This document shows positions 1 to 64,000 of a stretch of DNA of 64,000 bases, one piece after another (position 1 is the first letter of the stretch; every line of letters begins with the position of its first letter). The notes under the pieces are model-generated. The model did not search any database. It worked only from the letters and a program-made list of their open reading frames with translations, and was not told the origin of the DNA. Made by a program: the position numbers and the translations under genes. Where the stretch lies: NCBI GenBank assembly GCA_011053055.1, contig DRHT01000032.1, forward strand, positions 1 to 64,000. Direction: 5' to 3'. Origin of the DNA: Halopseudomonas sabulinigri (GTDB taxonomy: Bacteria; Pseudomonadota; Gammaproteobacteria; Pseudomonadales; Pseudomonadaceae).

Positions 1-1507
1 CGGGGAAGTCGCCAGCCATCCATTGGCCGAGCTTTTCAATAGTGAGTTCGCTGGTGGGTACCAGGGGTGACAGCTTTCCGGCGCAGATCGCGCCCATGCG
101 GCCACAGAGCTGGAACAGCTCGTCCAAGTCCTCGGAGATCAGCAGCACCGCCGCGCCTTCATCGCGTAATTTCACCAAAGCTTCGTGGATGGCTACAGCG
201 GAACCCACGTCTACGCCCCAAGTTGGATGCGAAGCTACTAGCAGCTTGGGCTGCTGCAGCGCTTCACGGCCGATGATGAATTTTTGCAGATTGCCGCCAG
301 ACAGGCTGGTCGCCGCGCTATCAATGCTGGCAGTGCGTACGCCAAATTGCTCAACCACCCGGCTGGCGTAGTCGCGCACCTTGCCAAGGCTGACCCAGCC
401 TTTACTCGTCAAGCCTTGGCCTGAAGCTGTCAATAGACTGTTATCGACCAATGACATGGCCGGTACCGCACCGCGTCCGAGGCGCTCTTCGGGTACTACG
501 GCCACACCGAGACCACGGCGGACTGCGGGGCCGGTATCGCCGATACTCAGACTGTTGAACTGCAAACTGTCTTTGTTAACCTTGGCCTCGCCAGACAGTG
601 CGCGTAATAGCTCGTCTTGACCGTTGCCGGCCACCCCCGCAATACCCACGATTTCACCGGCGCGTAGCGACATGCTGATGGCTTGCAAGCTGGTGCCGAA
701 AGGATCACGGCTTTGATAATTTAGATTGTTGGCTTGCAGCAACAGCGCGCCTGGCTCACAGGGATCGACCTGGGTCGACAGCGGCGTCTCGTCACCCACC
801 ATCATGCGAGCGATGTCGTTAGTGGTAATTTCGCCTGGATTACATGCGCCGGTCACTTTGCCTTGGCGTAGCACGGTAGCGCGGTGACAAAGATCGCGTA
901 CTTCCTGCAACTTATGGCTGATGAACAGAATACTGCAGCCTTCTTTCGATAGTTGGCGCAAAGTACGGAACAGCACTTGCACTTCCTGCGGAGTCAATAC
1001 GGATGTGGGCTCGTCAAGAATCAGCAACGAGCTATCCTGAATAAGGCAGCGAACGATTTCGACGCGCTGACGCTCGCCGATCGATAGGGTGTTAACGAAG
1101 CGCCGTGGGTCCAGCTCCATGCCGTAGTGCTCAGATACTTCGCGGATGCGGGCATCGAGTTTACTCCGGTCTCTGGCCTGGCTGGCGGGCAGGCTGAGAG
1201 CAATATTTTCTGCGACGGTCAGAGTTTCAAAGAGTGAGAAATGTTGGAACACCATGCCAATGCCCAGCTCACGAGCATGGGCCGGCCCTTGCAAAGTAAG
1301 CGGGCGCCCGTTCCATGTAACAGTGCCGGCGTCGGGTTGTATGACCCCATAGATGATTTTCATCAGGGTGCTTTTGCCCGCGCCATTTTCACCCAGCAGG
1401 GCGTGTATCTCACCGGCCTGGACTGTGAGATGAACACCGTCGTTTGCCCGGCAGCCGGGGTATTCTTTAACGATGTTCTCAAGTCTCAAGCGTTCTGCGG
1501 TTGCCAT
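1..1507 (-). CDS. ABC transporter ATP-binding protein, purine/nucleoside or sugar type (3' end cut by window)
   Basis: This is a double ATPase of the simple-sugar/nucleoside (BmpA-RbsA-like) import family. The frame runs from ATG at 1507 to the window edge, about 502 codons, so perhaps 15-20 C-terminal residues are missing. It was translated by hand because the ORF track omits it. The first half has Walker A GENGAGKST, Q-loop VFQHF, signature LSIGERQRVEI and Walker B LLILDEPTSVLTP. The second half has the degenerate nucleotide site usual in this family (GVAGNGQDEL), signature LSGGNLQKFI and VASHPTWGVDVG. It is divergent from xdhA, so purine base or nucleoside uptake is the likely role, with permease and binding-protein genes beyond the edge. 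The substrate is inferred from context only. Confidence 0.88.
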   Translation of the reverse strand, partial: MATAERLRLENIVKEYPGCRANDGVHLTVQAGEIHALLGENGAGKSTLMKIIYGVIQPDAGTVTWNGRPLTLQGPAHARELGIGMVFQHFSLFETLTVAENIALSLPASQARDRSKLDARIREVSEHYGMELDPRRFVNTLSIGERQRVEIVRCLIQDSSLLILDEPTSVLTPQEVQVLFRTLRQLSKEGCSILFISHKLQEVRDLCHRATVLRQGKVTGACNPGEITTNDIARMMVGDETPLSTQVDPCEPGALLLQANNLNYQSRDPFGTSLQAISMSLRAGEIVGIAGVAGNGQDELLRALSGEAKVNKDSLQFNSLSIGDTGPAVRRGLGVAVVPEERLGRGAVPAMSLVDNSLLTASGQGLTSKGWVSLGKVRDYASRVVEQFGVRTASIDSAATSLSGGNLQKFIIGREALQQPKLLVASHPTWGVDVGSAVAIHEALVKLRDEGAAVLLISEDLDELFQLCGRMGAICAGKLSPLVPTSELTIEKLGQWMAGDFP

Positions 1508-1531
1508 TCAGCACCCTCAATTAAAATAAAC

Positions 1532-1620
1532 TGACCAATCAATCAACATTTTGTCTGTGAGCAATTTGCTTGCCAAAAGCGTAAAAATATAAAAAATCAT
1601 ATTTTCAGACTAGTTGGTCA
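1532..1620. promoter_or_regulatory. Divergent ABC/xdh promoter region with an inverted TGACCAA...TTGGTCA pair
   Basis: The roughly 215-bp gap between the ABC gene and xdhA is A+T-rich in the middle. It carries TGACCAA at 1532-1538 and its exact inverse TTGGTCA at 1614-1620. Each sits near one end of the gap, which would suit a regulator bridging or separately controlling two divergent promoters. No regulator gene is visible nearby. The seven-base match could be chance, so this is only a candidate operator pair. Confidence 0.35.
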
Positions 1621-1723
1621 AGTTTTTGCAAATACCAACGTACAGCCTGCACAGGCCTTATAGAGGCACTGTGGCAGACCTCCCGCCGGAAACCGGCGCA
1701 TAGTGGATAGCGCGGAGACGACA

Positions 1724-3190
1724 GTGATTGAGTTTTATCTAAATGGGCAGTCGCAAAAACTTGACCAGACTGACCCAAACCTGAGCATTTTAGACTGGCT
1801 GCGCACCAAAATGCGGCTTAATGGTACAAAAGAAGGCTGCGCATCGGGAGATTGCGGCGCGTGCACGGTGTTGCTCGGCAGTCTCGACCCGCAGGGCGAG
1901 TGGCAATATGCAGCCATGAACAGCTGTATTGGCCTGATCGGCGCATTGCACGGCAAGCACCTTATTACCGTAGATGCGCTGCAACGTGAGCCGGCGCACC
2001 CGGTGCAAACCGCGATGGTTGAGTGCAATGGTTCGCAATGCGGTTTCTGTACGCCGGGTATTGTGATGTCGCTGGTTGGCCTGCATCAGCAGGTAGCTGC
2101 GGCCGGGCAACACGCCAATGCCCATCAATTGATGGAAGCCCTGGCCGGCAACCTCTGCCGTTGCACGGGTTACCGTCCGATTATTGAGGCAGGTGCACGG
2201 AGTATCGTCGATAGCGTGCAGCAGTGGGATGGCAGCGCGCTGTTCAGCCCGCAGCCGAACGCTGCATTTATGGCCGCGCGTGAACAATCCGCCGTGCTGC
2301 AGGATGAAGCAGGCAACAGCTTCACTGCGCCGCTATCGCTCGCAGCATTGCGCGAGCTGTTGATCGCACAACCTCAGGCGCGGCTGGTGGCGGGCAGTAC
2401 CGACCTGGCGCTGGAGATTACTCAGCAGCTAAAAAGCCTGCCTCAGCTGGTTTCGGTTGAACAGGTCGCCGAGTTGCAGCAACTGGAACAGGACGATGAA
2501 AACCTGACCATAGGGTCGGCGCTGACCTACGCCCAATTCGGCCCGTTGCTCAATCAAAACTGGCCGGCGTTCGCACCTATGCTTGAGCGTTTGGGCTCTC
2601 TGCAAATTCGTAACCGTGCCACCTTGGGCGGCAATATCGGCAACGCCTCGCCGATTGGCGACATGCCGCCGCCGCTGATTGCCCTAGGCGCGGAAGTTCA
2701 ACTCGATAGCCAGAATGGCATCCGTTGGTTGGCGTTGCAGGATTACTTCCTGGACTACAAGAAAACCGTACTGCAGCCGGGCGAGTTTATCCGTGCGGTA
2801 CGCGTGCCTAAGCCGGCGGCAAACGAGCGGCTGTTTATCTACAAGATCTCCAAGCGCCTGGACGACGACATCTCCGCCGTACTAGCCGCTTTCTGGTTGC
2901 GCCTTGATGGCGAAAAAATTGAAGATTGTCGTCTCGCTTACGGTGGCATGGCGGGCATTCCCAAGCGCGCGCTGGCTGCCGAGACGGCCCTGCGCGGCCA
3001 AACCTTTGACGAGTCGGCTATTGCCGCTGCCGCTGCGGCCTTGTCGCAGGACTTTAAACCCATGTCTGACGTGCGCGCCTCCGCGACCTACCGCCTTGAA
3101 GTGGCCGGTAATCTGTTGCGCCGCGCTCTTTATGAACACCGCGCTGCCCCCACTGGCGGCGCTGCACTGACGGTGACCGACTATGCGTAA
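1724..3190 (+). CDS. xdhA: Xanthine dehydrogenase small subunit (2Fe-2S and FAD)
   Basis: Electron-transfer subunit of bacterial XdhAB, which oxidises hypoxanthine and xanthine to urate in the cytoplasm. The N-terminal ferredoxin domain has the first cluster motif EGCASGDCGACTVLL. The helical domain has CGFCTPGIVMSL and NLCRCTGYRP for the second cluster. The FAD-binding domain follows with VAGSTDLALEI and ATLGGNIGNASPIGD. The track starts at GTG 1703, but GTG 1724 is in frame, lies 7 nt after GGAG, and gives the usual N-terminus (IEFYLNG), so I prefer it (488 aa). The stop overlaps xdhB by 8 bp, indicating translational coupling. Confidence 0.95.
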   Translation: MIEFYLNGQSQKLDQTDPNLSILDWLRTKMRLNGTKEGCASGDCGACTVLLGSLDPQGEWQYAAMNSCIGLIGALHGKHLITVDALQREPAHPVQTAMVECNGSQCGFCTPGIVMSLVGLHQQVAAAGQHANAHQLMEALAGNLCRCTGYRPIIEAGARSIVDSVQQWDGSALFSPQPNAAFMAAREQSAVLQDEAGNSFTAPLSLAALRELLIAQPQARLVAGSTDLALEITQQLKSLPQLVSVEQVAELQQLEQDDENLTIGSALTYAQFGPLLNQNWPAFAPMLERLGSLQIRNRATLGGNIGNASPIGDMPPPLIALGAEVQLDSQNGIRWLALQDYFLDYKKTVLQPGEFIRAVRVPKPAANERLFIYKISKRLDDDISAVLAAFWLRLDGEKIEDCRLAYGGMAGIPKRALAAETALRGQTFDESAIAAAAAALSQDFKPMSDVRASATYRLEVAGNLLRRALYEHRAAPTGGAALTVTDYA

Positions 3191-5537
3191 GCTACCCCGC
3201 GACATCTCCCGCCAAAGCGGTCAGGCGATTGGTATTGCCGGCCAGAGCGCACTGCACGACAGTGCTTGGCTGCACGTGCGTGGTCAAGCGCGTTACATCG
3301 ACGATCTGCTAGAGCCAGAAGGCTTGCTGCACGCCGCCGTCGGCCACAGTGAGCAGGCCCACGCGCGAATCCTCAGCATGGACCTGAGCGCGGTTCGTGC
3401 CTATCCCGGCGTGGTGGCAGTGATTACCCTGGCGGATGTGCCCGGGCATACCGATATCGGCCCAGTGTTTCCCGGCGATCCGGTACTTGCCAGCGAGCTG
3501 GTTGAACACATAGGCCAGCCGATTTTCGCGGTAGCGGCGACCAGCCACACCGCTGCCCGCAAGGCGGCGCGCCTGGCCAAGGTGGAGTACGAGCCTTTGC
3601 ATGCGGTGCTGAGTACTCAGGAAGCGCTGGATAAGTCCTTCTTTGTACGGCCCAGTCATACGCAGCAACGCGGCGATCCTGATCAAGCATTAGCGGCAGC
3701 GCCGCATCGTTTGAAAGGCGAGATCAACGTGGGTGGGCAGGAGCACTTTTATCTTGAGAGCCAGGTTGCGATGGTTGAACCCCAGGAGGATGGTGGCATG
3801 TTCGTGCACACCTCCAGCCAGCACCCCTCGGAAGTACAGAAACTCGTTGCCGAAGTGCTGGGCCTGCCGATTCATGCGGTTCAAGCTGAGGTACGCCGTA
3901 TGGGCGGCGGTTTTGGCGGTAAGGAAACTCAGGCCGCTGCGCTGGGTTGTGTCGCAGCCTTGCTGGCGCATGTAACCGGTAAGCCCATCAAATATCGCCT
4001 GTCGCGCCCGGACGACATGGTGCAGACCGGCAAGCGCCATGACTTTTTCAACACCTACGATATTGGTTTTGACGATCAGGGGCTGATTCAAGGCGCGGAC
4101 ATCATGGTTGCGGGCCGCTGCGGCTTCTCGCCGGACCTGTCCAACGCGATTGTCGAAAGGGCCATGTTTCACTCGGATAACGGTTACTTTTTGGATCAAG
4201 CGCGGGTCACCGGCCACTGCTGCAAAACCCATACAGTCTCGAATACCGCCTTCCGCGGTTTTGGCGGCCCACAGGGCATGATGGTGATTGAGCAGGCCGT
4301 GGATGACATTGCCCGCCATCTGCAGCTTGACCCGCTGGATGTGCGCAAGCGCAATCTCTATCGGCCAGGTCGCGATATCACGCACTACGGTCAGGTGATC
4401 GAGCAGCACATCTTGCCGGAACTGGTCGCGCAGCTTGAGGCCAGCTCTGACTACCGCGCACGGCGCGAGGAAATCACTGCGTTCAATAAGCAAAACCCGA
4501 TTCTCAAGCGCGGTCTGGCGCTGACGCCGGTCAAATTTGGTATCTCCTTTACCGCCAAGCACCTGAACCAGGCCGGCGCGTTGGTGTTGATCTACACCGA
4601 CGGCAGCCTGCACGTGAACCATGGCGGCACCGAGATGGGTCAGGGCCTGTACATCAAGATCGCACAAGTAGTGGCGGCGGCCTTTCAGGTGGACGTAGAC
4701 AAGGTCAAGGTCTCGGCCACGCGCACCGACAAGGTGCCCAACACCTCGCCTACCGCAGCCTCTTCCGGCTCCGACCTGAACGGCATGGCGGCGCTGGATG
4801 CCTGCGAGAAAATCAAGGTTGGACTGGTCGCCTTCGCCGCTGAGCAGTATGGCTGCAAGCCCGAGCAGGTGCGGTTTGAGAACAATCAGGTGGTGGCTGG
4901 CGAAGAGCGTCTGGACTGGGCCGAATTTGTGCAGAAGGCCTATATGAATCGCGTATCGCTGTCGTCCAGCGGCTTCTACGCCACGCCCAGAATTCATTAT
5001 GACTTTGCCACTGGCCGAGGCCATCCCTTCCTTTACTACGCCAACGGTGCCGCCTGCTCCGAGGTGGTATTGGATACCCTGACCGGCGAATACCGCGTGC
5101 TGCGCACCGACATCCTGCACGATGTGGGGCAGTCGCTGAACCCGGATATCGATATTGGCCAGATCGAAGGCGGCTTTGTGCAGGGCATGGGCTGGCTGAC
5201 CACCGAAGAGCTGGTTTACAACGATAAGGGCCGGTTAATGACCACCGGGCCAGCCACCTACAAGATTCCGGCGGTTTCCGATACGCCGCCCGACCTGCGC
5301 GTGAATCTGCTGGCCGCTAGCCCCAACCGCGAGGCTACCGTGTTCCGCTCCAAGGCAGTGGGTGAGCCACCGCTGATGCTCGGCATTGCGGTGTGGAGTG
5401 CCATGCGCGATGCGGTCGCCAGCCTGACGGATTATCGCTATAGCCCACCGTTGGATACGCCCGCTACGCCTGAACGCATGCTTAACGCTGTTAATGCGGC
5501 ACGGGCTTGGGCCAATACTGAGCAGGAGACTGTCTAA
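3183..5537 (+). CDS. xdhB: Xanthine dehydrogenase large subunit (molybdopterin)
   Basis: Catalytic molybdenum subunit of xanthine dehydrogenase, 784 aa, the usual length. Molybdopterin-binding signatures are RRMGGGFGGKE near residue 240 and TAFRGFGGPQG near 355. The C-terminal KAVGEPPLMLG carries the catalytic glutamate that activates the substrate. HGGTEMGQGL is also present. It overlaps xdhA by 8 bp and its TAA shares one base with the ATG of xdhC, so xdhABC is tightly coupled. No truncation or missing key residue was seen. Confidence 0.96.
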   Translation: MRKLPRDISRQSGQAIGIAGQSALHDSAWLHVRGQARYIDDLLEPEGLLHAAVGHSEQAHARILSMDLSAVRAYPGVVAVITLADVPGHTDIGPVFPGDPVLASELVEHIGQPIFAVAATSHTAARKAARLAKVEYEPLHAVLSTQEALDKSFFVRPSHTQQRGDPDQALAAAPHRLKGEINVGGQEHFYLESQVAMVEPQEDGGMFVHTSSQHPSEVQKLVAEVLGLPIHAVQAEVRRMGGGFGGKETQAAALGCVAALLAHVTGKPIKYRLSRPDDMVQTGKRHDFFNTYDIGFDDQGLIQGADIMVAGRCGFSPDLSNAIVERAMFHSDNGYFLDQARVTGHCCKTHTVSNTAFRGFGGPQGMMVIEQAVDDIARHLQLDPLDVRKRNLYRPGRDITHYGQVIEQHILPELVAQLEASSDYRARREEITAFNKQNPILKRGLALTPVKFGISFTAKHLNQAGALVLIYTDGSLHVNHGGTEMGQGLYIKIAQVVAAAFQVDVDKVKVSATRTDKVPNTSPTAASSGSDLNGMAALDACEKIKVGLVAFAAEQYGCKPEQVRFENNQVVAGEERLDWAEFVQKAYMNRVSLSSSGFYATPRIHYDFATGRGHPFLYYANGAACSEVVLDTLTGEYRVLRTDILHDVGQSLNPDIDIGQIEGGFVQGMGWLTTEELVYNDKGRLMTTGPATYKIPAVSDTPPDLRVNLLAASPNREATVFRSKAVGEPPLMLGIAVWSAMRDAVASLTDYRYSPPLDTPATPERMLNAVNAARAWANTEQETV

Positions 5538-6418
5538 TGGACAAACGTCTGCGCTGGTTTGAAGCCGTCGCTGACTGTGAGCAGCGCGGTGAACCCTATG
5601 TGCTAGTGACTATTGTGGGCGTCGCCGGCTCGGTGCCGCGTGAACCCTCGAGCAAGATGGTGGTGACCGGTGAGCATACGTTCGACACCATTGGCGGCGG
5701 GCATCTGGAATATTTGGTGACGGCGCGGGCGCGTGAGCAACTGGCCGCAGCACGTTACGAAACCCAGCTTGAGCACTTTCCGCTCGGCGCCAGCCTTGGC
5801 CAGTGTTGTGGTGGTAGCGTCTCGGTGCTGCTTGAAGGTCAGCGCGGCAGTGATGCGCGGCTGGTGGTGTTTGGCGCCGGTCACGTCGCCCAGGCGTTGA
5901 TGAGTATTATGGGGCAGTTGCCTTGGCAGGTGACCTGGGTTGATTCGCGCGCAGATAGCTTTCCGGCCGAGCTGCCGGTTAACGTGCGGCGTCATCACAC
6001 CGATGATCCGGTCGGCGATGTGGCTGAGCTCTGTGCAAACGCCCACGTACTCATACTCACGCATAATCATCAGCTCGACTACGATCTGTGCCGCGCTCTG
6101 CTGAACTCGGGCAGTGCACGCAGCGTCGGCCTGATTGGCTCGCAAACCAAGGCCGAACGCTTTCGTCAGCGGCTGACTCACCGTGGTTACAGCGAGGCGC
6201 AGATTGAGAGTATTCGCTGTCCGGTTGGGCGCTCGGATATACCGGGTAAGCGGCCGATGGAGGTCGCAGTTTCGATTAGTGCCGAGTTGCTCAGCTTGGC
6301 TGCCATCAACGCACCGCGCGAGACCCGTCGCGGTGTCAGTTGGCCCGCGCTGCGTGATCTGATGCAAAAGAACGAGCCCCTAACAACCGAGTCCGATAGC
6401 CCCGTGGAGGCCAAATGA
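5537..6418 (+). CDS. xdhC: Xanthine dehydrogenase accessory protein XdhC
   Basis: Molybdenum cofactor chaperone that binds and delivers the cofactor to XdhB and promotes its sulfuration. The 293-aa protein has the XdhC/CoxF N-terminal signatures GSVPREPSSKMVV and GGGHLEY, and a cysteine motif GQCCGGSVSVLLE. A Rossmann-like half follows with VVFGAGHVAQAL and GLIGSQTKAERFRQRL. It overlaps xdhB by one base and uraD by four, placing it inside one long purine operon. Confidence 0.94.
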   Translation: MDKRLRWFEAVADCEQRGEPYVLVTIVGVAGSVPREPSSKMVVTGEHTFDTIGGGHLEYLVTARAREQLAAARYETQLEHFPLGASLGQCCGGSVSVLLEGQRGSDARLVVFGAGHVAQALMSIMGQLPWQVTWVDSRADSFPAELPVNVRRHHTDDPVGDVAELCANAHVLILTHNHQLDYDLCRALLNSGSARSVGLIGSQTKAERFRQRLTHRGYSEAQIESIRCPVGRSDIPGKRPMEVAVSISAELLSLAAINAPRETRRGVSWPALRDLMQKNEPLTTESDSPVEAK

Positions 6419-6915
6419 GCCTTGAAGAACTGAATAAGCTGCCCGCAGCGGAGGCACTCACGTTATTTCGCGACTGCTGCGCAGTGGACGCCTGGGCCCA
6501 GCCGATGGTGGATTCACGCCCTTATGCCTCCACGGAAGCATTGCACGGTACCGCGCGGGCGCTTTGGCCCAACCTGCATGAGACCGACTGGTTGATGGCG
6601 TTTGAAGCACACCCCAAGATCGGTGATATCAAAAGTCTCAAGGCCAAATATGCCAGTACTGAAGCCCTGGCTAGTGGCGAGCAGTCCGGCGCGCGGGTTG
6701 CTCCTGATCAGGTGCTGCAGCGTCTGAAGAACGGCAACGACGCCTACTACGACAAATTCGGTTTTATTTTCATCGTGTGCGCCACCGGCAAGAGCGCCGA
6801 GCAGATGCTCGCGCTGCTGGAGCAGCGCCTGCCTAATACCCGTGAAGAGGAGCTTCGCGTCGCCGCTGCGGAGCAGGCCAAGATCACCCATATTCGTTTG
6901 GATAAACTGCTATGA
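6415..6915 (+). CDS. uraD: 2-oxo-4-hydroxy-4-carboxy-5-ureidoimidazoline (OHCU) decarboxylase
   Basis: Converts OHCU stereospecifically to (S)-allantoin, the last step of urate breakdown after PuuD and UraH. At 166 aa it has the family length. The hallmark segment EAHPKIGDI holds the catalytic histidine, followed by the charged stretch ASGEQSGA. The C-terminal half has FGFIFIVCATGKS, the conserved substrate pocket strand, and an EELRVAAAEQAKIT helix. ATGA overlaps couple it to xdhC upstream and uraH downstream. Confidence 0.95.
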   Translation: MSLEELNKLPAAEALTLFRDCCAVDAWAQPMVDSRPYASTEALHGTARALWPNLHETDWLMAFEAHPKIGDIKSLKAKYASTEALASGEQSGARVAPDQVLQRLKNGNDAYYDKFGFIFIVCATGKSAEQMLALLEQRLPNTREEELRVAAAEQAKITHIRLDKLL

Positions 6916-7256
6916 GTAACAAGAGTCCAATTACCACCCACATTCTCGACCTCGGCGGCGGCTGCCCCGCGGCTGGCGTTGCTATCGTGCTGGAGCGCCA
7001 GACCGCTAGCGGCTGGGAAACCCTAGGCCAGGCGGCTACCGACGCAGACGGTCGGGTGCTCAACGGCTTTGGTGACAGCGCTCCGGTAGGCGTCTACCGC
7101 CTGACCTTCGATACCGAGGGTTATTACACACGGCAGGGTTTGGAGTGCTTCTACCCAGCCGTCACCATCGCCTTTAAGCTGACCGACACCACGGCCCATT
7201 ATCACGTACCGCTGCTGCTGAATCAGTGGGGCTATTCGACTTACCGGGGAAGCTAA
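6912..7256 (+). CDS. uraH: 5-hydroxyisourate hydrolase (transthyretin-like)
   Basis: Hydrolyses 5-hydroxyisourate, the product of urate oxidation, to OHCU. The 114-aa protein begins with the family signature ITTHILDLGGGCPA, has ATDADGRV in the middle, and ends with the diagnostic tetrapeptide YRGS. The ATG overlaps the uraD stop. Its TAA at 7254-7256 shares a base with the guaD ATG, so the whole group is translationally linked. Confidence 0.95.
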   Translation: MSNKSPITTHILDLGGGCPAAGVAIVLERQTASGWETLGQAATDADGRVLNGFGDSAPVGVYRLTFDTEGYYTRQGLECFYPAVTIAFKLTDTTAHYHVPLLLNQWGYSTYRGS

Positions 7257-8635
7257 TGACAACTGATACCCACACTGCGGCTACCTTCCCGGTCGGCTGC
7301 ACAGCCTTTCGCGGGCCTCTGTTGCACTTTATCGCTGAGCCCGGCTTGAACAAGCCCGATCCGGCCAGTTACGAATACCATGCAGATGGCCTGCTGGTGG
7401 TCGCCGATGGGCGGGTGCTGGCCAATGGCGCTGCTGACACTCTGTTGCCTCAGCTGCCCGTCGGAACCGAGGTTGAGCAATGGTCAGACAGCTTGATCAT
7501 GCCTGGCATGATCGACACCCACGTTCATATGCCCCAGCTGGCAGTGTTGGCCAGTTATGGCACCCAGCTGCTGGAGTGGCTGGAAACTTATACTTTCCCG
7601 ACCGAAGCACGCTTTGCTGATGCGGATTGGGCGGCGGATCAATCGCAACTGTTTCTTGACCTGTTGCTGGCGCACGGCACCACCTCGGCATTGGTGTTCA
7701 GCACCTCGCACAAGGTTGCGGCCGAGGCGCTGTTCAACGCGGCCGACGGCTATAACATGGCGATTACCAGCGGCAAGGTGATGATGGATTGCCACGCGCC
7801 CGATGGGGTGCGCGACACGGCTGAAGCCAGCTACACCGAAAGCCGCGAGTTGATTGAGCGTTGGCACGGCCATGGCCGCCAGCGCTATGCAGTGACGCCG
7901 CGCTTTGCCGCCACATCAACGCCGCAACAGCTGACTTACGCAGGTCAACTGATCGCCGAGTACCCCGACGTTTTGATGCAGACCCACTGGGCTGAGAACC
8001 ACGCCGAGATCGCCTGGATCAAGGAGCTGTTCCCGGAGCGCTCCAGCTATCTCGACGTGTATGACCACTTTGGTCTGCTCAGCGAGCGCAGTGTATTGGC
8101 GCACGGTATTCACATTGATGACGGCGACCGCGCACGGCTGGCGGAAACCGGCACTCGAATCGCTTTCTGCCCGACCTCCAATACTTTCCTGGGTAGCGGT
8201 CTGTTCGATCTGGCCAGCGCACGCGCCGCCGATGTGCAAGTCGGCTTGGCAACCGACGTGGGCGGCGGCACCAGTCTGTCGATGCTTGCCACCATGTCTG
8301 AGGCGTACAAGGTCTGCCAACTGCGCGGCCAAAGCCTGAATCCTTTTCAGGCGTTTTACATGGCAACCCTGGGCAATGCGCAAGTACTGCATCAAGCCGC
8401 CGATACCGGCAACCTGCAACCCGGCAAATACGCGGATTTTTTGATTCTGGACCGTACCGCCAGCCCGGCGTTGCGCCTCAAACACCAGCCTGATCGCGAG
8501 CTACAGGGCATGTTGTTTGATCTGATGATCCTTGGCGATGATCGCGCCATCCGTCGCACCTATATTGCCGGGCAGTGCCGGTATGACCGAGATACCGTAA
8601 AAGGAGCTGCCCTCAATGCATGCATATCTGGCTGA
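7256..8635 (+). CDS. guaD: Guanine deaminase
   Basis: Amidohydrolase that deaminates guanine to xanthine, feeding xanthine dehydrogenase. Zn-binding HVHMPQ near residue 85 is followed by QTHWAENHAE, VLAHGIHI, FCPTSNTFLGSGLF and ATDVGGGTSLSM, all typical of bacterial GuaD. The track extends 10 codons upstream to GTG 7226 inside uraH. ATG 7256, overlapping the uraH stop and preceded by GGGGAAG, is the better start (459 aa). The 3' end overlaps puuD by 20 bp. Confidence 0.95.
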   Translation: MTTDTHTAATFPVGCTAFRGPLLHFIAEPGLNKPDPASYEYHADGLLVVADGRVLANGAADTLLPQLPVGTEVEQWSDSLIMPGMIDTHVHMPQLAVLASYGTQLLEWLETYTFPTEARFADADWAADQSQLFLDLLLAHGTTSALVFSTSHKVAAEALFNAADGYNMAITSGKVMMDCHAPDGVRDTAEASYTESRELIERWHGHGRQRYAVTPRFAATSTPQQLTYAGQLIAEYPDVLMQTHWAENHAEIAWIKELFPERSSYLDVYDHFGLLSERSVLAHGIHIDDGDRARLAETGTRIAFCPTSNTFLGSGLFDLASARAADVQVGLATDVGGGTSLSMLATMSEAYKVCQLRGQSLNPFQAFYMATLGNAQVLHQAADTGNLQPGKYADFLILDRTASPALRLKHQPDRELQGMLFDLMILGDDRAIRRTYIAGQCRYDRDTVKGAALNACISG

Positions 8636-9830
8636 ATGGCTAAGCCTGATCATCCGCTGGTTCCACGTTATCGCAGGTGTGGCCTGGATCGGCGCGTCTT
8701 TCTACTTTATTTGGCTCGACAATAACCTGCGCGAGCCACCGGAGTGGAAGAAGCAAAAAGGCATCAAGGGTGACCTGTGGGCCATCCATGGCGGCGGCTT
8801 CTATGAAGTAGCCAAGTACCAGGTTGGGCCGGAAAAGATGCCGACCGAGCTGCACTGGTTCAAGTGGGAAGCGTACAGCACTCTGATGAGCGGTCTGGCG
8901 CTGCTGTTTGCGGTCTATTATTTCGGCAATCCTGGCTATCTGATTGATCCGGGCAAGCTGGAGCTAAGCACCTTTGGCGCCATCGCCATTGGCATGGGCA
9001 CGTTGCTGGGCGTAATGGCGATCTATGAAGCGCTAATCCGCAGCCCGCTGGCAAAGCACGGCCTGGCCTTTGGTGTGGTGCTGTTCCTGATTTTGGTCGC
9101 GGTTGCCTGGGGTATGTTTCAAGTATTTGCCGGCCGTGGAGCCTTTATTCATGTGGGCGCGGTCATCGGCACCATCATGGTCGCCAACGTCTTTTTGGGT
9201 ATCGTTCCGGCCCAGCGAGCACTGGTTAATGCTGTTGAGAAGGGCGAAACACCGGATGATCACGTAGTCATGCTGGCGCAACGTGCGATGCTGCGTTCAC
9301 GCCACAACAACTACCTGACGTTGCCGGTTATCTTCATCATGATCAGCAATCACTATCCGATGTTCTACGGCCATGAGTATGGCTGGGCAATATTGGCAGC
9401 GATTGGCGCTATTACTGCCTATGCGCGGCACTTCTTCAACCTGCGTCACAAGCAGATCAACAAGCCGTCGATTCTGGTTATCAGCGCGCTGGCCACGCTG
9501 GCCCTGATCTGGGCAATGGCGCCCAGCGCTCCGCAAGCGCCCGCCACCAGCAATGCAGACGGCACCCCAGTAACCCGCGTAGCGGATGCGGATGTTAGCC
9601 AACTGCTGGCGACCCACTGCATGGCGTGCCACGCCGCCCAACCCAGCAGCCCAGCGTTCCAGGCGCCACCGGCCGGCATCACGCTGGAAAACCTGGAGCA
9701 GCTCAAGCAGCACCGCGACAAGGTCCAGCAGGCTGCAGTGGCAACCGAATACATGCCGCTTGGCAACATGACCGGTATTACCTCGGAGGAGCGCAGCATG
9801 CTGGGGCAGTGGTTGCGGGAAAATCCTTGA
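8616..9830 (+). CDS. puuD: Membrane urate oxidase PuuD with C-terminal cytochrome c domain
   Basis: Oxidises urate to 5-hydroxyisourate and passes electrons to its own cytochrome c instead of oxygen. The N-terminal ~290 residues form an integral membrane domain (DUF989) with about eight hydrophobic segments. A linker rich in Ala and Pro follows. The haem site CMACHA lies at about residue 334, with a candidate distal ligand in EYMPLGNMTG. A clear AAGGAG precedes ATG 8616. It is the last gene of the purine operon and replaces a soluble uricase, which is not seen in the window. Family assignment is strong; electron acceptor routing is established for the family only. Confidence 0.93.
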   Translation: MHAYLAEWLSLIIRWFHVIAGVAWIGASFYFIWLDNNLREPPEWKKQKGIKGDLWAIHGGGFYEVAKYQVGPEKMPTELHWFKWEAYSTLMSGLALLFAVYYFGNPGYLIDPGKLELSTFGAIAIGMGTLLGVMAIYEALIRSPLAKHGLAFGVVLFLILVAVAWGMFQVFAGRGAFIHVGAVIGTIMVANVFLGIVPAQRALVNAVEKGETPDDHVVMLAQRAMLRSRHNNYLTLPVIFIMISNHYPMFYGHEYGWAILAAIGAITAYARHFFNLRHKQINKPSILVISALATLALIWAMAPSAPQAPATSNADGTPVTRVADADVSQLLATHCMACHAAQPSSPAFQAPPAGITLENLEQLKQHRDKVQQAAVATEYMPLGNMTGITSEERSMLGQWLRENP

Positions 9831-9988
9831 GGTTGTAGGCCGCAGGTCAGGAGTTGACGCTGGCGAGTACCGAGGCAGGGTTGCGTCCCGGCCAGCGCTG
9901 GTGCGGTTGAAGCCGTTGTTCGCAATGGAGCTCGGCTTTCCCCAAGGACGCGGGCTCGTTCGGTCTGTTGGCGTTTTGGTTTCGGCGG
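9831..9988. other. Short gap between the convergent puuD and pxpC genes
   Basis: About 158 bp separates the 3' ends of the purine and 5-oxoprolinase operons. I see no ORF with family resemblance, no strong terminator with a T-tract, and no repeat. Confidence 0.4.
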
Positions 9989-10909
9989 CTAAGGCTCCCA
10001 GCGTGCCAGCAGCGCTAGATGATCTTGCCGCGCTTGTGCCTGACTGATTGGCTGCAGGCGTATTTTCTGCCCCGGCGCACATTGCGCCAGCCGGGCCAGG
10101 GACGCTGGCGTGAGCGCGCCCAGCCTTGGATAGCCACCGATGGTCTGGCGGTCGTTCATCAGTACTATCGGCTGGCCATCGGGCGGCACCTGTACGGCGC
10201 CGAGTGGGATGCCTTCGGAGATCAGCGCATCGCCTTGATAGCGCAGTGCTGGGCCGGTTAGGCGCATACCCATGCGGTCGGCGCGTTGATCCAGCGTCCA
10301 GTGTTGGTTGAACAGCTGAAACAGGCTGTCGCCGCTAAATTGGCTGCTTTGCGCGCCGACCAAGAGTTGCAAGGTTACTGGGCTCTTGTAGTCTGGGATC
10401 GCCTCGGAAGGCATTTTTCGGCTTACCGCAGGCTGCGCTGAATACGTGAGTTGATTGCCGGGTTTTAGCCCCTTGCCGTCGCCATGCAAACCACCCAGCC
10501 CCTCGCGCATCACGGTCGCGACCGCACCCAGAACGGGGTTTGCCTTAAATCCGCCGGCGGCGGCCAGATAGGCTCGCACACCGCTGCGTGGCTGAGTGAA
10601 TGTGAGCTGCTGGCCGCTGCGTATGGCAAAGACTTGCCAAGGTCTTAGCGGTTGTTGATCCAGTTTTGCATCCAGATCGGCACCGGTCAGCGCCAGCCAA
10701 CCATCGGCCTCTGCTTTGAGCGTCAGACCACCAAGCGGAATTTCGATCACGCAGGCGTCCAGTGGATTCCCCAATAACCAGTTGGCCCAGTGCTGAGCAA
10801 TCCAATCCAGCGCTCCGCCTTGGGTTACGCCCAGATGGCGCACGCCAAAACGTCCACCGTCCTGCAGCTGCGCAAAACCCAGACTGTGCTCTACTCGCAG
10901 CATGCTCAC
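9989..10909 (-). CDS. pxpC: 5-oxoprolinase subunit PxpC (biotin-dependent carboxyltransferase-like)
   Basis: Third subunit of the ATP-dependent 5-oxoprolinase PxpABC, which opens pyroglutamate to glutamate. The N-terminus has the family pattern QDGGRFGVRHLGVTQGGALD; further on are VRAYLAAAGGF and MNDRQTIGGYPRLG. The 306-aa frame starts at GTG 10909, overlapping the pxpB stop. ATG 10903, two codons in, is an equally reasonable start. It is the last gene of pxpA-pxpB-pxpC. Confidence 0.93.
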   Translation of the reverse strand: MSMLRVEHSLGFAQLQDGGRFGVRHLGVTQGGALDWIAQHWANWLLGNPLDACVIEIPLGGLTLKAEADGWLALTGADLDAKLDQQPLRPWQVFAIRSGQQLTFTQPRSGVRAYLAAAGGFKANPVLGAVATVMREGLGGLHGDGKGLKPGNQLTYSAQPAVSRKMPSEAIPDYKSPVTLQLLVGAQSSQFSGDSLFQLFNQHWTLDQRADRMGMRLTGPALRYQGDALISEGIPLGAVQVPPDGQPIVLMNDRQTIGGYPRLGALTPASLARLAQCAPGQKIRLQPISQAQARQDHLALLARWEP

Positions 10910-11613
10910 GGGTTTGGCTCCATGCTCGCATCGTCGCCGCCGAGGCGCAAAAACTCGGCATGGTCGACCGAAACAAAACGGACACGATCGCCGGGTTTGA
11001 GCAAGCTGTAACCATCGCGCTCGCGGTCAAACAAGGCTAGCGGACAACGCCCAATCAGGTTCCAGCCGCCGGGCGATACCAGTGGATAGACAGCGGTCTG
11101 TCGCTCGGCTATCCCGACGCTGCCCTGCGGGACGCGCTGACGCGGCGTAGCCAGCCGTGGCGCGGCAATGCTCGGATCGACCAAGCCCATATAGCCAAAG
11201 CCGGGTGTGAAGCCGAGAGTAAATACCGGGTAGTCGCGGCTGCAGTGGCGGTCTACTACTTGCTCCACAGTACAGCCAGCGCGTTGCGCAAGCGCTTCTA
11301 GATCGGGGCCGACACTGGGGTGATACCAGACCGGCAGCTCATGCCGTCGGCCGCTGTCGTTAATCGCCAGCGGTTGTAACCCTTTCAGCGCTTGCAGCAC
11401 GCGCTCACTAGCCTGTGCTTCGCTCAGTTGCAGGCCGTCATAGTGCAGCATCAAAGTGGTATAGGACGGCACCAGATCAATCAGCTGCGCACCAAAAGCG
11501 GTGTGCAGGCGTTCGGCGGCGGCCATCAACCACGGTATGTTGGCCTCGTCGATCACGTCGAACAGGCGCAGCATCAAGCAATCCCACGCGACGCTCTCAA
11601 TGCGCGGTGTCAC
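10906..11613 (-). CDS. pxpB: 5-oxoprolinase subunit PxpB (KipI-like)
   Basis: Second subunit of 5-oxoprolinase, related to the Bacillus KipI kinase inhibitor. The 235-aa protein carries the family core [16 protein letters not shown] followed by [33 protein letters not shown] and a final FDRERDG segment. It starts with GTG inside a GTGA overlap with the pxpA stop, and overlaps pxpC by 4 bp. Its role here comes from the intact pxpA and pxpC neighbours rather than from any sporulation context. Confidence 0.93.
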
Positions 11614-12353
11614 AGTGCATCCAGCGCCGCGCGGATACGTGCGACCACGGCGACGGATTCTGCGTTGTCACCATGTACGCAAAGGCTGTCTGCCTGGAGA
11701 TAGAGTTCGCTGCCGTCGCTCGCGATAAGCGGTTCGCCGTGCGCAAAGGTCAACGCTTGGGCAAGAATACGTTCAGGGTCATGGTGCACCGCGCCGGGCT
11801 GATGACGTGGCAACAGATAACCGTCAGCGTCATAACCACGGTCGGCAAAGGCCTCAAACCAGAGCTTTACGCCCTGCTCTGCTGCCAATGATTGCGCCTC
11901 GCGGTTGTCGCGGCGCGCCAGCAGCATCAATGGCAGGCTGGCGTCGAAACGCGCGACGGCACGGAGTACCGCGCGCAGCAACTCAGGTTTGCGCATCATG
12001 TCGTTATAGAGCGCGCCGTGCGGTTTGACGTAGCTCAGGTTGCCGCCCTCAGCACGGCAGATGCCATCCAGCGCGCCGATCTGATAAAGCAGCATGTCTT
12101 CGACTTCCTGCGCGGAGCAGTTCATCGAGCGACGACCAAAACCGACCAGATCTGGATACGCTGGATGCGCGCCAATGCGCACATCATGGCTGACCGCCAT
12201 TGCAACGGTGCGACGCATGATGCTCGGGTCTGAGGCGTGAAAGCCGCAGGCGATGTTGGCGCAATCCACATGCGGCATAACGGCTTCGTCCATACCCATG
12301 GTCCAGGCGCCGAAGCTTTCGCCCATATCGCAATTCAATGTTGGCTTCTGCAT
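11610..12353 (-). CDS. pxpA: 5-oxoprolinase subunit PxpA (LamB/YcsF family)
   Basis: First subunit of 5-oxoprolinase. The protein starts [17 protein letters not shown], the standard LamB/YcsF N-terminus, and continues with [33 protein letters not shown] and [10 protein letters not shown]. The track ORF runs 158 codons further upstream to 12827, but that extension is unlike the family and overlaps the divergent DJ-1 gene, so I use ATG 12353 (247 aa). An AGGAG lies upstream at a rather long spacing. First gene of pxpABC. Confidence 0.94.
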
Positions 12354-12497
12354 GCGCTGCGCTGCTCCTGTTGGGCGTGGCGAAGCTAAAAGGGAACGAA
12401 ACGCCGCTTTTGCTGCCGGATTTAGAGTGTATTTATGCTGTTCGGCGCACAGAGCGTACCGCAGCTGCCCCTTATGTTCAGATAAGAGAGAGACAAT

Positions 12498-13190
12498 ATG
12501 AAGATTCTCATGGTTCTCACCTCCCACGACAAGCTTGGCAACACCGGCAAGAAAACCGGCTTCTGGCTGGAAGAGTTTGCCGCGCCCTATTACGTGCTTA
12601 AAGACGCTGGCGCCGAGATCACCCTGGCCTCGCCGAAGGGCGGCCAGCCGCCGCTTGACCCGACCAGTGCAGAGCCAGACGCCCTGACCTCCGCGACTGA
12701 GCGTTTTGATGCGGATGCCGACGCTAAGGCACAGCTGGCCAGCACTCATGTGCTGTCCAAGGTTGCCGCTAATGATTACGACGCGGTCTTCTATCCCGGC
12801 GGGCACGGCCCCATGTGGGACCTGCACGAAGACGCTGATTCACTCGCGCTGCTGGAAGCCTTCGCCAAGGCCGATAAACCCATTGGGGCGGTGTGCCATG
12901 CACCGGCGGCACTGGTGAACGCTAAAGGTAAAGACGGTGAGTACCTGATTGGCGCCAAACGCGTGACCGGTTTCTCCAACTCCGAAGAAGACGCCGTGGG
13001 CCTGAGCGACGTGGTGCCCTTTATGCTCGAAGACGCGCTGAAAGAAAAAGGCGGCGTGTACAGCAAGGGCGAAGACTGGGGCGAGTATGTGCTGGTAGAT
13101 GGCTTGCTGGTTACGGGCCAGAATCCTGGGTCCTCCGAGAAAGCTGCGAAAGAGCTGCTGACTTTGCTTAAGGTCATGCCCGGCAGCTAA
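12498..13190 (+). CDS. DJ-1/PfpI superfamily protein (Hsp31-like class I amidotransferase fold)
   Basis: A 230-aa cytosolic protein of the DJ-1/PfpI superfamily. The nucleophile elbow is [10 protein letters not shown], with an upstream GGHGPMWDL and an early glutamate region [11 protein letters not shown]. This pattern is that of YajL/Hsp31-like chaperone-glyoxalase or stress proteins annotated as type 1 glutamine amidotransferases. It is monocistronic, divergent from pxpA, and followed by a strong terminator. Exact activity (glyoxalase, deglycase or chaperone) cannot be settled from sequence. Confidence 0.87.
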
Positions 13191-13213
13191 GCCAGATTGC
13201 TACGTGGATCGAT

Positions 13214-13245
13214 AAAAAAAGGGTGCTCACTGGGCACCCTTTTTT
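13214..13245. terminator. Bidirectional Rho-independent terminator
   Basis: A7-GGGTGC-loop-GCACCC-T6: a six-base G+C-rich stem flanked by an A-run and a T-run. It would end the DJ-1-like gene on the plus strand and the convergent thioesterase gene on the minus strand. Confidence 0.88.
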
Positions 13246-13309
13246 CGTAAGTACGAATGCTTACAACACTAGTAACTAGTTCACCAGCCGTAACAATGGC
13301 TGCTAACCC

Positions 13310-13741
13310 TTAGCTCAAAATCATATTGGTCGCCGTTGCATAGGCATACAGCGAGCCTGTTTCGTCGCGCAGATAACCTTCTGAAATTACCAAGCGGCGT
13401 GTCTTGTTAATCACTTTCCCTTCGGCAATCAGCGTCTTGTTAAAAGGCACTGGCTTGCACATTTTTACGTTCAGTTCGATGGTGCCATAGCCCACGCCAG
13501 CGCCGAGCACGGTGTGAGTAGCGCAGCCGGTGACCGAGTCCATCACTGTGGCGGCAAAGCCGCCGTGCACGCCGCCCATTGGGTTGGTGTGAGTTTCGTT
13601 GGCAGTGGCTTTGAATACCACGCGGCCTTCTTCAGCTGCTTCGAACTCCATTGGCACGGTTTTGGCGATTGGAGCAAAGGGCAGTTCGCCGCTCGCGATG
13701 GCTTGCATGATTTGCAGGCCGGTCATGTCTTTTAGGTTCAT
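13310..13741 (-). CDS. PaaI-family hotdog thioesterase
   Basis: A 143-aa hotdog-fold protein of the PaaI/YbgC-type acyl-CoA thioesterase group. The core motif NPMGGVHGGFAATVMDSVTG has the HGG signature and the acidic residue of the active-site helix. TIELNVKMCKPVPF forms the central strands. It lies 21 bp downstream of an alpha/beta hydrolase gene and downstream of a TetR gene on the same strand, so tetR-hydrolase-thioesterase may be one operon. Substrate unknown. Confidence 0.88.
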   Translation of the reverse strand: MNLKDMTGLQIMQAIASGELPFAPIAKTVPMEFEAAEEGRVVFKATANETHTNPMGGVHGGFAATVMDSVTGCATHTVLGAGVGYGTIELNVKMCKPVPFNKTLIAEGKVINKTRRLVISEGYLRDETGSLYAYATATNMILS

Positions 13742-13762
13742 TGCGAATGTCCTTGAGGGGTT

Positions 13763-14650
13763 TCAGGCTGCGCGAGCAGCCAAGTTAAGTTGTTCGAACC
13801 AGTCCAGCGCGTCCTGCCAAAGTGGCTCTGCGTGCGGCCGGAAATAGCCCATGTGGCCCAGCGGGCGCAGGTTCTGTGTTTGTGGGTCGATGGTGACAGC
13901 CCGGTAATCGGCGTTGCGATAGGCCGACATAAAGGCGTCGCGCGAGGCGGGCGAGGCCCAGAGATCATCAGTGGCGCTGACTGCTGTGATCGGTGTGGTG
14001 ATCTCGGCGAAGCGCGCCTCTAGCCCCGGCATCTGCGGGTCTTCAAAGAAGTAACGCGGGAATCGGCACCAATGTTTCCACTTCTGATACACGCCCTTGG
14101 GCAAGTCTTCGCCCATGCCCAGTTTACGCCAGGCCAGATAGCCCTTGGCGCGAACGATCAGCGGGGCGATCACGCGCCACATCAAGAGCACGCGTAGCTG
14201 CTCGGAGCGCGGCATCCAGCCGTGCCAGCCGGCACCCGTGCCGAAGGTATACAGACCACTGATAGCGGTGTGATTGGGCATCAGGCCAAACGCGTGGCCG
14301 CCGAACGAATGACCGACCATGTAGATGGGGAGCGTGCTTGTTTTCAGGTGCTCAACGGCAGCTGCCAGATCTTGCTCTGCCCAGTCCAGATAATCCATTT
14401 CAAAGCCTTGCAGGCTTGCCGGTGCGGAGCCGCCGATGCCGCGATAGTCCAGCGTCAGAGTGCTGTAGCCACGGCTGGCGGCGTACTCGGCAAATCGGCG
14501 GTAAAAGCCTTGGGGCACGCCGGTGGCGCTGCCGATCAGCAACTGGGCTACAGGGGCTTTGGCTGAGTAAAGAGTGGCGCTCAACGGGTAGCCGTCGGCA
14601 GCGATGAGGGTCAATGGTTGCGCCGGTACGGTCGCGGTATCAATGCTCAT
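13763..14650 (-). CDS. Alpha/beta hydrolase
   Basis: A serine hydrolase of the alpha/beta fold, about 295 aa. The nucleophile elbow is VGHSFGGHAF, an early oxyanion region is LIGSATGVPQGFYR, and the C-terminal LGHMGYFRP supplies the probable catalytic histidine. ATDDLWASP may hold the acidic residue. The track starts at 14695, but MSIDTATVP at 14650 overlaps the tetR 3' end by only 11 bp and begins nearer the conserved domain, so I prefer it; the ribosome site is weak either way. The substrate is not recognisable. Confidence 0.83.
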   Translation of the reverse strand: MSIDTATVPAQPLTLIAADGYPLSATLYSAKAPVAQLLIGSATGVPQGFYRRFAEYAASRGYSTLTLDYRGIGGSAPASLQGFEMDYLDWAEQDLAAAVEHLKTSTLPIYMVGHSFGGHAFGLMPNHTAISGLYTFGTGAGWHGWMPRSEQLRVLLMWRVIAPLIVRAKGYLAWRKLGMGEDLPKGVYQKWKHWCRFPRYFFEDPQMPGLEARFAEITTPITAVSATDDLWASPASRDAFMSAYRNADYRAVTIDPQTQNLRPLGHMGYFRPHAEPLWQDALDWFEQLNLAARAA

Positions 14651-15233
14651 TGGGAGATGCCTTTTGTTGCAGTCGAACATGCCCCAGCAACGCACGAAAA
14701 GCGCGCTCCAGCGGCAGGGTGTCGCCAGCGACGCGGGCCATGATCAAGCCACCCTCGTAGCTGGAGAAGATGAGCGCCGCGAGGTCCGCGCTGTGCTCTG
14801 CCGGATATCCCGCGGTGTTCAGGTGACTGGCTAGCTGTTGTTGAACACGGTTGAAGCTGTGGTTGATTGCCAGGCGCAGATCGATGTCTTCGGCATTGCT
14901 GTCCAGTGCGGCGGCGGCCATGGGGCAGCCGAGCCGAAACTCGCTGGCTTCGATGCGCCGCAGGGCGCTTTCGATCCAGTGGGCAATGGCCTCTAGCGGA
15001 TCATCATGTTCGGCAAACAAGCGGGTGAAAAAGCGCACGAGCTGCTCAGCAGTCTGTTCGATGGCGGCTAGTGCTAGTTCTTCTTTACCGCCGGGAAAAT
15101 GGTGGTAGAGGCTGCCCTTGGGCGCCTTGGCCTGTGCCAATAATTCAGTTAGCCCGGTGCCGTGCAGTCCGTTGCGTTGCAAGGTTATTTGCATAGCATT
15201 GACCAGCCGTGAGCGTGTATCAGTGTTCTTCAT
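14640..15233 (-). CDS. TetR-family regulator (LmrA/YxaF-like)
   Basis: A 197-aa repressor. The N-terminal helix-turn-helix ends in the recognition segment KAPKGSLYHHFPGGKEEL; the C-terminal ligand domain includes RLGCPMAAAALD, as in LmrA/YxaF-like proteins. It heads a probable operon with the hydrolase (11-bp overlap) and thioesterase. A palindrome TAGACCGATCAGTCTA lies just upstream of the start, consistent with autorepression. The recognition helix is nearly identical to that of the TetR at 40021. Ligand unknown. Confidence 0.9.
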   Translation of the reverse strand: MKNTDTRSRLVNAMQITLQRNGLHGTGLTELLAQAKAPKGSLYHHFPGGKEELALAAIEQTAEQLVRFFTRLFAEHDDPLEAIAHWIESALRRIEASEFRLGCPMAAAALDSNAEDIDLRLAINHSFNRVQQQLASHLNTAGYPAEHSADLAALIFSSYEGGLIMARVAGDTLPLERAFRALLGHVRLQQKASPNEH

Positions 15234-15244
15234 GCCGCTATTTA

Positions 15245-15260
15245 TAGACCGATCAGTCTA
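15245..15260. promoter_or_regulatory. Candidate TetR operator TAGACCGATCAGTCTA
   Basis: A 16-bp near-perfect palindrome (TAGAC-N6-GTCTA) 12 bp upstream of the tetR start codon. TAGAC/GTCTA half-sites recur at 39974 and 40674 beside the second TetR of the same type, although the spacing differs there. Position and symmetry suggest an autoregulatory operator. Confidence 0.65.
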
Positions 15261-15295
15261 CTGAGTAAATAGTGTTGCCAGAAATTTAACGAAGT

Positions 15296-16345
15296 TTAGT
15301 CCTGTAATTCTGGTTTAAGACGCTGCCACAGGACGAACAGCGGTTCCGCCAAAAACATCACCAGAAACAGCCGCAGCACCTGTAGTGCGGTGACTACGGC
15401 GACTGACAAATGCAGCGCCTCGGCGGTGAGGCACAGCTCGGTGATGCCGCCGGGCATCATGCCGAGCATCAGACTGACACGATCAACATTGCCGAGCGTG
15501 CTCAGCAATATCGCTGCGGCAGCGGCAACCAGCATCGCCAGCAGGGTAAACAGCCACACTCGCAGCAGGAAGGCCGGCGCTTTTCGGAAGAAAGCACGGT
15601 CAAAGTGGCAGCCTAACGCACTACCAATTAGCCACTGCCCAGCCGCGCTGGTGCCGGCTGGCAGAGCGATGTTGATATCCAGCAATACACCGCCAGCGGC
15701 GCAGGCGATCAGCGGCCCGAGCATCCATGGATTGGGCTGACGCAGACGCCGCAACAGGACTGCCAGCAAACCGCCCAATGGCACTAGCCAGGCCAGCGTG
15801 AGGAGATCGGTGGGCAGCGGTGCTGGTGCGTCGACCGCAGGCAGTGCCCAGGTGAAGAGTGCGGGAATTAGCAAAACCACCATCAGCAGACGCAGGCTAT
15901 GCGCGGCTACCACGTTGGCGAGATTGGCTTGATGGCGGGCGCCGATGACGGCCATCTCGCTGGCGCCGCCGGGCATGCTGGCGAAATAGGCGGTGGCGCG
16001 GTCATAGCCGGCGCGAGTGAGAATCCGAATGCCGATAAGGCTAAGCAGGAAGGTGCCGCAGGCGCCGATCATTATCAGCCCCAGATGGCTGATGACCTGT
16101 TCAAAGACGGGGGTAGTGAAGTGCAGACCTATGGCGCTGGCGACTATCCATTGCCCGGCCTGGCGTGAACCTGGCGGCGGTTCACACAGGCAGCCGCTGC
16201 AACGCAGCAGGATGACCGCCAGCAGTGAACCGGTCATCCAGGGCAACGGCCAGCCCATCAGGCTGGCCAGCCATCCGCCGAGCGCTCCGATCAGTGGAGC
16301 GCTGGCGTATTTCAACCAGCGGGGCTGGCTGCCCGGTTCAGGCAT
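15296..16345 (-). CDS. AbrB-family integral membrane protein
   Basis: A 349-aa polytopic membrane protein of the AbrB duplication family (named from putative regulators of ammonia monooxygenase). Two related halves are visible: MPGGASEMAVIGARH near residue 145 and MPGGITELCLTAEALH near 300, each preceded by hydrophobic helices. The start overlaps the tctA 3' end by 8 bp, so it is the last gene of opdH-tctCBA. The function of the family is poorly defined; placement suggests a role in export, import or regulation linked to tricarboxylates. Confidence 0.85.
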   Translation of the reverse strand: MPEPGSQPRWLKYASAPLIGALGGWLASLMGWPLPWMTGSLLAVILLRCSGCLCEPPPGSRQAGQWIVASAIGLHFTTPVFEQVISHLGLIMIGACGTFLLSLIGIRILTRAGYDRATAYFASMPGGASEMAVIGARHQANLANVVAAHSLRLLMVVLLIPALFTWALPAVDAPAPLPTDLLTLAWLVPLGGLLAVLLRRLRQPNPWMLGPLIACAAGGVLLDINIALPAGTSAAGQWLIGSALGCHFDRAFFRKAPAFLLRVWLFTLLAMLVAAAAAILLSTLGNVDRVSLMLGMMPGGITELCLTAEALHLSVAVVTALQVLRLFLVMFLAEPLFVLWQRLKPELQD

Positions 16346-17846
16346 TGGCCAGCTTGGCGCTGCGCTTGGCGCGGTAACGACGCCAGAACGGCAGCGCGAT
16401 CATCGCGGCCACCAGTGCCCACAGGCCAATGGCGATTGGGCTGGAAAACAGAATGCCAAGGTCGCCGTTGGAGATCGACAGTGCGCGGCGCAGGTTGCTT
16501 TCCATCATGTCGCCGAGGATGAAGCCCAGCAATAGCGCAGAGAGCGGGAAGTCCAGCTTGCGCAGCAGATAGCCGAAGATGCCGATGGCGATCATCAAAA
16601 ACAGATCGAAGGTAGTCGCATGCACCGCGTACACCCCGATTGAGGTGATGATTGCGATGGCGGGCACTAGCGTCCAGTTCGGTACTGAGAGGATGCGGGT
16701 GAACAGCTTGATCATCGGTATGTTCATCACGATCAAAATGATGTTGGCGACAAACAGCGAGGCAATCAGACCCCAGACGATCTCAGGCTGGTTCTGGAAC
16801 AGTAGTGGGCCGGGCGTAATGTTGTACAGCGTCAGCGCGCCGAGCATCACTGCCGTGGTGCCTGAGCCTGGAATACCGAGGGTCAGCATCGGGATCATCG
16901 AGCCACAGGCCGAAGCGCTGTTGGCGGTTTCTGGTGCGGCTAGGCCACGCAGATCGCCGTCACCGAAGCGGCCACTATCGCCGGCCAATTTTTTCTCCGA
17001 CATGTAGCTGACGGCGCTGGCCAGGGTGGCACCGGCGCCCGGCAGGACGCCGAAAATAAAGCCCAGCACACCGCAGCGCAGGTTGGTCGCCAATACCGAG
17101 CTGCCTTCCTTGAGGTTGAACAGCATGCGACCGCTGGTCTTAAGTGCGGTCTGGCCGTGGTGGGTGCGCTCCAGCAGCATGAGGATTTCGCTGATGCTGA
17201 ACAGCCCCAATACCAGTACGACGAACTGGATGCCGTCAGACAGGCCCAGGCTGCCAAAGGTGAAGCGATACACGCCGCTGTTGGCGTCGATGCCAACGCA
17301 GGACAGCATCAGGCCGATCAGTACGGCAACGGCAGTCTTGACCGGTTTGTCGCCGGCCATGCCGGCCAGACAAACAATCGCAAAGACCATCAGCATGAAG
17401 TACTCGGCCGGCCCGAACGAAACCGCCCATTTGGCCAGCAGTGGCGCAAAGACGATCACCCCTACCGTGGCGATCATGCCGCCGATAAACGAACTCCAGG
17501 CGGAGATCGACAAGGCCACACCCGCTTTGCCTTGGCGCGCCAGGGGATAACCGTCCAGCGTCGTCATTACCGCGGATGCTTCACCGGGGATGTTCAGCAA
17601 AATCGAGGAAATGCGGCCGCCGTATTCGCATCCCAGATAGACCGAGGCGAGCAGGATCAGCGCGGTTTCCGGTGGTAAGCCGAGTGCGAAGGCAACCGGG
17701 ATCAGCAGTGCGACGCCGTTGATGGGACCAAGGCCCGGCAACAAGCCGACGATGGTGCCGATGGTGGTACCCGCCAGTGCAGTGACGAGGTTGTTTGGGC
17801 TAAGCGCGACGTCGAAGCCTTGTCCGAGATATTGCAGCGTATCCAT
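16338..17846 (-). CDS. tctA: Tripartite tricarboxylate transporter large membrane subunit TctA
   Basis: The 12-helix channel component of a TctABC importer in the inner membrane. The 502-aa protein starts MDTLQYLGQGFDVALSP. It has GLLPGLGPINGVAL and GVLPGAGATLASAVSY, the repeated TctA family motifs. The track starts 39 codons upstream inside tctB, in a frame lacking family resemblance. ATG 17846 lies 2 bp after the tctB stop and gives the normal length. Confidence 0.95.
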   Translation of the reverse strand: MDTLQYLGQGFDVALSPNNLVTALAGTTIGTIVGLLPGLGPINGVALLIPVAFALGLPPETALILLASVYLGCEYGGRISSILLNIPGEASAVMTTLDGYPLARQGKAGVALSISAWSSFIGGMIATVGVIVFAPLLAKWAVSFGPAEYFMLMVFAIVCLAGMAGDKPVKTAVAVLIGLMLSCVGIDANSGVYRFTFGSLGLSDGIQFVVLVLGLFSISEILMLLERTHHGQTALKTSGRMLFNLKEGSSVLATNLRCGVLGFIFGVLPGAGATLASAVSYMSEKKLAGDSGRFGDGDLRGLAAPETANSASACGSMIPMLTLGIPGSGTTAVMLGALTLYNITPGPLLFQNQPEIVWGLIASLFVANIILIVMNIPMIKLFTRILSVPNWTLVPAIAIITSIGVYAVHATTFDLFLMIAIGIFGYLLRKLDFPLSALLLGFILGDMMESNLRRALSISNGDLGILFSSPIAIGLWALVAAMIALPFWRRYRAKRSAKLANA

Positions 17847-17848
17847 GA

Positions 17849-18307
17849 TCAGATCTCCAATCCGGCCAGCACGCCAAGCGGCAGCGGCACGTCCAGAATG
17901 CGGTCGAAGAGAAAGTACAGGCTGGTGCCGAGTACGACGGCGAGAACCACGCTGGGCAGCCAACGGCCACCGAACAGGCGTGCCATGCCCAAGGCGAACA
18001 AAATGGCGCTGGGTACAAAGCCAAGACTTTCAAACAATGAAGCGAGGGCCAGCAGCAGCGCGAGGCAGATGGCGACTTTGATCAGCATCGGCTTGGTCAG
18101 CGCTGGCTCATCGCTGGGGCTGCTCTCCAGCGCAGGTTTGATCAGCAGCACCAGTGCACCCAGCCCTAGCAGAATCAGCAGCATCAGCGGGTAGGCGCGC
18201 GGCCCTACAGGCTCATAGGAAAAGGGCGCATGAAAGCCCCAGGCGATGACGCCAAGGCACAGGCAAGCCAGCAGCAGGCTCGCCGCAAACAGACGTTGAT
18301 AGAGCAT
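17849..18307 (-). CDS. tctB: Tripartite tricarboxylate transporter small membrane subunit TctB
   Basis: The four-helix small membrane component of TctABC. The 152-aa protein has hydrophobic helices at about residues 9-27, 40-58, 75-92 and 97-135, and the semi-conserved GPRAYPLMLLILLGLGAL typical of TctB. It sits between tctC (97-bp gap) and tctA (2-bp gap). Sequence conservation in this family is low, so the neighbours carry much of the assignment. Confidence 0.9.
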   Translation of the reverse strand: MLYQRLFAASLLLACLCLGVIAWGFHAPFSYEPVGPRAYPLMLLILLGLGALVLLIKPALESSPSDEPALTKPMLIKVAICLALLLALASLFESLGFVPSAILFALGMARLFGGRWLPSVVLAVVLGTSLYFLFDRILDVPLPLGVLAGLEI

Positions 18308-18403
18308 GGGTATGTCCTCGCAGGCGCAGCGTGGGCCCAGGGCCGCACGCTGGCGAAGCTGTTACTGAACCGGGTTTATCGAGTTCGGGTGACTGATCAG
18401 CGG

Positions 18404-19384
18404 TTACTGAACCAGGCCAAACTCGGCGGCGAGTGACTTGTACTGAGCCACCTCCTTCTTCACGTAGGCGTCGAGTTCGTCGCCGGTCATGGCGAAGGGG
18501 AAGAGCTCGCGCTGGGCGCGTAGGGTGGCGAAGTCGTCGGAGGCGAGCAGCTCGTCAAAGCTGTTCTTCCACCAGGCGAAGTCTTCAGCGCTGACGTCTG
18601 GCCCCATGTAAAAGCCGCGCACTACAGGCCAGCTAACATCAAAGCCCTGTTCTTTGGCGGTGGGGATATCTTCGACAATGTCACCTTCCAGGCGCTCGTC
18701 AGCGAGGATCGCCAGAATGCGCATGTCACCGCTTTCGATGTGGGGCATGGCGTCGGAAATGTCGGAGCTGGCCACCTGAATGTGGCCGCCCAGCAAGGCT
18801 GTGGCCAATTCGCCGCCGCCTTCCATGGCGACGTAGCGCAGGCTGCGTGGGTCGATACCGGCAGCGCGAGCGACCAGCGCCGTTTGCATCCAGTCCTGGC
18901 TGCCAACGGTGCCGCCGGAGCCGATCACTACCTTGGAGGGGTCTTTCTTCAATGCGGCGACCAGATCATCCAGTGTCTTGAACTCGGAGTCTGAACGCAC
19001 CGCGATGGCGCCGTAGCTAGTACCGACGGCTGCCAGCCACTTGACTGCCGTTTCGTCATACCGACCGAACTTACCCTGCGCCAGATTCAGCAGCGAACCG
19101 GTAGAAAAGGCAGTGATGGTGCCCGGATCATCGGCGCGTTGCGCAACCACGGAGTTGTAGGCCACGGCGCCAATGCCGCCCGGCATATAAGTGACGCGCA
19201 TCGGCCGTGACAGGTGCTTGCCGTCGAGCAGCGCGCTTTGCGCCAGCTTGCAGGTCAGGTCAAAGCCGCCGCCGGGTGAGGCCGGGGCGATGCATTCCGG
19301 ACGCTTGGGTTCAGCAGCCAGGGTGTAACCGGCCAAGCCAAAGCAGATGGCTGCGAGCAGAGCAGAACGAAGTGTTGTTTTCAT
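18404..19384 (-). CDS. tctC: Tripartite tricarboxylate transporter periplasmic binding protein TctC
   Basis: Periplasmic solute receptor of the TctABC system (Bug family). The 326-aa precursor has a signal peptide ending near YTLAAEP. The mature start PECIAPASPGGGFDLTCK carries the binding-site loop. It also has VIGSGGTVGSQDWMQT and GGELATALLGGHIQVA. A GAGGAACC ribosome site precedes the ATG. It follows the opdH porin gene by 31 bp. Citrate or a related tricarboxylate is likely, inferred from the complete opdH-tctCBA/tctDE set. Confidence 0.94.
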   Translation of the reverse strand: MKTTLRSALLAAICFGLAGYTLAAEPKRPECIAPASPGGGFDLTCKLAQSALLDGKHLSRPMRVTYMPGGIGAVAYNSVVAQRADDPGTITAFSTGSLLNLAQGKFGRYDETAVKWLAAVGTSYGAIAVRSDSEFKTLDDLVAALKKDPSKVVIGSGGTVGSQDWMQTALVARAAGIDPRSLRYVAMEGGGELATALLGGHIQVASSDISDAMPHIESGDMRILAILADERLEGDIVEDIPTAKEQGFDVSWPVVRGFYMGPDVSAEDFAWWKNSFDELLASDDFATLRAQRELFPFAMTGDELDAYVKKEVAQYKSLAAEFGLVQ

Positions 19385-19415
19385 GGGTGGTTCCTCATGG
19401 TTTTTATTGTAGTGC

Positions 19416-20681
19416 TTACCAGATGGGTAGGCTGTAGCTGACGATCAGACGGTTCTCATCGGCGTTGCGGGCGAAGTCGGAGCGATAGCTCGCGTTGCGC
19501 CAGCGCAGGCCGAGGTTCTTCAGTGCGCCATCCTGGAACACGTACTGCAGCTCGGTGTCGCGCTCCCATTCCGAGCCCGAGCCGCCGGCTACCGGTTTGG
19601 CGTCATCACCGCTGATGTAGCGGCTCATAAAGCTCAGGCCGGGGATGCCGAGGGCGGTAAAATCGTAGTCATAACGCAGCTGCCAAGAGCGCTCGTTGGC
19701 TTCGGCAAAATCATTGATCTGGACGAAGTTGACCAGAAAAGGGTTGCTGCCATCGACGTAAGGAAAGGCGTTGTCGCCGTGCATTTGCTGCAGCGACACG
19801 GTCAGCTCGTGACCGGCCTGGCCGTAGCCGAGGCGACCCTGCCAAGCCTGGTTATCGATTTTGCCGGCGTTGGCGCTGCCCTGGTCGTCGGAGACCGCGA
19901 CGCGCAGCTCGCTGCTCAGCTTGCCTTCGCCCAGCGCGTACGCATGGGTTAAACCAAAAACCTGTTGGCGGTAGATATCATCCAGTTGTGCCAGATAGTA
20001 GCTGCCCGCCAGGTCGGTGCTGAATTGGTAATTCAGACCGGCCCAATCAAAATTGTCGGCACTGAACGAACCGCCAAAACGGCGGTTGCGGTTGTTCAGT
20101 GCCATATCTTCAGCATCGGTGGAGTCGCGCTCGGTAGTCTTGGTAAGACGACCCAGTTCAATGTCGAGTTTTTCGAATTCGTTAACGCCCAGCCGGCCGC
20201 CCTGAAAGGTTTGCGGCAAAATGCGGCTGGTGTTGGGTTGGAGTATCGGGTTTTTTGGCATCAAGGTGCCGATCTGCAGCTCTGATTCGGAGTAACGCGC
20301 CTTGGCGGTCAGTCCCAGCTTGCTGTATTCATCAGCGGCGCGGCCATCGTCGTGGGTTGGCAGCAGGCCAGTGCCGGTGCGGTCGGGGCTGGAATCCAGC
20401 TTCACGCCGAGCATGGCTTTGGCATCCAGACCAAAGCCAACGGCGCCTCGGGTAAAGCCGGATTGCAGGTCAAGAATAAAACCCTGCGCCCACTCTTCAC
20501 GCTTGGATTGGCCAGTGCCTTCACGAAAGTCGCGATTGAAATAGATATTGCTGGTGCTGAACTTGGCGCTGCTGTCTTCGACGAAACCTTCTGCATGTAG
20601 CAGTGGTGCGAGCAGTAGTGAGCTGGTGGCGAGCAGAGTGCTAGGCAAACCCCGGCGCCGAGCCATGGATGCTGTGATCAT
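19416..20681 (-). CDS. opdH: OprD-family outer-membrane porin, OpdH-like
   Basis: Substrate-selective outer-membrane channel of the OprD family, 421 aa, with a signal peptide ending near LLHAEG. The mature start FVEDSSAKFSTSNIYFNRDFREG is typical, and amphipathic strands run to the C-terminal LIVSYSLPIW, whose final aromatic residue is the usual porin sorting signal. It is the first gene of the tct operon and divergent from tctDE, as in Pseudomonas opdH loci for cis-aconitate/citrate. The exact substrate is inferred from context. Confidence 0.91.
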   Translation of the reverse strand: MITASMARRRGLPSTLLATSSLLLAPLLHAEGFVEDSSAKFSTSNIYFNRDFREGTGQSKREEWAQGFILDLQSGFTRGAVGFGLDAKAMLGVKLDSSPDRTGTGLLPTHDDGRAADEYSKLGLTAKARYSESELQIGTLMPKNPILQPNTSRILPQTFQGGRLGVNEFEKLDIELGRLTKTTERDSTDAEDMALNNRNRRFGGSFSADNFDWAGLNYQFSTDLAGSYYLAQLDDIYRQQVFGLTHAYALGEGKLSSELRVAVSDDQGSANAGKIDNQAWQGRLGYGQAGHELTVSLQQMHGDNAFPYVDGSNPFLVNFVQINDFAEANERSWQLRYDYDFTALGIPGLSFMSRYISGDDAKPVAGGSGSEWERDTELQYVFQDGALKNLGLRWRNASYRSDFARNADENRLIVSYSLPIW

Positions 20682-20727
20682 ACGGGTACTCCATTGTTCT
20701 TTTTTTGTGTTTTGCTGCTACTTCGGT

Positions 20728-20776
20728 GGGTGACCGTCGGGTGATGCTAATGCGCTAACCTTTCAGCAACCTTTCA
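20728..20776. promoter_or_regulatory. Candidate TctD operator: two direct repeats with 11-bp spacing
   Basis: In the opdH/tctDE divergent gap, GGGTGA occurs at 20728 and 20739, and AACCTTTCA at 20757 and 20768. Both pairs are spaced exactly 11 bp start to start, the spacing used by tandem OmpR/PhoB-type response regulators such as TctD. The nine-base repeat is exact. This supports control of both divergent promoters by TctD but is inference. Confidence 0.6.
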
Positions 20777-20861
20777 TCTGCAAAGGCACGCAGGCCGCGC
20801 TGTGCAGAGCCGACGAGCGGTGTACACTCAGCCAAATTCCCCTTATTGAGAGAGAGCAGCA

Positions 20862-21530
20862 GTGCGCATTCTGCTGGTAGAAGACGACCCCGAACTGGCT
20901 GACAGTCTATCCCGCGCGCTCAAGGCCGGGGGCTGGACGGTGGACACGCTGCACGATGGCATCGCCGCTGATCTGGCGTTGCGCAGCGAGGATTACGCCC
21001 TAGCGATTCTTGATGTTGGCTTACCGCGCCAGGATGGCTTTGAGGTGTTACGCAAATTGCGTGAACGCGGGCAGACCCTGGCAGTACTCATGTTGACGGC
21101 GCGTGGCGAAGTAGCTGATCGCGTGCGCGGTCTGAATCTGGGCGCTGATGATTATCTAGCCAAACCCTTTGAGTTGAGTGAGCTGGAAGCACGGGTCAAC
21201 GCCCTGCTGCGGCGTAGTTTGATGGGCGGCGAACGTCAGCAGCAATGCGGAACCTTGGCCTACGATCTGAACGACCGACGGTTCAGTTTGGCCGAGACGT
21301 CGCTGGCGCTGCCTTCACGCGAACACGCGGTGCTGGAAAATCTGATTGCGCGTCCGGGTCGGCTGATGAGCAAGGAGCAACTGGCCGGCAAGGTGTTTGG
21401 TCTGGACCAGGACGCCAACCCTGAAGCGATTGAAATCTACATCTCGCGGCTGCGACGCAAGCTGGAAGGCAGCGGTGTGCGTATCGTCACGTTTCGTGGT
21501 TTGGGTTATCTGTTGGAGGCCGATGCATGA
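20862..21530 (+). CDS. tctD: Response regulator TctD (OmpR family)
   Basis: DNA-binding response regulator for tricarboxylate uptake. The 222-aa protein has the receiver acidic pair EDDPE near residue 8, the phospho-acceptor in AILDVGLPRQDG, the conserved Thr in MLTARG and Lys in LAKPFE. The C-terminal winged helix ends IVTFRGLGYLLE. It begins with GTG after GAGAGAG and overlaps tctE by 4 bp. Confidence 0.95.
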   Translation: MRILLVEDDPELADSLSRALKAGGWTVDTLHDGIAADLALRSEDYALAILDVGLPRQDGFEVLRKLRERGQTLAVLMLTARGEVADRVRGLNLGADDYLAKPFELSELEARVNALLRRSLMGGERQQQCGTLAYDLNDRRFSLAETSLALPSREHAVLENLIARPGRLMSKEQLAGKVFGLDQDANPEAIEIYISRLRRKLEGSGVRIVTFRGLGYLLEADA

Positions 21531-22891
21531 GTTTGCGTGGCCGGCTGTTACGGCGGCTGGCGCTGGTGCTCTCCATTCTGTTGCTGCTGGGTAGCAGCTT
21601 TGCCTATTGGAACGCGCGCCGCGCCGCGGATACGGCTTACGACCGCTCGCTGCTGTCCTCTGCCCGCGCTATCGCCGAGCGACTCTACGATGAGCAAGGT
21701 GAGCTGTCAGTTGAAGTGCCTTATATCGCGCTCGATAACTTTGCCTACGACATCACGGGTCGCCTTTACTACCAGGTACTGGATCTGCAAGGTCGCTCGG
21801 TCTCCGGTTATGAAGACCTGCCGGGGCCGAATGAAGACGTACCTATGACGCAGGATTATCCAGCGCTCGCGCGTTTTTACGATGCCGATTACCGCAATAC
21901 GGGGGTGCGCCTGGTCAGCCTGTTGCAACCGATCAGCGGCGGCAGCAGCCAAGGCATGGCGGAAATCCGCGTGGCAGAAACACTGGAAGCGCGCGAGCGT
22001 ATGGCGCGTAACCTGCTGCGCCAATCACTGATCAACCTGGGGGTGCTGGCCGCTAGCGCTTTGTTGATGGCCTGGTTGGCGGTGACGGCGGCGTTGCGCC
22101 CCTTGCAGCGCTTGCGTAATGAAGTGGCCGAGCGACGCAGCGATGATCTGCGGCCAATTAATACGACGGGTCTTCAGCGCGAAGTGCGCCCGCTAGTGGA
22201 TTCGATTAACCACTTTACCGGGCGGCTCAGGGAGAACTTCGAGCGCCAACGCGACTTCATCGCTGAAGCCTCGCATGAGTTGCGCACGCCGCTGGCGGCG
22301 CTCAAGGCGCGCATCGAACTGGGCCTGCGCAGCGAACAACCGACGGATTGGCAGCAGGCGCTGCATGAAGCAGATGCCAGTACCGATCGCACTATTCAGT
22401 TGGCAAACCGATTGCTGTCGATGGCGCGGATTGAACGTGGCGCGCGGGCGGTGGCCGAGGGCAGCGCGGAGTTGATCGAGATGGCGCCGTTGGTACAGGA
22501 GCTGGCATTGGCGATGGCACCGCTGGCGCACGGTCGCGCGGTCGCGCTGGCGTTGGAAGTAGACGCACCTTTCAGTGTCTGGGGAGAGCCAACGTTGTTG
22601 CAAGAGCTGTTGGGCAATCTGATTGATAACGCGCTGCACCACACGCCCAAGGATGGGCAGATCATTTTGCGTTTACGGGCGCCGGCGGTGCTAGAGGTGG
22701 AAGACAGCGGCCCCGGTATTCCGCAAGCTGACCGCGATCGGGTATTTGAGCGCTTTTATCATCAAAGCCCGGAAGGGACCGGGCTAGGACTATCGATTGT
22801 CGGTGAGATCTGCCGCGCCCATCGTGCCAACATTAGTCTGCACGAGGGCGCCGTCAGCGGCCTGCTGGTACGGGTTAGTTTTCCCGCCTGA
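21527..22891 (+). CDS. tctE: Sensor histidine kinase TctE
   Basis: Membrane sensor kinase partner of TctD, 454 aa. One transmembrane helix is at residues 9-27, a periplasmic sensor of about 140 residues follows, and a second helix lies near 165-190, then HAMP. The phosphorylated His is in ASHELRTPLAALKARI. The ATPase domain has GNLIDNALHHTP, VEDSGPGIP and GTGLGLSIVGEI. It detects tricarboxylates in related systems; the ligand here is inferred. Confidence 0.95.
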   Translation: MSLRGRLLRRLALVLSILLLLGSSFAYWNARRAADTAYDRSLLSSARAIAERLYDEQGELSVEVPYIALDNFAYDITGRLYYQVLDLQGRSVSGYEDLPGPNEDVPMTQDYPALARFYDADYRNTGVRLVSLLQPISGGSSQGMAEIRVAETLEARERMARNLLRQSLINLGVLAASALLMAWLAVTAALRPLQRLRNEVAERRSDDLRPINTTGLQREVRPLVDSINHFTGRLRENFERQRDFIAEASHELRTPLAALKARIELGLRSEQPTDWQQALHEADASTDRTIQLANRLLSMARIERGARAVAEGSAELIEMAPLVQELALAMAPLAHGRAVALALEVDAPFSVWGEPTLLQELLGNLIDNALHHTPKDGQIILRLRAPAVLEVEDSGPGIPQADRDRVFERFYHQSPEGTGLGLSIVGEICRAHRANISLHEGAVSGLLVRVSFPA

Positions 22892-22906
22892 GGCCAGCCA
22901 CAAATC

Positions 22907-23461
22907 TTACTTGGCGCGATGCCATTCGTACTGCTGGAAAACTTCGTCGACCGGGGTCTGAGCTACATGGTTTGTGTAGTTGCTCATGACCTTCTGGGCC
23001 AGACCGAGAATCACCTCTAGTACCTGGCGCTGGGCATAGCCGGCGGCGTAAAAGGCATCCAGGTCGGCTTTATCCACTTCACCGCGCTTACGCACCATAG
23101 CCAAAGTGAAGGTGCGCAGGGCTTCCAGCTTGCTGTCGGGGAGCGGCGTTTCGTTGCGCAGGGCGTCGGTGATGTCGTCTGATACTTTCATCATCTTGGC
23201 GATACCGGTGTGCGCAGGCACGCAATAGTGGCATTCGTGCTCGACGTTAATGGTCTGCCAAACCACGGTCAGCTCATCGGCGTTAAAGCTGCTGTCCTGA
23301 AACAGGCCGTGTAGCACCTGATAACCATCAAGCAGGCCGGGTGCTTCCGCCATGACCTTGTGCAGGCCTGGGATGCGACCAAAACCTTTTTCTGATTTCT
23401 CCAGCAGCGCCTTGGAAGCTTCCGGGGCGGATGTTTTGTCGTGTAGTTTGAAATCTGACAT
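22907..23461 (-). CDS. AhpD-like carboxymuconolactone decarboxylase-family protein
   Basis: A 184-aa all-helical protein of the CMD/AhpD superfamily. The motif HECHYCVPAHTGIAK carries the CxxC pair and following histidine of peroxidase-type members, suggesting a thiol redox or peroxide-related role. It is divergent from a TetR gene, and the gap holds three TTGAG palindromes, so it is probably the main target of that regulator. Substrate unknown. Confidence 0.85.
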   Translation of the reverse strand: MSDFKLHDKTSAPEASKALLEKSEKGFGRIPGLHKVMAEAPGLLDGYQVLHGLFQDSSFNADELTVVWQTINVEHECHYCVPAHTGIAKMMKVSDDITDALRNETPLPDSKLEALRTFTLAMVRKRGEVDKADLDAFYAAGYAQRQVLEVILGLAQKVMSNYTNHVAQTPVDEVFQQYEWHRAK

Positions 23462-23485
23462 AGGATCTCCGAGCTGTTGATGTTT

Positions 23486-23560
23486 TTGAGCGATTGCTCA
23501 GGTAGTTCACCGTAGCTGTATTTGAGTGATCATTCAAGTTATTATTGAGCGCTCGCTCAA
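23486..23560. promoter_or_regulatory. Three palindromic TetR operator candidates (TTGAGYG...TCAA)
   Basis: TTGAGCGATTGCTCAG (23486-23501), TTGAGTGATCATTCAA (23522-23537) and TTGAGCGCTCGCTCAA (23545-23560) are 16-bp palindromes of one consensus. The last two are perfect or nearly perfect. They fill the gap between the AhpD-like gene and the divergent tetR, which implies cooperative repression of both genes. Confidence 0.78.
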
Positions 23561-23595
23561 CCAGCCCTTCGTCAATCCAACTCAGGACAGCTTCG

Positions 23596-24198
23596 ATGCC
23601 CAGACCCGCCCGCCATGACCGCCAGATTGCGTTGGATAAAGCCGTTGACCTGTTTTGGGAGCGTGGTTACCACGCTACCTCAATGAAGCATCTTGAGCAG
23701 GCCCTGGATATGCGCCCCGGCAGCTTGTACGCCACTTTTGGCAGCAAGAGTGGCTTGTTCAGCGAAGCCCTCAACTCCTACGCCCGGCAGATGGCGGAGG
23801 AGTTGGCAGGCTGTCTGAGTACCAGTGACAACTTGGTTGAAGGGTTCAAATTTTACCTGCGCAGCCTCGCCGGCCCTTGTCTGGTGCGCGAAAATCGCCC
23901 GCCGCGAGCGTGCATGTTGATCAAGACGTTATTGGAAGTGAACGAAGAAGAGCCCGCCTTGCAGCAGCAGGTTAATCACGTGCTGGATCAGATGGAGCAG
24001 CTGTTGGCGGCTGAGTTGGGCCGCGCTCAGGCGCAGGGCGAAATTCGCTTAGAAGTAGACTGCGCGCGCCTTGCGCGTTTGCTGCAAGGGCAGGTGATCG
24101 GTCTGCGCAGTTTCGCGCAGCGTGATACCAATCCAGAGCATTTGGCCGATCTGGCCGAGGACATGGGTTCCCTGTTTGAGTCTTATTTGATTCACTGA
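23596..24198 (+). CDS. TetR/AcrR-family regulator
   Basis: A 200-aa repressor beginning MPRPARHDRQIALDKAVDLF. The helix-turn-helix ends with the recognition region MRPGSLYATFGSKSGLF, as in many redox- or electrophile-responsive TetR proteins. CMLIKTLLEV lies in the ligand domain and its cysteine could be a sensor, which is speculative. ATG 23596 after AGGACA is preferred to the track start at 23545, which lies within the operator cluster. Divergent from the AhpD-like gene. Confidence 0.88.
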   Translation: MPRPARHDRQIALDKAVDLFWERGYHATSMKHLEQALDMRPGSLYATFGSKSGLFSEALNSYARQMAEELAGCLSTSDNLVEGFKFYLRSLAGPCLVRENRPPRACMLIKTLLEVNEEEPALQQQVNHVLDQMEQLLAAELGRAQAQGEIRLEVDCARLARLLQGQVIGLRSFAQRDTNPEHLADLAEDMGSLFESYLIH

Positions 24199-24204
24199 AG
24201 ATAA

Positions 24205-24247
24205 TTTAAATTATGCATGTAATGCTATGCAGGCTGTTTAAATTATG
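24205..24247. promoter_or_regulatory. A+T-rich repeat in the thiolase/RND promoter
   Basis: TTTAAATTATG occurs exactly twice, at 24205 and 24237, 32 bp apart (about three helical turns). The first copy extends to TTTAAATTATGCATGTAAT, which matches 16 of 19 bases of a site upstream of the SDR gene at 31235. A candidate operator for a local regulator, perhaps the TetR at 29776. Confidence 0.5.
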
Positions 24248-24298
24248 GTTATCATCTGATGGTGTTGCCCATTTACCTTGTCATTGAGGAACAACGCC

Positions 24299-25435
24299 AT
24301 GACATCCATTGTTATCGCCGGCTACGTACGCTCCCCTTTTCAGTTCGCACGCAAAGGCGGCTTGATCAATCTGCGCCCTGACGATCTGGCCGCGCAGGTG
24401 CTGGCCGGTTTGGTATCTCGTCTTGATCTGGACCCCGCGCTCCTTGAAGACGTGATCATGGGGTGTGCCTACCCGGAAGCCGAACAGGGCACGAATATCG
24501 CGCGGATCGCCAGTTTTCGCGCCGGCTTCCCGGATACCTTGGGTGGTGTGACGGTGAACCGTTTCTGTGGTTCCTCCATGACTGCGATCCACTTTGCTGC
24601 GGGCCAAATCATGCTGGGCGCTGGCGAGGCCTTCATTGCCGCTGGTGTTGAGTCCATGACGCGCGTGCCTATGGGTGGGTTCAATCCTTCGGCCAATCCG
24701 GATCTGCTGCAAAGCTTCCCCGAGGTTTATATGGCGATGGGGCATACCGCAGAAGAAGTAGCACGGCGTTTTGAGGTGAGCCGTGAGGAGCAGGACGAGC
24801 TGGCCGTGCTATCGCACGCCAAGGCGGCCAAAGCGCGTGAAGCGGGTTTGTTGGCAGATGAAATCGTGCCGGTGACGACGCCTGACGGTGTGGTGACAGA
24901 GGATGGTTGTATCCGCCCCGGTACCAACCTTGAGGCGCTCGCGCAGCTTAAACCAGCGTTTGGCGGTATGGTGACCGCAGGCACTGCGTCGCCACTCACG
25001 GACGGAAGTGCAGCGGTGTTGGTATGCACCGAAGAGTTTGCCCGCAAGCATGGGCTACCGATGCTTGCGCGTATTAAAGCGGTCGCCGTGGGCGGCTGTG
25101 CGCCAGAGATAATGGGTATGGGGCCGGTAGAGGCAACGCGTAAAGTGCTTGCTCGCGCCGGGCTGAGCATCAATGATGTCGACCTGATGGAAATCAACGA
25201 GGCGTTCTCCAGCCAGTCAATCGCCTGTTTGCGTGAGCTGGGCATGCCGCTGGAGAGGGTCAACCTAGATGGTGGCGCTTTGGCGTTGGGGCATCCATTG
25301 GGTGCCACCGGTGCGCGCATTACTGGCAAGGCTGCGGCATTGCTGAGACGCACCGGTGGCCGGTATGCGATTGCCACGCAATGCATTGCGGGCGGCCAGG
25401 GCGTTGCTACCTTGCTGGAAGCGATATCTCACTAA
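24299..25435 (+). CDS. Acetyl-CoA acyltransferase / thiolase family
   Basis: A 378-aa thiolase, which cleaves 3-ketoacyl-CoA or condenses acyl-CoA units. The nucleophilic cysteine is in NRFCGSSMTAIHFAAG near residue 88, the catalytic His in GGALALGHPLGATGARI, and the second active cysteine in CIAGGQGVA. The sequence resembles FadA-type degradative thiolases but stands without FadB. ATG 24299 follows GAGGAA at good spacing; the track start seven codons earlier is less likely. It is about 78 bp upstream of an RND adaptor gene on the same strand. Confidence 0.92.
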   Translation: MTSIVIAGYVRSPFQFARKGGLINLRPDDLAAQVLAGLVSRLDLDPALLEDVIMGCAYPEAEQGTNIARIASFRAGFPDTLGGVTVNRFCGSSMTAIHFAAGQIMLGAGEAFIAAGVESMTRVPMGGFNPSANPDLLQSFPEVYMAMGHTAEEVARRFEVSREEQDELAVLSHAKAAKAREAGLLADEIVPVTTPDGVVTEDGCIRPGTNLEALAQLKPAFGGMVTAGTASPLTDGSAAVLVCTEEFARKHGLPMLARIKAVAVGGCAPEIMGMGPVEATRKVLARAGLSINDVDLMEINEAFSSQSIACLRELGMPLERVNLDGGALALGHPLGATGARITGKAAALLRRTGGRYAIATQCIAGGQGVATLLEAISH

Positions 25436-25512
25436 CGATATCGAGCTAAATAGATAACTAAAAAAATATTGGGCCAACGTTGGCCCTGCGAGTGGGAAAG
25501 GGAGAATTCAGG

Positions 25513-26622
25513 ATGTCTGCAGGAAAAACCCTGTTGCTGGCGTGTCTGCTGGTTGCGATCGTGGGCTGTGAGAAAAACGACGAAGCCCCCATCACTAACG
25601 ACACCGCGCAGCCGCGCATGGTGCTGGCAACTGAGGTGCATCCAGCCACTAGCCGCGGTGCCACTTTTACCGGGGTGGTCGCCGCGCGCACGGAAAGCGA
25701 GTTGGGCTTTCGCGTCGCGGGCAAAGTGATTGAGCGTCGGGTTGATCCGGGTGAGCGGGTCAGCAAGGGCGATACCCTGCTGGTGTTGGACGTGGATGAT
25801 TTTGAGCTGGCACTGCGCGCCGCCAACAACCGCGTGCGTTCGGCGCAGGCCTCGTTGCGGCAAGCGCAGGATGATGAAAAACGCTATCGCCAGTTAGTCG
25901 AGACTGGCGCGGTGTCACGTCGTTCTTTTGATGAGGTGGTCACTGGCTTGCGGGTGGCGGAGGCGAACATGGCCTCGGCCCGTGCCGATAACGCTCAGGT
26001 GGAAAATCAGCGCGGCTATTCAACCCTGACGGCCGATGCCGATGGCGTGATTACCGACGTGCTGGCGGATGCTGGTCAGGTGGTTGCTGCGGGTCAAGTC
26101 GTTGCCCGATTGGCGCATAGAGGTGCGCGTGAGGCGGTCATCAGTATTCCGGAAACCCAACGCCACCTGGCTGACCACGCGGCCGCTGCGCAGCTCTTCG
26201 GTGACCCCGACACCATTATTCCGGCCAAATTGCGCGAGCTGTCGGCCTCTGCTGACCCAGTCACGCGTACCTATCGCGCCCGCTATGTGCTGGAAGACGG
26301 TGAAACGCCACTGGCGATTGGTGCAACAATAAGCATTCACTTGGATGACAGCGCCGCTTCTGCGCTAGCTCGAGTACCGCTCGGTGCGCTGTACGACGCG
26401 GGTGCTGGCACCGGTGTATGGGTCATAGATGAAGCCTCGACCGTGCACTTTACCCCGGTCAAAGTGGCCAGTCTGGGACAGGAGTATGCGCTGCTGTCTG
26501 AAGGGCTGCGCGAGGGGCAACGCATCGTTGCGCTGGGCGCGCACCTGCTACATGAAGGGGATGCGGTACGGCTGTTGCCAAAGGCGCCTTGGGCCGCTGA
26601 TTCTGCTGCACGGGAACTCTGA
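25513..26622 (+). CDS. RND efflux periplasmic adaptor (lipoprotein)
   Basis: Membrane-fusion protein linking an inner-membrane RND pump to an outer-membrane channel. The 369-aa precursor has a lipoprotein signal LLVAIVGC, with lipidated Cys near residue 19. Then come the barrel-sandwich segment GFRVAGKVIERRVDPGERV, a coiled-coil hairpin of about residues 100-165, and a beta-barrel. ATG 25513 follows GGAGA; the track start at 25480 lacks this. The RND gene starts 2 bp after the stop. Confidence 0.92.
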   Translation: MSAGKTLLLACLLVAIVGCEKNDEAPITNDTAQPRMVLATEVHPATSRGATFTGVVAARTESELGFRVAGKVIERRVDPGERVSKGDTLLVLDVDDFELALRAANNRVRSAQASLRQAQDDEKRYRQLVETGAVSRRSFDEVVTGLRVAEANMASARADNAQVENQRGYSTLTADADGVITDVLADAGQVVAAGQVVARLAHRGAREAVISIPETQRHLADHAAAAQLFGDPDTIIPAKLRELSASADPVTRTYRARYVLEDGETPLAIGATISIHLDDSAASALARVPLGALYDAGAGTGVWVIDEASTVHFTPVKVASLGQEYALLSEGLREGQRIVALGAHLLHEGDAVRLLPKAPWAADSAAREL

Positions 26623-26624
26623 CC

Positions 26625-29600
26625 ATGGGTGGTTTTAACTTATCCGCCATGGCGGTACGCAACCCCGCAGTGACCCTGTTCCTAATTATCGCGATATTGC
26701 TCTCGGGTCTGTTTGCTTTTGGCAAATTGGGCCGTGCGGAAGATCCTTCTTTTACCGTAAAGGTGATGACCGTTACCGCCGCCTGGCCGGGTGCAACCGC
26801 CCAGGAAATGCAGGAGCAGGTGGCCGACCGGCTGGAAAAGCGGCTGCAGGAGCTGGAATATTACGATCGAGTGGAAACCACCTCGCAGCCCGGTTTGGTA
26901 GCGATGAAGGTAATTTTTTCCAATGCTGCGCCACCGGAACTGATTCCCGAACTGTTCTATCAGACACGTAAAAAACTCGAAGACGAGGCCAGCAAGCTGC
27001 CGAATGGCGTGCGTGGTCCGTTTTTCAACGATGAATACAACGACGTATATTTTGCACTCTACGCGCTGGAAGCAGGGGAGTTGCCGCATCGCCAGTTGGT
27101 GCAGTTGGCCGAGCAGATGCGTCAGGACTTTTTGCATCTGCCTGGGGTGAAGAAGGTCAACATTCTCGGCGAACAGCCGCAGCGCATCTTCGTCGAATTC
27201 TCTTATCAGCGCTTGGCCACCTTGGGGCTGACACCGGATCAGATATTCTCAGCGTTGGCGCGCCAGAATGCTGTGGCGCCGTCCGGGTCGGTAGAGACCG
27301 CCGGACCGCGTGCTTACATTCGTGTGGATGGCGCCTTCGATAGCCTTGAGCAAATCGAGAACGTACCCATAGTTGCCAACGGCCGGGTGTTGCGTATGGC
27401 TGATGTGGCGCAGGTACGCCAAGGCTATGAAGACCCTGCCAGTTACCGTATTCGCCATCAGGGCGAGCCGGCGTTGATGCTTGGCGTGATCATGCAGAAG
27501 CACTTCAACGGTTTGGAGTTGGACAAGTCACTGATTGCTGAAGAGCAGCGCCTGCAGGATAGTTTGCCGCTGGGTATTCACTTCACCAAGGTGTCGGACC
27601 AGGCCAGCAAGATCAGCAGTGCGGTTAACGAGTTTATGCTCAAGTTCTTTGTCGCGCTCGGCGTGGTTATGTTGATCAGTTTGCTGGCGCTGGGCTTTCG
27701 TGTCGGCTTGGTGGTCGCAGCGGCGGTACCGCTGACACTGGCGGTGGTGTTTGTGATCATGCTGATGACGGGGCGCGAGTTTGATCGCATCACCCTGGGC
27801 GCACTGATCCTCTCGCTGGGTCTGTTGGTGGATGACGCGATCATTGCGATTGAAATGATGGTAGTGAAGCTGGAAGAAGGTATGGATCGGGTGTCTGCCG
27901 CGACCTTTGCGTGGTCCTCCACTGCGGCGCCCATGCTCACCGGTACCTTGGTCACTATCATCGGTTTTCTGCCAGTGGGTTTCGCCCGTTCCGGCGCAGG
28001 GGAATACGCCGGTAATATCTTCTGGATTGTTGGCTTTGCGCTGATCTCTTCCTGGGTGGTGGCGGTGGTGTTCACGCCTTACTTGGGCGTGAAACTACTC
28101 CCCAATATCAAACCGGTAGAGGGTGGCCACGATGCTATTTACGCTGGCCCGTTCTACGCACGGCTACGCGCAATAGTGGAAGGCTGTATTCGTTGGCGCT
28201 GGCCAGTGACCGGCTTGGTGCTAGCGGTTTTTGTGTTGTGCGTCATGGGCATGGGTTTGGTGAAGAAGCAGTTCTTCCCTAACTCTGACCGCTCCGAGGT
28301 GATGCTGGAGGTTTACATGCCACCGGGTACCGCCTTCAAAAATACCGAAGCGGTAGTGCATCGAGTAGAGCAGGCGCTGTTGGAGGAACCGCAGACCGAG
28401 ATGGTCGACTCCTACGTAGGCGGCGGCGCACCGCGCTTCTTCCTCTCGTTGAACCCCGAACTACCTGATCCGGCGTTCGCCAAAATCGTGGTGCAAACGG
28501 CCGATGCCGACACACGTGACGCGCTTATAGTGCGCATGCGTGAGCGGGTTGCCGCTGGAGAATTTCCGGGCGCGCGGGTGCGGGTAATCCAGCTGGTGTT
28601 TGGCCCGCCGGTACCCTTCCCTGTGGTGTTCCGGGTCAGTGGGCCGGATCTGGATACCTTGCGCAGTATTGCCGAGCAAGTGCGTTCGCGGGTCGATGCC
28701 AACGCGATGACCCGCGATACGGTTATCGATTGGGGCGAGAAATCCAGCAGCTATCGTCTGCTGCTGGATCAAGACCGTTTGCGCTTGTTGGGCTTTACGC
28801 CAGCGCAGGTTAAATCTCAGATTAACGCTCTACTTTCGGGTAACCCGATTACCGAGGTGCGCGAAGGCAACCGCACCGTCTCGGTGGTGGTGCGTGCGAT
28901 CAACGCACAGCGTGAGAACTTGCAAAGCATTGAGAACCTGACCATCACCAATGACGCCGGGCGCGCTATTCCGCTGCAACAGGTAGGGCGTTTTGTGCCG
29001 GTAATGGAAGACCCGATTCTACGTCGCCGCAACCGTGAGCCAACCTTTGAGGTGCGCTCGGATACTGCACCGGGGATTCAGCCACCGGATGCAGCTTTAG
29101 CGGCCTATGCTGACTTGAAGGAGCTGGTAGCCGAGTTGCCCTCGGGGTATAGCATCACCATCGGTGGCCCGGTAGAAGAAAGTGCGATTGCCAACAAGGC
29201 GCTGGCGGTACTCTTCCCGATCATGATCCTGCTGATGCTGGTGGTTATCATGTTCCAGGTGCGCTCCTTTGGCGTGATGTTCATGGTGTTCGCCACCGCG
29301 CCCTTGGGCTTAGTGGGCGCGGTACCGGCACTGCTGATCTTCAATCAGCCGTTTGGCTTCAACGCGATTCTGGCGCTGATCGGCATCGGCGGGATTCTGA
29401 TGCGCAACACGCTGATTTTCACCGATCAGATTCGACAGAATCAGGATCACGGCATGCCCATTCATGAGGCGGTTGTCGAAGCCACGGTGCGTCGTGCGCG
29501 CCCGGTCGTGCTTACTGCGCTGGCGGCAGCGCTGGCATTTATCCCGCTCACACTTTCGGTGTTCTGGTCATCGCTGGCCTTTGTGCTGATTGGCGGTGTG

Positions 29601-29714
29601 CTGATGGGCACGCTTTTGACGCTGCTGTTTCTGCCGGCACTGTGCAGTCTGGTCCTCGGTGCAGGCAGCAAGAGGACAGAGCAGTCAGTCACCGCGACCG
29701 GTGGTCAACGTTGA
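26625..29714 (+). CDS. RND efflux transporter permease (AcrB-like, HAE1 type)
   Basis: Proton-driven inner-membrane efflux pump, 1029 aa with the two-fold repeat of 12 transmembrane helices and large periplasmic loops. TM4 keeps the proton-relay acids in GLLVDDAIIAIEM. In the region equivalent to AcrB Lys940 the sequence is LMRNTLIFTDQI, with Arg in place of Lys; this variant is seen in some RND subfamilies. No outer-membrane factor gene is adjacent, so TolC/OprM-like sharing is expected. A TetR gene follows 61 bp downstream. Substrate unknown. Confidence 0.94.
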   Translation: MGGFNLSAMAVRNPAVTLFLIIAILLSGLFAFGKLGRAEDPSFTVKVMTVTAAWPGATAQEMQEQVADRLEKRLQELEYYDRVETTSQPGLVAMKVIFSNAAPPELIPELFYQTRKKLEDEASKLPNGVRGPFFNDEYNDVYFALYALEAGELPHRQLVQLAEQMRQDFLHLPGVKKVNILGEQPQRIFVEFSYQRLATLGLTPDQIFSALARQNAVAPSGSVETAGPRAYIRVDGAFDSLEQIENVPIVANGRVLRMADVAQVRQGYEDPASYRIRHQGEPALMLGVIMQKHFNGLELDKSLIAEEQRLQDSLPLGIHFTKVSDQASKISSAVNEFMLKFFVALGVVMLISLLALGFRVGLVVAAAVPLTLAVVFVIMLMTGREFDRITLGALILSLGLLVDDAIIAIEMMVVKLEEGMDRVSAATFAWSSTAAPMLTGTLVTIIGFLPVGFARSGAGEYAGNIFWIVGFALISSWVVAVVFTPYLGVKLLPNIKPVEGGHDAIYAGPFYARLRAIVEGCIRWRWPVTGLVLAVFVLCVMGMGLVKKQFFPNSDRSEVMLEVYMPPGTAFKNTEAVVHRVEQALLEEPQTEMVDSYVGGGAPRFFLSLNPELPDPAFAKIVVQTADADTRDALIVRMRERVAAGEFPGARVRVIQLVFGPPVPFPVVFRVSGPDLDTLRSIAEQVRSRVDANAMTRDTVIDWGEKSSSYRLLLDQDRLRLLGFTPAQVKSQINALLSGNPITEVREGNRTVSVVVRAINAQRENLQSIENLTITNDAGRAIPLQQVGRFVPVMEDPILRRRNREPTFEVRSDTAPGIQPPDAALAAYADLKELVAELPSGYSITIGGPVEESAIANKALAVLFPIMILLMLVVIMFQVRSFGVMFMVFATAPLGLVGAVPALLIFNQPFGFNAILALIGIGGILMRNTLIFTDQIRQNQDHGMPIHEAVVEATVRRARPVVLTALAAALAFIPLTLSVFWSSLAFVLIGGVLMGTLLTLLFLPALCSLVLGAGSKRTEQSVTATGGQR

Positions 29715-29775
29715 TGCTGTGCTTGTGGATGTATAGGTATAAAATGACGGCCTGCATTTAAAGCCGGGAGGCGGT

Positions 29776-30345
29776 ATGCGTTACTCAGAGGATCACAAAG
29801 CCAAAACCCACCAGTTGATTCTGGATGAAGCGGCGCGGCGGTTTCGGGCCGACGGCGTCGGCGCCACCGGCCTCCAGCCCCTGATGAAGTCGCTGGGTCT
29901 AACCCACGGCGGTTTTTACGCACACTTCAAGTCCAAGGATGACCTGGTCGAGCAGTCGCTGCAGCATGCGACTGCTCAGCTTAGGGCTTCATTGGCCTTG
30001 AAGACGGGGCCGGATGCGCCCTTGTCGCAGCTGATTGAAACCTATCTTTCACCGCAGCACCGCGCCAACCCCGGGCAAGGCTGCCCGCTGCCAACGGTTT
30101 CAGCTGAACTGGGCCAGAAGGGACAACCGAGTCCGACCACCGACAAGGTGATCAACAACCGGCTGCAGAGCATTGCCAGCAAGCTGCCAGGTGAAGATGC
30201 CGCGCAGCAGAGCATGCTGGTGCTGTCGGCCATGGTCGGCGCACTGGTGTTGTCACGGAGTGTGTCTGATCCGGCGCTGGCAGATGAGCTGCTGGAGAAC
30301 GCGCGGGAGCAGTTGATCAAGCTGGTTGAGAAGCCTGCGGCCTGA
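29776..30345 (+). CDS. TetR/AcrR-family regulator
   Basis: A 189-aa repressor beginning MRYSEDHKAKTHQLILDEAA. The helix-turn-helix ends LTHGGFYAHFKSKDDLVEQ, as in many Pseudomonas TetR proteins linked to SDR or efflux genes. GCPLPTVSAELGQ follows in the ligand domain. GGGAGGCGGT precedes the ATG. It lies after the thiolase-RND group and convergent to an SDR gene; a motif shared by the promoters of both groups makes it the favoured candidate regulator of both. Confidence 0.9.
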   Translation: MRYSEDHKAKTHQLILDEAARRFRADGVGATGLQPLMKSLGLTHGGFYAHFKSKDDLVEQSLQHATAQLRASLALKTGPDAPLSQLIETYLSPQHRANPGQGCPLPTVSAELGQKGQPSPTTDKVINNRLQSIASKLPGEDAAQQSMLVLSAMVGALVLSRSVSDPALADELLENAREQLIKLVEKPAA

Positions 30346-30371
30346 TGCTTTTGTGGCACATATGCTGAAAG

Positions 30372-30401
30372 CAGCCCCTGCCGTGAAGACGGTGGGGGCT
30401 G
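30372..30401. terminator. Hairpin terminator between convergent tetR and SDR genes
   Basis: CAGCCCCTGCCGT-GAAG-ACGGTGGGGGCTG forms a 13-bp stem (two G-U pairs) with a tetraloop. Only short T-rich sequence follows on either side, so efficiency is uncertain, but the position between two convergent genes fits termination. Confidence 0.65.
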
Positions 30402-30408
30402 TTGCATT

Positions 30409-31203
30409 TCAGGCGTAGCGCGCAGCCGGCAGCTTGTGCGACAGGTTGGGTGCCAGCTGCATGCGGGCCTGCAACAGGCTCTGCCAATCGGCGCTGTTGG
30501 GTAGCGACGGAATAGTCACCAATTCACCTTGGTCGAACCCGCGCAAGGCGGCATCAACCAGATCACCGGCATCCATCATCATAGCGTCGAGCGAAGGATC
30601 GTGTGACGCACCGCTGCGTTGCCATATTTCCTTGCCCGTCATGCCCGGCAGCACCGCCTGGATCTGTACGCCACGATCGCCGATTTCGGCGTGCAGGCTC
30701 TGCGTCAGACTGAGCACATAAGCCTTGCTCGCAGCATAGACCGCGTTGAAGCGCTCCGGCAGAAGGGCTACCACCGACCCTAGATTAATAATGCCACCAC
30801 GGCCCGCCATGCTGAAGTTCACCGCAGCAGCGCTAGACAGTAGCGTAAGGGCCAATACGTTGAGTTGCAGCAGGGCGGCGACGCTGTGTCGGTCGGACTC
30901 AACCAGCGAGCCGCTGAGTGAGACGCCGGCATTATTGACCAACAGGCTGATCTGCTGATCCCCGCGCAGGCGCTTTGCTACGCGTTCGATTGCCCGGGTT
31001 TCGCTGAGGTCGGCCGGCAATGGCTCGACGCTGACGCCGTACTTTTTCTCAAGGCGTGTGGCAAGACGCTGTAGTCGATCTTGATCTCGCGCCACTAGCA
31101 ACAGATCGTGGCCGCGTCGAGCGAGGCGGTCTGCATAGGCGGCCCCTATTCCGGATGAAGCCCCGGTAACTAGCGCAGTGCCGGCTTGGCTCGCTGTGCC
31201 CAT
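30409..31203 (-). CDS. Short-chain dehydrogenase/reductase
   Basis: A 264-aa classical SDR. The NAD(P)-binding loop is TGASSGIGAAYADRLARRG, with NNAGVSLSG and the active site YAASKAYVLSL preceded by Ser in INLGSVVALLP. Arg after the second strand (LLVARDQDRL) favours NADPH. It is transcribed toward the TetR at 29776 and has an A+T-rich 19-bp motif upstream shared with the thiolase promoter. Substrate not predictable. Confidence 0.9.
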   Translation of the reverse strand: MGTASQAGTALVTGASSGIGAAYADRLARRGHDLLLVARDQDRLQRLATRLEKKYGVSVEPLPADLSETRAIERVAKRLRGDQQISLLVNNAGVSLSGSLVESDRHSVAALLQLNVLALTLLSSAAAVNFSMAGRGGIINLGSVVALLPERFNAVYAASKAYVLSLTQSLHAEIGDRGVQIQAVLPGMTGKEIWQRSGASHDPSLDAMMMDAGDLVDAALRGFDQGELVTIPSLPNSADWQSLLQARMQLAPNLSHKLPAARYA

Positions 31204-31234
31204 GCTGTTCTCTCCAAAGATAGGGGAATCAATA

Positions 31235-31253
31235 TTTAAATTACGATTGTAAT
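31235..31253. promoter_or_regulatory. Operator candidate TTTAAATTACGATTGTAAT
   Basis: Lies 32-50 bp upstream of the SDR start. It contains the dyad ATTAC-GATT-GTAAT and matches the site at 24205-24223 in 16 of 19 positions. The distance to the start codon fits repression of the SDR promoter. Protein partner inferred to be the nearby TetR. Confidence 0.5.
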
Positions 31254-31376
31254 ATTAATTAGATGTTGATCGTAATTCAATAAGAGAAAGCAGCGCTGGA
31301 TTGAGCGCTCGGCATGAACGCTTCTGTTTAAGTTGGCGCGGGGTGCGGCACCAGCACTTGGCCGGTGCCGGCAGGA

Positions 31377-31976
31377 TCAGGCGGTGAGTTTCAGTAGGGT
31401 TTCTGCAACATATTTGCCCTGGTAACGAGCAATCGCCTTCTCGCGCTCATCGGGCTGGCGCGAGCCGTCACCGCCGGCGATGGTGGTAGCGCCGTAGGGT
31501 GTGCCACCGGCGCCCTGATTAATATCGAACAGCTCCTTTGCGCCGTAACCGATGGGCAGCAGGATCATGCCGTGATGCGCCAGGGTGGTCCAGGTAGAGG
31601 TGATGGTCATCTCCTGACCGCCGCCGGTGCCTGTCGAGGCAAACACACTGGCGACCTTGCCGTGCAGTGCGCCTTTGGCCCAAAGACCGCCGGTCTGGTC
31701 CAGGAAGGTGCGCATTTGCCCACACATATTGCCGAAGCGGGTGGGTACGCCAAAAATGATGCCGTCGTAATCACCCAGCTCGGTTGGGCTGGCTACCTCC
31801 GCAGCCTGATCGGTTTTGCCGCCAGCGGCCTTGAACGCGGCTTCGGGCATGGTTTCCGGTACCCGTTTGATGGTGACGCTCACGCCATCCACTTGCCTTG
31901 CGCCTTCGGCTACTACTTGCGCCATGGTTTCAATATGGCCGTACATGGAATGATAAAGCACCAGCAATTTCGCCAT
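31377..31976 (-). CDS. wrbA: NAD(P)H:quinone oxidoreductase WrbA
   Basis: FMN-dependent flavodoxin-like quinone reductase, type IV, that reduces quinones by two electrons and limits redox cycling. The 199-aa protein starts [19 protein letters not shown] with the phosphate-binding loop. It also has [21 protein letters not shown] and [11 protein letters not shown], both WrbA hallmarks. The track start at 32039 adds 21 unlike residues; ATG 31976 is the family start. Confidence 0.95.
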
Positions 31977-32243
31977 GGTCGTGACTCCCGAATTTAAGTG
32001 AGTAGCTACTGTAATGCCGTGGTTGCAGCCGTAAGGCAAAAGCGCACGGCGTCATAGGAACTACCAGCATAGAGCATGGGATCTCGACGCGGGTTCCATA
32101 AAGTTTTCGGCCAAAGGGGTGAACAGGACTTTGGGGTTAGCCAGCAGGCCGGAGTTTCCGCGTATGCCTGTGCAGCTTTGTGTATTTGACTCAGCCCCCC
32201 AGACGCGCATGCTAAGGCTTGGTATTCAGCTGGAGGTAAGCAC
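31977..32243. other. Divergent gap between wrbA and an SDR gene
   Basis: About 267 bp presumably carrying both promoters. CTGGAGG before the SDR start is a clear ribosome site. I see no convincing operator or repeat, and the short ORFs here have no family resemblance. Confidence 0.4.
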
Positions 32244-32984
32244 ATGTCGAATGCAACTCAAAAAGTCGCGCTGGTCACCGGGGCCTCTCGTGGTATTGGC
32301 GCCGAGATTGCGCGCCGTTTGGCAGCAGACGGTTTCGCGGTGGCGATCAATTACGCCAACAGCGCCGCCGCGGCAGAAAAACTGGTAGCCGATCTGCGCG
32401 CCGATGGCGCCCGAGTGACAGCGATTCAGGCTGATATGGCGCAACCCGAGCAGGTGCGGGAGTTGTTTGCGCAGTGCGAACAGCAGCTCGGTTCGTTAGA
32501 TGTATTGGTTAACAATGCTGGCATTATGCAGACCATGCCACTGGCCGATACCCCGGATGAGTTGTTTGAGCGTACTTTTGCGGTCAACGTGCAGGGCGTC
32601 TTCGGTTGTTTGCGTGAGGCTGCCAAGCGGATGAATGATGGCGGGCGCATCATCAATCTGTCGACCTCTGCACTGGCTTTGAAGATGCCGGGTTACGCGG
32701 TCTACAACGCCAGCAAAGCAGCAGTTGAGGCGATGACGCAGGTATTGGCCAAGGAGCTGCGCGGTCGCCAGATTACGGTCAACGCGGTGGCACCGGGTCC
32801 GGTGGAAACCGAGCTGTTTCTGGATGGCAAAACCGTGGAAATGGTCCAGCGCCTGGCGCACATGTCGCCGTTGGAGCGGCTGGGGCAACCCGACGATATC
32901 GCCGCTGTGGTGTCTTTTCTTGCTAGTACGCAGGGCGGTTGGGTGAACGGCCAGATCCTTCGCGCCAATGGCGGTATCGCCTGA
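32244..32984 (+). CDS. SDR-family oxidoreductase (3-ketoacyl reductase-like)
   Basis: A 246-aa classical SDR with TGASRGIGAEIARRLAADG, NNAGIMQTMPL, Ser in INLSTSALALKM and the catalytic YNASKAAVEAM. The tail segment GWVNGQILRANGGIA is typical of FabG-like enzymes acting on small carbonyls. NYANSAAAAEKLV after strand two suggests NADP. Likely monocistronic, divergent from wrbA; substrate unknown. Confidence 0.9.
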   Translation: MSNATQKVALVTGASRGIGAEIARRLAADGFAVAINYANSAAAAEKLVADLRADGARVTAIQADMAQPEQVRELFAQCEQQLGSLDVLVNNAGIMQTMPLADTPDELFERTFAVNVQGVFGCLREAAKRMNDGGRIINLSTSALALKMPGYAVYNASKAAVEAMTQVLAKELRGRQITVNAVAPGPVETELFLDGKTVEMVQRLAHMSPLERLGQPDDIAAVVSFLASTQGGWVNGQILRANGGIA

Positions 32985-33002
32985 CCTGCGATCTGCCTGG
33001 GT

Positions 33003-33221
33003 TCAGCTGCGCGGCTTGCGTAGCGGGTCGAGTAGTTCGCTGAGGCCGTTGTGATCGATCTCCTGCATGAGTTGCAATAGCCGGCCGACTTCGCTCTTGG
33101 GAAAGCCTTCGCGGGCAAACCAGTTGAGGTAATGGCCGGGTAGGTCGGCGAACAGGCGCCCTTTGTATTTGCCGTAGGGCATCTCGCGGCTGACCAGCAG
33201 GAGCAGGTCTTCAGGTTTCAT
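33003..33221 (-). CDS. DUF3820 family small protein
   Basis: A 72-aa protein of the DUF3820 (QSregVF_b) family, named from a putative quorum-sensing-regulated virulence factor. The hallmark MPYGKYKGRLFADLPGHYL is followed by NWFAREGFPKSEVGRLL. The track extends 53 codons upstream, but only the region from ATG 33221 matches the family. Molecular function is unknown. Confidence 0.87.
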   Translation of the reverse strand: MKPEDLLLLVSREMPYGKYKGRLFADLPGHYLNWFAREGFPKSEVGRLLQLMQEIDHNGLSELLDPLRKPRS

Positions 33222-33401
33222 GGCTATGCCTCTGCAGTTGTCAGTATTGCGGCCATTATGCCGCAGCAAAGCGGGCTGAATCGAACGGAAATCGGCCTTG
33301 CATGGCGCGCTCGTCAGCTGGACGGGCTTGTGCGCGCCGAATCCGGTAAGCTGCGCGCCTGTTTGTTTCCACCTATGCACTTGATGAGAGAGTCTTTATT
33401 C

Positions 33402-33770
33402 ATGCTGTTGAAAGCCCTCCGCGTTGGCCTTGGCCAGCTAGTCATTTTTCTGAGTTTTATCACCCGCCCAAGCAAGATGAAACGCGCGCCAGAAGCCCAG
33501 GCGTCCGTAGATCAGGCCGCAGCACAGTTGAGCCTGTATCAGTTCAACGCGTGCCCGTTTTGCGTGAAGACCCGCCGCACCTTGCGTCGCTTGAACCTGC
33601 CGGTAGCACTGCGTGATGCCAAGAACAACCCGGAAGCACGTCAGGCGCTGCTAGAGCAGGGTGGCAAAATTCAGGTGCCTTGCCTGCGTATTCAAGAAGG
33701 CGAGCAAACCACTTGGTTGTACGAGTCCAAGGCGATCAACAGCTATCTGGAACAGCGCTTCGCCGCCTGA
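33402..33770 (+). CDS. Membrane-anchored glutaredoxin/GST N-terminal domain protein
   Basis: A 122-aa protein with an N-terminal hydrophobic helix at about residues 4-22 and then a thioredoxin-fold domain. FNACPFCVKTRRTLRRL is a glutaredoxin-type CPFC site, and KIQVPCLRI supplies the cis-proline. YESKAINSYLEQRF is the usual GST-N/glutaredoxin glutathione-binding end. ATG 33402 follows GAGAGAG. A thiol-disulfide role at the membrane is likely; partner unknown. Confidence 0.85.
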   Translation: MLLKALRVGLGQLVIFLSFITRPSKMKRAPEAQASVDQAAAQLSLYQFNACPFCVKTRRTLRRLNLPVALRDAKNNPEARQALLEQGGKIQVPCLRIQEGEQTTWLYESKAINSYLEQRFAA

Positions 33771-33785
33771 GCTGCTGTACTTTTG

Positions 33786-35327
33786 TTAGACCCCGAGGCG
33801 TTTACGCAGGCGCGTGAAGTTACCGCGGTCTAGCCCCAGTGCTTGTGCGGCCTGCGACTGGTTGTTTTGATGCTGCGCTAACGCGGCTTCAATGCGGCTG
33901 CGCTGGAATTGCTCAGTAGCTTGACGCAGATTGAGCCCAGCGGTGCCGGGCTGCTCGTGATCAGCCGTTGTGATCATGGGGGCTGATGGTGCCGCGCTGA
34001 TATCCAGCATATCGGCGCTGATAGTCAGCAGTTTGCGACTGTCATCCTGAGTAAGGCGGGCGCGCAGCACCGCGCGGCTGATCAAGTGCTCAAGCTCGCG
34101 CACGTTGCCGGGCCAGTCGTAGCTCAGTAGCGCCTCCCGCGCATCAGCGCTTAAGCGCAAGCCGCGTAGCCCCATGCGCCGGCGGTTCTGCTCAAGAAAG
34201 TGACCCGCCAATAGCAATACATCCTTGCCGCGTGTCCGCAAGCTGGGCGCTTCGATGGGATACACACTCAGGCGGTGATAAAGGTCGGCGCGAAAATGCC
34301 CGGCCGCGACTTCCTTGTGCAGGTCGCGATTGGTCGCGGCGATGATGCGCACGTCCACCTGATGCTGCGCATCACTGCCCACCCGCTGTATCTCACCGCT
34401 CTGCAACGCGCGCAGTAATTTGGGTTGCAGGGCTAACGGTAGTTCACCGATCTCGTCGAGAAACAGGGTGCCGCCGTTGGCCAGTTCAAACTTGCCCGCA
34501 CGTTTTTGTGCCGCGCCCGAGAAGGCACCGCGTACATGGCCGAACAATTCACTTTCCACCAAATTATCCGGTAGCGCTGCGCAGTTAACATAAACCAGTG
34601 GTGAGTCACTGCGCGCCGAGCTAGCGTGCAGGCGTCGCGCAATCAGCTCCTTGCCAACACCGGTTTCGCCGGTGATAAGCACCGCCAAATCGGATTGCGC
34701 GACCATGTCGATCTCACCGCGCAGGCGCTGCATGGCCGCGCTTTGGCCGATCAGCTCCTGTTGGCCAAGGTCGCTTACCACCGCCTGGGCCATTTGCTGA
34801 TGCCGTTCGGCGCGATCCTGCAGGCGACTGATCAGGTTGGCGATCTTCACTGTCGCCTCGGTCAGGCGGGCAAAGGCGCGCAGATCCTGCGGGTCGATAC
34901 GGTCAAAGGCACCGGGCTGCATGGCGTCGAGTGTCAGTACACCCCAAGGTGCATCATCGACATACAGCGACAGGCCCAGGCAGTCATGGACGTGTAGCTC
35001 GCCTGGGCGCTCCTGCACCAGACCGTCGTAAGGGTCAGGCAGGGGCGAGTCGGCATGGAAGCGCACCGGCTCACGGCTGAGCAGAATTTTCGCTAGCCGA
35101 GGCTGGGCTTCCACTTCGAAGCGGCGACCCAGCGTGTCGGTACTAAGGCCATCGATGGCCAGCGGCACCAGTACTGAGCCGCGCAGCTGTAACAGCGCAG
35201 TTGCATCGCAGGGAAATACTTGCCGTAAACCCTGCAGTAGATTTTGCAGTCGCTGCTGGGGCGGTAGCTCGCGCGACAGGTCGGTGGTGATGGCTAGAAA
35301 TACGTCGGCGGTGGTTGATGTTGTCAT
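33786..35327 (-). CDS. norR: Nitric oxide-responsive sigma-54 activator NorR
   Basis: Enhancer-binding activator of NO detoxification genes, 513 aa. The N-terminal GAF domain keeps the NorR iron-site pattern: LPDPYDGL (two Asp), LHVHDCLGLSL (His and Cys) and LTLDA (Asp). The AAA+ domain has Walker A GETGVGKE, VESELFGHVRGAFSGAA and Walker B GGTLFLDEIGEL. The C-terminal Fis-type helix-turn-helix is QAAQALGLDRGNFTRLRKRL. The sigma-54 contact loop is GAFSGA rather than the usual GAFTGA. Divergent from hmp with three NorR boxes between, one overlapping its own start codon. Confidence 0.95.
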   Translation of the reverse strand: MTTSTTADVFLAITTDLSRELPPQQRLQNLLQGLRQVFPCDATALLQLRGSVLVPLAIDGLSTDTLGRRFEVEAQPRLAKILLSREPVRFHADSPLPDPYDGLVQERPGELHVHDCLGLSLYVDDAPWGVLTLDAMQPGAFDRIDPQDLRAFARLTEATVKIANLISRLQDRAERHQQMAQAVVSDLGQQELIGQSAAMQRLRGEIDMVAQSDLAVLITGETGVGKELIARRLHASSARSDSPLVYVNCAALPDNLVESELFGHVRGAFSGAAQKRAGKFELANGGTLFLDEIGELPLALQPKLLRALQSGEIQRVGSDAQHQVDVRIIAATNRDLHKEVAAGHFRADLYHRLSVYPIEAPSLRTRGKDVLLLAGHFLEQNRRRMGLRGLRLSADAREALLSYDWPGNVRELEHLISRAVLRARLTQDDSRKLLTISADMLDISAAPSAPMITTADHEQPGTAGLNLRQATEQFQRSRIEAALAQHQNNQSQAAQALGLDRGNFTRLRKRLGV

Positions 35328-35378
35328 AAAGACACCATGTAGTCATAAAGACAGCGGTATTGCTGTTGTCATTATGAC
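35323..35378. promoter_or_regulatory. Three NorR enhancer boxes (GT-N7-AC)
   Basis: GTCATAAAGAC occurs at 35323-35333 and 35342-35352, and GTCATTATGAC at 35368-35378. All fit the NorR GT-N7-AC core. Three boxes are also the arrangement of the E. coli norR-norVW enhancer. The first covers the norR start codon, which suggests autoregulation. Confidence 0.85.
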
Positions 35379-35420
35379 TCATGCTGAGCTGAAGACCAGT
35401 AAAAACGCTGGTTTCTGGCT

Positions 35421-35436
35421 TGGCACGCGCTGTGCT
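35421..35436 (+). promoter_or_regulatory. Sigma-54 promoter of hmp
   Basis: TGGCACGCGCTGTGCT matches the -24/-12 consensus TGGCACG-N4-TTGCW with one mismatch. It lies 43 bp downstream of the last NorR box and about 37 bp upstream of the hmp start, the expected layout for a NorR-activated gene. Confidence 0.88.
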
Positions 35437-35472
35437 CTGTATTTGAGTAAGCAAATGCCATGAGGAATCACC

Positions 35473-36651
35473 ATGCTCTCGCAACACAGCAAAGACATCA
35501 TTGCCGCCACTCTGCCTGCGGTCAAAATCCACGCTACAGATATCACCGGCGTCTTCTACCCGTTGATGTTTGAGCGCTATCCGCAAGTTAAGGCCTACTT
35601 CAATCAGGCGCATCAGCAACAGGGTACGCAGCGTCAGGCGTTAGCGAATGCCGTCGTTGCTTACGCCAGCAACCTTGATCGTCTGGAAGTGCTCGGCGAC
35701 GCGGTCTCTTTGATTGTCCAAAAACACGTGTCGCTGGGCATTCAGCCGGAACATTATCCGATTGTCGGCGAGTGTCTGCTGGCGGCCATCCGGGAGGTGC
35801 TCGGTGAGGCGGCGAGCGACGAGGTGCTGGCCGCTTGGGGCGAGGCTTACGGTCAGCTGGCCGATCTGTTGATTGGCGCTGAAGAGCAAAACTACCAGTT
35901 GAACGCGCAGATGCCCGGTGGATGGCGCGGCGAGCGTAGTTTTACCCTGCAGCGCAAGGTACGTGAGAGCGAGGTGATTACGTCTTTTTATCTGGTGCCC
36001 AGTGACGGCGGCGCGCTACCCGAGTTCAAACCGGGGCAGTATGTTTGCTTGATTCTGCAGATCGATGGGCAGACCGTACGCCGCAACTATTCACTGTCGG
36101 ATTGCCCCGGCCAGCAGCACCTGCGCATCAGCGTCAAGCGTGAAACCGGCGGTGTGGTTTCACCTCATCTGCACGATCAGCTGAATGAAGGCGATGAGCT
36201 GTTGTTGACCGCGCCAAGCGGCGACTTTGTGCTGAACGACAACACGCGTCCGCTGGTGCTGTTGAGTGGCGGAGTGGGCATTACGCCAACCCTGAGCATG
36301 CTCAAACCGGCATTGGACAGCGGCCGTGAAGTGCACTTTCTGCATGCCGCGCTGAACAGCGAACACCACGCATTCCGTGCTCAAGTTCAGGCGCTTGAGC
36401 AGCAGTACAGCAACCTCAATGTGAGTTATGCCTACAGCAGTCCGCTGCCGCAAGACAGCGACCAGCCACATGGCTTTTTCGATGCTGCCCGGCTGGACGA
36501 GCTGCTGCCAGCCGTGCGTGATGTGGATGTGTATTTTCTTGGCCCCAAGCCATTTATGCGTAACTGCTATCAAGTGCTGCCTACCCTGGGAGTGCCTGCG
36601 GCCAACCTGCGCTACGAGTTCTTTGGACCTTTGGAGGAGTTGTCTGCCTGA
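35473..36651 (+). CDS. hmp: Flavohemoglobin (nitric oxide dioxygenase) Hmp
   Basis: Converts nitric oxide to nitrate using O2 and NAD(P)H. The 392-aa protein has a globin domain (about 1-140; FYPLMFERYPQVKAYFNQ, proximal His in VQKHVSLGI), then an FAD domain with RRNYSLSD and GGVVSPHLHD, and an NAD domain with LLSGGVGITPTLSML and YFLGPKPFMR. An AGGA site precedes the ATG. Controlled by NorR through the boxes and sigma-54 promoter upstream. Confidence 0.96.
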   Translation: MLSQHSKDIIAATLPAVKIHATDITGVFYPLMFERYPQVKAYFNQAHQQQGTQRQALANAVVAYASNLDRLEVLGDAVSLIVQKHVSLGIQPEHYPIVGECLLAAIREVLGEAASDEVLAAWGEAYGQLADLLIGAEEQNYQLNAQMPGGWRGERSFTLQRKVRESEVITSFYLVPSDGGALPEFKPGQYVCLILQIDGQTVRRNYSLSDCPGQQHLRISVKRETGGVVSPHLHDQLNEGDELLLTAPSGDFVLNDNTRPLVLLSGGVGITPTLSMLKPALDSGREVHFLHAALNSEHHAFRAQVQALEQQYSNLNVSYAYSSPLPQDSDQPHGFFDAARLDELLPAVRDVDVYFLGPKPFMRNCYQVLPTLGVPAANLRYEFFGPLEELSA

Positions 36652-36788
36652 TTTGGTTAGAAAATATTGATTTAAACATCAATTATTATTGATTGGTTGT
36701 TATTCAATTCTATAGGCACACTTAGCGGTGCTGGCTGAAAGAGTTTGCTTGGTCAGCGCCGCCCCTTGTTTTCACTGACTTCCGCCCT
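36652..36788. other. A+T-rich gap between hmp and the HPP-CBS gene
   Basis: Contains the dyad TTGAT-TTAAAC-ATCAA at 36667-36682. It resembles an FNR/Anr box but the spacer is 6 rather than 4 bases. No NorR box was found here. The stretch presumably holds a promoter for the downstream gene. Confidence 0.4.
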
Positions 36789-37925
36789 ATGAATCTGATT
36801 CCTGCCGTTATTGCCAGTCGTGTTGCTGGCCGTTCTTCCCTTGCTACCCAACCTCGCCCGCGCGAATGGCTGCGCGCCGCCATCGGTGCCACCCTGGGTA
36901 TCCTGTTTAGTGTCTGGCTGTGTCAGCTGCTTTTTGGTCTGCCTGTCGCTTTGCTTTTGATTGGCCCGCTGGGCGCCTCTGCCATTTTATTGTTCGCTGT
37001 GCCCTCGGGTGCCCTGGCGCAGCCTTGGTCGATTCTGGGCAGCTATTTTTTGGCGTCGGTAGTCGCTACTGCGGTTGCCCATTATGGCGGCCATACACTG
37101 GGCATGGCGGCGCTGGCGACGGGCGTCACACTCGTGTGCATGTTTGTGCTGCGCTGCGTGCACCCACCGGGCGGCGCGGTCGCGCTCGGTGTGGTCCTCG
37201 CCGGGCCAGCGTTGCAGGCGCTGGGTGAGATGGCGATCTTGCCGGTCATGCTGAATGCTGTTGCTTTGCTGGCCAGCGCGTTGCTTTATAACAATCTGAC
37301 CGGCGTGCGATATCCCAAGCGCCCGGCGCCAGCGATTGATCTGCACCACACCAATGATCGCTCGCCAGAGTTGCGAGTGGGTATTACCGATGCGGATATG
37401 GACGCAGCATTGGATGAGTTTGGCGAGTTTGTGGATATCACCCGCGAGGATCTGGCACTGATTATCCGCAAAACTGAGGGGTCGGCGCTGCGCCGCAGTA
37501 TGGGCGAGATTCGCGCTGGCGATATCATGTCCCGCGATCTGCGCTGGGCAACGCCTGAGACTAGTGTGCGCGAGGCTTTGCAGTTGTTGCAGCATCACCG
37601 CTTACGCGTGCTGCCGGTGCTGGATGCTGAGCTGAAACTGGTGGGTATTGTCAGCCTGGTGGATCTGTCTGACTTCGCGGGCCGCGCGGGTGGCCGTCGC
37701 TTGTTGCGTCGTGGCGGCGGTCAGAAAACGCCGCTCAGCGAGGTTATGAGTTCACCCGTGGTGGCGGTCGATCGTCATTGCCACATTGTTGATCTGGTGC
37801 CCATGCTGTCGAGCCAAGGGCTGCATTGCCTGCCGGTACTTGAGCAGGGACAGCTGGTCGGTCTGATTACGCAAACCGATCTGATTGCTGCGCTGCATCG
37901 GGATCTGCTGATGCATCTGAATTAG
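36789..37925 (+). CDS. HPP-family membrane protein with C-terminal CBS pair
   Basis: A 378-aa protein. The N-terminal ~170 residues hold about five hydrophobic helices with LIGPLGASAILLFAVPSGALAQPW and CVHPPGGAVAL, the HPP motif. The C-terminal half has two CBS modules, beginning IMSRDLRWATPETSVREAL and VMSSPVVAVDRHCHIVDLV. Some HPP proteins act as nitrite transporters, so a role beside the NO-detoxifying hmp is attractive but unproven. CBS domains suggest nucleotide control. Confidence 0.9.
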   Translation: MNLIPAVIASRVAGRSSLATQPRPREWLRAAIGATLGILFSVWLCQLLFGLPVALLLIGPLGASAILLFAVPSGALAQPWSILGSYFLASVVATAVAHYGGHTLGMAALATGVTLVCMFVLRCVHPPGGAVALGVVLAGPALQALGEMAILPVMLNAVALLASALLYNNLTGVRYPKRPAPAIDLHHTNDRSPELRVGITDADMDAALDEFGEFVDITREDLALIIRKTEGSALRRSMGEIRAGDIMSRDLRWATPETSVREALQLLQHHRLRVLPVLDAELKLVGIVSLVDLSDFAGRAGGRRLLRRGGGQKTPLSEVMSSPVVAVDRHCHIVDLVPMLSSQGLHCLPVLEQGQLVGLITQTDLIAALHRDLLMHLN

Positions 37926-37936
37926 CCGGATGGCGG

Positions 37937-38800
37937 CTACAGCGCAGGATTCCAGCGCTGTGACCAATCGGTGCTATCTCTTGCCGCTTCACGCAGCAAG
38001 CCAATGGCCTGTTGCAGTACCGGGGTGTCGCGCTCGCGGGAGTAAACCAGATAAGTAGGGAAGCTGAATTCCGGCGCCATTGGCACCCGTTGCAATACAC
38101 CGCTGTCGAGATAGCTTTGTACTACCCGCGTGCGAAAGTAGCCCGATCCGCCACATTCCAGCAGGTATTGCAGCGCCAGGGGGCCGAGATTGAAGCTGAG
38201 TTCTGCCTTGGCTTTGTCGGGCAGCGCAGCGTCATGTTGGCGCCGGAAGCCTTCGCCCCAGTCGATATAGATATAGGGTTCCGGGTTTTGCGGCAGGTAA
38301 ACCTGAATCAGCTTTTCTTCCAATAACTCTTCTACCTGCAAGCCGGGCCAGTAAGCCGGTTGAAATACCAGTGCGGCGTCTAGCGTGCCTTGTTCGAGCT
38401 TGCGTAGCAGGATCGCGCCATCACCCACTTCGGTACGAATTGCGTGGCTGCTTATTTGGCTACGCAGTTTGCGTACCCAATGCAGAATAAGCGGGTTGTA
38501 CAGGCTGGTTTCACCGCCCACGTGTAGTACGTTATCGAAGCCCTTGAGCAGCGGTAGATCGCGTTGTGCCGCCTCCCATAGCTGCACCATCTGATTGGCA
38601 TAGGCAACAAAGGCTTCGCCGTCGGCGGTTAGTTTGGCGCCAGCACGGTTGCGCACGAACAGGGTGCAGTTGAGCTGGCTTTCCAGGCTCTGCACCCGCG
38701 CTGTGATTGCTGCCTGGGTCACGTGCAATTGCTCGGACGCGGCAATCAAACTGCCGCTGCGCACTATTTCCAGAAAGGTTCGTGCCAGGCTTATATCCAT
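37937..38800 (-). CDS. LysR-family transcriptional regulator
   Basis: A 287-aa LysR-type regulator. The N-terminal helix-turn-helix is FLEIVRSGSLIAASEQLHVTQAAITARVQSLE; the rest is the substrate-binding domain. The start is 6 bp downstream of the CMD-family gene on the same strand, so it may be cotranscribed with it. It is convergent with the HPP-CBS gene. Target and inducer unknown. Confidence 0.9.
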   Translation of the reverse strand: MDISLARTFLEIVRSGSLIAASEQLHVTQAAITARVQSLESQLNCTLFVRNRAGAKLTADGEAFVAYANQMVQLWEAAQRDLPLLKGFDNVLHVGGETSLYNPLILHWVRKLRSQISSHAIRTEVGDGAILLRKLEQGTLDAALVFQPAYWPGLQVEELLEEKLIQVYLPQNPEPYIYIDWGEGFRRQHDAALPDKAKAELSFNLGPLALQYLLECGGSGYFRTRVVQSYLDSGVLQRVPMAPEFSFPTYLVYSRERDTPVLQQAIGLLREAARDSTDWSQRWNPAL

Positions 38801-38806
38801 TGCAGG

Positions 38807-39184
38807 TCAGGCGCTCTGGTAGCTGTCGATCACTTCCTGCGCAGCGCGGAAGGCATCGATGGCCGCCGGTACGCCAGCGTAAACAGCGCAATGCAATAGC
38901 GCCTCGCGGATTTCTTCAACCGTGCAGCCGTTATTCAGCGCGCCGCGTACATGGCCTTTGAGTTCCTGTGGGCACTTGAGCGCGGTTAGCGCGGCCAGGG
39001 TGATCAGGCTGCGCGTTTTGCGATCCAGCCCTTCGCGGTTCCAGACACCGCCCCAGGCGTGTTCGTTGACGAATTCCTGTAACGGCTGGCTGAATTCGGT
39101 GGCGTTGTTCAGCGCACGATCAACAAACACATCGCCCATGACTTCGCGGCGAACCTGTACGCCTTCCAGTTTGCTGTTGCTCAT
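38807..39184 (-). CDS. Carboxymuconolactone decarboxylase family protein (PcaC-like)
   Basis: A 125-aa protein of the PcaC-like CMD family. DRKTRSLITLAALTALKCPQELKGHVRGALNNGCT and EEIREALLHCAVYAGVPAAIDAF cover the family core; the cysteine in ALHCAVYAG replaces a CxxC pair, so peroxidase activity is not implied. ATG 39184 after AGGAGAG is preferred over the track start at 39286. No other protocatechuate genes are nearby, so true 4-carboxymuconolactone decarboxylase activity is uncertain. Confidence 0.85.
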   Translation of the reverse strand: MSNSKLEGVQVRREVMGDVFVDRALNNATEFSQPLQEFVNEHAWGGVWNREGLDRKTRSLITLAALTALKCPQELKGHVRGALNNGCTVEEIREALLHCAVYAGVPAAIDAFRAAQEVIDSYQSA

Positions 39185-39215
39185 GACGTTCTCTCCTATG
39201 TGTCGTTTATGCGGG

Positions 39216-39896
39216 TTATTTGCGTTGTGCGATCCAGATCGTGTGGCGGGTCCCGGTATTGCCATGTGCGTAGACCTGCTCTTCACGTGCTTTGAAACCC
39301 GCTTTGCTCAGGCGTTGGGAAAAGGCCCGATCCGCACTGGCTGACCAGACGGCCAGCGTGCCCTTGGGTCGCAGCGCGCGGGCGCAAGCCTCCAGCCCGC
39401 CGGGCGAATACAGCCAGCTGTTGGACTTCTGGGTTAGCCCTTCTGGCCCGTTATCCACATCCAGCATGATGGCGTCAAAACCGGCTGCTTCGGCCTTGAG
39501 CAGTTCGGCCACGTCCTGATTGACCACGTGGGTACGCGCATCGCTCAGCGGGTAACCCGATTTGGCTCCTAGTGCGCCCTTGTTCCACTCGATCACACCT
39601 GGCACCAGTTCGGCGACAATAGCCTCGGCGTCAGCGCCAAGATGCTGCAGCGCAGAGGCCAGGGTAAAGCCCATACCCAAGCCGCCAATCAAAACCCGAG
39701 CACCGGGCTTGCTGGTCAGGCTGCGACAGGGAATGGCCGCCAGGGCATCCTCTGATCCGTGGGTGCGGGTATTCATCAACTGCCCGCCCTTGCCGCCTTG
39801 AATCTTGATGACAAAGTCATCGCCATATTCAAACAAGCAGAGTGCATCTGCGGTACCAGGAATAGGTGCGGTATCAAGCAGGATGAAGCGTTTCAT
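39216..39896 (-). CDS. Spermidine synthase-like methyltransferase-fold protein
   Basis: A 226-aa protein with a Rossmann methyltransferase fold of the spermidine/spermine synthase group. RVLIGGLGMGFTLASALQHLG is the nucleotide-binding loop, AIVAELVPGVIEW the acidic strand, and DAIMLDVDNGPEG the active-site strand. It lacks the N-terminal beta domain of full SpeE, so aminopropyl transfer is doubtful. Same strand and 31 bp upstream of the CMD gene. Confidence 0.83.
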   Translation of the reverse strand: MKRFILLDTAPIPGTADALCLFEYGDDFVIKIQGGKGGQLMNTRTHGSEDALAAIPCRSLTSKPGARVLIGGLGMGFTLASALQHLGADAEAIVAELVPGVIEWNKGALGAKSGYPLSDARTHVVNQDVAELLKAEAAGFDAIMLDVDNGPEGLTQKSNSWLYSPGGLEACARALRPKGTLAVWSASADRAFSQRLSKAGFKAREEQVYAHGNTGTRHTIWIAQRK

Positions 39897-39973
39897 GGCG
39901 AGTCCAGACAGCTGATAAAGGCTGAATTCTAACAGTCGAGCCGCCGCCAGTGTGCCTGTTCTCTGCGATCAGA

Positions 39974-39985
39974 TAGACTGGTCTG
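39974..39985. promoter_or_regulatory. Candidate TetR operator TAGACTGGTCTG
   Basis: Near-palindrome in the divergent gap between the methyltransferase gene and tetR at 40021, 35 bp upstream of the latter. It repeats the core of the stronger site at 40674-40691. Confidence 0.6.
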
Positions 39986-40020
39986 TATAAATATCGGCCA
40001 CTTTTCCAGCAGGTAACGTC

Positions 40021-40593
40021 ATGGCAGCAGCCGCCAAGCACCGCAATAGCATTATCACGTCGGCCATACGTCTGTTCCGCCAGCGCGGTTATGCAGCCAC
40101 TGGCCTGAACGATATTCTCAAAGACAGTGGCGCACCTAAAGGCTCGCTCTATCACTACTTCCCTGGCGGAAAAGAGCAGCTGGGCGAAGAAGCCGTCACG
40201 GTTGCTGGTGCGGTGGTTGCCAAGACGCTGGATGAGCTGCGCGCCGAGAAAACCAGCGCTGCAGATATGCTCCGCGGCTATGGCCGGCTACTCGCAGGCT
40301 GGATGGCGCAGGCGGAGTACCGTGAAGGTTGTCCTATCGCCACGACGTTGCTGGAAACCACGCCGCAATCCCAGTCGCTGGCCAAAGCAGGGCAACTGGC
40401 ATTTGCTAACTGGCGTCAGCCGTTTATTGAGCAGCTGCAGGCAGACGGTGTGCCGGCCGAGCGTGCGCAACGGCTAGCGCAGCTGATACTGATCACGGTG
40501 GAAGGCGCGATGCTGATGGCGCGCGTGGAGGCCAGTAGCCAACCCATAGTTCAGGCCTGCGACGACCTAGCGGATTTGCTTGAAAATAGTTGA
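40021..40593 (+). CDS. TetR-family regulator (LmrA/YxaF-like)
   Basis: A 190-aa repressor with recognition region GAPKGSLYHYFPGGKEQL and the ligand-domain segment REGCPIATTLLE. It is the same type as the TetR at 14640, with a nearly identical DNA-reading helix. TAGAC/GTCTA palindromes lie before this gene and before the thioesterase gene downstream, so it probably controls itself and the thioesterase pair. Inducer unknown. Confidence 0.9.
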   Translation: MAAAAKHRNSIITSAIRLFRQRGYAATGLNDILKDSGAPKGSLYHYFPGGKEQLGEEAVTVAGAVVAKTLDELRAEKTSAADMLRGYGRLLAGWMAQAEYREGCPIATTLLETTPQSQSLAKAGQLAFANWRQPFIEQLQADGVPAERAQRLAQLILITVEGAMLMARVEASSQPIVQACDDLADLLENS

Positions 40594-40673
40594 GTCTGCC
40601 GCTCGCTCGCGCTTCATCCCTCACAGCCCTATTGGCGTTTTACTTAACAGCGGTTTGACTTGGTTCACATATT

Positions 40674-40691
40674 ATATAGACTGGTCTATAT
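40674..40691. promoter_or_regulatory. Candidate TetR operator ATATAGACTGGTCTATAT
   Basis: An 18-bp palindrome, perfect but for the central two bases, 22 bp upstream of the thioesterase start at 40714. It shares AGACTGGTCT with the site before tetR at 40021. Confidence 0.75.
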
Positions 40692-40713
40692 CAAAAATAA
40701 ACCAGAGATCGCT

Positions 40714-41130
40714 ATGAGCGAAACCGATATTCCCGAAGGATTCCAACTACACGACCGCCGCAGTGGTTTGACTGAACCTTGGCAGCCGATCTATCAACGC
40801 GCGCATGCCGATGGTTTGAGCTTGGGGTTGCGCGCTGGCACAGCCCACGTGAACAGCCGTCACTTTGTGCATGGTGGTTTGATTTCTGCCTTGGCGGATA
40901 ACGCTATGGGGCTGAGTTGCGCCGGTCAGCTGGAGAATATCGGCGGCTTGGTGACGGTCAGCATGACGCTCGACTATCTGGATGTTGCGCGCCAGGGCCA
41001 ATGGCTGGAGGTGCGTGCCAAGGTATTGAAGGCCGGTAAATCCTTGTGCTTCGCGTCAACCGAGATCTATGCCGATGACACCTTGTGTGCGGTCGCTCGG
41101 GGTGTGTTCAAGGTCGTTCAGCCTCGTTAA
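40714..41130 (+). CDS. PaaI-family thioesterase
   Basis: A 138-aa hotdog-fold protein. NSRHFVHGGLISALADNAMG has the HGG signature and active-site acid, and GGLVTVSMTLDYLDVA forms the central strands. ATG 40714 follows the TetR palindrome; the track start 18 codons earlier would lie within the operator. It is followed 41 bp later by a second thioesterase gene. Acyl-CoA hydrolysis is likely, substrate unknown. Confidence 0.87.
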   Translation: MSETDIPEGFQLHDRRSGLTEPWQPIYQRAHADGLSLGLRAGTAHVNSRHFVHGGLISALADNAMGLSCAGQLENIGGLVTVSMTLDYLDVARQGQWLEVRAKVLKAGKSLCFASTEIYADDTLCAVARGVFKVVQPR

Positions 41131-41171
41131 CTCAGGCGCGAGTCGCCTTTCTCAATAGTGGAGTGGTCACC

Positions 41172-41588
41172 ATGCAATCGGATAATAATGTGCTTGAGAA
41201 GCTCAGTGCAGTATCAAAGCTGGCGGCATTCAATCAGTGGTTGGGCTTAGAGGTGGTCAGCGCTGAGCCGGGCGCAGTAGAGCTGCATTTGCCCTGGCGA
41301 AGCGATTTTGGCCAATACAGTGGTTTCCTGCACGCGGGTATCATCGGGGCGTTGATCGATACGGCCTGCGGGTTTGCAGCGGGTACGCAAACAGAGCGGT
41401 TGTTGGCGTCGCAATACGCAGTGCGCTGTTTGCGACCTGCAGTTGCCGAGACCTTTGTCGTGCGCGGTTGGGTAGTAAAGCCAGGACGTCAGCAAATATT
41501 TGCGGCGGCGGAAATCTACGCGCTGGGCGATGAGCAGCGCAAATTGTTCGCCGTTGGCGATGCCATTCTTGTTCCTGTCGCGGCCTGA
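41172..41588 (+). CDS. PaaI-family thioesterase
   Basis: A second 138-aa hotdog protein. YSGFLHAGIIGALIDTACGFAA is the core, with HAG in place of HGG, and the acidic residue is kept. ASQYAVRCLRPAVAETFVV follows. ATG 41172 gives a normal-length product; the track start lies inside the preceding gene. Probably cotranscribed with it and ended by the terminator at 41609. Confidence 0.86.
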   Translation: MQSDNNVLEKLSAVSKLAAFNQWLGLEVVSAEPGAVELHLPWRSDFGQYSGFLHAGIIGALIDTACGFAAGTQTERLLASQYAVRCLRPAVAETFVVRGWVVKPGRQQIFAAAEIYALGDEQRKLFAVGDAILVPVAA

Positions 41589-41608
41589 ATCTTGGAGCAA
41601 TGCGTGCT

Positions 41609-41647
41609 AAAAAAGCCCCGCCAGCAAGTTGCCGGGCGGGGCTTTTT
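41609..41647. terminator. Bidirectional Rho-independent terminator
   Basis: A6-GCCCCGCC-loop-GGCGGGGC-T5: an eight-base G+C stem with flanking A and T runs, between the plus-strand thioesterase and the convergent minus-strand SDR gene. Confidence 0.9.
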
Positions 41648-41665
41648 AGGAGGTGCTGAAACGCC

Positions 41666-42409
41666 TTAGAAATCTTGCACGGTGGGGCGTAGCACTATCT
41701 CGTTGATATCCACATCCGCGGGCTGCTCGATGGCGTAAGCAATGGCGCGTGCGACTGAGTCCGATGAGATGGCCTGTTGATAAAAGTCCTTCACGTTGTT
41801 GGCGCTTTGTTCATGCGAACTGCCAAACTTAAGTTCGGAGTCCACTGCGCCAGGCAGGATAGTGGTAGCACGAATCGCGCCGCCGACTTCGTGGCGCAGA
41901 CCTTCGGTAATAGCGCTAACCGCGTACTTGGTGCCGCTATAAACCGTGCCGCCGGGGCTAAAGACTTTGATACCGGCAACCGATGAGATGTTAATAAAGT
42001 GACCGCTGTTCTGCTGCTGGAAAACAGGCAGCGCGGCTGCGATACCGTAGAGCACGCCCTTGATGTTGATGTCGATCATACGGTCCCACTCATCCACCTT
42101 GGTTTCGGATAGCGGAGCGATGGCCATCAGGCCAGCGTTGTTGATCAATACGTCGATGCGACCAAAGTGCTTAACAGCACCCTCGATCAAGGCTTGCACA
42201 TCTTGCTGTCGAGTCACGTCGGTTTCAAACGCGACGGCCTTGCCTCCGGCGGTGGTGAGCTCTTCTACCAGTTGATCCAGACGATCCTTGCGGCGAGCGG
42301 CTAACACCACGCTAGCACCGAGGGCAGAAAGATGACGTGCGGTGGCTTCACCGAGACCGCTGCTGGCGCCGGTAATAACGACGACCTTGTTGGCTATATT
42401 GTTTTGCAT
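41666..42409 (-). CDS. SDR-family oxidoreductase
   Basis: A 247-aa classical SDR with [32 protein letters not shown], Ser in [11 protein letters not shown] and catalytic [23 protein letters not shown] after strand two favours NADPH. ATG 42409 follows GGAG; the track adds 46 residues of non-family sequence. It is divergent from a LysR gene, its likely regulator. Confidence 0.91.
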
Positions 42410-42513
42410 GAAAAACTCCAGAAATATGAGTGTCGGCACGGCTGGTTGCCTGACCTTGTTGGAGAGTATGGGAGCCAGCAGCTTGGCTTTGAATGAAATG
42501 CTTTGGATTGAAC

Positions 42514-42532
42514 TATTCCAAAAAATGGAATA
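42514..42532. promoter_or_regulatory. LysR-type operator TATTCCA-N5-TGGAATA
   Basis: A perfect 7-bp inverted repeat with a 5-bp A+T spacer, 9 bp before the LysR start and about 105 bp before the SDR start. It contains the T-N11-A geometry of LysR-type sites. Expected to mediate autorepression and control of the SDR gene. Confidence 0.68.
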
Positions 42533-42541
42533 AAAAGGCCC

Positions 42542-43453
42542 ATGCATAATCGAATTCAGTTACTCCGTATTTTCTGCAGTGCCGCCGAAGCTCCCAGCTT
42601 CCGGGAGGCGGCCAGCCGCCTGGGTACGTCTCCGCAAACCGTTACCCGCGCAGTGCAGGAGCTTGAAGAGCTGCTCGGCGAGCCCTTGTTTCATCGCAAC
42701 ACCCGGCAGATCCATATCACTGGTTTTGGTGAAAGCATGGCATTGCAAGCGCGTGAGGCGCTGGCGACCGTGGATGGTCTGTTCGCTCGTAATCGGCACG
42801 CGGCTGAGGCCGCAGACACTGTGGGCCGGGTCGGCATAGCCGCGCCACATGCGGTTGGGCGGCGGTTTTTGCTGACGCTTTTGTTGCCCTTGCTGAGGGA
42901 GCACCCGGGTCTGCAGCTGGATATTCGCTTGGATGATGAACCAACGGATGTTGTCGGTGCGCAGATAGATGTGGGAGTGCGCATCGGTGGTATGCAAGAC
43001 CGCAGTTACATTGCCCGCGCGGTGGCACCCATTGGTTTCATGGTGGTGGCCAGCCCTGCGCTGTTGGAGCAGGTCTCAATACCCGCTCGGCCTGAAGAGT
43101 TGTTGGCGCTACCCCTGTCGGTGGTGATCGACCGGCGCACTGGTAAGCCCTGGCCGTGGATGTTTCGCGATAGGGATAATCTGCTGGTTCCCCGCCCAGC
43201 CTTTAGTTGTGACGACGCTGAGGCGGAGCTGGATGCGGTGCTTGCTGGCCTTGCGATAGGCCAAATACCCACCTACCTGGCACTACCCTATGTGCAAGAT
43301 GGCCGACTGATACCGCTGTTGGAAGACTACTCGCCCGAGCCTGCGCAGCTCTATATTTATCGTCCGCAACGTGGCCCTATTTCAGCTCGCGTGCGTTTGG
43401 TTTATGAGCATCTGCGTCAGGCGTTTTCCGATCCTGGGATGTTCCCTCAATAA
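42542..43453 (+). CDS. LysR-family transcriptional regulator
   Basis: A 303-aa LysR-type protein. The helix-turn-helix is [28 protein letters not shown], followed by [15 protein letters not shown] and a substrate-binding domain with [17 protein letters not shown]. Divergent from the SDR gene at 41666. Inducer unknown. Confidence 0.91.
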
Positions 43454-43489
43454 ATTATTTTCGGGTACATTCTTGTACATAGCAGATAC

Positions 43490-43514
43490 AAAAACACCCG
43501 CCTGAGCGGGTGTT
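43490..43514 (-). terminator. Rho-independent terminator of the DUF1328 gene
   Basis: AACACCCGC-CTGA-GCGGGTGTT stem with a T-run in the minus direction (AAAAA at the plus-strand left edge). It lies 18 bp past the DUF1328 stop and 36 bp past the end of the LysR gene, so it may serve both. Confidence 0.82.
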
Positions 43515-43532
43515 AAGCGTTTGCGTCTAAGC

Positions 43533-43697
43533 CTAGAGCTTTGGACGACGCCCCATAATGAACGACACAATGAACAGCACGATAAAGACCAGGAACAGAA
43601 TCTTGGCGATACCTGTAGCTGTGCCAGCGATACCACCGAAGCCCAGTACTGCAGCGATGATGGCGATAATCAGAAATGTAATAGCCCAACTAATCAT
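43533..43697 (-). CDS. DUF1328 small membrane protein (YtjA-like)
   Basis: A 54-aa inner-membrane protein of the DUF1328 family. Two hydrophobic helices cover [20 protein letters not shown] and [21 protein letters not shown], ending in a basic tail GRRPKL. AAGGAGA precedes ATG 43697, clearly better than the track start seven codons upstream. Homologues are often stress-induced; function unknown. Confidence 0.9.
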
Positions 43698-43834
43698 GGT
43701 GTTTCTCCTTGGTGGCAAGCCCTGTGGCGTATCCTTTATAGGGTCGGACGCACCGGCTCTTACTCTGGTTTGCCGGGGCGGAGCCTAAGCCCCGACCACC
43801 AGCAATTCTGTTTTACCGCTTTAAGTTAATGCTG

Positions 43835-44269
43835 TTACTTCTGCGCTTTTTTCAGGTCACGCATGCGGTCATGGCAAGCGCGTACCTTTGGCATCTGGGT
43901 TGCGAGTTCGGCGCGTAGATCAGGTTCGTGGCCGTCCATCGCTTCTTCAAAGGCGTGCAGAATCCGGTCCTCGGCTTCTTCCAACTGTGCGATGTAGGTA
44001 GCGCCTTCATCGCTGGACAGAGCAGCCTTGGTGTCTGCGTAAACCTGACGTGCTTTGCCGGCAAGGGTGCCGCCAGTGGCAGGCTTGTCATGATTCGCCA
44101 CGACTTTGCTTTGCAATGCAGCGATAACTTCAGTTTTGGCTTGGGCCATGTCGGTAAACAGGGACTTCAGCTGTACATCTTTTACTTCGTCACGCGCGTG
44201 CTCATAAAAAACTTTACCGTCGCGGGTGATTTCAATTAGCTCGTTCAGTTCGGATGTTTTGTCGCTCAT
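43835..44269 (-). CDS. PA2169-family four-helix-bundle protein (DUF2383)
   Basis: A 144-aa helical protein beginning SDKTSELNELIEITRDGKVFYEHARDEV, the DUF2383/PA2169 pattern of ferritin-like four-helix bundles. A later helix has EEAEDRILHAFEEAM. Metal-binding residues cannot be confirmed by eye. It lies among other small stress and envelope genes, and is separated from the BON gene by a hairpin. Confidence 0.87.
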   Translation of the reverse strand: MSDKTSELNELIEITRDGKVFYEHARDEVKDVQLKSLFTDMAQAKTEVIAALQSKVVANHDKPATGGTLAGKARQVYADTKAALSSDEGATYIAQLEEAEDRILHAFEEAMDGHEPDLRAELATQMPKVRACHDRMRDLKKAQK

Positions 44270-44314
44270 GATCTATATCCTTCCTTTCAATTAGGTCAAT
44301 TGTAGAGAATAAAT

Positions 44315-44337
44315 TGGCCGGCCTTGTGGGCCGGCCA
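44315..44337 (-). terminator. Hairpin after the BON-domain gene
   Basis: TGGCCGGCC-TTGTG-GGCCGGCCA: a perfect nine-base stem 6 bp past the BON gene stop. On the minus strand it is followed by ATTTATT, a weak U-tract, so it is a likely terminator or attenuator before the DUF2383 gene. Confidence 0.72.
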
Positions 44338-44342
44338 TTCGA

Positions 44343-45173
44343 TCAGTTGGCAGTGCGCAGATTCTCTGCAGTCACTTCGTTAACGCCTTTGATGTTCTTG
44401 GCAGTGCGAATAGCCAGATCTTTCTCAGCGCTGGACATGGCGGTACCGCTTAATGCAACTACGCCATTTTTGGTGTCAACCGAGATATCCAAACCACTCA
44501 GGTTGCTGCTCAGCAAATAACTGGATTTAATCTTGCTGGTAATCCAGGCATCGCTGATTGCTTCACCGGCGTCATCGGCTGTGTTCTGTGCCTTGGCAGC
44601 CGCAGTAGCATCGGCATTGACGCGGATTTCGTTGTCAACGCGGCGTACGCCATCGGTGTCCTTGGCAAGCATGCCAGCCAGATCCTTAGCTGCTTCAGAT
44701 TGGGCAGTACCACTCAGGTTAACTACACCGTTTTTGGTGGTGACGTTAACGTCCAGACCTTCGGTGTTGCTGTTCCACAACAGTTTGGACTTGATGGTGG
44801 CTGTAGTAGTCGCGCTGCTGAAGCTCTGTGACAGCGTTTGTTCGCCGTCTGCGCTTTTCTTGGTTTCAACGTCAGGATTAACCGTCAGCTGGTTGTCTAC
44901 TTTAGTGACGCCATCGATGCTCATGGCAACTTCTTCGGCCAGATCACGGTCAACGTCGTTTTCAACTTCACCGGTCAACTTGGCGACGCCGTTCTCAACG
45001 TCAACATCAATTTCGAAGGGGTTCAGGTGGCGATTCAAGGCAATCGCTGTCCAGACTGAACCTTCTTGGCGGGCTTCTGCCATGTCGCCGTCGTCTGCGT
45101 GGGCAGCCAGAGGCATAATGCCCATCAGGCTGGCGGTAGCGGTAGCAAGTGCGATTGTTTTCAACTTGAACAT
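44343..45173 (-). CDS. Periplasmic triple BON-domain protein (OsmY-like)
   Basis: A 276-aa exported protein with a signal peptide ending near PLAAHADD. Three BON modules follow: LNPFEIDVDVENGVAKLTGEV, GLDVNVTTKNGVVNLSGTAQ and GLDISVDTKNGVVALSGTAM. BON domains bind phospholipids and OsmY-like proteins protect the envelope or act as chaperones. AGGAG precedes the ATG. Confidence 0.91.
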   Translation of the reverse strand: MFKLKTIALATATASLMGIMPLAAHADDGDMAEARQEGSVWTAIALNRHLNPFEIDVDVENGVAKLTGEVENDVDRDLAEEVAMSIDGVTKVDNQLTVNPDVETKKSADGEQTLSQSFSSATTTATIKSKLLWNSNTEGLDVNVTTKNGVVNLSGTAQSEAAKDLAGMLAKDTDGVRRVDNEIRVNADATAAAKAQNTADDAGEAISDAWITSKIKSSYLLSSNLSGLDISVDTKNGVVALSGTAMSSAEKDLAIRTAKNIKGVNEVTAENLRTAN

Positions 45174-45535
45174 GGGTGTTTCTCCTGTGAATCGTTTTTG
45201 TCCGTATTCGGCGTTGTTTTGCCTGCCGATGTAATTACTATTGCAGGGGCTGTGCCAGCTTTTTGCTTTTATATAAATCCATTAAAAACAATTAGTTATG
45301 TTTTTCGTTTGGGGGTGTCTCGCTTGCGCTTTGCACGACGCCGCTGTTTTTGTCGTGCAAATTGCAAGGACCGGGCCGGTAATCATCGTTTGCCTTGGTC
45401 GGCAATGGTGACTGGCTCGGGTTACACTGAGTTAAATGTTGCTGGGCGGTACCTTGCATTGTGTTGTGTGCTGCTCGAAACCGGTGATGGGCGGTATTGT
45501 CCAATTGGTTATTGATCACTCTGTGGAGTCTTAAC
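45174..45535. other. 362-bp divergent gap between the BON and DUF4136 genes
   Basis: The BON-proximal part is A+T-rich (TTTATATAAA) and presumably holds its promoter. A perfect 10-bp inverted repeat, TTTGCACGAC / GTCGTGCAAA with a 12-nt loop, lies at 45330-45361. The track ORF 45066-45515 crossing the gap has no family resemblance and overlaps the BON gene, so I treat it as non-coding. Confidence 0.5.
45330..45361. repeat. Perfect 10-bp inverted repeat TTTGCACGAC...GTCGTGCAAA
   Basis: Arms at 45330-45339 and 45352-45361. No T-tract follows in either direction, so a terminator is unlikely. Could be an operator or a leader hairpin in the long gap. Confidence 0.6.
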
Positions 45536-46096
45536 ATGCGTCGTTTATTCTTGCTGTTGCCTGCTGTTCTATTGATTGCTGCCTGTCAGGGTGCTGCGGT
45601 GCAGCCTGATTACGATGTTTCCCGTAACTTTGGTGATTACCGCACCTGGCAGTTCGACGACCCCGCCGTTTCATCTCGCCCGGAAAATGATCCACGGCTG
45701 ACCGGCGAGCTGACCAGTGAACGCGTGAAGGACTCGGTGAGCAATCAGATGGAGTTGCGTGGCTTGCGTCCACCGGCGGCAGGTCAAAACGCTGACCTGA
45801 AGGTGAAGGCCTATCTCATGATTGAGAATCGTCAGGACAACGTGAGCACTAGCTTCGGTGGTTACTGGGGTACGGGTTGGGGCGGTTTCTGGGGTGGTCC
45901 ATCGATTCAAACCCAGAGTGTTGACTATAAAGAGTTGATTCTGCAGATCGATATGCTCGACAGCAGCGATGGAAAGTTGGTGTGGCGTGGCAGTGAAAGT
46001 GAATCCATGAGTGAGCGCCCGCAGACGCCAGCCAAGCGTGAAGAACAGATCAACCGTTTGGTTGGTAAGATTCTGGGCAGCTTCCCGCCGAACTGA
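45536..46096 (+). CDS. DUF4136 lipoprotein
   Basis: A 186-aa precursor with a lipoprotein signal LLPAVLLIAAC, lipidated Cys near residue 17. The DUF4136 domain starts DYDVSRNFGDYRTWQFDD and ends with a conserved REEQINRLVGKILGSFPPN. A Gly/Trp-rich loop, YWGTGWGGFWGGP, lies in the middle. ATG 45536 is preferred to 45497, which lacks a signal sequence. Function unknown; probably anchored in the outer membrane. Confidence 0.88.
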   Translation: MRRLFLLLPAVLLIAACQGAAVQPDYDVSRNFGDYRTWQFDDPAVSSRPENDPRLTGELTSERVKDSVSNQMELRGLRPPAAGQNADLKVKAYLMIENRQDNVSTSFGGYWGTGWGGFWGGPSIQTQSVDYKELILQIDMLDSSDGKLVWRGSESESMSERPQTPAKREEQINRLVGKILGSFPPN

Positions 46097-46117
46097 GTCG
46101 GCGGGGGTTACTGCTCT

Positions 46118-47074
46118 CTACATGCTGGCGAGCATGGGTTGCTCGCCGCGCAGCTTGATCACATCCGCTCTGGGTGGCGCGCCAAACATACGCCGGTACT
46201 CGCGGCTAAAATGTGAAGGGCTTTCGTAACCCACGCGATAACTGGCAGTCGCGGCTTCCAGCCCCTCACTTAGCATCAGCCTGCGCGCTTCGTGTAAGCG
46301 CAACTTCTTCTGGAATTGCACCGGTGACATCCGCGTCACCTGCTTGAAGCTATGGAACAGGGTGGATTCGCTCATGTTCACATCATCAGCCAGATCCCTC
46401 ACCCGCAAGGGTTCGGCGAACCTGTCCTTGAGCACCGCAATGACCTTGGAAATGCGGTGCGCCTGACTGTCAGTGGAGACAAAGTCGCGCATGCGCCAGC
46501 CCATCTCGCCGATCAACGCGCGGTAGATTATCTCGCGGCGTGCCAGCGGCGCCAGAATGCGACAGTCTGCGGGTGACTCGAGTAAAGATACCAGTCGCGT
46601 CATGGCCTCCAGAATACCCACATCTACCGGAGCCACACACAGTCCGCAGGAGGCAGCTGGGCAATCCCGTTGCTGGTCCAGTGGCGGTAGGGTGTCGCCT
46701 AACTCGAGCACCATTTCTGCCACTTCCTGAGGGTCTATCGCCAGCTTTACCGCCAGGTAAGGTGTTTCTGGTGAGGCATCCACCACGCAGCCCACAACGG
46801 GCAGCTCTACCGCAGAGATCATATAGGTCAACGGGCCGTAAATAATCTCCTTGTCGCCCAGCTGCACTGTTTTGCTGCCCTGCGCCATGACGCAAAGAGA
46901 AGGCTCGTATACCGAGGAGCTGACGCTGGTCGGATGATCGGCGCGAAAAACCTGTAAGCCGGGTATGCAGGTGTCTTGTACACCTTCTTCCGAGGTGTGC
47001 TTCACCACGAGCTCCGCCAAGCGGCGACACATGGGCGCTTCAGGTTGCGCAAGCTGGGCATTGATGTCGATCAT
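46118..47074 (-). CDS. AraC-family regulator (AraC_N type)
   Basis: A 318-aa activator with an N-terminal AraC_N-type domain (FRADHPTSVSSSVYEPSLCVMAQGSKTVQLGD) and two C-terminal helix-turn-helix units (VRDLADDVNMSESTLFHSFKQVT and TASYRVGYESPSHFSREYRRMFG). CPAASCGLCV contains cysteines that could sense electrophiles, which is speculative. It is divergent from the RND operon, and 21-bp spaced repeats lie in the gap. Confidence 0.91.
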   Translation of the reverse strand: MIDINAQLAQPEAPMCRRLAELVVKHTSEEGVQDTCIPGLQVFRADHPTSVSSSVYEPSLCVMAQGSKTVQLGDKEIIYGPLTYMISAVELPVVGCVVDASPETPYLAVKLAIDPQEVAEMVLELGDTLPPLDQQRDCPAASCGLCVAPVDVGILEAMTRLVSLLESPADCRILAPLARREIIYRALIGEMGWRMRDFVSTDSQAHRISKVIAVLKDRFAEPLRVRDLADDVNMSESTLFHSFKQVTRMSPVQFQKKLRLHEARRLMLSEGLEAATASYRVGYESPSHFSREYRRMFGAPPRADVIKLRGEQPMLASM

Positions 47075-47534
47075 GCGTTAACACCTCGTTCTGGAGTTTC
47101 GCGATAGTATACGCAGGAAGAGTTAGGCGCTGATTACAGCCTGATGTAAATTGCAGGATAAGGCAATAAGCTTGCAGGATCGCGCAAATCAAAGGCTGGC
47201 GAGTGCCGTTTTGCTGTTAATGGGTGCGTATAAGCCACTTTCTTGCCCTATAAGTGCACCTTTTGCCGATTGCCTTTTTCTACGGAATAAACAGAATTAG
47301 GCAATTCTTGCGCAGAACAAGGATACCTACCCTACTATCCGCACGCGTATCTTTCTCTCCCATACCTGAACCCAGTTCGACCGGTTTGTTCTGCAGTCCT
47401 TTGAAAGCCTTCTGCATTGCCAACGCTGCTTATAGCGGCTTGGTTCCCGCGCCGGCGCTTTCCAACGTTCTGTTGATGCGAACGGGTGCTTGTTCTATTG
47501 CCGGGCCATTTTGTTCAGAGGGAGCAAAGATCAG
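47075..47534. other. 460-bp regulatory gap between araC and the RND operon
   Basis: Holds the direct repeats at 47151-47187 and then about 345 bp before the adaptor start. The plus ORF 47254-47538 in the track has unusual composition and no recognised family, so it is probably not a gene. No clear terminator or small RNA was seen. Confidence 0.5.
47151..47187. promoter_or_regulatory. AraC-type operator: direct repeat TTGCAGGAT-N3-GCAA, 21-bp spacing
   Basis: TTGCAGGATAAGGCAA (47151-47166) and TTGCAGGATCGCGCAA (47172-47187) agree in 13 of 16 positions. Start-to-start spacing is 21 bp, two helical turns, so an AraC dimer could bind one DNA face. It lies about 77 bp upstream of the araC start and 350 bp before the RND adaptor. 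Confidence 0.7.
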
Positions 47535-48701
47535 ATGAACACATTCACCTTTCATAAAATCAAACAGCTCAGCGTTGCGGGTCTGCTGCTTGCAGTGCTC
47601 GCGGGTTGTGATGCCAGCGGCCAGGAGACGGCGGCTGCACCACCGCCACCCGAGGTGGAAGTGGCTACTGTAAGCACCCGTGATGTCACTCTTTGGGATA
47701 CCTTCACCGGACGTATCGCGGCGCCCGAAACCGTCGCGCTGCGGCCGCGTGTCAGTGGCTATATCGACAAGGTAGCCTTTACCGAGGGTGAGCTGGTCAA
47801 ACAGGGCGATGTGCTTTTTGTAATTGATCAACGGCCCTATCAAGCCCGCTTGCAGATGGCCAAAGCCGAGTTGGAACGCGCCCGCAGCCAGCGGTTGCTG
47901 AGCAATCGTGAAGCACAACGCGCCGAGCAGCTGTGGGAGCGCCGGGCTATTTCCCGCGAAGAGCTGGATCAACGCAGCGCAGCGCGTGCTATCGCCCAGG
48001 CTGGTGTAGATTCCGCGCAGGCATCGTTGGATAACGCCAAGCTGGACCTGGCCTACACCGAGGTCAAGGCACCGGTGGGCGGTCGCATGGGCCGAGCGGA
48101 AATTACCCGCGGCAACCTGGCGACGGCGGACAGCACCTTGCTGGCAACGCTGGTCTCAGTTGATCCCATGTATGTGTACTTTGAGAGTGATCAGCAGACG
48201 GCCGATAACAACCCCTATGCTACGGCGGAGCATGCCGTTGTCCCGGTGCGGGTAGGTTTGGCTAACAGTGAGGATTACCCACACGAAGGCCAGCTCGATT
48301 TTGTTGATAACCAGTTCAACGCGGCGACCGGCACATTGCAGTACCGCGCAGTGATCGCCAACCCACAAGGTAGTCTGCGTCCCGGTCAGTTTGCTCGGGT
48401 GCAAATGCCGGTAGCGGCGGCTAGCAAAGCGATTCTGATTGACCAAAAAGCCGTGCTTACAGACCAGGATCGCCGCTATGTGTACCTGCTGGATGAGCAG
48501 AACCACGCTACTCGACACTTTGTGGAAACTGGCCGCCGGGTCGATGGTTTGCTGGTTATCAACAAAGGATTGAGCGGTGGCGAGCGTTTGGTCGTCAACG
48601 GGCTGCAGAAAATCCTCTTTCCCGGCATGCAAGTAGTACCGCAGCTAGTGGCGATGGCCAGTGCGGATCGACAGATCGCGGTGGCGCAGAACAGCTTCTA
48701 G
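47535..48701 (+). CDS. RND efflux periplasmic adaptor (MexE/MexP-like)
   Basis: Membrane-fusion lipoprotein of a tripartite pump, 388 aa, with lipobox LLLAVLAGC (Cys near residue 23). The barrel-sandwich segment LRPRVSGYIDKVAFTEGELV and hairpin coiled coil around 100-170 are followed by LDLAYTEVKAPVGGRMGRAEITRGNL. ATG 47535 after GGAG is preferred to 47490. First gene of a three-gene RND operon. Confidence 0.93.
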   Translation: MNTFTFHKIKQLSVAGLLLAVLAGCDASGQETAAAPPPPEVEVATVSTRDVTLWDTFTGRIAAPETVALRPRVSGYIDKVAFTEGELVKQGDVLFVIDQRPYQARLQMAKAELERARSQRLLSNREAQRAEQLWERRAISREELDQRSAARAIAQAGVDSAQASLDNAKLDLAYTEVKAPVGGRMGRAEITRGNLATADSTLLATLVSVDPMYVYFESDQQTADNNPYATAEHAVVPVRVGLANSEDYPHEGQLDFVDNQFNAATGTLQYRAVIANPQGSLRPGQFARVQMPVAAASKAILIDQKAVLTDQDRRYVYLLDEQNHATRHFVETGRRVDGLLVINKGLSGGERLVVNGLQKILFPGMQVVPQLVAMASADRQIAVAQNSF

Positions 48702-48783
48702 CTGTCGGTCATACCCAACCTATAACCCAATCATTATTGCCAGGGGTGCGCTCAGTTGAGCGCGCCGCAGGGAGAGTCTGGCC

Positions 48784-51700
48784 GTGAATATTTCACGTTT
48801 CTTTATCGATAGACCGATTTTTGCTTCGGTACTGTCGATCATTATTTTTGCTGTAGGCCTGATCAGCATTCCGCTGTTGCCGGTCAGTGAATACCCCGAG
48901 GTAGTGCCGCCCAGCGTGCTAATCAGCGCCAGTTACCCCGGTGCCAACCCCAAAACTATTTCCGAAACCGTCGCCACGCCACTGGAAGAAGCCATCAATG
49001 GCGTGGAAGACATGATCTACATGAAGTCGGTGGCCGGTAGCGACGGCAGTCTGGCGCTAACCGTGACCTTTGCTCTGGGTACTGATCCGGATCAGGCGCA
49101 GGTGCAGGTGCAGAACCGGGTATCCCAGGCGTTGCCGCGCTTGCCTGAGGATGTGCGCCGCCTCGGTGTAACCACCCAGAAGCAGTCGCCCAACCTGATG
49201 ATGGCGGTGCACCTTATTTCGCCGGATGACAGCCTGGATGCGACCTATATTCGCAACTATGCGGTGCTGCATATTCGTGATGAGCTGGCGCGGATTCCCG
49301 GCGTAGGTCAGGCCGGGCTGTTCGGCTCTGGCGACTACGCCATGCGTTTGTGGATTGACCCACAGCGTGCTGCCGCGCTCGGCGTGACCGCCGGCGACAT
49401 TACTGCCGCGGTGCAAGAGCAAAACGTGCAGGTTTCGGCTGGGCAGATTGGTGCGCCGCCGATGCCAAACGGCTCAGACCTGCTGATTTCGATTAATGCC
49501 AAGGGGCGGCTGGATAGCAAAGAAGCCTTCGGCGAGATCGTATTGAAGACAGGCAGTAACGGTCAGATTACCCGGCTTAGTGATGTCGCGCGCATTGAGC
49601 TAGCGGCTCAAGAGGATTCCCTGCGAGCGCTGCTTAATGGGCGTCAGGCGGTGGCATTACCCATCTTTCAGGCGCCGGGCTCTAACGCACTGGATGTGTC
49701 GGCAGCGGTTCGCGCCAAAATGGATGAGCTGGATGACAGCTTCCCGAAAGGCTTGAAGTGGGAGGTCGCCTACGACCCCACGGTGTTTGTTAGTACATCC
49801 ATCAGCTCGGTGATCACTACCTTGCTGGAAGCGGTGGCACTGGTGGTGTTGGTGGTGATTCTGTTCCTGCAGACCTGGCGCGCCTCGCTGATTCCATTGC
49901 TGGCAGTGCCGGTGTCGATTGTCGGCAGTTTTGCGATCTTGCTGCTGCTGGGCTTTTCTATCAATACCCTGACGTTGTTCGCCATGGTATTGGCGATTGG
50001 TATTGTGGTGGATGACGCCATCGTGGTGGTGGAGAACGTCGAGCGCAACATCGAGGCGGGATTGGCGCCCTTGGCGGCGGCCCATCAGGCGATGCGCGAA
50101 GTGAGCGGGCCGATCATTGCGATCAGTCTGGTGCTCTGTGCGGTCTTCGTACCGATGGCGTTTCTGGATGGCATTACTGGCCAGTTCTATCGGCAGTTTG
50201 CGGTCACCATCGCGATTACTACCGTGATCTCGGCGATCAACTCGCTGACTCTGTCGCCCGCGTTGGCTGCCACGCTACTTAAGCCGCATGGCGCTGCGCC
50301 AGACCTTCCAGCTCGGTTGCTGGATCGTGGTTTTGGCTGGCTGTTCCGCCCGTTCAATCGGTTCTTTCAGCGCAATGCGTTGCGTTATGAGCGGTTTGTG
50401 GGTCGCAGCTTTAGTCGTCGTGGTTTGGTCCTGGGCGTCTATCTGGTGTTGTTGGCGGGCACCGCGTTCATGTTCAACAAGGTGCCGGGCGGCTTTATTC
50501 CCACTCAGGATAAGACCTATCTGATTGGTAGCATCCGCCTGCCCGAAGGCTCGACCCTGGACCGCACCGAAGCCGTTGCGCGGCAGGTTAGTGAACTGGC
50601 GCTGAACACCGAAGGGGTGGCGAACGCCGCCGCCTTTGTTGGCTTCAATGCGCTACAGGGCACCAATACCCCGAATATTGCCACAGTGTTTGTGTTGTTC
50701 GATGATTTTGCTATTCGTGATCGTACCGCGCAGGAAATTGCCGATGAGCTGAACGGCAAGCTGGGCGGCATCAATGAAGGCTTTGCGATTACCTTTATGC
50801 CGCCGCCGGTTTTCGGCTTGGGCGCTGGCTCCGGTTACTCGCTGTACATTCAGGATCGCAGTGGCGCGGGTTATGGCGCGCTGCAGCAATCTACCGACAG
50901 CCTGGCCATGGCGCTGAGTCAAACACCGGGGCTGGGCTTTCCGATCACGTCTTATCAGGCCAATGTGCCGCAACTGGATGCCGAGGTAGATCGCCTGCAG
51001 GCCAAGGCGCAAGGCGTGCGGCTGGATGATCTGTTCGGCACGTTGCAAATGTACTTTGGCTCGCAGTACATCAACGACTTCAACCTGTTTGGCCGCACTT
51101 ATCAGGTCAAAGCGCAGGCGGATTCACAGTTCCGTGATGAAGCCAGCGACATCGACCACCTCTACACGCGTAACGCCAGCGGTGACATGGTGCCGCTGAA
51201 TACCATGGTCAGCCTGAAACCGAGCTTCGGCCCGGACCCGGTGATCCGTTACAACGGTTACCCCGCGTCGGACCTGATCGGCCAGTCCGATCCGAGCATG
51301 CTGTCGTCCGGTGAAACCCTGGCGACGGTTGCCAAAGTAGCCGGGCAGACCTTGCCGGCGGGTATGAGTGTGGAATGGACCGATCTCAGCTTTCAGCAGA
51401 TCACCCAGGGCAACGCCGCGATGGTGGTGTTTCCGCTAGCGCTGCTGTTGGTATTTTTGGTGCTGGCTGCCCTCTATGAAAGTTGGGTAATGCCGCTGGC
51501 GGTAATCCTGATCGTGCCTATGTGTTTGCTTGCTGCCTTGTTTGGCGTTTGGCTCAGCGGCGGCGATAACAACGTCTTCGTGCAGGTAGGTTTAGTGGTG
51601 TTGATGGGCTTGGCCTGCAAGAACGCGATCCTGATTGTCGAGTTTGCCCGCGAGTTGGAAATGGATGGCATGGACACCGTGAAAGCAGCATTGGAATCGA

Positions 51701-51960
51701 GTCGCCTGCGGTTGCGTCCGATCATCATGACCTCGGTGGCTTTCATCGCCGGCGTAGTGCCCTTGGTGTTGGCCACAGGTGCGGGCAGTGAAGTACGCAA
51801 CGCCATGGGGATTACCGTATTTACCGGGATGCTAGGGGTGACCTTGTTCGGCTTGCTGCTCACGCCAGTCTTCTATGTATCCCTGCGCAAGCTGTCAGGT
51901 AAATCGCTGGCGCCACAACCGAGCAATGCGGCGCAGCAAGAGGAAAATTCCCATGTTTAA
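48784..51960 (+). CDS. RND multidrug efflux permease (MexF/MexQ-like)
   Basis: Proton-driven drug exporter, 1058 aa. The N-terminus MNISRFFIDRPIFASVLSIII and the SEYPEVVPPSV segment match the MexF/MexQ group. TM4 has IGIVVDDAIVVVENVERN with both proton-relay acids, and TM10 has GLACKNAILIVEFAREL with the relay lysine. GTG start after GGGAGA. The 82-bp gap from the adaptor includes GCGCTC-AGTT-GAGCGC, a small hairpin that might tune expression. The stop overlaps the outer-membrane gene. Confidence 0.95.
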   Translation: MNISRFFIDRPIFASVLSIIIFAVGLISIPLLPVSEYPEVVPPSVLISASYPGANPKTISETVATPLEEAINGVEDMIYMKSVAGSDGSLALTVTFALGTDPDQAQVQVQNRVSQALPRLPEDVRRLGVTTQKQSPNLMMAVHLISPDDSLDATYIRNYAVLHIRDELARIPGVGQAGLFGSGDYAMRLWIDPQRAAALGVTAGDITAAVQEQNVQVSAGQIGAPPMPNGSDLLISINAKGRLDSKEAFGEIVLKTGSNGQITRLSDVARIELAAQEDSLRALLNGRQAVALPIFQAPGSNALDVSAAVRAKMDELDDSFPKGLKWEVAYDPTVFVSTSISSVITTLLEAVALVVLVVILFLQTWRASLIPLLAVPVSIVGSFAILLLLGFSINTLTLFAMVLAIGIVVDDAIVVVENVERNIEAGLAPLAAAHQAMREVSGPIIAISLVLCAVFVPMAFLDGITGQFYRQFAVTIAITTVISAINSLTLSPALAATLLKPHGAAPDLPARLLDRGFGWLFRPFNRFFQRNALRYERFVGRSFSRRGLVLGVYLVLLAGTAFMFNKVPGGFIPTQDKTYLIGSIRLPEGSTLDRTEAVARQVSELALNTEGVANAAAFVGFNALQGTNTPNIATVFVLFDDFAIRDRTAQEIADELNGKLGGINEGFAITFMPPPVFGLGAGSGYSLYIQDRSGAGYGALQQSTDSLAMALSQTPGLGFPITSYQANVPQLDAEVDRLQAKAQGVRLDDLFGTLQMYFGSQYINDFNLFGRTYQVKAQADSQFRDEASDIDHLYTRNASGDMVPLNTMVSLKPSFGPDPVIRYNGYPASDLIGQSDPSMLSSGETLATVAKVAGQTLPAGMSVEWTDLSFQQITQGNAAMVVFPLALLLVFLVLAALYESWVMPLAVILIVPMCLLAALFGVWLSGGDNNVFVQVGLVVLMGLACKNAILIVEFARELEMDGMDTVKAALESSRLRLRPIIMTSVAFIAGVVPLVLATGAGSEVRNAMGITVFTGMLGVTLFGLLLTPVFYVSLRKLSGKSLAPQPSNAAQQEENSHV

Positions 51961-53377
51961 GCCACTGCATAAGCTAGCACCCTTTGCTCTGAGTCTGCTG
52001 GTGACCGCCTGCGCGGTAGGGCCGGACTATAAGGCTCCGCAACCAGTGCAAGTAGATAGCTTCAGCCAAGCCGCCAATAGCCGCTTTGATGAGGCAGCCG
52101 AGCAGCGCTTTTGGGCTGGCTTCAATGATCCGATATTGGAGCGATTGGTTGAGCGAACTCTGGCTGGAAACCTCGATCTGCAAACCTTGTTAGCGCGTTA
52201 TCGGGGTTCTGAGGCACTGTTGCGCGGTGCCCGCAGGGATCGCTGGCCTAGCTTGCGCGCTGAGGGCGGCGCATCAAAACAGCACCTGGCTGAGGTCGAA
52301 CGCATTACGCCAGGCCAGGAGCGGGTCGAGCAGTATTCCGCTGGGCTGGTCGCCAGCTGGGAGCTTGATCTATACGGTCGGCTGGCACGCGGAGTGGAAG
52401 CTAGCGAGGCAGAGCTACAGGCCTCCGCTGCGGATTTTCAGGCGTTGCAGGTAGCATTAACCGGACAACTGGCGAGTAGCTACTTCTCGTTACGAGGACA
52501 GCAACAATTGCTGGCAGTCGCTGAGCAGAACGTGGCTTTGCAGCAAGAATCGCTGGACATCGTTAGCGCGCGGCTTGAGGCCGGGCGCGGCACCCAATTT
52601 GATCAGTTGCGGGCACAGGCTGAACTGGATTCGTTGCGCGCCCTGGTGCCGCAGCGCAAGGCCGCCGTGCAGTTGAGCATGCACCGTTTGGCGGTACTCA
52701 CCGGCCAGCCTCCGGCGGCTCTGAATGCACTGTTGAGTGAGGCTAAGCCAATGCCGACGGTAGTCGCTGAAATACCCGTGGGTACGCCCGCTGATGTGCT
52801 GCGTCGTCGTCCGGATATTCAGGCAGCAGAGCGCCGACTGGCTGCCGCCACTGCGCGCATCGGGGTGGCGACTGCCGATCTGTTCCCACGGTTTACCCTG
52901 GGCGGTTTGTTGGGCTCCGTTGCTGGCAACGGCAGCGACCTGTTCAGTGCGGGCGCAGAATCACGCAGCGTCACGCTGGGTATTGATTGGACCTTTCTGG
53001 ACGTTGAAGGTGTGCGTGCGCGTATTGCTGCCGCAGATGCACGCGGTGCGGAAGGTTTGGCGCAATATCAGCAGGCGGTATTAAGCGCACTGGAAGAAAC
53101 CGAGAATGGGCTGGTTAATGTGCGCCAGTCACAGCGGCGTAGCGGTTGGCTGCAAAGCGCCAGTGAGGCTGCCGAACAGGCTGTTGAGCAAGCGCGCTTG
53201 CGCTATGAGCAGGGTTACATTGAGTATTTTGAAGTACTGGATGCTGAGCAGGCGTTAACGGCGGTGCGCAGTGATCTGGTGCAAAGCCGCATTGAATCGG
53301 CGGTGGCCATGGTGTCGGTTTATCAGGCCATAGCGGGAGCGCCGGCAGAAGAAAGCCCGGCGCTGGCGCGACGCTGA
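51953..53377 (+). CDS. RND outer-membrane channel lipoprotein (OprN/OpmE-like)
   Basis: TolC/NodT-type outer-membrane factor, 474 aa, with lipobox LLVTACAVGPDYKAP (Cys near residue 19). It has the two-fold repeat of coiled-coil helices, with RRRPDIQAAERRLAAATARIGVATADLFPRFTL in the second repeat and EYFEVLDAEQAL near the end. ATG 51953 follows AAGAGGAAAA and overlaps the permease stop by 8 bp. It completes a full tripartite pump. Confidence 0.94.
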   Translation: MFKPLHKLAPFALSLLVTACAVGPDYKAPQPVQVDSFSQAANSRFDEAAEQRFWAGFNDPILERLVERTLAGNLDLQTLLARYRGSEALLRGARRDRWPSLRAEGGASKQHLAEVERITPGQERVEQYSAGLVASWELDLYGRLARGVEASEAELQASAADFQALQVALTGQLASSYFSLRGQQQLLAVAEQNVALQQESLDIVSARLEAGRGTQFDQLRAQAELDSLRALVPQRKAAVQLSMHRLAVLTGQPPAALNALLSEAKPMPTVVAEIPVGTPADVLRRRPDIQAAERRLAAATARIGVATADLFPRFTLGGLLGSVAGNGSDLFSAGAESRSVTLGIDWTFLDVEGVRARIAAADARGAEGLAQYQQAVLSALEETENGLVNVRQSQRRSGWLQSASEAAEQAVEQARLRYEQGYIEYFEVLDAEQALTAVRSDLVQSRIESAVAMVSVYQAIAGAPAEESPALARR

Positions 53378-53392
53378 GGTTGCGTCGCCGCC

Positions 53393-53944
53393 TCAGAAAT
53401 TAGCTGGGGTGGTGGCGCTGATCAGCAGGCAGTCTTCTTTGTCGGACGGATTGCGGAAGCGATGTGGCTGGTTGCTGTCGAAGTAATAGCTGTCGCCGCT
53501 GGCCAGAATGTAAACCTCGTTGCCCACGGTGACTTCCAGCTGACCTTTGACTACGGTGCCGGCTTCTTCGCCTTCATGGTTGAGCATATCCGGACCGGTA
53601 TCAGTGCCGGGTGGGTAGGTCTCATTCAGGAAGGAAAAAGCGCGGTTGGGGTGGCCCTTGCCGACTAGCTTCATTGTCACGCCACTGGTGCCGATATCCA
53701 GCAGTTCGTCAGCGCGGTAGATCACTTTACGTTGGGCGTCTTCCTCTACTTCCAACGAAAAGAAATCGACCAGTGAAATCGGAATGCCGGAGAGCACTTT
53801 CTTCAGCGAGCTGACCGAGGGGCTGACGCTGTTTTTCTCGATCATCGAGATGGTGCTGTTGGTAACGCCGGCTCTTTTGGCCAGTTCTCGTTGTGATAAA
53901 GCCTTGAGCTTACGGATGGTTTTCAGGCGAGCACCAACGTCCAA
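53393..53944 (-). CDS. pauR: XRE-cupin regulator, PauR-like polyamine repressor
   Basis: A 183-aa regulator with an N-terminal XRE helix-turn-helix (LSQRELAKRAGVTNSTISMIEKNSVSPS) and a C-terminal cupin (LNHEGEEAGTVVKGQLEVTVG, YYFDSNQPHRFRN). The best start is TTG 53944, giving DVGARLKTIRKLKAL after GGAGG; the track's upstream ATG lacks this ribosome site. In Pseudomonas PauR lies beside dadX and represses polyamine catabolism genes; the same neighbourhood occurs here with a PuuB-like oxidase downstream of dadR. Confidence 0.88.
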   Translation of the reverse strand: MDVGARLKTIRKLKALSQRELAKRAGVTNSTISMIEKNSVSPSVSSLKKVLSGIPISLVDFFSLEVEEDAQRKVIYRADELLDIGTSGVTMKLVGKGHPNRAFSFLNETYPPGTDTGPDMLNHEGEEAGTVVKGQLEVTVGNEVYILASGDSYYFDSNQPHRFRNPSDKEDCLLISATTPANF

Positions 53945-54076
53945 AGGCAGATTCCTCCAGGGAATAGTCAGACAGGTTACACAGGCAGGTGTGCACAATG
54001 AGGCGAATCATTGCACGGGCGTTCAGAATTTTCAACAGATCACGGAATGAACAGTCCGCTCTGTGCGTTGTGTCGC

Positions 54077-55147
54077 TTAGCCTAGATATCGGCGCGGTAC
54101 GCGGTTCAGGTTGCAGAACAGCTGATAGGGAATGCTGTCTGCCCAGGCTGCGACTTCACTGGCGTTGAGGCCTGCGCCCCAGAGCCGGATGGTACTGCCC
54201 AGACTGCTGCCGGGCAGGTCGGTCAAATCAACCGTGAGCATGTCCATGGAGACGCGGCCAATCAATTGGCTGCGCTGACCGTCGACCAGTACCGGGGTGC
54301 CATCTTTGGCGTGGCGCGGATAACCATCGGCATAGCCCATGGCGACCACGCCGACGCGGGTGGGGCGCTGGGTGATAAAGCGCGAGCCGTAGCCAACTGG
54401 CTCGCCAGCCGGCAATTCGCGTACCGCGATGATCTTCGATTCCAACTGCATCACCGGCTGCAGCTGCTCAGCCTGTGGTTGAACGAAGCTGAAGGGTGTG
54501 GCGCCGTACAGCATGATGCCGGGGCGCAGCCAATCACCGTGGGCGCTAGGCCAGGCCAATATGCCCGGCGAGTTGCATAGGCTGGCGGGGCCGTTGAGCC
54601 CTTCATTCGCCTGGGCAAATACGGCGAGTTGCTCTTCCGTGCGGCCCGTATCGGGCTCGTCCGCTCGGGCGAAGTGAGTCATCTTGGTCAAGCTGGCGAC
54701 CTTGTTGTTGCGCTCCAGCCTGCGCCACGTATCGGCGTACTCGGTGGGGCTAAAGCCGACGCGATGCATGCCGGTATCCAACTTGAGCCAGATGTGCAGC
54801 GGCGCGGCTAGTTCGGTCTGCTCCAGCTGATTTAATTGTTCCGCATGATGCAGTACGGCCCAGAGGTTGTGCTCCGCCAATAGTGGCAACTCATCGGCTT
54901 CAAACCAGCCTTCCAGCAGCAAAATCGGCTTGCTGACGCCAGCGGCGCGCAGCTCCAGCGCTTCTTCTATACAAGCGACGGCAAAACCATCGGCTATGTC
55001 TGCCAACGCTTCGGCGCATTGCACCGCGCCATGCCCATAGGCGTTGGCCTTGATCACCGCCAACGCGCGCTGGCCGGACAGGGATTTAGCCAGCAAATAG
55101 TTCTGGCGCAAAGCGTTGAGGTCAATCAGGGCGTGGGCTGGGCGCAT
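54077..55147 (-). CDS. dadX: Catabolic alanine racemase DadX
   Basis: PLP-dependent racemase interconverting L- and D-alanine. The 356-aa protein has the PLP lysine in [14 protein letters not shown] near residue 33, [15 protein letters not shown], and the catalytic tyrosine region [14 protein letters not shown], with PVLVDGQ and [12 protein letters not shown] downstream. It follows ridA and dadA on the same strand, as in Pseudomonas dad operons, but is separated by a 219-bp leader with strong secondary structure. Confidence 0.95.
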
Positions 55148-55160
55148 GAATAGGGTCTTG

Positions 55161-55185
55161 AAAAAATGCGGGCTGAATGCCCCGC
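55161..55185 (-). terminator. Terminator-like hairpin just upstream of dadX
   Basis: On the minus strand GCGGG-GCATTCAG-CCCGC is followed by ATTTTTT, 13 nt before the dadX ATG. The stem is only five or six pairs, so strength is moderate. Its position after the long hairpin at 55194-55311 suggests possible attenuation of dadX. Confidence 0.6.
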
Positions 55186-55193
55186 TAAGCTAA

Positions 55194-55311
55194 GGGACGT
55201 GCTGAACAATTCCGCAACCTCTGGCCTGAAGGTCTCAAAGGCGAGCGCTCAAGCATACATCTGCACGCTTGAGAACTCGCAGAGAGTCTGTGGAATTGCT
55301 CAGCACGTCCC
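55194..55311. repeat. 118-nt branched hairpin in the ridA-dadX gap
   Basis: Outer arms GGGACGTGCTGAACAATTCC (from 55194) and the inverse ending GCTCAGCACGTCCC (55311) match over 21 of 23 bp. Inner arms GCGAG-N2-CTCAAGC (55241-55254) and GCTTGAG-N2-CTCGC (55267-55280) pair around a 12-nt loop, with a small ACCT/AGGT side hairpin at 55217-55233. It may be an RNA leader of dadX or a MITE-like insertion. Confidence 0.8.
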
Positions 55312-55366
55312 AAGATTATCAGACGCGGTTCCTTGGCGGGAATGCGCGACTGATGAGGGGGTAGGT

Positions 55367-55723
55367 TTAAATTGCAGCGACCACTGACATCTCGACCAGA
55401 ATCTCGGGCTCGCACAGCTTGGCTTCCACGGTCGCGCGTGCCGGTGCGGTGCCAGCGGGTAACCATTGATCCCACACGCTGTTCATGGCGGCGAAATCGG
55501 CATCGATGTCTTTCAGATAGATAGTGACCGAGAGGATCCGCGTCTTGTCGGTGCCCGCTTGGGCCAGCAGCGTTTCGATTTCGTTAAGAGTACTGCGCGT
55601 CTGCGTTGCCGCGTCCTTATCCAGATCCTCATCAGCGGCCACTTGACCTGACAGGTAGAGGGTATTTTGATGAATCACAATCTGACTCATGCGCTCATTA
55701 GTGAGCAGTCGCTGGATGGCCAT
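55367..55723 (-). CDS. RidA-family protein of the dad operon
   Basis: A 118-aa YjgF/YER057c/UK114 (Rid) family protein. [19 protein letters not shown] and [24 protein letters not shown] contain the conserved trimer-interface Arg and Glu. Rid enzymes hydrolyse reactive enamine/imine intermediates, which D-amino-acid dehydrogenation produces, so its place after dadA is logical. Translation likely starts at ATG 55723, overlapping the dadA 3' end by 26 bp. Confidence 0.9.
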
Positions 55724-56999
55724 GGTGCGCGGATTCCTTGTGTTGATCGTAACGGTTGAGATTGTAGTCGCCGGCGTCGATGGCGGTTTTTTTGCCATCA
55801 ATCAGGTCTGCCAGCAGTTGGCTGGAACCGCAGGACATAGTCCAGCCCAGCGTGCCGTGGCCGGTATTAAAATACAAATTGCGTAGCTTGCTGGCGCCAA
55901 TAATGGGCGTGCCATCCGGTGTATTCGGGCGGAAGCCGGTCCAGAACGTTGCCTCGCTAACCGCACCTGCCTCCGGGAACAGGTCGGAAACGACCATCTC
56001 CAGGGTGGCGCGACGCTTCTCACTAAGGCTATTGTCAAAGCCTGTCAGTTCAGCCATGCCGCCCACGCGGATACGATCGGCAAAGCGCGTCATGGCGACC
56101 TTATAGGTCTCGTCCATGATGGTCGAAACCGGTGCCATCGCATCGTTGGTTACTGGCAGGGTTAGCGAATAGCCCTTGATCGGATAGATCGGCAGCTCCA
56201 TACCCAGCGGTCGGGCGAGCTTGGGTGAGAAGCTACCGAGCGCCAGCACGTAACGGTCGGCTTGCAGGATTTCGCCGTTGGCCAGCTTTACGCCGGTGAT
56301 TTGGGCGCCATCACTGAGCAACTCGTCGATCTCGCAATTGAAGCGGAACTGCACGCCCAACTCGGCAGCCTTGTCGGCCAGGCGGGTGGTGAACAGATGA
56401 CAGTCGCCAGTTTCGTCATTGGGCAGGCGCAGACCGCCAACAATCTTGTGCGCGCTGGGTGCCAGGCCCGGTTCGGCGGCAACGCAGCCTGCCCGGTCGA
56501 GCAGCTCATAGGGCACGCCGCAACGTTCCAATACAGCGATATCCTTTGCGGCAGCGTCCATCTGCTGTTGAGTGCGAAACAGTTGCAAGGTACCAAGCTC
56601 GCGGTGCTCATAATCCACGCCGCTGTCGGTGCGCAGTGCCATCAGGCAGTCGCGGCTGTACTCGGCCAGGCGCATCATGCGCTCCTTGTTGACCGCGTAA
56701 CGGGCTGCAGTGCAGTTACGCAGCATTTGCACCATCCAGCGATATTGCAGTGGATCGCTCGTAGGTTTGATAGCCAGCGGTGCGTGCTTGGCTATCATCC
56801 ATTTGACCGCTTTGAACGGCACGCCGGGTGCAGCCCAAGGCGCAGAGTAGCCTGGGGAGATCATGCCCGCGTTGCCGAAGCTGGTTTCCAGCGCTGGGCC
56901 GCTTTGGCGATCGACCACGGTCACTTGATGTCCAGCCTTGGCTAGATACCAGGCGCTGGTGATGCCGATGACGCCGCTACCAAGAATAAGAACCTGCAT
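55698..56999 (-). CDS. dadA: D-amino acid dehydrogenase small subunit DadA
   Basis: FAD-dependent membrane-associated dehydrogenase that turns D-alanine to pyruvate plus ammonia. The 433-aa protein has the FAD site [21 protein letters not shown], then [30 protein letters not shown], a DadA signature, and near the end [17 protein letters not shown] and [12 protein letters not shown]. First gene of dadA-ridA-dadX, divergent from the Lrp-type dadR. Confidence 0.96.
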
Positions 57000-57138
57000 G
57001 GCACTGCTCCACAGAAGTAGAATACTGCCCTATGGGCGATATCACTATTCTATGGCAAGTGATCTGGTCTAATTTTTCGTTTATTTTGTATTTAATGACG
57101 AAAGATTCTTCTCGATATTAAATATTCAGAGGTTTTTT

Positions 57139-57633
57139 ATGAAAACCAAAAAAGCCTCCAGCCGCGAGCTGGACAAGATTGATCGCCACATTCTGCAATT
57201 GCTGCAGGATGAAGGGCGCATGTCCTATGTCGAACTGGGAGACAGGGTCGGCCTCTCTACTACGCCTTGCATGGAGCGAGTAAAGCGGCTGGAGCGGGAG
57301 AAGTTTATCCTCAGCTACGGCGCGCGGTTGAACCCACAAAAACTGCAGGCCAATTTGCTGGTGTTCGTCGAGATCAGTCTGTACTCCAAATCGGCCGACA
57401 TCTTTGACGATTTTCGCCGTGCCGCCACCAAGTTGCCGCACGTATTGGAGTGCCATTTGGTATCCGGAGACTTCGATTATCTGATCAAAGCGCGGATTTC
57501 CGAGATGGCGTCCTATCGCAAGCTGCTCGGCGACATTCTTTTGCGGCTGCCGGGGGTGCGGGAATCCAAGAGCTATATTGTGATGGAAGAATTAAAAGAG
57601 ACGCTCGCCATTCCGATCCCGGAGCCGGATTGA
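57139..57633 (+). CDS. dadR: Lrp/AsnC-family regulator, DadR-like
   Basis: A 164-aa Lrp-type regulator. The helix-turn-helix is LDKIDRHILQLLQDEGRMSYVELGDRVGLSTTPCMERVKRLE, followed by a RAM effector-binding domain (VFVEISLYSKSADIFDDF, CHLVSGDFDYLIKARI). It is divergent from dadA; in Pseudomonas the homologue activates the dad operon in response to L-alanine. The intervening A+T-rich gap (57000-57138) is the expected binding region. Confidence 0.91.
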   Translation: MKTKKASSRELDKIDRHILQLLQDEGRMSYVELGDRVGLSTTPCMERVKRLEREKFILSYGARLNPQKLQANLLVFVEISLYSKSADIFDDFRRAATKLPHVLECHLVSGDFDYLIKARISEMASYRKLLGDILLRLPGVRESKSYIVMEELKETLAIPIPEPD

Positions 57634-57720
57634 TGCCTGGCGTTGTTCTGCCGAAGTTTAGTGTTTATGCTGCTGTAAATTTTTATTGACACTAATGCGC
57701 CTATTTCAAACGGATATCCC

Positions 57721-59025
57721 ATGTCAGCCAGCGCCACGCATACCCATGAGCATGCTCCTTCCTATTACGCGGCCAGCGCCAATCGTCAGCTGTCTTTGCC
57801 GGTCCTGCAAGGCGAAGAACAGGCCGATGTGTGCATCATCGGCGGCGGCTTTACCGGGCTCAATACCGCAATAGAACTGGCGCAGAAAGGTATGTCGGTG
57901 GTGTTGTTGGAAGCGCATCAAATTGGCTGGGGCGCTACTGGCCGCAACGGCGGGCAGATCATTCGCGGTGTTGGTCATGACGTGGATCAGTTTGAGAAGC
58001 AGATTGGCGCAGAAGGCGTACGTAATCTCAAGCTGATGGGCATCGAAGCCGTGGATATCGTCAAACGGCGTGTTACCGAACTCAGTATCGATTGCGACCT
58101 GACCATGGGCTACTGCGATCTGGCGAATAAGCCGGCGCATATGGAGAGCTTTCTGGCTGATAAAGCAGATCTGGAATCGCTCGGTTACAGCCACGAAATG
58201 CGCATGATTGAACGCGATCAACTGCATACGGTAGTCAACTCCGATCGCTATATCGGTGGTATGACTGACATGGGTTCAGGTCATCTGCATCCGCTGAATC
58301 TAGCGCTGGGTGAAGCCGCCGCCGCGCAGCAACTGGGTGCACGCCTGTTCGAGCATTCAGCGGTAACGCAGATTGATTACGGCCCCTGCCTCACTGTGCA
58401 CACCTCAACCGGCAAGGTTAAAGCCAAGCAACTGGTGATCGGCTGCAATGCGTATCTGGGTCGCCTGCATCCCAGGTTGAGTAGCAGCGTGATTCCGGCG
58501 GGCAGCTATGTGATCGCTACCGAACCGCTGGGTGAAGAGCGGGCACGTGCGTTGATTCCGCAAAATATGGCGCTCTGCGATCAACGGGTGGCGCTGGATT
58601 ACTATCGGCTTTCTGCCGACCATCGCCTGCTGTTTGGCGGCGCCTGTCATTACTCGGGCCGTGATCCGGCAGATATTGCCGCCTATATGCAGCCCAAAAT
58701 GCTGAAGGTGTTCCCGCAGCTGGCTGGCGTAAAGATCGACTATCAGTGGGGCGGCATGATTGGCATTGGCGCTAACCGCCTGCCACAGATTGGCAAGCTG
58801 CCGGATCAGCCTAATGTGTTTTACGCGCAGGCCTATTCCGGCCATGGCGTTAACGCCACACACCTGTCTGCCAAGTTGCTTGCCGAAGCCATCAGCGGTC
58901 AGGCCAGTAGCGGCTTTGATTTGTTTGCCAAGGTGCCGCACATGGCGTTTCCCGGCGGCCAGCGGTTCCGCGCGCCGCTGCTGGCGATGGGCATGTTGTG
59001 GGAGCAGGCCAAAGAGCTCTTCTAG
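57721..59025 (+). CDS. FAD-dependent oxidoreductase (PuuB/PauB-like)
   Basis: A 434-aa D-amino-acid-oxidase-fold enzyme like gamma-glutamylputrescine oxidase. The FAD site is DVCIIGGGFTGLNTAIELAQKG, followed by HQIGWGATGRNGGQIIRG, the typical GATGRNGG motif, and near the end YAQAYSGHGVNATHLSAKL. Its place next to dadR and near pauR mirrors Pseudomonas polyamine loci. Substrate (glutamylated polyamine) is inferred. Confidence 0.88.
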   Translation: MSASATHTHEHAPSYYAASANRQLSLPVLQGEEQADVCIIGGGFTGLNTAIELAQKGMSVVLLEAHQIGWGATGRNGGQIIRGVGHDVDQFEKQIGAEGVRNLKLMGIEAVDIVKRRVTELSIDCDLTMGYCDLANKPAHMESFLADKADLESLGYSHEMRMIERDQLHTVVNSDRYIGGMTDMGSGHLHPLNLALGEAAAAQQLGARLFEHSAVTQIDYGPCLTVHTSTGKVKAKQLVIGCNAYLGRLHPRLSSSVIPAGSYVIATEPLGEERARALIPQNMALCDQRVALDYYRLSADHRLLFGGACHYSGRDPADIAAYMQPKMLKVFPQLAGVKIDYQWGGMIGIGANRLPQIGKLPDQPNVFYAQAYSGHGVNATHLSAKLLAEAISGQASSGFDLFAKVPHMAFPGGQRFRAPLLAMGMLWEQAKELF

Positions 59026-59046
59026 GGCTCACGGCCAACAGCGATC

Positions 59047-59207
59047 GAGCCTGTCGGACTTAACACTGCCCTACTGCGGAAAAGCCGCATTGGGTCATTT
59101 TCGGCGCTCTTTTTCGTTGAATAGAATGACTATTCGCCTCCGAAGACCACAAAAACTGCCTCCAACCAGGTTTCCCCTCGCTACGGGCAGTTAAGTCCAA
59201 CAGACTC
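59047..59207. mobile_element. MITE-like 161-bp element with 18-bp terminal inverted repeats
   Basis: GAGCCTGTCGGACTTAAC (59047-59064) is inverted at 59190-59207, with 16 of 18 bases matching, and a further GCCC/GGGC continues inward. The interior has no ORF but a small AATAG-AATGA-CTATT dyad. It fills the gap between two convergent genes. No transposase or second copy is in the window, so its mobility is inferred from structure only. It could instead act as a bidirectional terminator. Confidence 0.62.
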
Positions 59208-60545
59208 CTAGCGCTGTTCCAGCTCTACCAGTCCGTGGGGTAGCTCGGCTACCTTGCAGGGCTGGGCACTCAGGTCGATCAGGTCGCCGTTATTCGGCAC
59301 CAGCCCGCCAAGCCCCAGGCTGCGGCCAAACTGCATGTGGGCCTTCTGGTGATATATCTCACCATGCACCGGCAGCAGATATCGCGCTTTCAACCAGCCG
59401 TAGAGTTCGCGCAGGTCTTCCTGCGGCGGGTGACCAGAAGCGTGGATCGGTGCCATGTCGTCATCAATGATCTGCATCCCCTGCTCTTTCAGTCCTTGTT
59501 TGATGCGCGCGAGCGCCTCTTCGTTGCCGGGAATCAGGCGTGAGGAGAACACCACGGTGTCGCCTGGTTCAAGGCTCAGCTGCGGATGATTGCCGCTGGC
59601 CAGCCTGCCCAGTGCTGCGGCGGGCTCGCCCTGGCTGCCGGTACAAATCCACATTTGTTGCTCGCGGGGTAAATGCCCAAGCTCCCAGGGACCAATATAA
59701 CCAGGGCGGCTGTTCAGGTAGCCTTGGGCGCGACCAAAACCGTGCATATTGACCAGGCTGCGCCCAAGCAGTGCGGCGTAGCGTCCACAGTCAAAGGCAA
59801 TTTCGGCCAGGCTGTGCAAGCGCGCAAGGTTGCTAGCAAAGCACGTGACAATCACCCGCTCGCGACACGGGCGAATAACGTCCTGCAGACCATTTTGTAC
59901 TGCGGCTTCCGAGCGGCTGGCGCCAACCACTGGCGCATTAGTTGAGTCTCCGATGATGACGTCTACACCCTGCCTACCGAGGGCCTGCAAGCGACCCTGC
60001 GCGGTTAAACCACCGACCAGCGGCTCAGGGTCGAGCTTCCAGTCACCGCTGTGATAGAGCCGCTTACCGGCAACATCGAGCATGATGGCGTGGGATTCTG
60101 GGATGGAGTGCGTGACAGGAATCCATTCGGCCTGAAAGGCACCGATGCCAATCGGCTCCAGGGGTTGTATCTCATGGATGCGCGGCCAAGTGAGGCCGGG
60201 ATCGAGCTTGGCGCGAATCAGCCGTGCGGCAAAGGGGCTGGCATAGATTGGGCAATCCATGGCGCGCCAGATATGCGGAATCGCGCCAATGTGGTCTTCG
60301 TGGCCGTGGGTGATAAGGATCGCGGAGAGCTTGATGTCATGGCGTTCGAGTGCCGACAGGCTGGGCACCGATACCGAGTTGCGCCCGCTGGGGGTGGCGT
60401 TCAGCGCAAAGCCACAATCTATCGCAATCCATTCGCCAGCGGAGCCATAGAGATAGAAGTTGGCGCCAAACATCCCGGCACCGCCGAGGGCGACAAACAG
60501 GGGGCCGGGCTGGCGGTGTAGTTGTTCAAAACGCGGAGCGGGCAT
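59208..60545 (-). CDS. RNase J-like metallo-beta-lactamase-fold hydrolase
   Basis: A 445-aa beta-CASP family metallo-hydrolase. HGHEDHIGAIPHIW is the HxHxDH zinc motif, with further ligands in PVTHSIPESHAIML and YHSGDWKLD. The beta-CASP part has IVTCFASNLARLHSL, ICTGSQGEPAAAL, VVFSSRLIPGNE and the late PIHASGHPPQEDL and LLPVHGE. It lacks a long C-terminal domain of full RNase J. AAGGA precedes the ATG. RNA or small-substrate specificity cannot be decided. Confidence 0.9.
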   Translation of the reverse strand: MPAPRFEQLHRQPGPLFVALGGAGMFGANFYLYGSAGEWIAIDCGFALNATPSGRNSVSVPSLSALERHDIKLSAILITHGHEDHIGAIPHIWRAMDCPIYASPFAARLIRAKLDPGLTWPRIHEIQPLEPIGIGAFQAEWIPVTHSIPESHAIMLDVAGKRLYHSGDWKLDPEPLVGGLTAQGRLQALGRQGVDVIIGDSTNAPVVGASRSEAAVQNGLQDVIRPCRERVIVTCFASNLARLHSLAEIAFDCGRYAALLGRSLVNMHGFGRAQGYLNSRPGYIGPWELGHLPREQQMWICTGSQGEPAAALGRLASGNHPQLSLEPGDTVVFSSRLIPGNEEALARIKQGLKEQGMQIIDDDMAPIHASGHPPQEDLRELYGWLKARYLLPVHGEIYHQKAHMQFGRSLGLGGLVPNNGDLIDLSAQPCKVAELPHGLVELEQR

Positions 60546-60608
60546 GCGGTCCTTCCATCGGTAGATGCGGCCAGCTTAGCAGATGATGCCGCTACGCTGG
60601 CTCCGACC

Positions 60609-61838
60609 TCAGCCGAAAAACCAGTAGCAAACCCCAATCGCGGTCAACATGCCCGCCAAGTCGGCCAGCAGAGCGCAGCCCAGCGCGTGGCGTACACGAC
60701 TGATGCCGATGGCGCCGAAGTACACAGCCAACACATAGAAGGTGGTCTCGGTACTGGCCTGGAAGGTGGCGGCCATTTTCGCCGGAAAACTGTCCACGCC
60801 GAAGGTGTTCATGGTTTCGATCATCATTGCCCGCGAGCCGCTGCCAGATAGCGGTTTGATAAAGGCAGTGGGTAGCGCATCGACAAAGCGGGTATCCCAA
60901 CCAAAGGTCTCGGCCAGCCAGCGGATGCCGTCCAACCCGGCATCCAGCACACCGCTGGCGCGCAGCACGCCAACTGCCACCAGCATGGCGACGAGAAACG
61001 GCAGTAGCGAAATGGTCACGTCAAAACCCTGCTTGGCGCCTTCAATAAAGCTGTCGTAAACGTTCACTTTGCGCAGAGCAGCAACCAGCAAAAAGGTGAT
61101 GATGATGCCGAACAGGGTCAGATTACCCACCAGCGTCGAGGTGGCGGCTAACGCCTCGGCAGATAGCCCGGCGAGGGCGGTCAAGAGCAGGCCAAGCAGC
61201 GCCGCACCGCCAGCCAGATACCCCAGCACTACCGGGTCCCAGAGCTTCAAGCGTTGCATCAACGCAACGCTGAGCAAGCCCACCAGGCTGGAAGCGGTAG
61301 TGGCTAGCAGGATAGGCAGGAAGACCTCAGTAGGATCGCTGGCGCCTTGTTGCGCGCGATACATAAATACCGTCACCGGCAGAAGCGTGAGCGAGGAGGT
61401 GTTGAGCACCATGAATAGGATCTGCGCGTTGCTGGCGGTATCCTTGCTCGGGTTCAAGGTCTGTAGCGAATGCATGGCCTTGATGCCGATGGGCGTGGCG
61501 GCGTTGTCCAGCCCTAACACGTTGGCGGCAAAATTCATTGTGATGTGCCCGAGCGCCGGATGGCCGCTGGGTACTTCGGGCATCAGCCGGCGAAACAGCG
61601 GATCAAGTAAACGCGCCATCAGGTTAATCAGCCCGGCTTTCTCGGCGATGTTCAGAAAACCCAGCCAAAGCGTCATGGTGCCCACCAGCACCAGCGTGAT
61701 CTCAACGCTCAGCCGGGCCATCTCGAACAAGGCGCTGACCAGCCGGCTGAACACCTCGGCGTCACCCATTCCCAGCCATTGCCAGAGGGCGGCGGCGAAG
61801 GCGCTGAGGAAGAATCCAAGCCAGATCCAATTGAGCAT
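60609..61838 (-). CDS. Nucleoside-recognition (Gate) domain membrane protein
   Basis: A 409-aa integral membrane protein resembling a fusion of SpmA and SpmB. The first half has FAANVLGLDNAATPIGIKAMHSLQ, the second LPFLVAMLVAVGVLRASGVLDAGLDG and PLSGSGSRAMMIE. Both halves are Gate domains with several helices. ATG 61838 gives a family-like N-terminus; the track adds 14 residues. The transported compound is unknown. Confidence 0.87.
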   Translation of the reverse strand: MLNWIWLGFFLSAFAAALWQWLGMGDAEVFSRLVSALFEMARLSVEITLVLVGTMTLWLGFLNIAEKAGLINLMARLLDPLFRRLMPEVPSGHPALGHITMNFAANVLGLDNAATPIGIKAMHSLQTLNPSKDTASNAQILFMVLNTSSLTLLPVTVFMYRAQQGASDPTEVFLPILLATTASSLVGLLSVALMQRLKLWDPVVLGYLAGGAALLGLLLTALAGLSAEALAATSTLVGNLTLFGIIITFLLVAALRKVNVYDSFIEGAKQGFDVTISLLPFLVAMLVAVGVLRASGVLDAGLDGIRWLAETFGWDTRFVDALPTAFIKPLSGSGSRAMMIETMNTFGVDSFPAKMAATFQASTETTFYVLAVYFGAIGISRVRHALGCALLADLAGMLTAIGVCYWFFG

Positions 61839-61964
61839 GTAGTGCGGGTGTCCTGTGATGCTGATCAATAATGCCGACATTTATGTATGTCGCGCGCCGC
61901 TGGCGTAGGCCGAGCTTGCCTGCTTTGCTGACAGTTAGTCCAGTCTTGCCGTAAAGGAAGCGCC

Positions 61965-62369
61965 ATGCCCAGTCTTGACAGCAGTGCCAGTCAAATTAAG
62001 ACCTTGAGTGACAAGGTGCCTGCCGATGCCGCAATTCAGATGCTCAATCTGCTGCGCTTCAACGCGCACGGCGAATACCCTTCCGGGACCGACGCTCATC
62101 CCTGCTCCGGACGCGATGCCTACGCCCGGTATCTGCGTGCGGTGGCCGACAGCATGGCGGCGGTAGGCGCGCATATCAGGTTGCAGAGTCGCGTGCTACA
62201 CACCCTCATTGCGCCGCAGGGCGAGCAGTGGGATGAGGTGCTAGTGTTTGAGTTTCCGTCGCTGGCCGCCTTTCTCAGCTTGCTGGAGGACGAGCAGTAC
62301 AAGGAGGCAGCGGTGCACCGGACGGCTGCGCTGATGGATTCGCGATTGGTGTGTACCACTGAGGCGTAG
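61965..62369 (+). CDS. DUF1330-family protein
   Basis: A 134-aa protein of the dimeric alpha-beta barrel (DUF1330-like) superfamily: IQMLNLLRFNAHGEYPSGTD near the start and DEVLVFEFPSLAAFLSLLEDEQYKEAAVHRTAAL in the later half. AAGGAAG precedes the ATG. The last 95 bp overlap the convergent amidase gene. Function unknown. Confidence 0.84.
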   Translation: MPSLDSSASQIKTLSDKVPADAAIQMLNLLRFNAHGEYPSGTDAHPCSGRDAYARYLRAVADSMAAVGAHIRLQSRVLHTLIAPQGEQWDEVLVFEFPSLAAFLSLLEDEQYKEAAVHRTAALMDSRLVCTTEA

Positions 62370-63168
62370 GTGAATTCAGCAGTACTTTTCCTTGCGCGGG
62401 CACCAGTGCAGCGAGCAGTGCAGCTGTCTCACTGTCCGGTTGCCCGTCGTAATGGGTTTGTCGGAAGCGCATCTGAAAGGCGGCGATAACGTTGCGGGTA
62501 GCCTTATCCAGCTCGCCGTTCTGCGGCACGCTATAACCCCAAGCCGCAAGGCTTCGCTGGAACCAACTAACAGACGGAGTCCGGCCAGCCAGCCAGTTTT
62601 GCATTACCCGTACACGCTCTGCATCAGGCCCGCTGGCGACCCCGGCAGCGACCAGCTGCTGCCATGGAAAAAGCGGTCCCGGGTCGACTTTGCGTTGCGG
62701 CGCCACATCGCTGTGACCCACAACGGACTCCGGTCCTAGTCCCTGACGCTGCTGAATATCGCGCAGCAGTTTGATCAGAGCATCTATCTGCGGTTGATCC
62801 CAGGCTTGCCACTGGCGGCAGTCGGGGCGATCCACATAACCGTCGTTGACCATTTCAATGCCGATGGAACTGGCGTTGAGCCAGGTCCGGCCTTGCCAGC
62901 TACTGTCACCTGCATGCCAAGCGCGACGGTTTTCATCGACCAGGCGGTAAATCACCGGGTCGTGGTCACTCATTAAATAGTGGCTGCTGACGTCGCCCTG
63001 AGTCAGCACATTGAAGGAACGTTCAAAACCGGACGAAGTGTAGTGCAGCACTATGTACTGCACGCGGTTGTCCTGCCCGCTGGCGCGGTAGCGATCATCG
63101 ATCACAAGTTGTTGACTACAACCAGCGAGTAACGCCAACGCCGGCAGCAACCCTTTCCAATAGCTCAC
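62275..63168 (-). CDS. amiD: AmiD-like N-acetylmuramoyl-L-alanine amidase (lipoprotein)
   Basis: Zn-dependent amidase of the AmpD/AmiD group that removes stem peptides from muropeptides. The 297-aa precursor has a lipoprotein signal LLPALALLAGC. The amidase domain has VLHYTSSG, SSHYLMSD, WHAGDSSWQG, GIEMVND and GHSDVAPQRKVDPGPLFPW, and a peptidoglycan-binding domain follows (VSWFQRSLAAWGYSVPQNGELDKATRNVIAAFQMRFR). The last ~33 residues are Pro/Ser/Ala-rich and lie over the DUF1330 gene, so the normal end may have been lost. GTG start. Confidence 0.9.
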   Translation of the reverse strand: MSYWKGLLPALALLAGCSQQLVIDDRYRASGQDNRVQYIVLHYTSSGFERSFNVLTQGDVSSHYLMSDHDPVIYRLVDENRRAWHAGDSSWQGRTWLNASSIGIEMVNDGYVDRPDCRQWQAWDQPQIDALIKLLRDIQQRQGLGPESVVGHSDVAPQRKVDPGPLFPWQQLVAAGVASGPDAERVRVMQNWLAGRTPSVSWFQRSLAAWGYSVPQNGELDKATRNVIAAFQMRFRQTHYDGQPDSETAALLAALVPAQGKVLLNSPTPQWYTPIANPSAQPSGAPLPPCTARPPAS

Positions 63169-63216
63169 AGAGATATACCTGTTGCGGCCGAAAAAACGCA
63201 GGTTAACACGATGGGC

Positions 63217-64000
63217 TCAGGCGACGGCGGTGTGTGTATCCTGCACTACGCGGTTGCGGCCCTGCTCCTTGGCCCGGTACATGGCTTGATCCGCGCGCTC
63301 GAACACGTTGTCCAAGGTGTCGCTTGTGCAGAACTGGGTATAGCCGATGGAGATGGTGACGGGAACGCGTTCATTTTTGAAATGGAAGGGGCTGCCTTCA
63401 ATGCCTGAGCGCAGCTCTTCAAGAGCAATCGCCCCTTGGTCCAGCGTTGTGCCGGGCATCAGCACAACAAACTCTTCACCGCCAAAGCGACCTATGTAGT
63501 CGGTTTTACGCAGGCGTCGTGATACTTGCATGGAGATAAGGCGCAACACCTTGTCGCCAGCCAAATGACCAAAACGGTCGTTGATCGACTTGAAGTGGTC
63601 CACATCCAGCACGACTAGCAGCAGTTGTCCGCCGTAGCGCTGCCAGCGTTCATACTCTTCGTTCATGCGCTTTTGTAAGCCTGCGCGGTTGGGAAGTCCG
63701 GTGAGGCTGTCGATCAGTGCTTGCTGGCGCTGCTCTTCAAGGTGCGAGCGGAAGGTTTGTGCCTCAACTTCCATGACCTGAATGCGTTCAACCATGGTTT
63801 TCAGTCGATCCGATACTTGATCGTCGCGCTTGTCGCGTAGCTCCCTGGCCTGATCGACCTTGCTCAATAGCGCACTCAGCTTGGCCTCGACGTTTGCCTT
63901 GAGCGTATTCAGGTCATCGGCTTCGCGCACGTCTTCGTGGAGCACTTCAACTTCGCCACGGATGGCACCTTCGAGGGAACGGCCCTCTTCCAGCGAGTCA
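63217..64000 (-). CDS. Diguanylate cyclase (GGDEF), 5' end cut by window
   Basis: Makes cyclic di-GMP. The frame is open to the window edge: upstream of the track start it reads DSLEEGRSLEGAIRGEVEV, so the gene begins outside. A charged, coiled-coil-like segment (about 100 residues seen) precedes the GGDEF domain: DSLTGLPNRAGLQKR, VVLDVDHFKSINDRFGH, and the active loop RFGGEEFVVLMPG. RKTD five residues before GGEEF is an intact inhibitory I-site. The sensory part, if any, is not visible. Confidence 0.93.
   Translation of the reverse strand, partial: DSLEEGRSLEGAIRGEVEVLHEDVREADDLNTLKANVEAKLSALLSKVDQARELRDKRDDQVSDRLKTMVERIQVMEVEAQTFRSHLEEQRQQALIDSLTGLPNRAGLQKRMNEEYERWQRYGGQLLLVVLDVDHFKSINDRFGHLAGDKVLRLISMQVSRRLRKTDYIGRFGGEEFVVLMPGTTLDQGAIALEELRSGIEGSPFHFKNERVPVTISIGYTQFCTSDTLDNVFERADQAMYRAKEQGRNRVVQDTHTAVA

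Follow-up and report, generated by a model that had tools for sequence, protein, structure and literature searches.

The 219-nt gap that separates dadY from dadX in Halopseudomonas sabulinigri holds two hairpins, and these are two features with different origins: a branched hairpin derived from a MITE, and an older hairpin that is followed by a run of Ts. The best explanation of the whole arrangement, to which we give a probability of roughly 0.7, is that a MITE remnant lies between the probable promoter of dadX and the older hairpin, altering the dadX leader. The genes of the locus are as follows (coordinates throughout are those of the window, the whole 64,000-nt stretch of DNA that was analysed):

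54077–55147, minus strand: dadX, alanine racemase (TIGR00492, E 3.7e-109), the only PF00842 racemase gene found in this genome, which is 99.5% complete
55367–55690, minus strand: dadY, ridA-like, a PA5303 homologue, named after PMC9714295
55698–56999, minus strand: dadA
57139–57633, plus strand: Lrp-type regulator, probably dadR, divergent from dadA

In gene order and content the locus is the same as the dad locus of Pseudomonas, named dadR-dadA-dadY-dadX (PMC9714295); many Halopseudomonas differ from it in having a conserved −10-like motif and a hairpin that split dadX from dadY, and in those dadX is the sole racemase.

The branched hairpin and its borders consist of these features:

55194–55311, minus strand: 118-bp MITE copy, a deletion derivative of a family of about 264 bp, folding as a branched hairpin
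55194–55213, plus strand: terminal inverted repeat GGGACGTGCTGAACAATTCC, a 20-bp arm
55292–55311, minus strand: terminal inverted repeat GGGACGTGCTGAGCAATTCC, a 20-bp arm
55192–55193, unstranded: 2-bp target duplication on the downstream side, TT on the dadX strand (from the sequence and the family-wide 2-bp identity)
55312–55313, unstranded: 2-bp target duplication on the upstream side, TT on the dadX strand (on the same grounds)

The outer stem, in which 55194–55216 pairs with 55289–55311 over 23 positions with 21 Watson-Crick matches, is present as an earlier note on this DNA had described it, as are the inner stem and the side hairpin of the 118-nt structure; read as RNA on the dadX strand, the exceptions in the outer stem are one G-U pair and one A·C mismatch, leaving 20 bp uninterrupted in the transcript. 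The gap as a whole folds on this strand at −100.3 kcal/mol, against −61.7 ± 4.7 kcal/mol in 200 dinucleotide shuffles (z −8.2), and Rfam gave no match at the gathering threshold in the window.

Judged by its sequence, the 118-nt branched hairpin is an internally deleted MITE remnant. The copy at dadX has terminal inverted repeats and a target duplication, is small and contains no transposase gene; further copies are dispersed in sister genomes, and occupied and empty sites are found at one and the same locus. In a related species (G018) the identical site, with identical flanks, is occupied by a 179-bp copy; the gap of another genome (G010) lacks the element and presents an empty site, GATAATCTAGGCCTTAGCGGGG, and the sites of other species are empty too. 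The earlier note had offered a MITE as the alternative to a regulatory leader: for the 118-nt hairpin this is borne out by the copies in sister genomes, the orthologous copy, the empty site and the 2-bp duplications, but it does not extend to the T-run hairpin. The search for many copies elsewhere that it had proposed likewise succeeded in the related genomes but not in this one, where the dadX copy is the single family member recognisable at a credible E-value. A lone match to the terminal repeat, GGGAAGCACTGAACAATTCC, lies at G000:C32:67526-67545, 3.5 kb past the window, and is perhaps a remnant.

Among the 37 whole genomes of the genus, a search with the gap gave matches in 16 (E ≤ 0.1; at most 25 per genome, mostly over the hairpin, some of them covering the hairpin part only), and the 264-bp element is matched at E ≤ 1e-6 in 13, this one counted. 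Outside the genus it matches one genome of another genus (299 genomes of the family searched), and plasmid records gave no match to the 264-bp form. The aligned copies have common 20-bp ends close to RGGAAGYRCTGAWYAATTCC; the commonest full length is 264–265 bp, and forms with internal deletions range from 113 to 220 bp. Identical 2-bp flanks occur in 27 of 60 distinct repeat-bounded stretches, a few of which, being short or weak matches, may have arisen by chance, against 11.2 in shuffled ones; the duplicated dinucleotide is mostly TA, but also TT, AA, AT or CA, and duplications longer than 2 bp were not found beyond chance in these stretches. A limited literature search yielded no paper that describes the family, and this MITE family of Halopseudomonas is apparently undescribed.

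In being short and non-coding, with terminal inverted repeats, short target duplications and internal deletion derivatives, the family resembles IS5-related MITEs. An IS5-family element of 1231 bp in H. oceani (G011, L189 994–2224; NF033581, 1.8e-93) has the end GGGAAACGCTGATCAAATCA and is flanked on both sides by TTA, whereas several family copies have 2-bp duplications; its ends are similar but not identical to the family ends, agreeing at 15 of 20 positions with GGGAAGCACTGATCAATTCC. This similarity points to an IS5-type transposase as the putative mobiliser, without being proof of it; the repeat pairs listed in the genus included no autonomous element that carries the ends of the family itself, only the IS5-like relative.

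Copies of the family often lie just past stop codons (for example at L021, L022, L101, L148 and L163): 23 of 52 have, on one side or both, the stop of a long open frame no more than 80 nt away, and for several the distance is at most 10 nt, in a count that includes a few orthologous loci or duplicate entries and whose random control includes coding positions. A subgroup with the ends GGGAAGCGCTAACCCATTTCAC (L011, L025, L153, L156, L165, L168, L174, L176 and L180) always sits within longer conserved flanks (CCCCCAAA / TGAATCCCCCGGG), which suggests a larger nested element. At L080, near 171–434, the sequences CGCTGCGCGCC and GGCGCGCAGCG form an inverted repeat of 11 bp around the element, as though it had inserted in the loop of another hairpin. 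At L051 644–1520 (G029:C1, near 538015), MITE-like ends stand 877 bp apart with no transposase between them; judged by eye, the stretch contains a glutathione S-transferase gene, and these ends may have moved it as a gene cassette.

The second structure of the gap lies between the MITE and dadX:

55168–55185, minus strand: short G+C stem-loop GCGGGGCATTCAGCCCGC, ancestral and independent of the MITE, with one C fewer than in relatives
55161–55166, minus strand: T-run (TTTTTT) past the short G+C stem, kept in 14 genomes of the genus

The short G+C stem (55185–55168) and the six Ts (55166–55161), 13 nt 5' of the dadX ATG (55147), are both present, as had been reported before. Relatives without the MITE have at this place a G+C hairpin with six or seven Ts behind it, and 19–26 nt from stem to ATG; the T-run form occurs in 14 genomes including this one and G018, the 12 others being without the branched hairpin. 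Going by this comparison, the T-run hairpin is older than the MITE, since it also occurs in related species that do not have the element. It is this conservation that makes the short stem credible, and not the terminator scan, which found 3 candidates in the region against 3.4 expected and is not above chance. The sequence has the form of an intrinsic terminator, a conserved G+C stem-loop with a T-run, weakened here by a missing base: the 3' arm is without one C, and the predicted stem energy is −9.1 kcal/mol, compared to −14.9 kcal/mol in G018 and values of about −13 to −15 kcal/mol among the further T-run genomes that were folded. When the full predicted transcript is folded (equilibrium folding only), pairing to the dadX coding sequence competes with the terminator stem, whose pair probability is below 0.1.

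In places this stem has changed on both sides: 9 genomes have G-C as the outer pair (pair 1), 4 have A-T and 3 have G-T, and G024 has A-T as pair 5. The pairs were counted from hand-assigned arms, a choice that favours the structure, because MAFFT had failed to place the hairpin correctly between clades when aligning the short gap. Of the 118 aligned positions of the element, 10 differ between this genome and G018, and dadX differs between the two at 44% of its fourfold sites. Selection on the dadX element was considered and dropped, because control copies, measured against their surroundings, are at least as well conserved: orthologous copies in G008 and G023 (L101/L102, L021/L031) are about 1% different in regions that are 7% different, and in the control pair G001/G008 (L071/L179) the divergence is about equal to that of the flanks. 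Since the dadX copy is not unusually conserved against other orthologous copies, we claim no selection on it.

Directly upstream of the MITE lies a third feature:

55313–55321, minus strand: extended −10-like motif TGATAATCT, probable dadX promoter, on grounds of conservation

Where the MITE is missing, relatives have TGATAATCT, or a sequence close to it, directly before the T-run hairpin. The pattern TGNTANNCT has the form of a sigma-70 extended −10 element (TGN, then a TANNNT hexamer, conserved at a fixed place) and is found within 130 nt in 22 of 30 dadX upstream regions, where shuffled sequence would give 0.6. Of the 30 one-racemase genomes, 27 have it before dadX, a figure that takes in two motifs displaced by the MITE, two that overlap the dadY stop codon, and later-added loci; it is also found in several genomes whose dadX does not follow dadY. 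The motif correlates with racemase copy number: in the six genomes with two racemases, it is present at all six stand-alone copies and at none of the six copies in dadA-dadY operons. It is absent before dadX in three of the 30 one-racemase genomes (G019, G027 and G031), whose dadX must use something other than the motif; upstream of dadX, these three have in common a different conserved sequence. No recognisable −35 hexamer came to notice in these comparisons. From the −10 to the ATG the distance is 53–59 nt in T-run relatives, 174 nt here and 236 nt in G018. Read most simply, the comparison means that dadX, being the sole source of D-alanine, would be driven by an extended −10 promoter of its own, and that the hairpin would block transcription coming through from the catabolic genes; since DadX is the only PF00842 racemase found, a separate promoter would be reasonable. 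Both the conserved −10-like motif and this standing of dadX had been overlooked in the first account of the gap.

Under the explanation that we prefer, a MITE remnant between promoter and hairpin, an element with 20-bp terminal inverted repeats inserted in an ancestor that this species shares with that of G018, just 3' of the dadX −10 and before the older G+C/T-run hairpin, duplicating TT; internal sequence was lost later, leaving of about 264 bp the 118 bp seen here and the 179 bp in G018. In relatives without the element, a dadX transcript from its own promoter would begin at or inside the hairpin, so that it could not use it as an ordinary terminator, and read-through from dadA-dadY would meet the hairpin complete; the only alanine racemase could then be made independently of the catabolic dadA-dadY. 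The insertion would move the promoter about 118 bp from the T-run hairpin. Transcription is predicted to start 5–7 nt past the −10, at about 55306–55308, within the first bases of the MITE, because the MITE directly follows the −10; of the outer stem nearly all would still enter the transcript, almost the whole MITE would form the 5' end of the dadX mRNA, and the T-run hairpin would follow complete, about 120 nt past the start. With the MITE and the complete hairpin both in the leader, a long stable 5' stem would therefore be formed, and partial termination before dadX could occur. The most likely effect is that the 5' UTR becomes long and structured, perhaps with some transcripts ending ahead of dadX; the insertion may also be neutral.

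It is conceivable, though not probable, that the MITE is a silent passenger in a tolerant spot, leaving dadX without measurable effect while RNA polymerase reads through both the element and the weakened stem. In G018 the stem is stronger by 6 kcal/mol than it is here, the divergence of the element between the two genomes is within the range of other orthologous copies relative to their surroundings, and both lineages have internal deletions; however, the position between the −10 and the start codon means that the 5' UTR is necessarily changed, and only the expression level could be unchanged.

Somewhat doubtful is a role in processing or stability, in which the long stem would be cut by RNase III or would protect the 5' end, and the lifetime of the dadX mRNA might change through RNase cleavage. 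The uninterrupted 20 bp of the outer stem would suit this, and there is precedent in Correia elements, reportedly processed by RNase III, and ERIC, reportedly processed by RNase E (PMC10969869), yet any palindromic element would fold likewise. The Correia elements (NEMIS) and ERIC are, like the present family, palindromic and dispersed, entering transcripts and folding; they differ from it in sequence, host group and size, and the dadX copy sits at its gene's 5' end.

The earlier proposal of an attenuator built of both hairpins for the purpose is unsupported, since their origins differ and the T-run hairpin occurs without the branched one, standing alone in 12 other genomes of the genus. Some attenuation by the present arrangement may occur. 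A more far-reaching reading, which we think rather unlikely, is that the insertion made the hairpin, otherwise skipped by transcripts from dadX's own promoter, an attenuator in their path, the supply of the only alanine racemase now depending on termination or processing in the MITE-derived leader; if it were so, the base missing from the terminator stem here could be a compensating change. A dedicated RNA regulator evolved for dadX, whether attenuator or riboswitch, would accord with the stable fold, the adjoining T-run hairpin and the retention in two species, but is highly improbable and mostly refuted by the dispersed copies, the branched part being a repeat found elsewhere and absent from the other dadX loci examined in the genus, with no Rfam match at the gathering threshold.

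The biology that merits further work is how promoter and hairpin are arranged before a sole racemase gene, and the consequence of the insertion for that arrangement. The locus offers a natural experiment, with two species that have, and several that lack, an element between the probable promoter and the start codon of what is apparently their only alanine racemase gene. That the dadX motif goes with the number of racemase copies hints at a way in which a single gene can serve both alanine catabolism and the supply of D-alanine for the cell wall.
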